The notes under the pieces: generated by a model
Told to the model about the DNA's origin: nothing
The model's database searches: none
The model's input: the letters and a program-made list of their open reading frames with translations, nothing else
Shown: positions 1 through 35,227 of the stretch, one piece after another
Numbering within the stretch: the stretch's first letter is position 1
Layout: the number at the start of each line of letters is the position of its first letter
Translations under genes and position numbers: made by a program
NCBI GenBank assembly: GCA_017616655.1
Contig: JAFZXU010000007.1
Location: forward strand, 1 to 35,227
Source of the DNA: Bacteroidales bacterium
GTDB taxonomy: Bacteria > Bacteroidota > Bacteroidia > Bacteroidales > UBA932
DNA length: 35,227 bases
Direction of reading: 5' to 3'

Positions 1-588
1 CGCATTGTCTATCGTGACGTAGAGAATAAAAAGAGTAAACGGAACGAAGACTATCAGGATGAGTTCGACTATGTTTCCGGGGCAGGAATTGCCATCGAGG
101 TGAAAGCCGTCTCTTCTCCGGTCTTCCCGCTTAAGGAATCCGAGAGCAAGAATCTGCTTAAGTTCTACATGAATGACGTCGGGCTTCTTACCAATGAACT
201 CTACAAGTACAACATCGACGCTGTGATGAACGATCGTCTCAGCGTAAATCTGGGAAGCGTCTATGAAAGCGTTGTCGCCTCTGAACTGAGAGCTCATTGC
301 CCGGGGCAACTATACTACTACGACAACAAATCTCATGGTGAGGTGGAATTCCTCCTGGATGACTATGACAACGCAGCCATCCTGCCGGTCGAAGTAAAAT
401 CAGGGAAGGACTATACGGTTCACCGTGCGCTCAATGCTTTCCTGGCGAATCCCGATTACCATGTCCATGACGCTTTCGTTCTGTCTAACGAACGTATCAT
501 AAAGAAAGACAGGTTCATCACCTATCTTCCCATCTATTTTGCTCCCTTTATTCAGAGCAATTACGGAGGTCGTGGGCGAAGTCTCTGA
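1..588 (+). CDS. AAA family ATPase, DUF4143 C-terminal part (5' partial)
   Basis: The reading frame is open from base 1, so the ATP-binding half lies upstream of the window. The visible part matches the C-terminal DUF4143 region of the Bacteroidetes/archaeal AAA ATPases: a segment with FYMNDVGLL, then GSVYESVVASELRA, then GEVEFLLDD...LPVEVKSGKDY, which is the PD-(D/E)xK-like E-x-K core of this domain. The usual end of the family (YLPIYFAPF) is present. The last residues (GGRGRSL) are read from DNA that, on the other strand, resembles the 3' end of hicB, so the native C-terminus was probably replaced by recombination. Substrate and function of this family are unknown. A GTG at position 100 is internal, not the start. 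Confidence 0.75.
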   Translation, partial: RIVYRDVENKKSKRNEDYQDEFDYVSGAGIAIEVKAVSSPVFPLKESESKNLLKFYMNDVGLLTNELYKYNIDAVMNDRLSVNLGSVYESVVASELRAHCPGQLYYYDNKSHGEVEFLLDDYDNAAILPVEVKSGKDYTVHRALNAFLANPDYHVHDAFVLSNERIIKKDRFITYLPIYFAPFIQSNYGGRGRSL

Positions 589-599
589 CGCCTTTCTGT
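565..599 (-). repeat. hicB-like 3' remnant, repeat of 970-1004
   Basis: These 35 bases match 970-1004 at 32 of 35 positions. In 970-1004 the minus strand encodes the C-terminus of the intact HicB (residues QKGVRNFAHDL). Here the minus strand reads QKGVRDFAHDL and then hits a stop after a few residues. The simplest reading is a leftover of a second hicB-like gene whose recombination with the ATPase gene changed the ATPase 3' end. What is seen is the sequence match; the event is inferred. Confidence 0.55.
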
Positions 600-949
600 T
601 CGCTGCTTTGGGATGGGGTGTAAGTTGCTGTATATCAACGTTTTGCTTACATTTGGGTGTCAATTTTTTAGCACCCAAATGTAATCTATCGGCTGATAGT
701 CATATAGTTATGCTCCAGCGTTGATTTGGCCGCTCCGCCTCCCAGTCGGGCCTTGGCGATTCGACAGTCTTTTCGTTATCTGCTGAATCATAGCGAGTTA
801 GCTACCACGCTCAATCGTATGTTCCAAGAGAATCGTTGAGAAAGGCGGCGAAGCACATGCCGGGGCCATCAGATTCCCGCCTTCGCGGGAATGACGAGTT
901 TGGGGGTAGAATGAATCAGACGAATCTGCGCTGGGACTCTATTGAAGCG
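589..949. other. Intergenic stretch with gene remnants and a palindromic repeat
   Basis: No intact gene is seen here. Around 720-839 the plus strand has an open tail that ends FRYLLNHSELATTLNRMFQENR and stops at 837-839. It has no start and looks like the C-terminal relic of an unidentified protein. A perfect stem-loop repeat sits at 873-892. Together with the hicB relic at 565-599 this looks like a decayed, recombined accessory patch. Confidence 0.4.
873..892. repeat. Palindromic repeat, 8-bp arms, loop CTTC
   Basis: Perfect inverted repeat ATTCCCGC / GCGGGAAT separated by CTTC. The form is the ATTCCC-N8-GGGAAT arrangement known from dispersed short repeats such as neisserial dRS3. In this genome it may be a dispersed element, but only one copy is visible in the window, so that is inference. 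Confidence 0.5.
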
Positions 950-1351
950 TTAGGCGAATTGAACGGAAAGGAGGTCGTGGGCGAAGTTGCGGACGCCTTT
1001 CTGTATACGGGCTACGGTCTTTCTGGAGGGCTTGCTTCTGCCGTGGAGATAGTGTCCCAATTGGGTCTGGTTAACGCCGGTGATGCGTTCGAGGCCGGCC
1101 AGACTGAAGGCTTTCACGTATTCTTGAAGAAAACTGGCCGTGTCATAGAAGAACTCGTAGTGAATCTCTTCAAACGGCTTGTTGTGACGCTGATAATACA
1201 ACCGGATATCATCGTAGGCCTTTCTGAAGTCTTCGATGGCCTCTTCCACGGTTTTACCCTCACCGTTACAACCATAATCAAGCCCTGCTTCTTCCATATA
1301 TGCTGAATATCCGAATTCAGCTTTCTCGACAAAAACCTTTACCTGTTTCAT
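950..1351 (-). CDS. hicB: HicB family antitoxin
   Basis: This 133-residue protein begins with the HicB partial RNase H-like fold (MKQVKVFVEKAEFGYSAYMEEAGLDYGCNGEGKTVEEAIEDFRKAYDD, residues 1-47) and ends in a helix-turn-helix (ITGVNQTQLGHYLHGRSKPSRKTVARIQKGV) able to bind its own promoter. HicB proteins mask the HicA toxin and repress the operon. The ATG at 1351 is chosen; a GTG two codons upstream (1357) is also possible. The toxin gene hicA is upstream on the same strand with 8 bases between its stop and this ATG. An operator candidate is at 1564-1579. Confidence 0.85.
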   Translation of the reverse strand: MKQVKVFVEKAEFGYSAYMEEAGLDYGCNGEGKTVEEAIEDFRKAYDDIRLYYQRHNKPFEEIHYEFFYDTASFLQEYVKAFSLAGLERITGVNQTQLGHYLHGRSKPSRKTVARIQKGVRNFAHDLLSVQFA

Positions 1352-1359
1352 AATCACAA

Positions 1360-1548
1360 TTATTTAAGTCCCGCATCTTTCATTATCTGATTCAATGTTC
1401 CCGGAGGAACTTCTTGAGCGCCATGATTGCTTAATCTGAAAGTCCTTCCTGTTTTCGGACTATGCCAAAGAGGTTGTCCGTTAGCCTGCTCTCCGGTATC
1501 ATAACAACCAATCTTCTTGAGTCGTCTGATCAATTCGCTGTATTTCAT
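1360..1548 (-). CDS. hicA: HicA family mRNA-interferase toxin
   Basis: A 62-residue protein with the small dsRBD-like HicA fold: MKYSELIRRLKKIGCYDTG at the N-terminus, then WHSPKTGRTFRLSNHG, with the catalytic His position in WHSP, and the ending VPPGTLNQIMKDAGLK typical of HicA. HicA toxins cleave mRNA and arrest growth until neutralised by HicB. Toxin-first order with antitoxin directly downstream is the usual HicAB arrangement. The ATG at 1548 is 11 bases from a strong Bacteroidetes -7 element. Confidence 0.87.
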   Translation of the reverse strand: MKYSELIRRLKKIGCYDTGEQANGQPLWHSPKTGRTFRLSNHGAQEVPPGTLNQIMKDAGLK

Positions 1549-1558
1549 TCGCTCGCCA

Positions 1559-1589
1559 CAAAGATAGGAATTTTCCTATTATTTTCAAA
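1559..1589 (-). promoter_or_regulatory. hicAB promoter with overlapping palindromic operator
   Basis: On the minus strand the -33 box TTTG (plus 1586-1589) is followed by a 19-base spacer and the -7 box TATCTTTG (plus 1559-1566), a textbook Bacteroidetes promoter. A perfect 16-bp palindrome, ATAGGAA TT TTCCTAT (1564-1579), overlaps the -7 box and spacer, the expected place for a HicB/HicAB autorepressor site. Promoter form is seen; operator role is inferred. Confidence 0.7.
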
Positions 1590-1712
1590 AGACAGTAATA
1601 ATTGTTCAGGGCTAAGTTACAGCCTCTCAAAGCCCTTGTCAAATGATACGCATACAAAAAATGATTATTGGTCAATTTTGTCTGCGACGAGCAAAAACGG
1701 TTATTTTTATGT

Positions 1713-2237
1713 TCAGAAACCGACATTTATTCCGGCGGAGAGGCCGGGCATGAATTCTGCGTTACGGAGAAACTCCAGGGTCGGGGCAAAGAATATGCTT
1801 GTGTTTCCGAAGAGGCGCAGGGCTATTCCGGGTGAGATGCTGGCTCTCCATGTCCAGTAGGGAGTCTTTGGGAATCCGCCTTCGGGTGAAGGGGTTCCGC
1901 TGATCTTGTACACACATTCTCCACCCAGCGTTGCCTCGCCCATAACAAAGAAGCGCCGCTTCTCTCCCAGGGGAAGATACAGCCTATAGAAGGCGTACAG
2001 GGGAATCTTGCTGACTTGAGCCGGATAGGCATCCCAGAATTCCATGCCGTATCCGCTGCCCAGACCGAACACATTGTCATTGATGCGGGCTCCGGCGGTA
2101 ATATTGTACGAACCATGAAATATGGACAAGAAGGCATTTGCTGAAAATTCGGCCGACCATCTGGGCGTTTCGTCATCCTGGGCGAAAGCGACTGATGAAA
2201 CCATAATGGCGGCGAGGATGCAAAGTGCTCTTTTCAT
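1713..2237 (-). CDS. Outer-membrane beta-barrel-like secreted protein
   Basis: A 174-residue protein starting MKRALCILAAIMVSSVAFAQDDE, a clear Sec signal peptide cleaved after AFA. The mature part alternates aromatic and polar residues in strand-length blocks, with several turns and a terminal Phe (AGINVGF), as expected for a small outer-membrane beta-barrel such as those of the OmpX/OprF-like size class. No family was recognised. The ATG at 2237 is preferred over one at 2255 because the signal peptide begins directly there. It is flanked by hicAB and the divergently transcribed GH109 gene. Confidence 0.65.
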   Translation of the reverse strand: MKRALCILAAIMVSSVAFAQDDETPRWSAEFSANAFLSIFHGSYNITAGARINDNVFGLGSGYGMEFWDAYPAQVSKIPLYAFYRLYLPLGEKRRFFVMGEATLGGECVYKISGTPSPEGGFPKTPYWTWRASISPGIALRLFGNTSIFFAPTLEFLRNAEFMPGLSAGINVGF

Positions 2238-2356
2238 AGAATGATGAGTTGACAAAGATTTTCGCTATAATATAAATAGCCGGACACCTTCAATTATTGC
2301 ATCAAAAATAGTATTATTATTCGTAAATTGCACTGTTTACAGAAATACCAAGTATT

Positions 2357-3706
2357 ATGAAAAGAATCCACATTTCCCTGATAATGAGCCTTATGGTTGC
2401 CGCGGCGGTGATGCTGGCGGCAGGGTGCAACGACAATGCCGACAAGGCGATCCGTACAAAAGTACCGGCCCGTCCCGCAGGCCAGAGCGACGTAATCGGC
2501 CTGACCGCTGAACCTCTGGAGACCGTCCGGATAGGCGTGGTGGGGCTCGGAATGCGCGGAAGCGATGCCGTGGAGCGGCTCTCCGTGGTGCCCGGCGCCG
2601 TTGTCACCGCGATCTGCGACCTGCTTCCCGAAAGGGTGGAGGCGAGCGCAGATGCCCTCGAAAAGATGGGGAAGCCCGCTCCCACGGGCACCTATACCGG
2701 CTCGGAACTCTCCTGGAAGGGGCTCTGCGAGCAGGAGGATGTGGATCTGGTATATATCTGCACCGACTGGCTGAACCATTATCCCATTGCAATGTATGCG
2801 ATGGAGTGCGGAAAGCACGTGGCCGTCGAGGTGCCGGCGGCCCTCGACCTGGAGGAGATATGGGGCCTCATAAACCAGTCGGAGAAGACCAGGAAACACT
2901 GCATGATGCTTGAGAACTGCGTCTATGACTTCTTCGAGATGACCACCCTCGAAATGGCCCGTCGCGGCCTCTTCGGCGAAGTAATCCATGTGGAGGGCGC
3001 CTATTGCCATAATCTGGACCCATACTGGGACGAGTACTGGAACAACTGGAGGCTCGATTATAACCAGAAGAATCGCGGTGACGTCTATCCCACCCACGGT
3101 CTCGGCCCGGTCTGCCAGCTGCTCGACATCCACCGCAGCGACAGGATGAAGACCCTCGTGGCGATGGATACCAAGTCGTTCAACGGCATCCGCAAGGCTG
3201 AGGAGAAGAGGGGCGGAGAGTGCACCGAATTCGCCAACGGCGACGAGACCTCGACCCTCATCCGCACCGAGAAGGGCAAGACCATCCTGATAGAGCACGA
3301 CGTGATGACGCCGCGTCCCTACAGCCGTATGTATCAGGTGGTTGGAACCGAAGGCTATGCATCCAAGTATCCCGTGAAGCAGTACTGCTTCCGCGACGCG
3401 GAGAATCCCAAGAAGGAGAAGACGATAACCGGCGACGAGCTTGCCGCGCTGCAGGAGGAGTGCCGTCCTGCTCTCCTGACTCCGGAATTCGAGGCTCTCG
3501 CAAAGGAGGTGGGCGGCCACGGCGGTATGGATTTCATAATGGACTACCGTCTCGTCTATTGCCTGCGCAACGGCCTGCCGCTCGACATGGACGTATATGA
3601 CCTGGCGGAGTGGTGCAGCATAGCTCCCCTTTCGCGCCTCTCGCTCGAGCACGGATCGATGCCCGTCGAAGTCCCCGACTTCACCCGCGGAGCCTGGAAT
3701 AAATGA
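2357..3706 (+). CDS. Gfo/Idh/MocA-family lipoprotein, GH109-like (alpha-N-acetylgalactosaminidase)
   Basis: A 449-residue protein with a lipoprotein signal (VMLAAGC, lipobox Cys24). A Rossmann nucleotide-binding motif VRIGVVGLGMRG follows at residues 57-68. EGAYCHNLDPYWDEYWNNWRLDY and, near residue 244, YPTHGLGPVCQLLDIHRSDRM match family GH109, which removes terminal alpha-GalNAc (A-antigen or mucin type) by an NAD-dependent redox mechanism. The His in YPTHG is the likely catalytic residue. The lipobox places it on the cell envelope. Its stop overlaps the start of the TonB-dependent receptor gene by four bases (ATGA), so the two are translationally coupled. Family is fairly sure; substrate is inferred. 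Confidence 0.82.
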   Translation: MKRIHISLIMSLMVAAAVMLAAGCNDNADKAIRTKVPARPAGQSDVIGLTAEPLETVRIGVVGLGMRGSDAVERLSVVPGAVVTAICDLLPERVEASADALEKMGKPAPTGTYTGSELSWKGLCEQEDVDLVYICTDWLNHYPIAMYAMECGKHVAVEVPAALDLEEIWGLINQSEKTRKHCMMLENCVYDFFEMTTLEMARRGLFGEVIHVEGAYCHNLDPYWDEYWNNWRLDYNQKNRGDVYPTHGLGPVCQLLDIHRSDRMKTLVAMDTKSFNGIRKAEEKRGGECTEFANGDETSTLIRTEKGKTILIEHDVMTPRPYSRMYQVVGTEGYASKYPVKQYCFRDAENPKKEKTITGDELAALQEECRPALLTPEFEALAKEVGGHGGMDFIMDYRLVYCLRNGLPLDMDVYDLAEWCSIAPLSRLSLEHGSMPVEVPDFTRGAWNK

Positions 3707-5649
3707 TGCGCAAAACCGCCTTCTGTCTGCTTGTGGCGGCACTCTTGCTTTGCTGCGGCACCCTCGGTGCAACCCCTCCGGGGGCGGATGAGGATACGGT
3801 AAAGGTCTATAACCTCGAGGAGGTGTCGGTCACCGGCAGCCGTACGCAGATGACCCTGGGCACCAGCGCGCGCATCGTCACGGTGCTCGACAGCCTCTCC
3901 ATTGCGAATCTTCCGGCCCAGACCGTCAACGACCTGCTCAAATATGCGGTCGGGGTGGATGTGCGCCAGCGGGGCGTGATGGGAATGCAGACCGACATCA
4001 GCGTGCGCGGAGGCACCTTCGACCAGATTGCAATCCTTCTGAACGGCATCAACATCTCCGACCCGCAGACCGGCCACAACGCCGCCGATTTCCCCGTGGG
4101 AACGGATGAAATCGACCATATCGAGATACTCGAGGGGCCCGCTGCGCGTGTCTATGGCACATCTTCGCTAGTAGGGGCCATAAACATAATAACCCGCAGG
4201 CCGGAATCCGACGGGATGAAGGTCCACTTCGGCGGCGGGTCGTATATGTCGATGGATGCGGGCGCTTCTATCAGCTTCCGCAGGGGAGCATTCTCTTCGC
4301 TGCTGACCCTCGACGGTCTGCGGACCGACGGCTACACCCGCAATTCGAAGGATGGCCTGAACGGCGACGCCAATGCCCTGAAGGCCTTCTGGAACGGCCG
4401 ATGGGAGGGGCGGGTGGCCGATTTGAGCCTGCAGGCAGGATTTTCCAACAAGAATTTCGGCTCCAATACATTCTACAGCGCAAAGTTCGACGACCAGTTC
4501 GAGCATACAGCCAAAAGTTTCGTGGCGCTGAGTGCCGAGACCAGGGGCGCTTTCCGTTTCAAGCCTTCGTTATACTGGAACTACGCATTCGACCGCTTCG
4601 AGCTCTTCCGCGGCAACGAGGCGGCCTGTCCCTTCAACTACCACAAGACCAACGTGCTGGGTGCCAATCTGGGAGCGGCCCTGACCTCCCGCTTCGGGGA
4701 GAGTTCCTTCGGAGTGGAACTGCGCAGCGAAGGCATCGTAAGCACCAATCTCGGCGAGCCGTTGGAGAAACCTTCGGGACATTATGTCAGGGGACGGAGC
4801 CGCACCAGCTATAATATCTATCTGGAACACAGCCTGATACTGCAGCGCTTCACCGTTTCGGGAGGGCTTTCGGCAATCGGCAACACCCTTTCAAAATCCC
4901 CCTTCGGCCTCTATCCCGGCCTTGATGCCAGTTTCCGCATTTCGGACTCCTGGAAACTCTACACATCGGTCAATACCTCCCTGCGGAACCCCACATTCAC
5001 AGATCTCTACTATTCGGCAGGCGGCCATTCGGCCGACAAGAATCTCAATCCCGAGAGGATGACCTCCCTCGAGGGCGGGCTGAAATACATGAAATCGGGT
5101 TTCCGCGCCGTGGCGAGCCTCTACTACCACCACGGCACCGACATGATCGACTGGATCAGGGATCTCAACGAAGGGGAGGATGCCCTCTGGCGCTCGGTAA
5201 ACCATACCACGGTAAACACCCTTGGCGAGGAGTTTACGCTGACTTTCGACTTCCCGGTGATGACGGGAAATCCGGAGTTTTTCCTTTCCGCCCTGAATCT
5301 GGGCTATGGTCATATCAGCCAGGACAAGGCGCCGGAGCCGAACCTCCAGTCGGCCTATGCGTTGGAGTATCTTCGCAACAAGGTCACCGCTCAGGCGGAT
5401 TTCAGGCTGTCACAGGCCTTCAGCCTGAATCTCTCCTGCCGCCGGATTGACCGCGCGGGCGGCTATGAGCCCTATACGCTGCTGGGAGCCCGCCTCAACT
5501 GGGTCTCCGGCCCGTTCCGTCTCTATGCCGAAGGTGACAACCTGCTGAATGTAAGTTACTACGACCATTTCAACGTCCCCCAGCCGGGTATCTGGCTCCG
5601 GGCCGGCATGTCAATCGACATTTCGCTTGGAAAAGATTGGTGGCTGTAG
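3703..5649 (+). CDS. TonB-dependent outer-membrane receptor
   Basis: A 648-residue protein with a signal peptide (residues 1-23, ending near LGA). A TonB-box-like segment lies before the plug (YNLEEVSVTGSR). The plug domain shows VNDLLKYAVGVDVRQRG, DISVRGGTFDQIAILLNGINISDPQTGHN and EIDHIEILEGPAARVYGTSSLVGAINIITRRP. The rest is a 22-strand-type barrel ending in aromatic-rich strands. The size and plug resemble BtuB/colicin-receptor types, not the larger SusC proteins, and no SusD gene is adjacent. A ligand cannot be assigned; coupling with the GH109-like enzyme suggests a sugar or glycan fragment, or a cobalamin/siderophore receptor that merely shares the operon. Confidence 0.9.
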   Translation: MMRKTAFCLLVAALLLCCGTLGATPPGADEDTVKVYNLEEVSVTGSRTQMTLGTSARIVTVLDSLSIANLPAQTVNDLLKYAVGVDVRQRGVMGMQTDISVRGGTFDQIAILLNGINISDPQTGHNAADFPVGTDEIDHIEILEGPAARVYGTSSLVGAINIITRRPESDGMKVHFGGGSYMSMDAGASISFRRGAFSSLLTLDGLRTDGYTRNSKDGLNGDANALKAFWNGRWEGRVADLSLQAGFSNKNFGSNTFYSAKFDDQFEHTAKSFVALSAETRGAFRFKPSLYWNYAFDRFELFRGNEAACPFNYHKTNVLGANLGAALTSRFGESSFGVELRSEGIVSTNLGEPLEKPSGHYVRGRSRTSYNIYLEHSLILQRFTVSGGLSAIGNTLSKSPFGLYPGLDASFRISDSWKLYTSVNTSLRNPTFTDLYYSAGGHSADKNLNPERMTSLEGGLKYMKSGFRAVASLYYHHGTDMIDWIRDLNEGEDALWRSVNHTTVNTLGEEFTLTFDFPVMTGNPEFFLSALNLGYGHISQDKAPEPNLQSAYALEYLRNKVTAQADFRLSQAFSLNLSCRRIDRAGGYEPYTLLGARLNWVSGPFRLYAEGDNLLNVSYYDHFNVPQPGIWLRAGMSIDISLGKDWWL

Positions 5650-5670
5650 CGGTATTCTTTTAATTATTAG

Positions 5671-5697
5671 GGCGTTATCAACGATGGCGCCTTTTTT
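5671..5697 (+). terminator. Rho-independent terminator after the TonB receptor gene
   Basis: A 9-bp stem (GGCGTTATC / GATGGCGCC, with two G.T pairs) and AAC loop at 5671-5691 is followed by a run of six T. It separates the GH109-receptor pair from the next promoter. Confidence 0.75.
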
Positions 5698-5698
5698 A

Positions 5699-5730
5699 TT
5701 TGTTTTTTTGCGAAAGATTGGTTATATTTG
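5699..5730 (+). promoter_or_regulatory. Bacteroidetes-type promoter for the peptide-BIG2 lipoprotein pair
   Basis: TTTG (5699-5702), a 20-base spacer and TATATTTG (5723-5730) match the -33/-7 consensus of Bacteroidetes. The first start codon downstream is at 5790, giving a leader of roughly 50 bases. Confidence 0.65.
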
Positions 5731-5789
5731 TTAACCTGCTAATGGTAGTTTTTAACGGTACAGACTATTACCTTTTCTTTATATACATT

Positions 5790-5951
5790 ATGAAAAACCG
5801 AGAAAAAGAAGTGTATGGTACCCCTTCTGTCGAGGTTATGGAAGGGTTGCCGGCAGTTCTTCTGTGCAACAGCAACGTAAACGGCGGTAACACGGAAGAC
5901 CTGTTTTTCGAAGATTGGCAAAAGCTGCTGGGAGGAGGCGGAGTGTTATGA
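5790..5951 (+). CDS. Small peptide (53 aa) coupled to the downstream lipoprotein
   Basis: This short gene starts MKNREKEVYGTPSVEV and ends LLGGGGVL. It has no signal peptide or membrane segment. It carries one Cys (VLLCNSN) and a Gly-rich end. Many Bacteroidales encode short peptides of similar layout (Y-x-x-P-x-V-E-V near the N-terminus, acidic or Gly-rich tail) ahead of fimbrillin or BIG2 lipoproteins; that comparison is from memory of the pattern, not a search. Its TGA overlaps the ATG of the lipoprotein gene (ATGA), so translation is probably coupled. Function unknown. Confidence 0.6.
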   Translation: MKNREKEVYGTPSVEVMEGLPAVLLCNSNVNGGNTEDLFFEDWQKLLGGGGVL

Positions 5952-8900
5952 AAAATCGCAGCTTACTCTGGGCTCTTGCTGCCCTTGTGCTTGCATCCTG
6001 CGTCAACGATGCGGCAAACATCGAAAAGATCAACCTGAAGGACGAGCATGTCCTGACGGCAAGTCTTGAAAACCCGGGCTCCACCAGGACCTCCGTGGAG
6101 GCCGGCGGAACCAAGGTTCTCTGGGGAGTGAAGGAGAATATCTCCGTTTTCCTCGGAACCACCAACTACAAATTCACCTCCCTGAATACATCTCCGGCCG
6201 CTTCTGCCAATTTCGAAGGAACGCCGAGCCTTTCGGGTGTCAGCGAAAGCAACCCCATCAACGCGCTCTCTCCCTATAAGGCGGAGGCCAAGATATCTGG
6301 AGGAGTTATCTATTACAATCTTCCTGCTTCCCAGCAGGCGGTCGAGAACAGCTACAACCCGAACGCCCATGCCCTTGTGGCATATTCCCCCACTACGGAC
6401 ATTTCGTTCTACAATGTAACAGGCGGTATCCGTTTCACCCTCAAGCAATCGGGTATAACCGACATTACCCTCAGGGGAAACAATTCTGAGACGCTGGCCG
6501 GCGACCTCCAGGTCAAGGCATCCGGTGCCACTCCGATAATACAGAATGTTACCTCGGCTGTCAAGGAAATCAAGCTTCTGCCCCCTACGGGAGGGTTCAA
6601 GACCGGCGTGTGGTATTATATCACCACCATTCCCGTGAAACTGTCCAAAGGCTTTACGATCGACTTCAAGGCCGGCAAATTGGCTGCGACCTTCACCACA
6701 AGCCAGTCCGTTACTGTGCCCAGGGGCGGTTACGGCTCTATTTCCGAAATCGACAAGAACCTCACCTTTACCGATCCCACCGTCCACGTGACTTCGGTGA
6801 CCGTCGATCCTACTACCTGGAAGATGCTTCCCGGCGAGACCAAGCAGCTTACCGCTACCGTGCTTCCCGAGAACGCTACCGACAAGAGCATCAAGTGGAG
6901 TTCCAACAAGACCGATGTGGCTACCGTCGACCAGAACGGAGTCGTGACTGCAGTCGCTACCGGTACTGCTGTCATCGTGGCGTTGTCGAATGACGGATAC
7001 AAGACCGGAACCTGCTCCGTGACGGTCAATCCTCTCTTTTCTGAATTCAAGACACAGTTCGCCGAGGGTACCGGTTTCTCGACCCTCGGAAACGTCATCC
7101 ACTATAAATACGGGACGAAGTACGGCTCGAATGCCAATGAGTTCTATGTATTCCCCTGGAGCGGAAACAATGATATCCTGGTGGATTCCGACGCTTCCCA
7201 CTTCACCTGTACCTCTTCGAAGAGTGGCAACGTATCTGTAAGTGTGGTAAAGGTCGGTGAAGGCTGTGCTTTCCTTGTCAAGCCGCTCAATAACCCGACC
7301 CAGACAAGCGAGTCGTGGAGTGAGCTTACATTCAATTACAAGGACTCGAAAGGAAAGACGACTACGAAGACAACCCGCCTTGTGCTTTTCCCGTCCGCCG
7401 CTACATCTGCTTTCTCCTATTCTTGGTATACTCTCTATAATCACGATGGATCAAACACAAGGCCTGATTTCAACACCGGCAGCTCCTTTACTCATACTAT
7501 GACAAAGGCCTCCGACGAAAGCTACCTCAGAGTCTTTGTTTCCAGTGATGCTTCCAACAAGTTTTCTGTAGCCGATACCAAGGATATAGCGACGTATGAA
7601 TTCACCACTTCCAATTCTTCGATAGTCAAGAAGACGGATAAGTCAGGTATAAACGGTAGCAGTGACAAGATTCCTTTTGTCGAGTATTCCTTCCTGACTA
7701 TCGGTACTTCCAATATCGGATTGAAGTATATCGACTACAAGGGCAACAAGCTCGAGAAGACCATCAAAGTAACGGTCAACAAGAGCTTCCTTGCTTCGGA
7801 CGACTATATCGACCCCAGCACGACAAAGTCCAACAACTCTTCATCCAACAGGTATTTCCTTCCTGTGAGCAGCGGCCTCGGGTTATATATCAGGAAAGCC
7901 TCCGGTACAGCGTATGGCGTAGATGATATTACCGGTGTCACCTGGACGACGAGCAACTCCTCCTATGCAACTATTACTACAAACTCGTCTCAGGGCAATC
8001 GGTATATTATGGTTTCCGGCAAGGCGCCGGGCGATGTAACCATTACGGCAACCGGTGCGGACGGTTCCAAGAAGTATTTCTATATTACCGTATACAAGCC
8101 TGTTACCGGTATCACTCCGAACTCTACCACTTACAAGATAGGACTCGGCACCGCCCATACGATGAATTACACAGGAGAGGATTACACGGTCGTTCCAGCC
8201 GACGCCACCTATAGTTCATCGAGCTACTTCAAGTGGAAATCCTTGAACACCAATGTTGTTTCTATGACCTCCGATGTCATCACCGGCGTTGGTGTCGGCA
8301 CCACTACCGTCCAGGCCGCACCGAAACCGAAATATGATACTTATTACGATGCCCGCAAGATTCAGGTAGTGGACTACAGGCTCAAGGTCACCAACGGCAA
8401 TTCCAGAACTGCGCCGATAAACAAACTGTATGCAAACAGCGATATCATTACCGTGGAGGTAGGCTCTGAAGCCGTTGTCTGCTACGCTTCAACCGGTGGT
8501 TCTACCTATACCTGGGATGGCACTTGTGCTTTCAAGACCGGTACTACAAACACAAGTATTGTTACCGCCACCGGAGGAACTAAGCAGTATGCCACCATCA
8601 AGGGCGTTTCAGCAGGAACTGCTTATATAGACCTGGATTATACCGGCAGCAACGGCCGCATATTGCAGCGCTATCAGGTAAAGGTCGTTCCCAAGTTCAC
8701 CTGGGCAAGCGGAGATATTGCAAGCAACAGCTCTACTGCCAGAACCTATTCATCTCCCTTCTACCTGAAGGTAGGCGGTACGGTCGTAGTAAAGGCCTAC
8801 CACGGTTCATCGGAGTATGGCAGCTCCGTGGCCGAAGCTATTACCTGGAGCAGCGCCAATACCTCGCTTGCAACAGTTTCCCCTCTCAATGGCAGCCAGA

Positions 8901-9637
8901 CCACTGTCACCGGCAAGGGCAACGGCTATGTTGAAATCATCGGTACGGATTCCAACGGCAATACAAGGTCGTTCTGGGCTTATGTCAATACACCTGTGAC
9001 TTCCATTACCATGAAGGATCCCTACGTGGTTGGTAAGAATTACAACACTACAAGGAAATTCGTAGCAGGTACCGACTTTACTGTTAACCCCAGCAATGCA
9101 AATCCGCTTAAGTTTAATTGGAAGTCAACCAATACCTCTATTGCCACCGTAGATGAAAACGGCAATGTTTCGGTTCTTGCCGGTGGAGCGGGGTCAGCCA
9201 CCATCCAGGTCCAGCCGTTTCCGAATCTCGCTAATCTGGCCTATCAAAATGCCCGCACCGTCAAGGTGGTTTACTGGAGAATGTATGCGCCTTATTCAAA
9301 TTGCACATCATCCGGCTCTGTCCAGGCAAGTGACGGAACGGTCTCCGGCGGCACCCAGGGCTTCACGAGTGGCAGTACCCTCATTATAGATAAAGGGAAG
9401 CAGGTGAATCTCAAGTTCTATAATGTCTCTGACGGGCACAAGGTAGGTGACGGCGCCTATACTTTCACCAACTCCAACAGCAGCGTCGTATCTGTTACCT
9501 CAACCAATATATCTACTGATAACGGCAGTTATATAACGGTAAAGGGTCTCAAAGCCGGTACTGTCGATATGTCGCTTACTCTTAATACGGTCAACTCATA
9601 CTTTACCATGAGTTTCAAGGTAAAGGTGGTTGAATAG
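5948..9637 (+). CDS. Large BIG2 (Ig-like) surface lipoprotein with fimbrillin-like N-terminus
   Basis: A 1229-residue protein with lipoprotein signal MKNRSLLWALAALVLASC (lipobox Cys18). Residues ~30-260 resemble the N-terminal domain of Bacteroidales fimbrillin-type proteins (STRTSVEAGGTKVLWGVKENISVF). A canonical BIG2 domain follows near residues 280-360 (VDPTTWKMLPGETKQLTATVLPENATDKSIKWSSNKTDVATVDQNGVVTAVATG). The C-terminal half (about nt 7840-9637) has two long copies of a repeated unit, each with a WxS/T-N-x-S BIG2 core followed by a second Ig-like domain and YDARKIQVV / YQNARTVKVV. Such proteins are surface adhesins or pilus-like components. The start at 5948 is chosen for the lipobox and coupling; an in-frame ATG at 5915 lies inside the small peptide gene. 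Confidence 0.85.
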   Translation: MKNRSLLWALAALVLASCVNDAANIEKINLKDEHVLTASLENPGSTRTSVEAGGTKVLWGVKENISVFLGTTNYKFTSLNTSPAASANFEGTPSLSGVSESNPINALSPYKAEAKISGGVIYYNLPASQQAVENSYNPNAHALVAYSPTTDISFYNVTGGIRFTLKQSGITDITLRGNNSETLAGDLQVKASGATPIIQNVTSAVKEIKLLPPTGGFKTGVWYYITTIPVKLSKGFTIDFKAGKLAATFTTSQSVTVPRGGYGSISEIDKNLTFTDPTVHVTSVTVDPTTWKMLPGETKQLTATVLPENATDKSIKWSSNKTDVATVDQNGVVTAVATGTAVIVALSNDGYKTGTCSVTVNPLFSEFKTQFAEGTGFSTLGNVIHYKYGTKYGSNANEFYVFPWSGNNDILVDSDASHFTCTSSKSGNVSVSVVKVGEGCAFLVKPLNNPTQTSESWSELTFNYKDSKGKTTTKTTRLVLFPSAATSAFSYSWYTLYNHDGSNTRPDFNTGSSFTHTMTKASDESYLRVFVSSDASNKFSVADTKDIATYEFTTSNSSIVKKTDKSGINGSSDKIPFVEYSFLTIGTSNIGLKYIDYKGNKLEKTIKVTVNKSFLASDDYIDPSTTKSNNSSSNRYFLPVSSGLGLYIRKASGTAYGVDDITGVTWTTSNSSYATITTNSSQGNRYIMVSGKAPGDVTITATGADGSKKYFYITVYKPVTGITPNSTTYKIGLGTAHTMNYTGEDYTVVPADATYSSSSYFKWKSLNTNVVSMTSDVITGVGVGTTTVQAAPKPKYDTYYDARKIQVVDYRLKVTNGNSRTAPINKLYANSDIITVEVGSEAVVCYASTGGSTYTWDGTCAFKTGTTNTSIVTATGGTKQYATIKGVSAGTAYIDLDYTGSNGRILQRYQVKVVPKFTWASGDIASNSSTARTYSSPFYLKVGGTVVVKAYHGSSEYGSSVAEAITWSSANTSLATVSPLNGSQTTVTGKGNGYVEIIGTDSNGNTRSFWAYVNTPVTSITMKDPYVVGKNYNTTRKFVAGTDFTVNPSNANPLKFNWKSTNTSIATVDENGNVSVLAGGAGSATIQVQPFPNLANLAYQNARTVKVVYWRMYAPYSNCTSSGSVQASDGTVSGGTQGFTSGSTLIIDKGKQVNLKFYNVSDGHKVGDGAYTFTNSNSSVVSVTSTNISTDNGSYITVKGLKAGTVDMSLTLNTVNSYFTMSFKVKVVE

Positions 9638-9657
9638 TCGTTCCTCTTATAATTACG

Positions 9658-9695
9658 GCGGCCTGTCCTTTTGGGGGCAGGCCGCTGTTTTTTTT
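9658..9695 (+). terminator. Rho-independent terminator after the BIG2 lipoprotein
   Basis: Near-perfect stem GCGGCCTGTCC / GGGGCAGGCCGC with a short T-rich loop, followed by nine T. It also lies just past the 3' end of the convergent murB gene. Confidence 0.85.
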
Positions 9696-9711
9696 CGCGA
9701 CAGGCTGGCTG

Positions 9712-10713
9712 TCAGATTCGGTTGACCTCCATCGAAAGTTCGACTGCGAACTTGTCGTAAACGTCGGCGATGATGGTCCGGGCGAGATTCAGGATTTCTT
9801 CGCCGGTGGCTCCGCCGAGGTTGACCAGCACCAGCGGCTGCTTTTCATAGACTCCTGCGCGGCCGATACTCTGCCCCTTCCAGCCCGCATTGTCTATCAG
9901 CCAGGCGGCGGAGAGCTTTACCAGCCCCTCGCCGGCACTGTAGCGCGGCATATCGGGATAGAGCAGTGAGAGTGTGTCGGCGCGCGGCCCGGGCACTACG
10001 GGATTGACGAAGAAGCTGCCGGCGTTGCCGAGGACCTTCGGGTCGGGCAACTTGGAATCGCGGAGGGCGATAACTGCCTCGCGTACCTCTGCAGCCGAAG
10101 GCGTGCGGCCCTCGAAAGCCTGCTCCAGCGCCCTGTAGCCCAGGTTCGGCTTCCATACGCGCGACAGGCGGAAGACCACGGAAGTTACGATGTAGCGCTT
10201 GTTTTCGGGCCTCTTGAAGATGCTGTCGCGATAGGCGTAGCCGCACTCGGCGGCCTTGAAAACCCGTATCTCCCCGCTTTCGGCATCAACGGTCCGCACT
10301 TCGCTTATCAGGCGGCAGACCTCAGCCCCGTAGGCGCCGATATTCTGCACGGCGGAGGCTCCGACTTCGCCCGGGATCCCGGAGAGATTCTCCGCGCCGT
10401 AGAGGCCGTTGGCGATGCACCGCTCCACGAAGGAGTCCCAGTTGAGGCCGGCTCCGGCGCGCACCTCGGCGCTCTCCCCGTCATCTGAAAGAATCTCGAA
10501 GCCGGGTATGGCGCTGTGCAGTACCGTGCCGTGGAAGTCGCTGCAGAAGAGGAGGTTGCTGCCGGCACCGATATTGAGCAGCGGGCGCTCCAGGCGGGGC
10601 AGGGCGGCGAGCAGTTCCTCCTCCGAGCCGTACTCGAAGAACCAGTCGGCCTTCACGTCGATTGCGAAGGTGTTGTGGCTGAGAAGGGAGTGGCCGCGGA
10701 TGGGATCTGCCAT
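9712..10713 (-). CDS. murB: UDP-N-acetylenolpyruvoylglucosamine reductase
   Basis: A 333-residue, E. coli-type (type I) MurB that reduces UDP-GlcNAc-enolpyruvate to UDP-MurNAc with NADPH and FAD in the cytoplasm. Visible family features are the FAD-binding NIGAGSNLLF (residues 47-56), LSGIPGEVGASAVQNIGAYGAE (110-131), the Tyr in YRDSIFK, and GNAGSFFVNP with the catalytic Ser233 that protonates the enol. The C-terminal VVYE-type loop appears as YEKQPLVLVN. Its ATG overlaps the murA stop by one base (TAATG), so murA and murB are consecutive peptidoglycan precursor enzymes in one operon. Confidence 0.95.
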   Translation of the reverse strand: MADPIRGHSLLSHNTFAIDVKADWFFEYGSEEELLAALPRLERPLLNIGAGSNLLFCSDFHGTVLHSAIPGFEILSDDGESAEVRAGAGLNWDSFVERCIANGLYGAENLSGIPGEVGASAVQNIGAYGAEVCRLISEVRTVDAESGEIRVFKAAECGYAYRDSIFKRPENKRYIVTSVVFRLSRVWKPNLGYRALEQAFEGRTPSAAEVREAVIALRDSKLPDPKVLGNAGSFFVNPVVPGPRADTLSLLYPDMPRYSAGEGLVKLSAAWLIDNAGWKGQSIGRAGVYEKQPLVLVNLGGATGEEILNLARTIIADVYDKFAVELSMEVNRI

Positions 10714-12020
10714 TATTCGACCCTCGTGATATGTGCGCCGAGAGCCCTCAGACGGCCCTCGATGTTCTCGTATCCGCGGTCGATCTGCTGCACGTTGTTG
10801 ATGCGGCTCGTTCCTGCGGCGCCGAGTGCGGCGATCAGCAGCGCGATGCCGGCGCGGATGTCGGGGGAGGTCATGGTCCTGCCGCGCAGGTTGCGCTTGT
10901 GGTTGTGGCCGATTACGACGGCCCTGTGCGGGTCGCAGAGAATGATCTGCGCTCCCATGTCGATGAGGTTGTCCACGAAGAAGAGGCGGCTCTCGAACAT
11001 CTTCTGATGTATCAGCACGCTGCCCTTCGACTGCGTGGCCACCACCAGCATCACGCTCAGCAGGTCGGGGGTAAGTCCCGGCCAGGGGGCGTCGGCGATG
11101 GTCATTATGGAGCCGTCGAGGAAGGTGTCGATGCCGTACTCCTCCTGCGCGGGGATGAAGATGTCGTCACCGCGCTGTTCCAGCTTGATTCCCAGGCGTC
11201 TGAAGGCTTCGGGAATGATACCGAGGTTCTCGTAGGAGACCTCCTTGATGGTCAGTTCGCTCCTGGTCATCGCAGCCATTCCGATGAAGGAACCCACCTC
11301 GATCATATCGGGCAGGATGCGGTGCGACGCGCCGTGAAGCTCCCTGACTCCCTCGATGGTGAGGAGGTTCGAGCCGATGCCGCTGATACGGGCTCCCATA
11401 GCGCAGAGAAGCCTGCAGAGCTGCTGCACGTAGGGTTCGCAGGCGGCATTGTAGATTACAGTGGTCCCCTCGGCAAGCACCGCCGCCATCACGATGTTGG
11501 CCGTACCGGTGACGGAGGCCTCGTCAAGCAGCATCCTGGTGCCCTTGAGTCTGTCGGCCTTGAGGGTGTAGGTGAAATTGGTGCGGTCGTATTCGAACGA
11601 TGCGCCCAGCTGCTTCATTCCCTCGAAGTGGGTGTCGAGCCTGCGGCGTCCGATCTTGTCGCCTCCGGGCTTGGAGGTGACGGCCCAGCCGAAGCGGCCC
11701 AGCATCGGGCCGACAAGCATTATCGAGCCGCGCAGGGCCTCGGTACGCTTGAGGTAGTCGGCGCTGCGGATGTAGTCGAAGTCGGGATTGGCTGCCTTGA
11801 AGGCGTATTTCCCCTTGTCGAGCCTGCGCACTTCGACTCCCATCTGCGAGAGCAGGGAGATCAGGTTGTTGACATCCAGGATGTCCGGGATGTTCTCGAC
11901 CGTCACCTCCTCCGCAGTCAGCAGAGTGGCGCAGAGTATCTGCAGGGCCTCGTTCTTGGCCCCCTGGGGATGGATTTCGCCGGAGAGGGGATGCCCTCCT
12001 TCTATGATGAATGATGCCAT
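10713..12020 (-). CDS. murA: UDP-N-acetylglucosamine 1-carboxyvinyltransferase, Asp-type
   Basis: A 435-residue MurA, which transfers enolpyruvate from PEP to UDP-GlcNAc, the first committed step of peptidoglycan synthesis. GAKNEALQ holds the conserved Lys22-Asn23. The active-site loop reads SKPGGDKIGRRRLDTH, so Asp121 stands where most bacteria have the Cys that fosfomycin alkylates. Asp-type MurA is known from Mycobacterium, Chlamydia and others and makes the enzyme fosfomycin-insensitive; from memory it is also usual in Bacteroidetes. One base separates the dcp stop from this ATG, so dcp, murA and murB form one transcription unit. Confidence 0.95.
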   Translation of the reverse strand: MASFIIEGGHPLSGEIHPQGAKNEALQILCATLLTAEEVTVENIPDILDVNNLISLLSQMGVEVRRLDKGKYAFKAANPDFDYIRSADYLKRTEALRGSIMLVGPMLGRFGWAVTSKPGGDKIGRRRLDTHFEGMKQLGASFEYDRTNFTYTLKADRLKGTRMLLDEASVTGTANIVMAAVLAEGTTVIYNAACEPYVQQLCRLLCAMGARISGIGSNLLTIEGVRELHGASHRILPDMIEVGSFIGMAAMTRSELTIKEVSYENLGIIPEAFRRLGIKLEQRGDDIFIPAQEEYGIDTFLDGSIMTIADAPWPGLTPDLLSVMLVVATQSKGSVLIHQKMFESRLFFVDNLIDMGAQIILCDPHRAVVIGHNHKRNLRGRTMTSPDIRAGIALLIAALGAAGTSRINNVQQIDRGYENIEGRLRALGAHITRVE

Positions 12021-12021
12021 A

Positions 12022-14040
12022 TTACTTCAGGCCGCGGGCCCTCAGGAGCGCGTCCGGATCGGGCTCTGCGCCGCGGAAGGTCTTGTAAAGGGTCATAGGC
12101 TCTTCGCTGCCGCCCTTCTCGAGGATGTTCTCCTTGAAGCTCTTTGCGGTCTCGGGATCGAAGATGCCCTTCTGCATGAAGAGTTCGAAGGCGTCCTTGT
12201 CGAGTACCTCTGCCCAGAGATAGCTGTAGTAGCCGGCGCTGTAGCCGCTGTTGAAGATATGGTTGAAGTAGGTGGTGCGGTAGCGGGGAATTATCTCGCC
12301 GATAAGGCCCATCTCGTCGCACGCCTTCTTTTCGAATTCCTCGATGTCGATGCCTTCGACGGACGCAAGTTCATGCCACTTCATGTCGAGGATCGAAGCC
12401 GCGCAGAGCTCGGTGGTCATGAATCCCTGGTTGAAGTTGCCGGCAGCCTGGATCTTGGCCACGAGTTCGTCGGGAATCACTTCGCCGGTCTGGTAGTGCT
12501 TTGCATAGCCTGCGAGGACCTCCTTGTCGAATGCCCAGTTCTCGTTGATCTGCGAAGGGAGCTCCACGAAGTCGCGCGCTACGGAGGTGCCGCTCACCAT
12601 GCTGTAGTGGCACTGGCTGAGCAGGCCGTGAAGCGCGTGGCCGAACTCGTGGAACATCGTCTCCACATTGTCGATGCTCAGCAGCGAGGGCTTGTCGGCG
12701 GTAGGCTTGTTGAAATTGCCGACGTTTACTATGATGGGGCGCACCATCTCGCCCTCGGGGGTGACATACTGGTCGCGGATGTTGTTCATCCACGCGCCGC
12801 CGCGCTTGCTCTCGCGGGGGAAGTAGTCGGTGGTGAGGATGCCGATGAGGGAGCCGTCTTCAGCGTCAGTCACCTTGAAGGCCTCCATATCGGGGTGGTA
12901 CTTGGGAGCGTTCTCGATCTTCTCGAAGTTGATGCCGTAGAGGCGCGATGCGGTGTTGAAGACGCCTTCGCGTACGTTCTCCATCTTGAAATAGGGCTTC
13001 ACCTGCTCCTCGTCGAGGTCATACTTGGCCTTGCGCACCTTCTCGGCATAGTAGAACCAGTCCCATGCCTCGATCTTTGAGCCCTCGGGAAGCTTGCCGG
13101 CCTTTATGTCCTCGTCCATCACCAGCTGCATGTCGATGACCTCTTTCTTGGCCTGCGCCACCGCATACTTGAAGATGTTGGCGAGGAATGCGTCCACCGT
13201 TTCGGGGGTCTTCGCCATCTTGTCGCTGAGGATCCATGCGGCGGGGTTGTCGTAGCCCAGCAGCTTCGCCTTCTCCTCCTTGAGGGTCAGGATCCTGAGA
13301 AGGGTTTCCTTGGTATCGTTCTCGTTGCCGTTGTTGCCGCGGTTGGAGTATGCGCGGAACATCTCCTCACGCTTTGCGCGGTCCTCTTCGTTGGTCATCG
13401 CCTCGGTGTATTCGGAGATCGCCACGCCGAATTTCTCCTTGAAGGCGTTGTTCTCCTTGAGGAGCATGTTGCCGAACTTGTTGCCGAGGGTGGAGAGCTC
13501 GGTGTTGATCTCCATCATGCGTGCCTGGCCGGCCTCGTCGAGCGCGATACCGTTGTCTGCAAAGGAGCGGTATGCCTTGTCGAGAACCATCTCCTGCTCG
13601 CGGGTGAGGCCGAGTTCAGCCTTGCGGTTGTTAAGGTCCTCAACCTTTGCGAAGAGCGCCTTGTTGAAGGTTATCTCGTTCTCGTGCTGCGAGAGTTTCA
13701 CCATTGCTTCATCCACGATCTTCTCGAGGGTGGGGGTGATGTCGGTCTCGGCGAGGTTGAATAGCACGCCGATGACCTTGTTGAGGATCTGGCCGGAGTT
13801 GTCGTATGCGCCGATGACGTTGTCGAAGGTCGGAGCATCGGGGTTGTCAATAATTGCCTGTATCTCAGCATTGTGCTGCTTGATTCCCTCCTCGATTGCA
13901 GGAAGGTAATGGGCCTCCTTTATCTTTTCGAAGGGAGGAATGCCGTAAGGGGTGTCCCACTCCGTGAGGAAGGGGTTCTTTTTGTTGCAGGATGTCATAA
14001 GCAGGGCCGCAAAGGCCAGGATTGCAAAAAGTCGTTTCAT
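12022..14040 (-). CDS. dcp: M3-family peptidyl-dipeptidase (Dcp-like) lipoprotein
   Basis: A 672-residue zinc metallopeptidase. FHEFGHALHGLLSQ (about residue 462) is the HExxH zinc motif, followed by a downstream Glu region (SQINENWAFDKEVL) that supplies the third ligand. The C-terminal YRTTYFNHIFNSGYSAGYYSYLWAEVLDKDAFE is the substrate-binding signature of the Dcp/OpdA branch. The N-terminus is a lipoprotein signal (FAALLMTSC), so unlike E. coli Dcp it is envelope-anchored, as in many Bacteroidetes. It probably removes dipeptides from peptide C-termini in the periplasm. It is first in the dcp-murA-murB operon, which is divergent from the CNNM gene. Confidence 0.92.
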   Translation of the reverse strand: MKRLFAILAFAALLMTSCNKKNPFLTEWDTPYGIPPFEKIKEAHYLPAIEEGIKQHNAEIQAIIDNPDAPTFDNVIGAYDNSGQILNKVIGVLFNLAETDITPTLEKIVDEAMVKLSQHENEITFNKALFAKVEDLNNRKAELGLTREQEMVLDKAYRSFADNGIALDEAGQARMMEINTELSTLGNKFGNMLLKENNAFKEKFGVAISEYTEAMTNEEDRAKREEMFRAYSNRGNNGNENDTKETLLRILTLKEEKAKLLGYDNPAAWILSDKMAKTPETVDAFLANIFKYAVAQAKKEVIDMQLVMDEDIKAGKLPEGSKIEAWDWFYYAEKVRKAKYDLDEEQVKPYFKMENVREGVFNTASRLYGINFEKIENAPKYHPDMEAFKVTDAEDGSLIGILTTDYFPRESKRGGAWMNNIRDQYVTPEGEMVRPIIVNVGNFNKPTADKPSLLSIDNVETMFHEFGHALHGLLSQCHYSMVSGTSVARDFVELPSQINENWAFDKEVLAGYAKHYQTGEVIPDELVAKIQAAGNFNQGFMTTELCAASILDMKWHELASVEGIDIEEFEKKACDEMGLIGEIIPRYRTTYFNHIFNSGYSAGYYSYLWAEVLDKDAFELFMQKGIFDPETAKSFKENILEKGGSEEPMTLYKTFRGAEPDPDALLRARGLK

Positions 14041-14116
14041 ATATGATATATCGATTGTTTTTCGCTAAAGATTAATCTACAAAATTACAACAAATAAAGG
14101 TAATACAAAAAAATGC

Positions 14117-14124
14117 TATCTTTG
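14117..14124 (+). promoter_or_regulatory. -7 element TATCTTTG directly ahead of the CNNM gene
   Basis: TATCTTTG ends eight bases before the ATG at 14133, so transcription would start within a few bases of the start codon and the mRNA would be nearly leaderless. No clear TTTG -33 box is visible at the usual spacing. Confidence 0.4.
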
Positions 14125-14132
14125 CGGCGATT

Positions 14133-15161
14133 ATGACACTGTTGCTCGTATTTCTGCTTGGAGCGATGGCCATATCGTTCCTCTGCTCAATCCTCGAGGC
14201 CACGCTTATGTCCACGCCGCTCTCCTTCATAACGATGAAGGAGGAGGAAGGTTATAAGCCCGCCACAAAGTTCAAGCAATACAAGCAGGAGACCGGCAGG
14301 CCGATTGCTGCCATCCTGAGCCTCAACACGATAGCCAATACCATCGGTGCCGCCGGGGTGGGCTGGCAGGCCAATGAGCTGTGGGGCGACAAGTGGTTCG
14401 CCCTGGTCAGCGTAGTCGTCACCCTCCTGATCCTCATCTTCTCCGAGATAATCCCCAAGACCATCGGCACCACGCAGTGGAAGCATCTGATGGGCTTCAC
14501 CACCCGCTGCCTGAACGTGCTTGTGGTGGTGCTCTATCCCTTCGTGATAGTCTTCGAGTGGTTCTCGGGCCTCATTTCGCATCCCACCGACGACGCCGCC
14601 GTCTCCCGCGAGGAGGTGAGCGCCATGGCGAACGTCGCCGAGGAGGAAGAGGAGATCGACGAGGACGAGAATGCCGTCATCCAGAATCTCTTCAAGATGG
14701 ACGACATCCCCGCCTACCAGGCGATGACCCCGCGCGTCGTCGCCGCCATCGCCCCCGAGTCGATGACCGTCAAGGCCTTCTACCGCAGCAAGGAGTACCG
14801 CCACCACAGCAGGATTCCCGTCTATGCGGAAAGCGACGAATACATCACAGGCTACATCCTGCGCATGGATGCGCTCCAGCTGCTGGCCGACGACAAGTTC
14901 GACCGCACCCTCGGCTCGATCCGCCGCGACGTGGAGCTCTACAACGAGGAGACCCCGCTCGGCCAGATCTGGGACGAGATGCTCTCCAAGAACGAGCAGA
15001 TTTCCTGCATCATAGACGAATACGGCGCATTCCAGGGCATCCTGACCCTCGAGGACGTCATCGAGACGCTCCTCGGCTCCGAGATTGTGGACGAGAACGA
15101 CATCGTGCCCGATATGCAGGCGCTGGCGCGCGAGCGCTGGAAGAAACAGCAGAAAGACTGA
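14133..15161 (+). CDS. CNNM (DUF21) and CBS-pair membrane protein, CorB/CorC family
   Basis: A 342-residue protein. Residues 1-150 hold the CNNM transmembrane domain with about four hydrophobic segments (LLLVFLLGAMAISFLCSILEATL; AAILSLNTIANTIGAAGVG; FALVSVVVTLLILIFSEIIPKTIG; CLNVLVVVLYPFVIVFEWFSGL). An acidic linker (VAEEEEEIDEDENAVIQNLFKMDD) leads into a tandem CBS domain pair (MTPRVVAAIAPESMTVKAF; SRIPVYAESDEYITGYILRMD; IIDEYGAFQGILTLEDVIETLLGSEI). The C-terminal CorC_HlyC domain of longer homologues is missing. Members transport or sense Mg2+ and other divalent ions. The metal-chaperone GTPase follows 17 bases later, likely co-transcribed. Confidence 0.9.
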   Translation: MTLLLVFLLGAMAISFLCSILEATLMSTPLSFITMKEEEGYKPATKFKQYKQETGRPIAAILSLNTIANTIGAAGVGWQANELWGDKWFALVSVVVTLLILIFSEIIPKTIGTTQWKHLMGFTTRCLNVLVVVLYPFVIVFEWFSGLISHPTDDAAVSREEVSAMANVAEEEEEIDEDENAVIQNLFKMDDIPAYQAMTPRVVAAIAPESMTVKAFYRSKEYRHHSRIPVYAESDEYITGYILRMDALQLLADDKFDRTLGSIRRDVELYNEETPLGQIWDEMLSKNEQISCIIDEYGAFQGILTLEDVIETLLGSEIVDENDIVPDMQALARERWKKQQKD

Positions 15162-15178
15162 CGATTCTTTCACAAACC

Positions 15179-16345
15179 ATGAACCAGATAAACGAAATTC
15201 CCGTCCTGCTGCTGACAGGTTATCTCGGCAGCGGAAAGACCACTTTGCTCAACCGCATCCTCTCCAACCGCAAGGGCATCCGCTTCGCGGTGATTGTCAA
15301 CGATTTGGGAGAGGTCAACATAGATGCCGACCTCATCCAGCAGGGAGGCGTCGTGGGACGCAGGGACGACAGCCTCGTGGCGCTCCAGAACGGATGCATC
15401 TGCTGCACCCTCAAGATGGATCTCGTGCAGCAGCTCCACGATATCGCAGCGATGAAGCGCTTCGATTACATCGTGATAGAGGCGAGCGGAATCTGCGAGC
15501 CGGAGCCCATCGCCATCACCATCAATTCCATCCCTACGGCCTATCCCGCTATGGCGCGCGACGGCCTGGCGGTGCTCGACTGCATAGTCACGGTGGTGGA
15601 CGCGCTCAGGATGAAGGACGAGTTCGCCTGCGGCAACGACCTGCTCGGCGGCCATTTCGAAGAGGAGGATATCAAGAGCCTGGTCATCCAGCAGATAGAA
15701 TTCTGCAACATCGTGCTGCTCAACAAGGCCTCCGAGGTGTCGAAGGATGAGCTCGCGCGCATCAAGGAAATAGTCCGCGCCCTGCAGCCCAGGGCCGAGA
15801 TTCTGGAATGCGACTACTGCGACGTGGACCTCGACCTTCTGGTGGGCACCGGAATGTTCGATTTCGACGACGTCGTTACCTCCGCCGCCTGGCTGAATGA
15901 GATTGAAAAACACGAGGAACCGGAGGAGCATCACCACGAGCACCATCACCATCACGACGATGAGGGCGAGGCTGAGGAGTACGGCATCGGCACATTCGTC
16001 TATTATCGCCGCGAAGCCTTCGACATGAACAAATTCGACAGCTTCATCGCCAAAAAGTGGCCTCGCGAAGTGATCCGCGCCAAGGGTCTCTGCTACTTCA
16101 CCGACGAACCCGACACCTGCTTCATATTCGAGCAGGCGGGCAGGCAGGTGTCACTCAAGGATGCCGGCCTCTGGTACGCCACAATGCCGGAGGATGAGCT
16201 GCGCGAGAGGATGGCCTGGGACAAGGGCCTACAAAGGGACTGGGACCCCGTCTACGGCGACAGGATGCAGAAGATCGTCTTCATCGGCCAGCATCTCGAC
16301 AAAGAGGCCATCACCGCCGGCCTCGACTTCTGCCTGGAGAAATAG
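15179..16345 (+). CDS. COG0523 (CobW/ZNG1-type) metal-chaperone GTPase
   Basis: A 388-residue G3E GTPase. The P-loop is GYLGSGKTT (residues 14-22), the metal-binding motif NGCICC gives Cys73/75/76, IVIEASGICEP contains Walker B, and LLNKASEV is the NKxD-like guanine-specificity motif. A His/Glu-rich stretch (about residues 245-265, EEHHHEHHHHHDD) lies before the CobW_C domain and can bind Zn2+, Ni2+ or Co2+. The family delivers metal to client enzymes using GTP. The ATG at 15179 is chosen because the protein signature begins there; the frame stays open upstream inside the CNNM gene. Which metal is handled cannot be told. Confidence 0.9.
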   Translation: MNQINEIPVLLLTGYLGSGKTTLLNRILSNRKGIRFAVIVNDLGEVNIDADLIQQGGVVGRRDDSLVALQNGCICCTLKMDLVQQLHDIAAMKRFDYIVIEASGICEPEPIAITINSIPTAYPAMARDGLAVLDCIVTVVDALRMKDEFACGNDLLGGHFEEEDIKSLVIQQIEFCNIVLLNKASEVSKDELARIKEIVRALQPRAEILECDYCDVDLDLLVGTGMFDFDDVVTSAAWLNEIEKHEEPEEHHHEHHHHHDDEGEAEEYGIGTFVYYRREAFDMNKFDSFIAKKWPREVIRAKGLCYFTDEPDTCFIFEQAGRQVSLKDAGLWYATMPEDELRERMAWDKGLQRDWDPVYGDRMQKIVFIGQHLDKEAITAGLDFCLEK

Positions 16346-16360
16346 TCAGCACGCGGAAAT

Positions 16361-16391
16361 AAAAAGCGGTCGGGATTTCCCGACCGCTTTT
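16361..16391. terminator. Bidirectional Rho-independent terminator
   Basis: Perfect stem AAAGCGGTCGGG / CCCGACCGCTTT with an ATTT loop. The arms are flanked by A-rich and T-rich runs, so it can serve the plus-strand GTPase gene and the convergent small lipoprotein gene. Confidence 0.88.
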
Positions 16392-16411
16392 GCTTTATTC
16401 AATCTCAAACC

Positions 16412-16888
16412 CTACTGCAGCGCGTTGAAGATGCTGGTGAGGGAGGAGAGGGTGGTGGAGACGCCTGCGGAGTTGCTGGTCAGTGCGGAGGGAGCTCCGG
16501 TAGCGGCTGCAGATGCGGCGCTGGTAATTGCCGACGTGTCGATATTTGCCAGCGTCTTCAATCCGCTCAGGACGCTTGCCACGTTGTTCTTGTTGACAAG
16601 GTTGGCCGAGCCTTCGATGAGGCCTGCGGAGAACTGGTCGGTGAATGATGCCGTAGCGTTGCCGAGGCCGCCGATGTTGCCCAGGATCTGACCGAGGTTG
16701 ATCAGGTTGGTGAGATTCGAAAGGTCGATGCCTCCGGTGGTCTTGAAGATGTTGTAGAGGGCTGCGAGGGCGCTTCCGGTGCTGGAGCCGCTGGTCGTAG
16801 CGTTGGATGCTGTGCCGGTCAGGAGTGAGCAGGACGAAAGGATCGTGATTGCTGCGATGCCGGCTGCGATGTGCTTTAACAGTTTCAT
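16412..16888 (-). CDS. Small lipoprotein of unknown function
   Basis: A 158-residue protein with signal MKLLKHIAAGIAAITILSSCS (lipobox LSSC). The mature part is low-complexity, rich in Ser, Thr, Ala, Asn and Leu. It has amphipathic repeats such as NLTNLINLGQILGNIGGLGNA and ends in SLTSIFNALQ. Aromatic residues are scarce and charge is low. It was not recognised. It is transcribed convergently with the GTPase gene, and is downstream of pntB with its own candidate -7 element in the 43-base gap. Confidence 0.65.
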   Translation of the reverse strand: MKLLKHIAAGIAAITILSSCSLLTGTASNATTSGSSTGSALAALYNIFKTTGGIDLSNLTNLINLGQILGNIGGLGNATASFTDQFSAGLIEGSANLVNKNNVASVLSGLKTLANIDTSAITSAASAAATGAPSALTSNSAGVSTTLSSLTSIFNALQ

Positions 16889-16931
16889 AAGCGTCTGGTT
16901 TCGAATGATTACGCCGTAAATATACTAAAAA

Positions 16932-18479
16932 TTATGCCAATCCGGCAATCAGGCGCGCAAGGGTCTCCTTGGCGTCGCCCAGCTCGAGGTAGACGCCCTT
17001 TCCGCGGGTATAGAGAGGATTCTCCACTCCGGCGTATCCGGGCTTGAGGTCGAAGTTGCAGACGATCACCTCGGGAGCCTCGTCCACGTTGAGGACGGGC
17101 ATTCCGTAGATGGGAGTGCCTTCGGCGTTGCGTGCGGCGGGGTTGAGGACGTCGTTCGCTCCGATGACCACCACTGCGTCGGCGTTCTTGAAGTCGCCGT
17201 TGATGGCCTCCATCTCATAGAGTTTCTCATAGTCCACGTCGGCCTCGGCCAGCAGCACGTTCATGTGGCCCGGCATGCGGCCTGCCACAGGGTGGATGGC
17301 GTAGCGTACGCGCGCGCCGCGGCTCTCCAGCTTGTCGGCAAGCTGACGCACCTGATGCTGGGCCTGTGCGAGGGCCATTCCGTATCCGGGAACTATGATT
17401 ACATCCTTGGCTGCTGCGAGCACGCTTGCGGCGGTGGGCCCCTTCGGCGCGGGAGCTTCGGCGGCTGCGGGCTTCTGTGCCTCAGCGGCGTCGACCTGTG
17501 CGGTAAGGGTCGCTACGCGGCCTTCCAGGTTCTTTACAAGTTCCTCAAGTTCTTTTATTTTTTTCTCTAAGTCCATAACTCGTTTGACTAATGCTTCGTT
17601 TTGTGAATCGGTTGCTTGTTGTTTCGGAGCGGATTTCTTCCCTCCGCCAAGGAGAATGCTGAGAAGGCTGCGGTTCATCGCGCGGCACATAATCTGCGTC
17701 AAAAGCAGGCCGGACGCTCCCACTATGCCGCCCACGGCGACAAGGAAGACATCGCTGATGGCCATGCCGGCTATCGAACCCGCAACGCCCGAAAGGGAGT
17801 TGAGCAGCGAGATGGTGATCGGCATGTCGGCTCCGCCCACGCGGACGGAGAACCAGAGGCCGAAGAGGGAGGCCGCCACCAGGGTGCAGACAAGGCACAG
17901 GGTCATCGCGCCTTCGCCGACGAACGCTCCGGCTATCACGAAGCCGAGGGTAACCACCAGGAAGAGCAGCGTGCAGACCGAGTGGCCTTTCCATACGATG
18001 GGCTTCTGGGGCAGCACGCGGTGCAGCTTGCCGGCAGCCACAAGGCTTCCCACAAGCGTAATCATACCCACGGCCACCGCCAGGAGGGCGGTAACCTGCA
18101 CGAAGGGCCAGAAGCCGCCGGCGTCGATCGCCGCAATCTGATCCTCGCTGAATCCTATGCGCAGCGCGGAGAGGATGCCTACCAGGGCCGATGCGCCGCC
18201 GCCGAGGCCGTTGAAGAGGGCTACGGTCTGCGGCATCTGGATCATCTGCACCCTGCGGGCCATCGTACTTCCGATGAGCGCGCCTATAAGGATGGCGACA
18301 TAGACGGTCCAAACAGAGACCACGCCTGCGAAGAGCAGGGTCGCCACCACGCCGATGAGCATCGCGAGGGCGGAGAGCAGGTTTCCTGCCACCGCCGTCT
18401 TGACCTTGCTCATCATCGAGATGCCGGCGAGCACCAGAAGCGCCGTAAACGCGCTTATGATTATCTGAATCGTCGACAT
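16932..18479 (-). CDS. pntB: NAD(P) transhydrogenase beta subunit with coiled-coil insert
   Basis: A 515-residue PntB, about 50 longer than the 462-residue E. coli protein. Residues 1-~280 are the transmembrane domain II (first half of the proton channel). Domain III, which binds NADP(H), begins at AKDVIIVPGYGMALAQAQHQV and includes HPVAGRMPGHMNVLLAEADVDYE and VVVIGANDVLNPAA. Between them is a long predicted coiled coil (ALVKRVMDLEKKIKELEELV and on) plus an Ala/Pro-rich linker, replacing the short E. coli linker. The complex uses the proton gradient to make NADPH from NADH. Six bases separate it from pntA2, in one operon. Confidence 0.95.
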   Translation of the reverse strand: MSTIQIIISAFTALLVLAGISMMSKVKTAVAGNLLSALAMLIGVVATLLFAGVVSVWTVYVAILIGALIGSTMARRVQMIQMPQTVALFNGLGGGASALVGILSALRIGFSEDQIAAIDAGGFWPFVQVTALLAVAVGMITLVGSLVAAGKLHRVLPQKPIVWKGHSVCTLLFLVVTLGFVIAGAFVGEGAMTLCLVCTLVAASLFGLWFSVRVGGADMPITISLLNSLSGVAGSIAGMAISDVFLVAVGGIVGASGLLLTQIMCRAMNRSLLSILLGGGKKSAPKQQATDSQNEALVKRVMDLEKKIKELEELVKNLEGRVATLTAQVDAAEAQKPAAAEAPAPKGPTAASVLAAAKDVIIVPGYGMALAQAQHQVRQLADKLESRGARVRYAIHPVAGRMPGHMNVLLAEADVDYEKLYEMEAINGDFKNADAVVVIGANDVLNPAARNAEGTPIYGMPVLNVDEAPEVIVCNFDLKPGYAGVENPLYTRGKGVYLELGDAKETLARLIAGLA

Positions 18480-18485
18480 CCCGGT

Positions 18486-18782
18486 TTACTTTTTCTTCTT
18501 GTTGAACATCATCAGCATCCGGTGGGTCACACCGAAGCCGCCGAATACGTTGACGGCAGCCAGCACTATGGCCAGGCAGCCGACAATCTGCGCCACCGCT
18601 CCGTTACCGGCAATGAATGCGATGCCGGTGGCGGCGATGGCTCCCACTATCGTCACTCCCGAGAGGGCGTTCATTCCCGACATGAGGGGAGTATGCAACA
18701 GGCTCGGCACATTCCTGATGATGAAATAGCCGAGCACTGTGCAGACGATAAATACCGAAATCAGTATAAGAGGGTGGATCAT
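18486..18782 (-). CDS. pntA2: NAD(P) transhydrogenase alpha subunit part 2 (membrane)
   Basis: A 98-residue membrane protein with three to four helices (LILISVFIVCTVLGYFIIRNVPSLLHTPLMSGMNALSGVTIVGAI...). HTPLMSGMNALSG is the signature of the membrane part of PntA. It ends in a basic tail MFNKKKK. In E. coli this segment is fused to the NAD-binding part; here it is separate, as in the three-subunit Rhodospirillum-type enzyme. Its ATG overlaps the pntA1 stop. Confidence 0.93.
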   Translation of the reverse strand: MIHPLILISVFIVCTVLGYFIIRNVPSLLHTPLMSGMNALSGVTIVGAIAATGIAFIAGNGAVAQIVGCLAIVLAAVNVFGGFGVTHRMLMMFNKKKK

Positions 18783-19936
18783 AAGCCCATAGCCTCGCGG
18801 GCACCCTGGTGTACGAGTTCGCCGTCGATGCAGACGAGGGTCTTCTGGACGATCTCGTCGTTGCGGTCGAGGACGAACTTGCCGTCCTTGACGAGGAACG
18901 ATACGAGATTGTAGAGGTTGTTGGAGAACATCCAGGTGGAGCTGGTAGGCAGCAGGCCGGGGATGTTCTTCACGCCCATGAGGGTGACGCCGTACTTCTT
19001 CTCGATGCCGCCCTTAGGGGTAAGTTCGCAGTTACCGCCCTGGTCGATGGAGATATCTACGATGACGGAACCCTTCTTCATACCCTTGACCATATCTTCG
19101 GTGATGATGATAGGCGCAATCTTGCCGGGGATAAGGGCCGAGCAGAAGACGATATCCATATCCTGGATGGTCTCCTTGAGGGCTTCCTGCTCCTGGATGA
19201 GGACGTCTGCGGGAAGACGGTTCGCATAGCCGCCTTCAGCGATTGCCAGTTCTGCGGGAACGGTTGTGTCGACAACCTTTGCACCGAGGGAACCTGCGTT
19301 CTCGGATGCCATAGGGCGGATATCTGCCGCATAGGTGATGGCGCCGAGGCGCTTTGCGGTTGCGAGGGCCTGGAGGCCTGCCACGCCCACTCCGATGACC
19401 ATGACCTTAGCAGGCTTGATCTGGCCCACTGCGGTGAACATCTGGGGAACGAAGGTGGTGAGCATGTTGGCTGCCATCAGGATGCCTTTGTAACCTGCGC
19501 AGGTGCTCATAGAGGTGAGGGCGTCCATATTCTGGGCACGGGAGATGCGGGGAATACCGTCGAGGGTGATGGCGGTAACCTTCTTTGCTGCAAGGCGTTT
19601 TACCATTTCGTGGTTGACGGGTGATGCGGGGTGGATGAAGGTGATGAGGATCTGGCCTTCGTGCATCATATCCACTTCGTGCTTCTGCTTCGCCTCGTTC
19701 ATCAGGGGCTCCTTGACCTTGAGGATCATCTCGGCGCGATCGTAGATCTCCTGGGGATCGTCGATCATCTTTGCGCCTTCCCTGATGTAATCCTCGTCGT
19801 GGTAAAGGGCGCCGTCACCTGCGTGACGCTCCACGAGTACTTCAAAACCGTCTTTGACGAATTTGCCCACGGTTTCGGGCGTTGCTGCTACACGAGCCTC
19901 GTCGTGCATGATTTCTTTGGGAATACCAATAATCAT
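18779..19936 (-). CDS. pntA1: NAD(P) transhydrogenase alpha subunit part 1 (NAD-binding)
   Basis: A 385-residue soluble domain I. MIIGIPKEIMHDEARVAATPETVGKF is the alanine dehydrogenase/PNT N-terminal signature; VMVIGVGVAGLQALATAKRLGAITYAADIRP (near residue 175) is the Rossmann dinucleotide motif that binds NAD(H). Length fits PntAA of three-subunit enzymes. It is the first gene of pntA1-pntA2-pntB, whose start/stop overlaps mean coordinated expression. The 95 bases upstream hold the promoter region and the 3' end of the neighbouring reductase operon. Confidence 0.95.
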   Translation of the reverse strand: MIIGIPKEIMHDEARVAATPETVGKFVKDGFEVLVERHAGDGALYHDEDYIREGAKMIDDPQEIYDRAEMILKVKEPLMNEAKQKHEVDMMHEGQILITFIHPASPVNHEMVKRLAAKKVTAITLDGIPRISRAQNMDALTSMSTCAGYKGILMAANMLTTFVPQMFTAVGQIKPAKVMVIGVGVAGLQALATAKRLGAITYAADIRPMASENAGSLGAKVVDTTVPAELAIAEGGYANRLPADVLIQEQEALKETIQDMDIVFCSALIPGKIAPIIITEDMVKGMKKGSVIVDISIDQGGNCELTPKGGIEKKYGVTLMGVKNIPGLLPTSSTWMFSNNLYNLVSFLVKDGKFVLDRNDEIVQKTLVCIDGELVHQGAREAMGL

Positions 19937-20031
19937 AGTGAATCAATATTAAGTTGTTGTATGTTTTTGACATTTGGCCGTTAAAGGTATGAATTATAAT
20001 GTCAAAGTATTCCTGTTGTTGAAAAAAACTT

Positions 20032-21429
20032 TTAATCCAACCCGGAACGCAACTTTTCGACATACTTGTCTATGCGGCGCATTTGCCTGGGAATCTGGAT
20101 GTTCTGCGGGCAGGACTGGACGCATTTGCCGCATCCGATGCAGTGGTCTGCCTGTGCCAGACGGGGCACGCTCCTGTCGTATCCCACGAGGAATGCGCGG
20201 CGCGCCTTGCGGTACTCCGGATCCTGTTCGTCGGTCTTGACGTTGCCTTCGTTGACGCACTTGTTGTAGTGGGCGAAGATGGCGGGAATGTCGAGTCCGA
20301 AGGGGCAGGGCATGCAGTACTGGCACCCCGTGCAGGGCACCAGCGGGAAGTTGACGTAGTCCACCGCGATCTCCTCGAGCATTGCAAGCTCCTCTTCGGA
20401 GAGTGGCTTCAGGGGTGAGAAGGTGCGCAGGTTGTCCACCAGGTTTTCCATATAGGTCATGCCGCTGAGGGCGGTGAGGACCCTGGGATAGGTGCCGCAG
20501 AAACGGAACGCCCAGGAGGCGATGCTCGACTGCGGATCCTTTTCGAGGAGACGGGCAGCGGAGTGTTCGTTGAGGTTGGCCAGGGCGCCGCCTCGGAGGG
20601 GCTCCATTATTATTACCGGAATCTCGCGCCTGTCAAGTTCCTGGTACAGATAGGAGGCGTTGGTGTTGCGGCCGCCGAAGCCCTCCGCCTGGTTCCAGTC
20701 GATATAGTTCATCTGGATCTGCACGAAGTCCCAGTGGACCTTTTCATGCATCTCCATAAGGTAATCGAAGACCTCGCGGTCGCCGTGGAACGAGAATCCG
20801 AGATTGCGGATCCTGCCCTTCTCCCTCTCTCCGAGAAGGAAATCGAGCACTCCGTTGTCGAGGAAGCGCTTCTTGAAGATTTCCGAACCGGCCACTCCGT
20901 TGCGGGCTCCGGAGATGGTGTGGAGCAGATAGTAGTCTATAAAGTCCACCTTCAGCCTCTTGAATGACTGCTCGTACATGTCGAGTGCCTCCTGCCTGGG
21001 GTAGGGGGCGCGGGTGTTGGTCATCTTGGTGGCGATGAAATACTCGTTGCGGTCGTGCCTCTGGAGGGCGATGGCCGTAGCCTCCTCCGACTTGCCGCGG
21101 AGATACTTGGGAGCCGTATCGAAGTAGTTGACGCCGTTCGCTATGGCATAGTCGACGAGTTTGTTGACCTCCTCCTGGATGATGGTTTCGGTGCCGTCGT
21201 CATTCTTTTTGGTGGGCCATCTCATGCAGCCGTAGCCGAGAATGGAGACCTTGTCTTCGCGCGGGCCGATGCGGTAGGTCATGTTGCCTTCAGGGCCGAT
21301 GGTGTTGCGCGCGGCCGCATTTTCGCCCTTCACGGCGCAGGCAGCAGCCACGGCGGCAACTGCGAGGGAACTCTCTCCGAGCTTGCGGAAGAAGTCCCTT
21401 CTGGATATGTTGTTCTCTTGTTTTTTCAT
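20032..21429 (-). CDS. Aldo/keto reductase with C-terminal 4Fe-4S domain
   Basis: A 465-residue protein starting with a Tat-like signal (SRRDFFRKLG then an Ala/Val hydrophobic stretch), so probably exported with cofactor. The AKR barrel has the tetrad in FDTAPKYLRG (Asp, Tyr), FIATKMT (Lys) and YYLLHTIS (His). The C-terminus has two cysteine clusters, CTGCQYCMPCPFGLDIP and CIGCGKCVQSCPQNIQIP, for iron-sulfur centres, as in the COG1453 group. The substrate is unknown. It is 13 bases downstream of the ferredoxin membrane protein gene, which may supply its electrons. The ATG at 21429 fits the signal; the frame is open upstream. Confidence 0.88.
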   Translation of the reverse strand: MKKQENNISRRDFFRKLGESSLAVAAVAAACAVKGENAAARNTIGPEGNMTYRIGPREDKVSILGYGCMRWPTKKNDDGTETIIQEEVNKLVDYAIANGVNYFDTAPKYLRGKSEEATAIALQRHDRNEYFIATKMTNTRAPYPRQEALDMYEQSFKRLKVDFIDYYLLHTISGARNGVAGSEIFKKRFLDNGVLDFLLGEREKGRIRNLGFSFHGDREVFDYLMEMHEKVHWDFVQIQMNYIDWNQAEGFGGRNTNASYLYQELDRREIPVIIMEPLRGGALANLNEHSAARLLEKDPQSSIASWAFRFCGTYPRVLTALSGMTYMENLVDNLRTFSPLKPLSEEELAMLEEIAVDYVNFPLVPCTGCQYCMPCPFGLDIPAIFAHYNKCVNEGNVKTDEQDPEYRKARRAFLVGYDRSVPRLAQADHCIGCGKCVQSCPQNIQIPRQMRRIDKYVEKLRSGLD

Positions 21430-21442
21430 TTTCGGGTCCTCC

Positions 21443-22915
21443 TTATGCAAGACTGTGGATTTCATTGCCTTCGACATAGATGGCGCTGACGGGGCGCGAA
21501 GGGCAGTGGTATTCGCAGGAACCGCAGCCGATGCAACGCTCTGCAATCACTGCGGGAACCTTGAGGTCGCTTCCTTCAAGCGGAACGAGTTTGATGGCGC
21601 CTGCGGGGCAGTGCCTTGCGCAGTTGCCGCATTCCACCTCATGGGTCCTGACGACGCAGTTCTCTGGGATCACTACGGCGTGGCCGACGCGGATGGCGGC
21701 CTTCTCTTCAATTGCGATGGGCTTGATGGCGCCTGCGGGACACACTTCGGAGCAGGTCTTGCAGTTGATGCGGCAGAAACCCTTCTCGAAGGACATCTCA
21801 GGCTGCATCAGGGTGGCGAGGTCCGTTGAGGGACGGAGCACTCCGTAAGGGCATTTGGTGACGCACAACTGGCAGGAAACGCATTTGTCCGAGAAGTTCC
21901 TGAGGCTTTGCGATCCGGCCGGCTTGACCGGAGTCTTGCGGGCGGGGGTGAGTTTCTCCTGCAACATAGCGGAACCGGTTTTCACCTTGTCCCTCTTTGC
22001 CTCCAGGGTGGCGGCGGAGAGAAGCATTGCACCGGCGGCGAGGAAGCCGCGGCGCGACCGGTCGACCTCTTCCGGCTTGTTTTTCTTTGATTTCATAAGG
22101 AATACGGGTTTATAGGAAATAGCGCCTTGACGGCAGTTCTCAAGGCAGTCGAAGCATACTACGCATCGGCTGTAGTCGATTCTGTGCTCCTTCGGGTTGA
22201 TGCAGGAACACTTGCATCTGCGGGCACAGAGGGTGCAGCCGGTGCACTTGTCGGTGTCGATCACCGGCTTGAAGAGGGAGAATCTGGAAATCAGGCCCAG
22301 TACCGTGCCCACGGGGCAGACGGAGTTGCACCAGGTGCGGCCGCCCCTCCAGGCCAGGATGAATACCAGTACGAAAACCACTGACGCAGCTATGAAGGTC
22401 GGCAGGCTCTTCATCCAGACTTCGGTGGGATAGAAGGCGTAGCTGCCGGCGCGCTGGGAAATTGCCGCGAAGAGGTTGTTGCACCACCCGTAAACGGGGG
22501 CCATCAGCTCGGTGGCTATCTTTCCGTAGGCGCTGTAAGGCGCGATGAGGCAGGCTATGGCGTTGAGCCCCAATACCATAAGAATGATGAAGAGGGCCAG
22601 GAATCCGTAGCGGAGCCAGGGGTTGGCCTTCTTGAACGAGTAACGGTTCCTCCGGGAGTTTCCGTGAATCCAGGCGATGATATCCTGCATTATTCCCATG
22701 GGGCAGACGACGGAACAGTAGATGCGGCCGAAGAGGATGGTGAGCAGCACGAGCCCTGCGATGACCGCCGCGTTGAGGGCGAGAAGGGCCTCGAGGGCCT
22801 GGATCTTCGCCGTCCAGCCGAGCCAGGCGTGAAGGGCTCCGGTGAAATCCAGAAACAGGAGTGTCAAAGCCGCGAAACAGATTGCGGCCAGGATGATTCG
22901 TAAGGTGCGGAGCAT
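21443..22915 (-). CDS. Membrane-bound polyferredoxin, NapH-like with NapG-like C-terminal part
   Basis: A 490-residue protein. Residues 1-~200 hold four to five transmembrane helices with two NapH/NosR-type motifs, GRIYCSVVCPMGIMQD and GRTWCNSVCPVGTVLG. Then come ferredoxin clusters CTGCTLCARRCKCSC and CVVCFDCLENC, a second membrane or Tat-like motif (SRRGFLAAGAM), and further clusters (CVSCQLCVTKCPYG, CKTCSEVCPAG, CGNCARHCPAG, CIGCGSCEYHCPSRP). It looks like NapH and a NapG-like ferredoxin fused in one chain, moving electrons from the quinone pool to the exported side. The next gene, the Fe-S aldo/keto reductase, is a likely partner. Confidence 0.87.
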   Translation of the reverse strand: MLRTLRIILAAICFAALTLLFLDFTGALHAWLGWTAKIQALEALLALNAAVIAGLVLLTILFGRIYCSVVCPMGIMQDIIAWIHGNSRRNRYSFKKANPWLRYGFLALFIILMVLGLNAIACLIAPYSAYGKIATELMAPVYGWCNNLFAAISQRAGSYAFYPTEVWMKSLPTFIAASVVFVLVFILAWRGGRTWCNSVCPVGTVLGLISRFSLFKPVIDTDKCTGCTLCARRCKCSCINPKEHRIDYSRCVVCFDCLENCRQGAISYKPVFLMKSKKNKPEEVDRSRRGFLAAGAMLLSAATLEAKRDKVKTGSAMLQEKLTPARKTPVKPAGSQSLRNFSDKCVSCQLCVTKCPYGVLRPSTDLATLMQPEMSFEKGFCRINCKTCSEVCPAGAIKPIAIEEKAAIRVGHAVVIPENCVVRTHEVECGNCARHCPAGAIKLVPLEGSDLKVPAVIAERCIGCGSCEYHCPSRPVSAIYVEGNEIHSLA

Positions 22916-22938
22916 ATCGGTCGTAAAAGGTTGATATG

Positions 22939-22946
22939 CAAATTTA
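22939..22946 (-). promoter_or_regulatory. Candidate -7 element for the ferredoxin-reductase operon
   Basis: TAAATTTG on the minus strand, 23 bases ahead of the start at 22915. No TTTG -33 box at ideal spacing. Confidence 0.35.
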
Positions 22947-22989
22947 TCATTTATTTGGAGTATTTACGTGGTATTACAAAAAAAATTAT

Positions 22990-22997
22990 TAACTTTG
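22990..22997 (+). promoter_or_regulatory. Candidate -7 element for the OmpA-like/TPR gene
   Basis: TAACTTTG in an AT-rich stretch, 66 bases upstream of the ATG at 23064. It leaves a leader of about 60 bases rich in A, common for highly expressed Bacteroidetes outer-membrane genes. Confidence 0.45.
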
Positions 22998-23063
22998 GAG
23001 TCAGCCTATTTTGGCTAATTGTGTGACAATCAAAATGTTAAAATATTTTTAAATCAGATTAAA

Positions 23064-24521
23064 ATGAAAAGAATGAGTAAATTGTTCGCAGCAGCGGTCC
23101 TCGGACTTCTCGCGACATTCTCTGTTTCCGCAAATCCCTGGCGTATTTGCAACGACAATGTTGAGGTTAAGGTTGTAAGCCTCGTACCCTCGGCTGACGA
23201 GACCCAGCTGGTCGTCGGATATGAGACTACTATCTATCCCGACGCCATCACCGAGTGCGAGTCCCTCATCCTCACTCCGGTCATCAAGAACGGCGACCGC
23301 AAGCATCTCTTCGAGGTGCTCGTAATCAACGGCAACGGCCGCCGCGGCATCCAGAACAAGTGGCTGGCAAACCAGATTTATGGCGTATGCGATCCCAACT
23401 ACGTCCGCGTCTTCACCATGAAGGACGGCGAGACCCTTCGCATCCAGAGCAGCTACACCATTCCCTGGGAGGAGTGGATGGACGGAGCAAGGTTCACCTA
23501 CACTTCACAGAAGGCTACCTACACACCCAACTGCATCGTTCCTTATCCTGGCGAAGAGGACATCTGCGGCGTTCCTCACTATGACAACCCGTTCGATATC
23601 ACTCCCGAATTCGTTGACATCCCCGCGGTCGCTGACGGTGAGCACCACCTCAAGACCCGCATCTACTATCCTGTCAACGTGACCAAGAGGGTTGACGAAT
23701 ACTTCGAGAATGCACACGCTCTCGCTATCCTGAACACCCTGGACAACGAGAACTTCGAGGTTACCAAGATCAACATCGAAGGCTGGGCATCTCCCGAGGC
23801 AACCGTTCCTTACAACAACAACCTCTCCGTCCGCCGTGCACAGACGATGAAGAAGATCATCTCCGACAAGTACAACTTCGACAAGGAGATCTACACCACC
23901 GAAGGCAAGGGCGAGTTCTGGGATTACGCTATCAACTATATCAACACCACCTCCGAGCCCGTGGTCGCTGAGAACCGCGCAGCTCTCCAGGATGCGATTG
24001 CAAACATCGCAGACCTCGACAAGCGTGAGGCAGCCATCAAGAAGGTTGCAGGCGGCAAGCCTTACAAGGCAATCTTCGACGCAACCTATCCTCGTTCCCG
24101 TTTCGCTGACTGCGAAGTCTTCTTCAAGCTCCTCAAGATGGACAAGGACGCACTGCAGGCTATCTACAATGCAGATCCCGAGCAGCTTGACCCTGAAGAG
24201 TATGCAGGACTCGTAGCGGCAGGCGCAGATGAAGAGGTTCTCGAGAAGGCTCTCAGCCTCTATCCCGACGATGAGGCTCTCAACGCTATCGCAGGCCAGA
24301 AGGCAATCGAGGCAGGCGACATCGACAAGGCCATCAAGTGCTTCAGCAAGGCAGGCGAGTCGGCAGAGGTGATGAACAACCTCGGCGGTTGCTATCTGAT
24401 CAAGGGCGACGTTGACAATGCCGCCAAGTGCTATGAGAAGGCAAAGGAACTCTCCGTTGCAGCTCAGAACGCACAGGAGCTCAAGGAGCTCAAGATCAAC
24501 AAGAAGTACTTCAACGACTAA
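23064..24521 (+). CDS. Periplasmic/outer-membrane OmpA-like and TPR protein (DUF3868-like N-terminus)
   Basis: A 485-residue protein with signal peptide MSKLFAAAVLGLLATFSVSANPW. The N-terminal ~200 residues look like the DUF3868-type beta-rich domain of Bacteroidales fimbrial-assembly or OmpA-family proteins. Residues ~220-300 (NFEVTKINIEGWASPEATVPYNNNLSVRRAQTMKKIISDKY) have the OmpA-like peptidoglycan-binding pattern. The C-terminus holds TPR-like helices (KAIKCFSKAGESAEVMNNLGGCYLIKGDVDNAAKCYEKAKELS). Codons are strongly biased (GAC, AAG, CTC, ATC), suggesting high expression. It probably links the outer membrane to peptidoglycan; exact role unknown. ATG 23064 is chosen for the signal peptide. 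Confidence 0.78.
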   Translation: MKRMSKLFAAAVLGLLATFSVSANPWRICNDNVEVKVVSLVPSADETQLVVGYETTIYPDAITECESLILTPVIKNGDRKHLFEVLVINGNGRRGIQNKWLANQIYGVCDPNYVRVFTMKDGETLRIQSSYTIPWEEWMDGARFTYTSQKATYTPNCIVPYPGEEDICGVPHYDNPFDITPEFVDIPAVADGEHHLKTRIYYPVNVTKRVDEYFENAHALAILNTLDNENFEVTKINIEGWASPEATVPYNNNLSVRRAQTMKKIISDKYNFDKEIYTTEGKGEFWDYAINYINTTSEPVVAENRAALQDAIANIADLDKREAAIKKVAGGKPYKAIFDATYPRSRFADCEVFFKLLKMDKDALQAIYNADPEQLDPEEYAGLVAAGADEEVLEKALSLYPDDEALNAIAGQKAIEAGDIDKAIKCFSKAGESAEVMNNLGGCYLIKGDVDNAAKCYEKAKELSVAAQNAQELKELKINKKYFND

Positions 24522-24549
24522 TCCGAAGGACTTCAGCACACCCGTTTAT

Positions 24550-24584
24550 GAAGGTACTGCCACCCAACGGCAGTACCTTCTTTT
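24550..24584 (+). terminator. Stem-loop between the OmpA-like gene and tRNA-Leu
   Basis: A 12-bp perfect stem GAAGGTACTGCC / GGCAGTACCTTC with a short loop, then TTTT. The first base of the tRNA directly follows the T run. It may be a terminator, or a processing hairpin if the tRNA is transcribed by read-through. Confidence 0.75.
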
Positions 24585-24893
24585 GCCCGGGTGGTGAAAT
24601 TGGTAGACACGCGGGACTTAAACTAATTTGAGTGCATTCTCCGAAAGGAGAAATGTAGAATATCGTAAAGTCAGGGAAGCCTTAACGGACGACGCCGATG
24701 GTAATCCTGAGCCAAGCCTCGAAGGAGGAAGGTGCAGAGACTATACACGATACACCTAAGTAGAAATATATGGTGAAGAGATAGTCCGGACCACAAAAGT
24801 CAAAGCTATGGTTTTGATTGTAACGAAAGTTATAGTGGTGTGAAAATCCCGTGGCCAGGAATGGCCTTACGGGTTCGATTCCCGTCCCGGGCA
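24585..24893 (+). tRNA. tRNA-Leu(UAA) interrupted by a group I intron
   Basis: The 5' exon (24585-24619) starts GCCCGGGTGGTGAAATTGG and ends in the anticodon loop C-T-T. The 3' exon (24843-24893) starts AAAATCCCG. Joined, they give a class II tRNA: acceptor GCCCGGG/CCCGGGC, anticodon stem CGGGA/TCCCG, loop CTTAAAA with anticodon TAA, a long variable arm (GGCC AGGAAT GGCC) and a T-arm ACGGG-TTCGATT-CCCGT. CCA is not encoded. The 3' end also serves as attL of the mobile element, so the element restored the tRNA sequence on insertion. The tRNA reads UUA codons and should need splicing to work. Confidence 0.93.
24620..24842 (+). ncRNA. Group I intron (IC3-like), 223 nt, no ORF
   Basis: The 5' exon ACTT plus the first intron bases AAA pair perfectly with TTTGAGT (24627-24633) around a CTAA loop to form P1. 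The last exon base U34 forms the diagnostic U.G pair with G24630. Core elements are readable: Q region AATCCTGAGCC, R region GGTGCAGAGACTAT and S region GATAGTCC, whose ACTAT/ATAGT pairing is P7 (guanosine site). GNRA-type hairpins are at TCTCCGAAAGGAGA and TAACGAAAGTTA. The intron ends in G (omega-G, 24842) before AAAATCCC. Insertion between U34 and A35 is the same site as the cyanobacterial/plastid tRNA-Leu(UAA) intron. Confidence 0.92.
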
Positions 24894-24896
24894 CAA
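24874..24896 (+). repeat. attL core (tRNA 3' end)
   Basis: 23 bp identical to 30748-30770. Bases before it differ (ACGGG here, AATCA there) and bases after it differ, which sets the limits of the crossover core. Confidence 0.9.
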
Positions 24897-25205
24897 CGAC
24901 AAGACACTAATTCTTTGAAAATCAAAGAGTTGGTGTTTTTCTTTTGGGAAAATTCCCGACTTTTTCCCGAGATAGGCCGATTTTTATGCAAAAACCCCCG
25001 CCAAATCTCTCAATCTGGCCGGGGTCACAAATGATTCTTGTTGCAGAGCAACACCACAAAGATAACTATTTTTTCATAAACCTCCTAAAGCAACCGCCTC
25101 GCATCCTTTGCAGATTCTGCCACGATCCGAGAGTTTAGCGAAAATGTAGCGAATATACCCTCACGGCTTTGTCGTGGCTTTGTCGCAAAATAGTCGCAAA
25201 AGCAT
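24897..25205. other. Left end of the element: arm-type motifs and short repeats, no gene
   Basis: Three motifs are shared in direct orientation with the right end: AATTCTTTGAAA (24909-24920), TTCCCGACTT (24953-24962) and TTTTTCCCGAGAT (24961-24973). Their right-end copies are at 30653-30664, 30617-30626 and 30603-30615. These are likely integrase arm sites. Closer to dnaB are GGCTTTGTCG twice (25165-25174, 25176-25185) and GTCGCAAAA twice (25182-25190, 25193-25201), perhaps protein-binding sites. No coding sequence is convincing here. Confidence 0.6.
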
Positions 25206-26552
25206 TTACCCGTCAAGTCCGGATCGCTCGGAGAAAACCGTAAACCCTCTCCGGGTGTCCCCGACTAAATCTATACAAATCCCGGTTCTGCCGTTACGAT
25301 TCTTTCGCACCCATAAATCTACATTCGGGTCTTTTAGGTCGTTGCCGTTATGCCTACAAAGCATCAAGACAATATCGGCATCTTGTTCGATACTCCCGGA
25401 GTCACGCAAATCTCGCAGCTCAGGAGGCCGCCCCTCTGCATCCGACAATCTGTTTAACTGACAGAGAACAACAATCGGTATTCCGCAATCCATCGCAAGA
25501 GTCTTGAATCTCCGTGTTCGCTCCGTGAGAACTTGATAAGCCGTGAGCCTGGAATTGGTGTCGGATATGATATGCAAATGGTCAACAAATGCAATCGAAC
25601 ACCGCCCCCTCTGGTGCTGCAACATAATATCGTTGCAGATTTCATCCATAGTCCTCAACCTGGTGTTAAACCACAACGGCAAACCATCAAAGATATTGCA
25701 GGCCCGTTGCAATTTCTCCATATCCATCGCTTGCACGGCTGCATCGTTCGCAATATCCGATTGCCTAACCACACCCGTTGACAAAACGAGCCGTTGCCCT
25801 AGATCCCTATTCGGCATCTCTAGAGAATAGACCGTTGCGGGAAATCCTTTGCGACTCGCCTCAACCGCCATTTGTAGCATAACGGCAGATTTACCCACAG
25901 AGGGCCGGGCCGCTAGTATTGTAAGACTCCCGTTTGACCATCCTCCGATTATTGTTTCATCTAGATTGTGAAAGCCCGTAGGAATCTTCGAAATCATTCC
26001 GTTCGCTTGATTTTGCAGAGCAAAGGAATAGTCGAACAATACATCTTTCACGGCCTGGGTTGTTGCCCTCGTTCTGGTCTTGCTTGACAGATCCTCCAAC
26101 AGTTCCCCCGGCATAGAAATAACCCGCCCGTAATCGCTGCCGGGGTCGCTTGATTTCAGTAAGATTTCATAGGCTCGGGAGAATATGAATCTTCGTGTTG
26201 CCATCTCTGCCAGAGCTGCGAAATGGTCCCGTATCTGTGTATCCGTATAGCCGGGCTCAAGCCTGACAAACTCAGTAAAAGAGGCCGTGTCAATCTTGGG
26301 TTGTACGGTTGAAAGGTCAATCGTGTCACCCTTGTCAAACATATCGTTGAGGACTGTCCAGATTTTCCGGTATTCCTCAACCGTGAACATCGAAGAGTCC
26401 AGACCGTTGCGGGCTATTGTCAAGAGTCCCGGAGTGTAGATTAAATCTATCAGCACCTGACTCTCTAGCCGCCTGGTGTCGGGCATATTCAGTCCCTCCA
26501 CATTGAGGGGTTGTTGCTTGTTGTATTGATATCCTCTCATATCGTAATTCAT
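25206..26552 (-). CDS. DnaB-type replicative helicase of the element
   Basis: A DnaB-family hexameric helicase of about 448 residues. The N-terminal DnaB domain (RRLESQVLIDLIYTPG...FTVEEYRKIWTVLNDMFDKG) precedes the RecA-like domain with Walker A AARPSVGKSA (about residues 214-223), Walker B-type IAFVDHLHII, the VLCQLNRLSD motif H3/H4, and RKNRNGRTG with the arginine finger. It would unwind the element's DNA after initiation. The start is uncertain: the frame opens with an ATG at 26603 that overlaps a small peptide frame, and ATGs at 26552 and 26540 fit the DnaB N-terminus better. Codons differ from the GC-rich host genes, consistent with transfer. Confidence 0.88.
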   Translation of the reverse strand: MNYDMRGYQYNKQQPLNVEGLNMPDTRRLESQVLIDLIYTPGLLTIARNGLDSSMFTVEEYRKIWTVLNDMFDKGDTIDLSTVQPKIDTASFTEFVRLEPGYTDTQIRDHFAALAEMATRRFIFSRAYEILLKSSDPGSDYGRVISMPGELLEDLSSKTRTRATTQAVKDVLFDYSFALQNQANGMISKIPTGFHNLDETIIGGWSNGSLTILAARPSVGKSAVMLQMAVEASRKGFPATVYSLEMPNRDLGQRLVLSTGVVRQSDIANDAAVQAMDMEKLQRACNIFDGLPLWFNTRLRTMDEICNDIMLQHQRGRCSIAFVDHLHIISDTNSRLTAYQVLTERTRRFKTLAMDCGIPIVVLCQLNRLSDAEGRPPELRDLRDSGSIEQDADIVLMLCRHNGNDLKDPNVDLWVRKNRNGRTGICIDLVGDTRRGFTVFSERSGLDG

Positions 26553-26578
26553 ATCGTAAAACTTGTAAACTCTCGCTG

Positions 26579-26710
26579 CTATTGCCGCTGCAAAAACGAA
26601 CATTTTGCCGTTAATTTGCCGTAAACCAAGTCGCTAACCAAGTCGCAAAACCGGGTTGCATATTGTAATTCATATTGCAATCTTATGTCGTTAACCAAGT
26701 CGTTAATCAT
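26579..26710 (-). CDS. Possible 43-residue peptide between DUF6291 and dnaB genes
   Basis: Starts MINDLVNDIRLQYELQ with its ATG overlapping the DUF6291 stop and ends TAKCSFLQRQ. NDLV/SDLV recurs because the DNA carries AACCAAGTCG three times (26624-26633, 26636-26645, 26693-26702) and TTTGCCGT-type repeats. It may be a genuine coupled peptide, or the frame may be an accident of an iteron-like region. Not recognised. Confidence 0.3.
   Translation of the reverse strand: MINDLVNDIRLQYELQYATRFCDLVSDLVYGKLTAKCSFLQRQ
26624..26702. repeat. Short direct repeats AACCAAGTCG upstream of dnaB
   Basis: Three exact copies of AACCAAGTCG at 26624-26633, 26636-26645 and 26693-26702. TTTGCCGTTAA / TTTGCCGTAAA-type repeats adjoin. 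The stretch is AT-rich and sits between a primosomal-type gene and the helicase gene, a common position for a replication origin. Origin function is inference. Confidence 0.5.
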
Positions 26711-27404
26711 CGTAACCGTAGTGGTGTGAATCATCCTCTTCGGAGAGTTTAGACGGGTGTGACTTTTGCCATCTTTGGTATCGATCCGGAGTGTTGTCGT
26801 ATTCGATCCCTTGATAGTTCTTTTCAATGGCCTCGTTCATCAAAATAATGGCAAAATCTACATCGTACCCTTTCAGTTTATCAAGACTCTTTTGCAGAGC
26901 GGAGTCGGTCTTTTTCCTCCACTTTGGTTGCTGCCTCAACTCGTTCCAGGTCTTGACAAATTCGGAGTTATCAGGATACGGGAGAATCAAAGATTGTCCC
27001 CCGCTTTTGCGGGACTTACTAACCTTTTCATTCTCATTTTCATTCTCATTATCATTATGGCCCCCGTTCGGTTTTTCCGAAACCATTCGGTTTTCTTGAA
27101 ACCGTTCGGTTTTCTTTGGTCTGCCTCCGAGTTTGCCATTGGCGGCATTGATTCCGCATTTCTTGTCATATTTCTCGTTATCATATTTGAATTGATTAAC
27201 TAGAAACTTGAAAGCGATTATTATATCCCTCTCCGGCTCCGGCCAATATAGACCATCCCCGGGCTCCGAGCTTTCCGCAATCTGCCATTGGAACAAATGC
27301 CGAAACAATCGGCCGAGTTGTTCATTTGAGAGATCCGAGATTGGCTCAAATTGCGACTTGTAAAGCACGAAACTATCTCGGTCTTTGTGTGGCTCTCGTT
27401 TCAT
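26703..27404 (-). CDS. DUF6291 protein, probable replication initiator/helicase-loader-like
   Basis: A 233-residue protein. Residues 10-45 (DSFVLYKSQFEPISDLSNEQLGRLFRHLFQWQIAES) match the DUF6291 N-terminal domain found in phage and mobile-element replication proteins. A charged, Asn/Glu-rich linker (NDNENENENEKVSKSRKSG) and a C-terminal domain (FVKTWNELRQQPKWRKKTDSALQKSLDKLKGYDVDFAIILMNEAIEKNYQGI) resemble the DnaD/phage replisome organiser layout. The ending HYGYDD is acidic. Being directly upstream of a DnaB helicase gene fits a role in origin binding or helicase loading. Domain call fairly sure; role inferred. Confidence 0.75.
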   Translation of the reverse strand: MKREPHKDRDSFVLYKSQFEPISDLSNEQLGRLFRHLFQWQIAESSEPGDGLYWPEPERDIIIAFKFLVNQFKYDNEKYDKKCGINAANGKLGGRPKKTERFQENRMVSEKPNGGHNDNENENENEKVSKSRKSGGQSLILPYPDNSEFVKTWNELRQQPKWRKKTDSALQKSLDKLKGYDVDFAIILMNEAIEKNYQGIEYDNTPDRYQRWQKSHPSKLSEEDDSHHYGYDD

Positions 27405-27646
27405 TGTCCGACCTCCTCATCAATGATTTTTTTGCACCGCCTCCAGGAGCCCTCCAGGTGTCCCGGAACGGATATGCCGCCATCGTTATAACGGCTTTGA
27501 ATATAGGACTTGATTGCACCCCAAAGGGCAAACACATCATCAACGGGCATCGTTGACCATTCCCGCTTAACCAGATTGACACAGTATGCCAAAGCCATCG
27601 CCTCGTTCATTTCAACGAGCCCGATTCTTACGGTTATCTTTCTCAT
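27401..27646 (-). CDS. 81-residue element protein of unknown function
   Basis: Starts MRKITVRIGLVEMNEAMALAYCVNLVKREW and ends CKKIIDEEVGQ. It appears soluble and helical, with no recognised motif. Both ends overlap neighbours by four bases (ATGA), with the HTH gene upstream and DUF6291 downstream, so it is a real member of the replication operon. In similar elements such small proteins regulate or assist initiation; that is inference. Confidence 0.65.
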   Translation of the reverse strand: MRKITVRIGLVEMNEAMALAYCVNLVKREWSTMPVDDVFALWGAIKSYIQSRYNDGGISVPGHLEGSWRRCKKIIDEEVGQ

Positions 27647-27945
27647 ATCTCACCCTCCAAAATCTTATCAATATCTGTGGAACGATAACGGTTTTCGCCT
27701 CCGACTTTGACGGGTACAAGATACCCGCTTTTCTGCCATCGCCATAGTGTTGACGGAGCAACGGATAATTTCTCTAGCACGGCATCCCTAGTTAGGTATG
27801 TAATGGCCCGTTTCTCTGCGATTTCTCGCTCCAGGTCCAAGCGGACTTTGTTTATCAACCTGGTGTTGGCCTCAACTAGATCCTCGGCCCTGACTGCAAT
27901 AATGGTCCCGGGGCACTCCCGAGCAAGTTCAATGATATTTGTCAT
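27643..27945 (-). CDS. Helix-turn-helix DNA-binding protein (excisionase/MerR-like)
   Basis: A 100-residue protein whose C-terminal half is a winged HTH of the excisionase family: YLTRDAVLEKLSVAPSTLWRWQKSGYLVPVKVGGENRYRSTDIDKIL. The N-terminal half is charged and helical (IIAVRAEDLVEANTRLINKVRLDLEREIAEKRAI). Proteins of this shape in Bacteroidales elements control excision or repress early promoters. It is the first gene of the replication operon, downstream of a candidate -7 element at 28052-28059. Confidence 0.8.
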   Translation of the reverse strand: MTNIIELARECPGTIIAVRAEDLVEANTRLINKVRLDLEREIAEKRAITYLTRDAVLEKLSVAPSTLWRWQKSGYLVPVKVGGENRYRSTDIDKILEGEI

Positions 27946-28085
27946 TGTCTTTATGTTTTACTGTTGAGGTCCTCAGCCCCGACCGTCAATCGGATCGGCT
28001 CACCTCTTGACCGCCCTGAGCGGGTGACGGATTACCGCTCAAACGGTGTTACAAAGGTACGGTGTGCCCATCGGCTAGAATGGCG
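27946..28085 (-). promoter_or_regulatory. Control region of the element's replication operon
   Basis: TACCTTTG on the minus strand (plus 28052-28059) is a good -7 box about 110 bases upstream of the HTH gene start. The intervening GC-rich leader holds inverted repeats such as ACCGC-CCTGA-GCGGG (about 28009-28024). It may be an HTH-protein operator or a long 5' UTR. Confidence 0.4.
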
Positions 28086-28108
28086 AAAAAAGGGCCCTCA
28101 ATGGGCCC
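28086..28108 (-). terminator. Terminator 2 on minus strand
   Basis: GGGCCC-ATTGA-GGGCCC followed by six T, read on the minus strand. Confidence 0.75.
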
Positions 28109-28110
28109 AC

Positions 28111-28137
28111 AAAAAAGGCCCGGCTCTATGCCAGGCC
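28111..28137 (-). terminator. Terminator 1 on minus strand
   Basis: GGCCTGGC-ATAGA-GCCGGGCC followed by six T, read on the minus strand. With the next one it makes tandem terminators insulating the integration half of the element from the replication operon. Confidence 0.8.
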
Positions 28138-28161
28138 ATCCCGCTCAAAGTCGGTTTTATA

Positions 28162-28824
28162 TTAGACTTTTTTAATCGGTCTATGATAGGCTTTTTTTAA
28201 TTGTTTCTTTGTCACCGGGCTCCCGTTTTTTGTAAAGAGTTCATCGGCATATCTCCAGGGAGAATTAAAAGTGTTGGGCTCAAACTCTGCGAGTCTATTA
28301 TCTACGAATCTCGCCAAATCCTGAATGGTCCCATTCCACTCAAAAGGAGGGGTTATGTCACCGTTTTCGATTGCCTCGTTATACTTGGGATTTTCAATGA
28401 GAGAACGCACGAAAGCCGGGTAGTATTTTACGGGTGAAATTGGTATCCGCTCCACAATATCACGGAGCCTATCAAATAGACCGTTTAAGCCCTTAAAACC
28501 CTCGTGTTCTATTGGAGTGTTTGTAGTAGATAAAAATAACTGTTGAGCTTGTGAAAGATCCGATATTGTGCGTGGTGCCAGATTCTTTGAATCGGTCGTA
28601 TAATCATTCACCGCCTCGGTCGCTAGTTCAATGGCACGGTCAATCCCTTTGCTTACCCGGTGAACAAACAAATAAGGATTGATCCCGGCAATATGGCCCA
28701 TTATAGTTTTGGGCTCATCCTCTCCGTGTACTATTGTAACCCTCGGGGCATCCCTTAGCAAGTTAGCCGCTTTGGTCAGCCGTTCGAGCGACTTTGTGAG
28801 ATTGTCGTAGTCGGTGTTTTTCAT
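28162..28824 (-). CDS. Unrecognised element protein, 220 aa
   Basis: Starts MKNTDYDNLTKSLERLTKAANLLRDAPRVTIVHGEDEP and ends KQLKKAYHRPIKKV. It seems soluble, mostly helical, with a basic C-terminus that could bind nucleic acid. WRYADELFTKNGSPVTKKQLKKAY resembles endings of phage or transposon accessory proteins, but no family was recognised. Its ATG overlaps the stop of the upstream 78-residue gene. Placed between integrase and the replication operon, it could be a cargo gene (for example phage interference) or a regulator; neither can be shown. An upstream in-frame ATG at 28875 is less likely. Confidence 0.65.
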   Translation of the reverse strand: MKNTDYDNLTKSLERLTKAANLLRDAPRVTIVHGEDEPKTIMGHIAGINPYLFVHRVSKGIDRAIELATEAVNDYTTDSKNLAPRTISDLSQAQQLFLSTTNTPIEHEGFKGLNGLFDRLRDIVERIPISPVKYYPAFVRSLIENPKYNEAIENGDITPPFEWNGTIQDLARFVDNRLAEFEPNTFNSPWRYADELFTKNGSPVTKKQLKKAYHRPIKKV

Positions 28825-29057
28825 ATCAGTTCCCCCGGATTGGTTGAGGTTGCCCAAAACCTTACATTGTCGCAAATCGCTTTTTCGATAATCCTCCCGG
28901 CTGCATCAAAGGCCGCATTGTCGGACTCGCTCAGCGGGTTTTCATCCTCGTTAACGATTGCAAGATAGTAGTTCTCCCGAGCTGCCTCAACAGCTCTCAA
29001 AGCCATCAACAGATTGGCCGTTTTAGGGCCGATTTTGAAAGAGTTCTCGTTGCTCAT
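28821..29057 (-). CDS. Unrecognised small element protein, 78 aa
   Basis: Starts MSNENSFKIGPKTANLLMALRAVEAARENYYLA and ends WATSTNPGELI. Helical, acidic, no signal or membrane segment. It is coupled by an ATGA overlap to the 220-residue gene. A start at 29069 is also possible. The six 11-bp iterons (29113-29178) lie just upstream, so it may be controlled from there. Confidence 0.6.
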   Translation of the reverse strand: MSNENSFKIGPKTANLLMALRAVEAARENYYLAIVNEDENPLSESDNAAFDAAGRIIEKAICDNVRFWATSTNPGELI

Positions 29058-29112
29058 AGTGTGAATCATTTATGTCGTAAATTCATAATTTTTGCCGAGA
29101 TTTTGCCTTTTC

Positions 29113-29178
29113 TTCCGCAGCGATTCCGCAGCGATTCCGCAAAGGTTACGCAAAGGTTACGCAAAGGTTACGCAAAAC
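29113..29178. repeat. Six tandem 11-bp iterons
   Basis: Contiguous units: TTCCGCAGCGA twice, TTCCGCAAAGG once, TTACGCAAAGG twice and TTACGCAAAAC once. All share TTnCGCA. They lie between the integrase stop (29194) and the next start (29057). No spacers, so not CRISPR. Likely binding sites for an element protein: excision, origin or operator. Confidence 0.85.
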
Positions 29179-29193
29179 ATTTTCGGGGTCGGA

Positions 29194-30570
29194 TTATTCA
29201 AGCATTGAAACAAGTTCTTTCCTCATTTCCTCATCAATGTCACGGTATCTCGCAAATGCCTTAGATCCCTCGGTGTGTCCTGACAATTTGCCTATCAAAT
29301 TCGGGTCTTTGACTTGCTTGTATAGGTTGCCAATAAAACACCTCCGGGCTAGGTGGGAACTTGCAACCTCGTTCAACGGTCGTTTCTCCTCCTCCCTGGT
29401 AGTCGGGTTGAGGATCGTGACCATCCGAGTCAATCCGCAGAGCTTGAAAAACTCTTTGATTGCATAGTTGTAGTTCTGGTCGGATATGCACGGCAATAGC
29501 ATTTTGCCGGGTGTATCCTTGTACCGTTCCAGGATCTCCCGAGCAACGGAGTTGAGGGGCACTCGGACCGTTACGGGGTGACCGTCTTTTGTCTTTCTCG
29601 GAATGTATTCAACCGCTCCGTCAATAACCGATCCTTTGGTGAGATTTCTAAGGTCGGACACCCTGCATCCGATAACGCATTGAAACACGAAGATATCTCG
29701 TTGAATTGCAAGTTGAGGTCGGTCGCTCAGGTCGTATTCAAACAGTCGGTTTCGCTCTTCGATTGTGATATAGTACGGAGTGCCATAGAGGGGTTGAGGT
29801 CCTGAGAAATTGCGAAACGGGTTGTTGCTTGTTATCCCCTGGTTGACCGCCCAGAGAAAGAAAGACCGAAAATGTTTCACAAACTCGCAGATTGCATTCT
29901 GTCCTCGCTCAGCGGGCAGCCTAGATTCTGGCACGGCTTGAAACGCATCCTTGTATCGGCTATCAAGAAACTCAACCCGCTTATTGCCCTCCCGGTCGGT
30001 GGTCGTTTCAATGTAGGTGTGTTCCTCGTTCAAAAAATCCACATATTCCCCGATTATTTCCCCGCTGACCTCATCAATGGAAAGAGTTAACCCGTAACCC
30101 TTATAAAGCAAAAACCGCTTAAATGCCCGATAATTCACCAAATGGTGACTAATGTTCGACACGGAGGTTTTTCGCTCATCAATGAATCTCTTTAGCACAT
30201 CCAACACGGCCCGAGATTTCTCGCTCCCGGGAAAGTTGTATTGTTTTATGAGGTCCTGCAGCCAGGCAGCCTCGATCCCCTTTTTGCCCGCTCCGGCCTC
30301 AATGAATGAATCGTTGATTAGTTTCTTGACCCGCTCCAACTTTGCGTTGACATCGGTGAGTTCGCTTGTAAGCCGTTTCGCATCGGGGCTCATAACTCGC
30401 ACCCTGGGAATGGTCACCCGCTCCCGGTCTGCATTCCAATACTGAGGTTGAACGAAGATATTCGTTTTTGCGTATTGGTCTATTTTGCCGTGAAAGAATC
30501 GAACTAGAATCTCGCTGAGTCCGGTGGCCCGGTCGCATTTGCTAGAGAGTCGGAATTTTACTGTTGCCAT
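29194..30570 (-). CDS. int: Tyrosine recombinase (site-specific integrase)
   Basis: A 458-residue phage/Bacteroides-element integrase. An N-terminal arm-binding domain is followed by a SAM-like core-binding domain (FIDERKTSVSNISHHLVNYRAFKRFLLYKGYGLTL, ~130-165) and the catalytic domain. The full active site is present: Arg303 (GCRVSDLRNL), Lys in RKTKDG (~328), His406-x-x-Arg409 (SSHLARR), His432 (LSGHTEG) and nucleophile Tyr442 (FARYRD). It lies nearest attR and its promoter faces away from the att site. It should catalyse insertion into and excision from the 23-bp tRNA-Leu core. Nothing suggests inactivation. Confidence 0.95.
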   Translation of the reverse strand: MATVKFRLSSKCDRATGLSEILVRFFHGKIDQYAKTNIFVQPQYWNADRERVTIPRVRVMSPDAKRLTSELTDVNAKLERVKKLINDSFIEAGAGKKGIEAAWLQDLIKQYNFPGSEKSRAVLDVLKRFIDERKTSVSNISHHLVNYRAFKRFLLYKGYGLTLSIDEVSGEIIGEYVDFLNEEHTYIETTTDREGNKRVEFLDSRYKDAFQAVPESRLPAERGQNAICEFVKHFRSFFLWAVNQGITSNNPFRNFSGPQPLYGTPYYITIEERNRLFEYDLSDRPQLAIQRDIFVFQCVIGCRVSDLRNLTKGSVIDGAVEYIPRKTKDGHPVTVRVPLNSVAREILERYKDTPGKMLLPCISDQNYNYAIKEFFKLCGLTRMVTILNPTTREEEKRPLNEVASSHLARRCFIGNLYKQVKDPNLIGKLSGHTEGSKAFARYRDIDEEMRKELVSMLE

Positions 30571-30590
30571 ACTAGAATCATTTGTTGAAA

Positions 30591-30598
30591 CAAAGATA
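30591..30598 (-). promoter_or_regulatory. -7 element of the integrase promoter
   Basis: TATCTTTG on the minus strand, 20 bases before the ATG at 30570. It lies next to the arm-type motif at 30603-30615, so integrase bound there could repress its own gene. Confidence 0.5.
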
Positions 30599-30602
30599 GT
30601 AA

Positions 30603-30664
30603 TTTTTCCCGAGATTTTCCCGACTTACTCGGGAATTTATGAAATTATTTGCAATTCTTTGAAA
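30603..30664. other. Right-end arm-type motifs
   Basis: TTTTTCCCGAGAT (30603-30615), TTCCCGACTT (30617-30626) and AATTCTTTGAAA (30653-30664) all recur near attL in the same orientation. CTCGGGAA (30629-30636) is the inverse of TTCCCGAG. Candidate integrase arm sites. Confidence 0.55.
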
Positions 30665-30747
30665 TTTGCCGCCTCAACACAAAACGCAATATAAGATTAT
30701 AGAAATGGGCTTTTTCGGCACTCTGTCAACATTTGCGATTGCAATCA

Positions 30748-30770
30748 TTCGATTCCCGTCCCGGGCACAA
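30748..30770 (+). repeat. attR core (displaced tRNA 3' end)
   Basis: Second copy of the 23-bp core. It carries only the last part of the T-arm and acceptor strand, with no tRNA upstream of it, so it is a displaced tail, not a tRNA gene. Confidence 0.9.
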
Positions 30771-30804
30771 AAAATAGCGGCATTCCGCCGCTATTTTTGT
30801 GCCC
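30763..30804 (+). terminator. Original tRNA-Leu terminator hairpin, displaced by the insertion
   Basis: GGGCACAAAAAATAGCGG pairs with CCGCTATTTTTGTGCCC; the shorter hairpin AAATAGCGG / CCGCTATTT plus TTTTT is at 30771-30798. It joins directly to the tRNA tail, showing that it was the terminator of the uninterrupted tRNA gene. Confidence 0.7.
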
Positions 30805-30883
30805 TTTGGGCACCTGTTTAAACGGGGGATACCTCCCCCGCACCCCGCGTGCTTCGCACGGTTTTTCGTGCCGGGACGGGAAT
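30799..30883. other. Cluster of GC-rich hairpins and an inverted partial tRNA 3' end
   Basis: Hairpins GTGCCC-TTT-GGGCAC (30799-30813), CGGGGG-ATACCT-CCCCCG (30823-30840) and CGTGC-TTC-GCACG with GTTTTT (30848-30866) follow each other. GTGCCGGGACGGGAAT (30868-30883) is, in reverse, the att/tRNA acceptor sequence lacking one G. The stretch lies between the tRNA terminator and the HNH gene and looks like the border of an inserted unit. Confidence 0.55.
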
Positions 30884-30889
30884 AATGAG

Positions 30890-30897
30890 TATATTTG
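30890..30897 (+). promoter_or_regulatory. -7 element TATATTTG before the HNH gene
   Basis: TATATTTG ends five bases before the ATG at 30903; the transcript would be essentially leaderless. Confidence 0.4.
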
Positions 30898-30902
30898 TTA
30901 TT

Positions 30903-31376
30903 ATGAAAAGGCATCATTATTCGAAAGAAGAAGTAGAGAAGGCTGTGGCAGAGAATAAGTCATATGCCGGAGTACTCAGGCAGTTTGGTTTAAGGCCTTC
31001 TGGAGCTAATTACCGAACAATTCACGATTTAATAGACAATTATTCTTTGGACACCTCACATTTTACCGGACAAGGATGGAATGTGAGTCAAGTCTTCAAA
31101 CCTCAAAAAGAATACTCTTTAGAAGAGATACTCATTGAGAATTCTCCATATCGTTGCAACAGGCGGCTAAAAACTCGTCTAATCAAAGTTGGTTTTAAGG
31201 AAAGAAAGTGCGAAAGATGTGGGTTAACGCAATGGCAAGGCAATGAGATTCCGCTGGAGATACATCATATCAACGGAAAGAATACTGACAATCGTTTGGC
31301 GAATCTTCAGTTCTTATGCCCTAATTGCCATGCGCTGACAGAGCATTATCGAGGTCAGGCCAAGAAAAGACGATAA
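30903..31376 (+). CDS. Free-standing HNH endonuclease
   Basis: A 157-residue protein. Residues 1-60 (HYSKEEVEKAVAENKSYAGVLRQFGLRPSGANYRTIHDLIDNYSLDTSHFTGQGW) are a small helix-turn-helix-like DNA-binding module seen in phage and bacterial HNH nucleases. The C-terminal ~50 residues have CERCGLTQWQG, LEIHHINGKNTDNRLANLQFLCPNCH, that is the HNH catalytic His-His/Asn/His with a four-Cys structural zinc. It probably cuts DNA as a homing-type nuclease. It lies outside the integrative element, about 110 bases past attR, so before insertion it was adjacent to the intron-containing tRNA-Leu. The start is the ATG after the -7 element. Confidence 0.85.
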   Translation: MKRHHYSKEEVEKAVAENKSYAGVLRQFGLRPSGANYRTIHDLIDNYSLDTSHFTGQGWNVSQVFKPQKEYSLEEILIENSPYRCNRRLKTRLIKVGFKERKCERCGLTQWQGNEIPLEIHHINGKNTDNRLANLQFLCPNCHALTEHYRGQAKKRR

Positions 31377-31438
31377 CTTATTTTTCTATCTTTTTTCGCC
31401 ATTTTTGTAAAGTCGTGCGTTTATATATATGACAGAGG

Positions 31439-32005
31439 ATGAAAGAACAGGAACTCGCATCGGCTTGCAGGAAGGGAGACAGGGCTGCTTTTGCCACTCT
31501 GTTCGAGGAATACTCTCCCATGCTGATGAAGGTCTGTCGGCGCTATACGGGAAACGACAATGACGCCGCAGATGTGTTCCAGGAGGGATTTGCCAAGATC
31601 ATTGAAAAGTTCGGGAACTTCGAATACCGGGGCGAGGGCTCTCTGAAAGCCTGGCTTGTCAGGGTGATGATGAACTGCTCGGTCTCTTTCCTTCGTAAAA
31701 GAAGGCGCGATTCTCTCATCAGGGAGCCTCTGGAGGAAGACAGGCTGCTTCTCGCCGATTCGATAGAACTGGACGAGAACGAGGTGAGCCGGATTCCCGA
31801 TGATGTTCTACTGGATTCCGTGACGGAGCTCACGCCGGGTTGCAGGACAGTCTTCAATATGAGTGTGTTCGAAGGGCTGGGCCACGAAGAGATAGGAAAG
31901 ATTCTCGGAATTGGAAAGACAGCTTCGGTATCGAGGCTTTACAGGGCCAGGAAACTTCTGGCAGAACGGATTAAAGAATATTATAAAAAAGTAGATAATG
32001 TCTGA
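31439..32005 (+). CDS. ECF-type RNA polymerase sigma factor
   Basis: A 188-residue sigma-70 family ECF factor. Region 2 is LFEEYSPMLMKVCRRYTGNDNDAADVFQEGFAKIIEKFGNFEYRGEGSLKAWLVRVMMNCSVSFLRKRR; region 4 is ELTPGCRTVFNMSVFEGLGHEEIGKILGIGKTASVSRLYRARKLLAERI, a helix-turn-helix for the -35-like box. It directs polymerase to a small regulon. Its stop overlaps the next start by eight bases, so it is made together with the membrane protein that probably controls it. The upstream 62 bases hold TTTTG and TATATATG boxes, a plausible promoter. Confidence 0.93.
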   Translation: MKEQELASACRKGDRAAFATLFEEYSPMLMKVCRRYTGNDNDAADVFQEGFAKIIEKFGNFEYRGEGSLKAWLVRVMMNCSVSFLRKRRRDSLIREPLEEDRLLLADSIELDENEVSRIPDDVLLDSVTELTPGCRTVFNMSVFEGLGHEEIGKILGIGKTASVSRLYRARKLLAERIKEYYKKVDNV

Positions 32006-33158
32006 AAATTGGTTGAATACGCTGAAAGAGAAGGTTGAGAACGCCGGTGGCGAAGTCTCTCCCGGAGGGTTCGACGCCATCTGGAATACGGTTCAGAAAA
32101 GGAAGCGTTCCCGGAGGATTCTCGCCGTCAGCCTTGCCGCCGCAGCGGCGGTGGCGGCCGTTCTGATACCTGCGCTTTCTCTGCGTTCAGTCGACGGGGA
32201 GATGGCAGTTCCGCACCGGAATCAGGCTATGACCGCTGATGTGCCGGAAACTGCTGCGGATCCTGCTCCTGCGGTTACCGTTCCTTTGAAAGCGAAGAGA
32301 GTCGCTGCATTGCCGGAAGTTCCATCAGATTCTTCATGTTGTAAGGCCGGCGATGCAGTGGTTCTCGCAGCAAGGAATGAAGAGGCCTCCGCCCAGCCTG
32401 AAGACACGCACAATGAGTCGCGCGACGAGACTCGCAAGGAGACCCGCGAAAAGACCCTTACTGAAAGCGGGATGGCATACCTTGCGCAGGTAACGAAGGA
32501 GGATGAAAAGCCCTCCCGCCGCCACAGAATGCACATCTCCGTTTCGGGGGCCACTCCCGGGAACGGACAAATGTCCGCCAATACGAATCCACATATGCAA
32601 TATGTAAGTGTTATCCGCAAGGATGACTCTCCGGAGTCTCAATTAGAATACGTGATTGAATCAAAAGCTGGACCTGAGGGAGATCGGAGAGAGACAATAA
32701 TGTCTTACGCTGTATTCGACCAGTATAAGCACAGTATGCCGCTGAATTTCAGGCTTCTCGCCGCATACGATCTTAACGATGCCCTTTCAGTTGAAAGCGG
32801 ACTATCCTATTCTTACCATCATTCCACATTCTCGTCCGAAGCCGGCGTCGAAACCCTGAACAGACATTTTATCGGCATTCCGCTGGGAATGAAGTATGAC
32901 TTCCTTACCTATGGGCCGGCATCTTTTTATGCCAGGGCGGGCGGTCTAGTGGAAAAATGCGTATCGGGTGATATCGGGCCGCTCTTCTGGTCTGTTGAAT
33001 CTTCTCTTGGAACACAGTTGAATGTCGTTGGCAACTTGAATATCTTCCTCGAAGGGGGCGGCTCTTATCACTTCGACAACGGTACCGGAGTCATCACCAT
33101 TTATGGCGTCAAGCCTTCGATGTTCACCTTCCAGGCCGGCGCAAGGATGGGTTTTTAA
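31998..33158 (+). CDS. Putative anti-sigma protein with one membrane helix and a C-terminal beta-barrel-like domain
   Basis: A 386-residue protein. The first 40 residues are charged (MSENWLNTLKEKVENAGGEVSPGGFDAIWNTVQKRKRSRR) and would lie in the cytoplasm, where anti-sigma domains bind ECF factors. One helix follows (ILAVSLAAAAAVAAVLIPAL), then a charged Ala/Glu-rich periplasmic linker (~70-165). The last ~150 residues (NFRLLAAYDLNDALSVESGLSYSYHHSTF ... MFTFQAGARMGF) alternate like an outer-membrane porin-type beta-barrel and end in Phe. It overlaps the sigma gene. Such proteins are common beside ECF sigma genes in Bacteroidales. How one chain would serve both membranes is unclear. Confidence 0.75.
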   Translation: MSENWLNTLKEKVENAGGEVSPGGFDAIWNTVQKRKRSRRILAVSLAAAAAVAAVLIPALSLRSVDGEMAVPHRNQAMTADVPETAADPAPAVTVPLKAKRVAALPEVPSDSSCCKAGDAVVLAARNEEASAQPEDTHNESRDETRKETREKTLTESGMAYLAQVTKEDEKPSRRHRMHISVSGATPGNGQMSANTNPHMQYVSVIRKDDSPESQLEYVIESKAGPEGDRRETIMSYAVFDQYKHSMPLNFRLLAAYDLNDALSVESGLSYSYHHSTFSSEAGVETLNRHFIGIPLGMKYDFLTYGPASFYARAGGLVEKCVSGDIGPLFWSVESSLGTQLNVVGNLNIFLEGGGSYHFDNGTGVITIYGVKPSMFTFQAGARMGF

Positions 33159-33191
33159 AAAGATTAATAATTGAAAATAAATAATCGCCTT

Positions 33192-34247
33192 ATGAAAAAA
33201 GTTGTTTTATTGGCCGTGTCTCTGTTTCTCTTCACCTCGTGCGCAGACATCTTCTGCGACATCGTGAACAACTGGGATGCCCGCAAGGAGGCTAAAAATG
33301 ATAAGGAAGGTGCAGGTAAACTTCCTTATGCCGTGACCAAGGATGAAGTTAATATGTACGTGATTTCCAAGAGCGGATGGGATGAGGTTTATTGGCCTGC
33401 ACCTCATCATTATGCTGAATATTCAGACTGGCTTTATCGCCCTCATTTTTGGCAGATGGAAGCAATGGTAACTCCTTATCCTTCTTCTGATAATCCTTTA
33501 GTTTATATAGTTCAATATCCACAAATAGTAATTGACAGCACAACACATTTAACTAAGTGGGGCAATAAAGATATAGAAGCAGCCCTCGCCGCTAAAGAGC
33601 ATTGTGCAAGTTGGGAGGTAATTTCTTCTGATAAACGACTTGCTCCTGTACTTATTGCAGGAGAAGGTGGATTCCCGTACAAGCGCCCTATAGTAATGGC
33701 ATTATTAAATGACTATTGTTCAGAATTGAAGATACTTCAATCTAATATGGATACCCTTGGAAACCATAGTGCAAGGATTGCTTTTTGGAGTGGCATTAAA
33801 GCATCGGGTGGAAGGGTTTATTATGAAAGGATGCATAATTATCCATCTAGTTATGATCCTGGTTATAAGTATCCTTTGGGTTTTTATTGGGATACTCCTT
33901 CATTTTGGCTTCCATTGTGGAAGGATAGTATATTAGATAATGGCATTGAAGCAGGAGGTGGCGGTAGTGATACATTTGCAGGTGGAGCACATTTCTATCC
34001 TTTGTATAACTCATTTGACAATTCTAATTGGGGAACCCCGTTAGACAATCCAGCATCTTTTATTATGAACAAATATCCTGTAGGAGGTTATAAGCATGGT
34101 CGTTATGTGAGATTATCTTATACTGCCGACGTTAATTATCAAGTTAGAGAAGATGTTGTAACATTCATAACTTATTATTGTTTGCTTCCCGAAAAGACGG
34201 GTAGTTTATATCCCATCTGGTGCCAGAATCCGGAGGATTGGAAATAA
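33192..34247 (+). CDS. Lipoprotein with C10-protease prodomain-like region
   Basis: A 351-residue lipoprotein (MKKVVLLAVSLFLFTSC, lipobox FTSC). A central part (YVISKSG ... LVYIVQYPQ ... ASWEVISSDKRLAPVLIAGEGG) aligns with the prodomain of the next gene's C10-type protein (FYIVNYPFDRWEIISTDKRTSPVLAAGKG), a Spi_C/streptopain propeptide pattern. The C-terminal ~180 residues are Tyr/Trp/Gly/Pro-rich and were not recognised; no protease motif is seen. Base composition turns AT-rich from about 33340, unlike the neighbours, suggesting transfer or fast change. It could be a prodomain-type inhibitor or partner of the following protein. Confidence 0.7.
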   Translation: MKKVVLLAVSLFLFTSCADIFCDIVNNWDARKEAKNDKEGAGKLPYAVTKDEVNMYVISKSGWDEVYWPAPHHYAEYSDWLYRPHFWQMEAMVTPYPSSDNPLVYIVQYPQIVIDSTTHLTKWGNKDIEAALAAKEHCASWEVISSDKRLAPVLIAGEGGFPYKRPIVMALLNDYCSELKILQSNMDTLGNHSARIAFWSGIKASGGRVYYERMHNYPSSYDPGYKYPLGFYWDTPSFWLPLWKDSILDNGIEAGGGGSDTFAGGAHFYPLYNSFDNSNWGTPLDNPASFIMNKYPVGGYKHGRYVRLSYTADVNYQVREDVVTFITYYCLLPEKTGSLYPIWCQNPEDWK

Positions 34248-34285
34248 GAAATAACAAATAACAATAATAATCAAATAATCTCATA

Positions 34286-35227
34286 ATGATGAATAAGACT
34301 TCCACTATTAGTATTATCGTACTGATAGTGCTCTCATTATCAGCTGTTTCTTGCTCTATCGATCCTATTTCTCCGACGGAAGATAACGACCAGCTGGCTA
34401 CCAGGAGTTTTGACCAACTGAAGCCTGAGGATTTTCGCGTTACCCGCGCTGATTTGGAAGCTTATCTTTGCCTTGTTGCAAATGGCAATGGGAAAGATTT
34501 ATCAAATGATGCAGTAGGGCCTGGACCACAATGTCTTGTTTCCGATCGAAAGCAATGCTACTATAAAGAAATAAAAGTCAGAGCTTATCCGAATGATATC
34601 AGTCCCGCTTTCTATATTGTGAACTATCCCTTCGACAGGTGGGAGATAATATCGACAGATAAGAGGACCTCTCCGGTTTTGGCTGCAGGAAAGGGCCGGT
34701 TTGTCCTGGATTCTGTCAATATGAATATGAAGGGCTGGTTGAAGAGTATGTCAAATAGGATACAGTATCTCAAAAAGAATAGTTGTCCAGTCAAAAATGC
34801 AGAGGAGCGGGTAACGATCTGGAACCATAAAATCGCTGAAGGAAACAGATGGAGGAAAGCCTACGGATTAATAGAGACGGTAAGGCCCGATGTGGAACAA
34901 TTATCTTTGCAGACAGATTCTTCCGTCCTTACCAGATCAGGTTCTGCCCCCGACACTTCATATCATCCTGCTCCGGGACACTACCAGCTTAATACATTTG
35001 ATAATTATACATTCAGCAGCCAGAGCCGTCTGACCAGTACGACCTGGGGCGGTGGCGCTCCATATAATCAGTATTGTCCTATCTACAGCGATATTCCGTC
35101 AATGCATGCGAATGCAGGCAGTGAAGCTGTAGCGGGAGGCCAGATGGTTTATTATATGCATTATAACTGCGATCTCTGCCCTGAAGTGTACAGTGCTGCT
35201 TTTTGCACGGCCCATATCGGCGATGAC
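34286..35227 (+). CDS. C10 (streptopain-like) protease homologue with Ser at the catalytic Cys position (3' partial)
   Basis: A lipoprotein (LSLSAVSC, lipobox Cys23) open to the end of the window; 314 residues visible. Residues 45-150 are the Spi_C-type prodomain. From TTWGGGAPYNQYCP (about 252) the C10 catalytic domain begins. Where family members read AGCVAVAxxQ, this protein reads NAGSEAVAGGQMVYYMHY: Ser279 replaces the nucleophilic Cys and Glu replaces the next Val. The catalytic His lies beyond the window. It may be inactive, a binding protein, or use Ser. It follows the prodomain-sharing lipoprotein by 38 bases, in the sigma-factor locus. Confidence 0.78.
   Translation, partial: MMNKTSTISIIVLIVLSLSAVSCSIDPISPTEDNDQLATRSFDQLKPEDFRVTRADLEAYLCLVANGNGKDLSNDAVGPGPQCLVSDRKQCYYKEIKVRAYPNDISPAFYIVNYPFDRWEIISTDKRTSPVLAAGKGRFVLDSVNMNMKGWLKSMSNRIQYLKKNSCPVKNAEERVTIWNHKIAEGNRWRKAYGLIETVRPDVEQLSLQTDSSVLTRSGSAPDTSYHPAPGHYQLNTFDNYTFSSQSRLTSTTWGGGAPYNQYCPIYSDIPSMHANAGSEAVAGGQMVYYMHYNCDLCPEVYSAAFCTAHIGDD

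What the first reader, a model, noticed from the sequence alone, without database searches (positions are those of the whole stretch)
24585..24893. Group I intron in tRNA-Leu(UAA) of a probable Bacteroidales
Seen: two tRNA-Leu exons flank 223 nt. The 5' splice site U34 sits in a perfect 7-bp P1 with a U.G pair, R/S elements form P7, and the intron ends in G. The site (U34/A35) is that of the cyanobacterial and plastid intron. Established: bacterial tRNA introns are known in cyanobacteria (tRNA-Leu and others), alpha-proteobacterial tRNA-Arg and Azoarcus tRNA-Ile. I do not recall tRNA-Leu introns being described from Bacteroidales. Inferred: either horizontal transfer or independent gain; the tRNA depends on splicing.
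Basis: partly seen in the sequence, partly recalled or inferred. Interest (0 to 1): 0.88.

Follow-up and report, generated by a model that had tools for sequence, protein, structure and literature searches.

The report
Mobile tRNA-leucine intron in gut Bacteroidales
A leucine tRNA gene of this gut bacterium is split by an intron of a self-splicing kind, and relatives of that intron carry a DNA-cutting enzyme gene and come and go at the same spot, so an intron best known from cyanobacteria and chloroplasts looks like a moving element here.

Summary
Window 24585-24893 is a tRNA-Leu(UAA) gene split after U34 by a 223-nt group I intron (Rfam RF00028, 59.1 bits, cut-off 50). No other UAA-anticodon Leu tRNA was found in the draft genome. 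The host is a Bacteroidales genome, by contig-length matching in the genus of Candidatus Cacconaster. The closest relative found has the same locus uninterrupted (84% DNA identity upstream). In the genus, 10 of 40 genomes carry the intron, 25 others the uninterrupted gene, none both. Of 108 distinct Leu-type introns, 28 hold an intact HNH homing-endonuclease-like gene in the P1 loop (median dN/dS 0.09), 16 are intermediate, 64 have none. Two intron pairs match at every aligned base and differ only by all or part of that gene. The window's intron lacks the gene, but an HNH relative stands about 130 bp beyond the displaced end of the tRNA gene, past a 5.9-kb integrative element. Best reading: a group I intron kept in circulation by homing. 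Splicing and DNA cutting are inferred, not shown. Transfer is supported; the donor is unresolved.

The parts
24585..24619 (+). 5' exon of tRNA-Leu(UAA), ends with U34
   Evidence: ARAGORN intron mode; junction fixed by P1 and by the empty site of G114
24620..24842 (+). 223-nt group I intron, ends in G
   Evidence: RF00028 59.1 bits; model R1 151.8 bits, the window being one of the training rows
24843..24893 (+). 3' exon of tRNA-Leu(UAA), begins with A35
   Evidence: 98% identical to the uninterrupted gene of G114
24616..24633 (+). P1: ACUUAAA (24616-24622) with UUUGAGU (24627-24633); U24619.G24630 at the splice site; UUU 24627-24629 could also pair with the 3' exon (P10, read by eye)
   Evidence: fold; sequence
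24661..24752 (+). Core: P3 24661-24666 with 24747-24752; P4 24670-24675 with 24706-24711; P5 and P6 between
   Evidence: alignment A1 and pair counts
24739..24786 (+). P7 GACUA 24739-24743 with UAGUC 24782-24786; P8 24753-24756 with 24772-24775
24874..24896 (+). Left copy of a 23-bp direct repeat made of the tRNA 3' end (attL-like)
25206..30570 (-). Cargo of an integrative element: DnaB-like helicase 25206-26603, DUF6291 protein 26703-27404, HTH_17 protein 27643-27945, unknown protein 28162-28875, tyrosine integrase 29194-30570
   Evidence: Pfam, PHROGs
30748..30770 (+). Right copy of the 23-bp repeat (attR-like); from here on the sequence matches what follows the tRNA gene in G114 (window 30748-30861, 89.6%)
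30903..31376 (+). Free-standing HNH endonuclease-like gene (start codon inferred), about 130 bp past the right repeat; relative of the intron-borne HNH genes
   Evidence: PF01844 E 9e-5; phrog_10822 E 2.9e-50; family search; tree

Best explanation
A group I intron of the bacterial tRNA kind sits after U34 of the only UAA-anticodon leucine tRNA gene found in this genome and most likely removes itself from the precursor by the usual two-step, guanosine-started reaction, so that the tRNA stays usable. In this family of gut Bacteroidales the intron is most likely kept in circulation by homing: an HNH endonuclease encoded in the P1 loop of full copies would cut intronless tRNA-Leu(UAA) alleles, and repair would copy the intron in. 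Copies then lose the endonuclease gene. The window holds such an endonuclease-free copy, with an HNH relative standing just beyond the tRNA gene. Shown by sequence: intron anatomy, exact empty sites, patchy presence, intact endonuclease genes under purifying selection, introns alike at every aligned base with and without the gene. Inferred: splicing, DNA cutting, homing, and the order of events.
For: Intron fold and exons. No other UAA-anticodon Leu tRNA found. Exact empty sites: G114 against the window, L224 against L032. In the genus 10 of 40 genomes with the intron, 25 of 40 with the uninterrupted gene, none with both, 5 with neither (Fisher p 3.5e-6). 28 of 108 distinct introns hold an intact P1-loop HNH gene; median dN/dS 0.089 over 11 pairs, maximum 0.21. 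L097/L113 and L166/L102 have no mismatch over 214 and 429 aligned bases and differ by 517 and 296 nt of the HNH region. 7 of 16 intermediate introns keep a detectable HNH remnant. In 199 family genomes 5 have an HNH match at E <= 1e-20: four lie in tRNA-Leu introns, the fifth is the window's.
Against: No RNA or enzyme data. The window's own intron has no endonuclease gene. dN/dS rests on 11 non-independent pairs. 6 of the 13 first-type intermediate introns show no detectable HNH remnant. The intron tree is poorly resolved (62 of 114 inner branches open), so transfer between named lineages is not shown by phylogeny. Gain and loss cannot be told apart from presence and absence alone. The protein search misses diverged copies (MurA in 9 of 40 genus genomes), so HNH absence elsewhere is unsure.
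Confidence: 0.8

Rival explanations
1. [quoted passage not shown] the HNH genes are leftovers and homing is no longer active.
For: The site is the same in the cyanobacterial and Bradyrhizobium introns. The locus is syntenic in intron-bearing and intronless genomes of the genus. Presence and absence cannot tell gain from loss.
Against: 28 of 30 introns of 600 nt or more have an intact HNH ORF, with dN/dS about 0.09, which a leftover would not keep. The intron occurs in 4 of 25 genera and 42 of 299 family genomes, one of the 42 being a 42-position fragment, so loss would have to be very frequent. Two intron types occupy the one site in genus g22.
Confidence: 0.14
2. Decayed or silent gene: the window's copy no longer splices, and UUA codons are read by a tRNA gene that lies in an assembly gap.
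For: The assembly is a draft (73 contigs, 93% complete, 4.6% contamination). The window's intron has a long end branch (0.37; highest identity 82% over 198 columns). One tRNA match has an unresolved anticodon (L177).
Against: Core helices hold and P3 and P4 changed by compensation. The exons give a good tRNA and match the uninterrupted gene of G114. No other UAA-anticodon Leu tRNA was found.
Confidence: 0.04
3. The free-standing HNH gene in the window has nothing to do with the intron; it is a common phage-type gene that landed there by chance.
For: HNH relatives are frequent in phages: 215 records, all under 60% identity. On the tree the window's gene lies outside the intron-borne clade (96/95). 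Its position is not matched in G114, which lacks it. Neither is it under tested selection.
Against: Of 5 family genomes with a match at E <= 1e-20, four have it inside tRNA-Leu introns. L106 also has a free-standing HNH gene 77 bp after its tRNA-Leu gene. L099 and L152 have copies next to the tRNA, attached to pieces of a second intron.
Confidence: 0.5

Closest known systems
[quoted passage not shown] subgroup IC3, recalled)
   Same: Same tRNA, same U34/A35 site, similar core; the cyanobacterial copy L219 was found by model R1
   Different: 72% identity over 166 bases with the window, common descent not settled; Bacteroidales copies often hold an HNH gene in the P1 loop, which I do not recall for the cyanobacterial tRNA-Leu intron
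tRNA-fMet intron of Synechocystis with endonuclease I-SspI
   Same: A bacterial tRNA intron in the anticodon loop with an ORF (a 150-codon ORF is mentioned in PMC5733544, passages; the title of the enzyme paper is in the reference list seen)
   Different: Other tRNA; that the ORF there is of another enzyme family is recalled, not checked
Free-standing homing endonucleases and collaborative homing (phages)
   Same: An endonuclease-like gene beside an intron-bearing gene; HNH falls in phrog_10822. The pathway is named in a figure legend of PMC3984707 (passages)
   Different: Chromosomal tRNA locus; cutting untested; best phage match 49% identical
tRNA-Leu(UAA) intron on Bradyrhizobium conjugative plasmids (L228)
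   Same: Same tRNA and site, no annotation
   Different: 69% identity over 188 bases; no HNH gene

Membership tests
Group I introns | Conserved core scored by a curated covariance model | tested here: met
   RF00028 59.1 bits, cut-off 50
Group I introns | P1 with U.G at the 5' splice site, P3 and P7 forming the core, terminal G | tested here: met
   Sequence, fold, pair counts with P3 and P7 written as a pseudoknot
Group I introns | Self-splicing with guanosine | not testable with these tools
   Needs RNA; no RNA data searched
tRNA-Leu(UAA) introns of the cyanobacterial/plastid type | Insertion after U34 of tRNA-Leu(UAA) | tested here: met
   same site in L219
tRNA-Leu(UAA) introns of the cyanobacterial/plastid type | Common descent with cyanobacterial tRNA-Leu introns | tested here: inconclusive
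   Tree unresolved, long branches
tRNA-Leu(UAA) introns of the cyanobacterial/plastid type | Subgroup IC3 | not tested
   No subgroup model at hand; likeness to the cyanobacterial core only
Mobile (homing) group I introns | Endonuclease gene in the intron | tested here: not met
   Not met in the window's copy (longest stop-free stretch 45 codons); met in 28 of 108 distinct relatives
Mobile (homing) group I introns | Exact intronless alleles in close relatives | tested here: met
   G114; L224 against L032; genus counts
Mobile (homing) group I introns | Endonuclease cuts the intronless allele | not testable with these tools
   Needs the protein and DNA
Collaborative homing by a free-standing endonuclease | Free-standing endonuclease gene next to the intron-bearing gene | tested here: met
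   Window 30903-31376 and L106
Collaborative homing by a free-standing endonuclease | That enzyme cuts near the intron site and moves the intron | not testable with these tools
   Needs the protein and DNA

The most novel reading that the evidence does not exclude
The tRNA-Leu(UAA) intron, best known as an old relic, is an actively homing element in gut Bacteroidales, with the whole cycle in view: empty sites, introns with a selected P1-loop HNH gene, introns with partly deleted HNH genes, bare introns, and HNH genes that stand beside the tRNA gene, as in the window, where such a gene may move the bare intron in trans. Two diverged intron types occupy the same anticodon site within one genus.
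Probability: 0.35. Interest if true: 0.78.

Novelty: new variant of a known kind. Interest (0 to 1): 0.62.

Why it matters
The tRNA-Leu(UAA) intron is a standard case in the debate on whether introns are old or mobile. Here are close relatives, in common gut bacteria, in which empty sites, full introns and introns with a decaying endonuclease gene can be compared base by base, and in which the homing step can be tested in vitro. It also means that annotation without an intron mode can miss a tRNA that the cell seems to need: ARAGORN in plain mode found no tRNA in the window.

Tried and rejected
False matches: of 14 family genomes that matched RF00028 at E <= 0.001, two (L043, L044; 28 and 24 bits) are not introns: they lie across the start of a protein-like reading frame and ARAGORN finds no tRNA there. 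I dropped them from all later counts.

Donor by tree: a quick tree of 121 rows left 62 of 114 inner branches open and joined long branches; I draw no donor from it. Endonuclease states are scattered on it (43 changes over all four groups); its starred branches force at least 8 changes for 'full', on a quick tree. For 'full' alone the labels are no more clustered than shuffled ones (26 changes, shuffled mean 25.4), as frequent change predicts, but an unresolved tree would give that too.

Host tree by MurA: the protein search found MurA in 9 of 40 genus genomes, so I used it only to name G114 as the closest relative found, and dropped the plan to count gains on a host tree.

Phage source of the intron: the core pattern in IMG/VR gave 4 contigs, in which the intron lies in a tmRNA-like gene by my reading, not in tRNA-Leu.

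Promoter in front of the HNH genes: TANNTTTG within 40 nt upstream in 10 of 29, shuffles mean 1.1, largest 4; consensus as given in PMC7366714 (passages). The sequences are related, 19 of 29 lack it, and for a few the start codon chosen is doubtful, so this is suggestive only.

The first HNH tree used a wrong frame for L099; I repeated it with the right frame. The G before the 3' exon and GACTT before the intron are forced by the search pattern and prove nothing. Solved-structure search with the HNH protein gave nothing useful (best E 0.29). The longer ORF readings 30849 and 30885 for the HNH gene were not excluded.

Full report
CHECK OF THE OBSERVATION. ARAGORN finds no tRNA in the window in plain mode; in intron mode it gives one, tRNA-Leu(taa), 24585-24894, with a 223-nt intron. 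The Rfam scan of the window gives one match at its curated cut-offs, RF00028 (group I intron), 59.1 bits, E 1e-12. The folded pre-tRNA shows P1 with 7 pairs, ACUUAAA with UUUGAGU, a U.G at the splice site, and z = -5.0. The intron ends in G24842. The UUU of the guide sequence could also pair with the AAA that opens the 3' exon (P10; read from the sequence). An alignment of 12 cores, 11 distinct, has 99.1% of cells paired over 32 pairs; 6 pairs changed on both sides, shuffled mean 2.0, 0 of 500 as high. P7 and P8 never vary and add nothing to this count.

THE HOST TRNA. The genome assembly (2.09 Mb, 73 contigs, 93.23% complete, 4.61% contaminated) has one RF00028 match and 33 tRNA-family matches, the split gene not among them. 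ARAGORN names the other Leu tRNAs as CAG, UAG, CAA and GAG; none has UAA. One match (L177) has an unresolved anticodon and one (L178) is below the cut-off and was not called. UUA codons thus seem to depend on the split gene, within the limits of a draft.

WHO THE HOST IS. Both G598 and G182 are in the window's genus. NCBI places Candidatus Cacconaster in Bacteroidales. The match by length is an inference.

EMPTY SITES. The closest relative found, G114 (MurA 92% identical), shares 84% DNA identity over 4.6 kb upstream, up to the tRNA gene. Its tRNA-Leu(UAA) is uninterrupted, and the alignment breaks exactly at 24619/24843. A second pair in the genus, L032 with and L224 without the intron, shows the same break with matching flanks. 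In the genus, an exact pattern for the uninterrupted gene is found in 25 of 40 genomes and in none of the 10 with the intron (Fisher p = 3.5e-6). Five of 40 show neither, which draft gaps or mismatches can explain. That all 40 were in the sample is inferred from their handles. The gene upstream of the tRNA in the window is also upstream in 7 intron-bearing loci (the window's included) and 5 intronless loci of the 17 genus loci compared.

HOW COMMON. A covariance model of the core (R1) matches 42 of 299 family genomes, 30 of 144 good ones, in 4 of 25 genera. Of the 42, five score 38-54 bits (the second type, below) and one is a match to 42 positions only. In the order sample 3 of 393 match, the window's genome included; the other two are introns that ARAGORN reads in tRNA-Ile (G450) and tRNA-Leu(taa) (G440). 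With Rfam's general model 14 of 199 family genomes matched, 10 over the cut-off; 2 of the 14 are false. Filters for large samples lose weak matches, so these are lower bounds. Of the 119, 101 have at least one tRNA-Leu(UAA)-type exon (91 both, 10 one); their record titles say Bacteroidales, Bacteroidia or a narrower name of that group, except one that says only 'Bacterium'. The other 18 come from non-Bacteroidota or unplaced records; ARAGORN reads 8 in tRNA-Arg, 4 in tRNA-Asn and 6 in other or odd contexts.

THE ENDONUCLEASE. In L039 and L040 the P1 loop holds a 215-aa ORF with an HNH motif. I collected 139 introns with both Leu-type exons, 108 of them distinct; the 108 include one cyanobacterial (L219) and one Bradyrhizobium (L228) intron. 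In-silico splicing gives tRNA-Leu(taa) in 132 of 139; in the other seven the 3' flank is cut off (20-46 bases). Of the 108, 28 have an intact HNH ORF, 16 are intermediate (260 nt or more without an intact ORF) and 64 have none; 28 of the 30 introns of 600 nt or more are intact. Of the 16, seven keep a detectable HNH remnant (L063, L071, L092, L093, L102, L105, L139), three are short introns of the second type and six first-type introns show none. Over 26 first-type ORFs, dN/dS has a median of 0.089 in the 11 pairs with dS 0.02-1.5 (maximum 0.21); over all pairs with differing silent sites the median pN/pS is 0.27, where silent sites are near saturation. The reading frame has no stops against 209 and 338 in the other two. 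In 25 of 28 intact ORFs the reading frame runs on into the ribozyme core, so the protein's tail would be encoded by ribozyme sequence. L097 and L113 have 214 aligned bases without a mismatch and differ by 517 nt; L166 and L102 have 429 without a mismatch and differ by 296 nt.

A SECOND INTRON TYPE. In genus g22 five genomes (G107, G177, G667, G674, G677) have a diverged intron at the same tRNA-Leu site. Rfam did not report it in the two loci scanned, L048 and L049, even at E 0.1. In G107 and G177 it holds an HNH gene that is 55% identical to the window's. Its guide sequence differs from TTGAGY, as do those of L175 and L135; 101 of 108 introns have TTGAGY. Its helices were not worked out.

THE WINDOW'S OWN HNH GENE. 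The window's intron has no stop-free stretch over 45 codons. An HNH gene lies at 30903-31376 (PF01844; phrog_10822). Between it and the tRNA lies an integrative element bounded by a 23-bp direct repeat of the tRNA's 3' end (24874-24896 and 30748-30770), with integrase, HTH, DUF6291 and DnaB-like helicase genes. G114 lacks the element; what follows its tRNA gene matches window 30748-30861 at 89.6%. Before integration the HNH gene thus stood about 130 bp past the tRNA gene. No HNH match was found in G114, an answer without a positive control. Of 199 family genomes, 5 have a match to this HNH at E <= 1e-20: two in first-type introns, two in second-type introns, and the window's own. L106 has a free-standing HNH gene 77 bp after its tRNA-Leu. 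L099 has an HNH gene after its tRNA, preceded by a second copy of the 5' exon end and intron start, and L152 a damaged HNH copy upstream, next to masked or unknown bases. On the HNH tree the window's gene lies outside the clade of first-type intron-borne genes (96/95), while L106 lies inside it (97/94), so HNH genes beside the tRNA arose more than once. The window's own place is unsure (its joining branch has 87/33).

MECHANISM. Shown by sequence: intron fold, exact empty sites, patchy presence, intact and selected endonuclease genes, and their presence or absence in introns alike at every aligned base. Inferred: self-splicing, cutting of intronless tRNA-Leu(UAA), homing by repair, and any role of the free-standing HNH. 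I put homing in this intron group at 0.8 and a role in trans for the window's HNH at about 0.3.

COMPARISON. By fold, tRNA and site it belongs with the tRNA-Leu(UAA) introns of cyanobacteria and plastids. Common descent is not settled: 72% over 166 bases with the cyanobacterial L219 and 69% over 188 with Bradyrhizobium L228. [quoted passage not shown] A review of bacterial group I introns (PMC3984707, passages), the tRNAscan-SE 2.0 paper (PMC8450103, passages) and the archaeal survey (PMC6125680, passages) have no word that begins with 'Bacteroid' in the main text held. PMC4476775 (passages) has no occurrence of 'endonuclease'. PMC7886860 (passages) reports many group I introns in crAss-like phages of Bacteroidetes, in protein genes in the passages seen. 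Searches for the combination returned nothing on tRNA-Leu introns of Bacteroidales in their listings (several listings were cut at 15-25 rows). Subscription papers are not covered, so first description is not claimed.

Noticed in passing
window 24874-30770: A 5.9-kb integrative element sits in the 3' end of the split tRNA gene, between 23-bp direct repeats; it is absent from the syntenic locus of G114.
   Followed up: partly
window 30868-30883: A 16-nt inverted, one-gap copy of the tRNA-Leu 3' end lies just before the HNH gene (score 13.5, 0 of 2000 shuffles as high, largest 13.0). Unexplained.
   Followed up: partly
L054, L083 (Pacearchaeota), L120 (Omnitrophota): tRNA-Asn(GUU) genes with related group I introns; L083 and L120 have HNH-like ORFs in the 5' part of the intron. 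The archaeal survey PMC6125680 lists rRNA sites in the passages seen. Contamination of the bins was not checked.
   Followed up: partly
L228 1501-1697 and surroundings: Bradyrhizobium sp. ISRA435 plasmid (and three sister records) has an unannotated tRNA-Leu(UAA) gene with a group I intron at the same site, on plasmids typed as conjugative.
   Followed up: partly
L050-L053 (IMG/VR): Four viral contigs have a related group I intron core in what looks like a tmRNA gene (read by eye).
   Followed up: no
L174 (G450) and L175 (G440): Other Bacteroidales families have related introns, read by ARAGORN in tRNA-Ile and in tRNA-Leu(taa).
   Followed up: no
L039 1024-1671 and other HNH-bearing introns: In 25 of 28 intact HNH ORFs the reading frame continues into the ribozyme core, so one stretch of DNA would serve both protein and ribozyme.
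   Followed up: partly
L099 7685 onward; L152 34-300: Pieces of a second, HNH-bearing intron lie next to an intact tRNA-Leu gene with a bare intron; possible by-products of recombination or assembly.
   Followed up: partly
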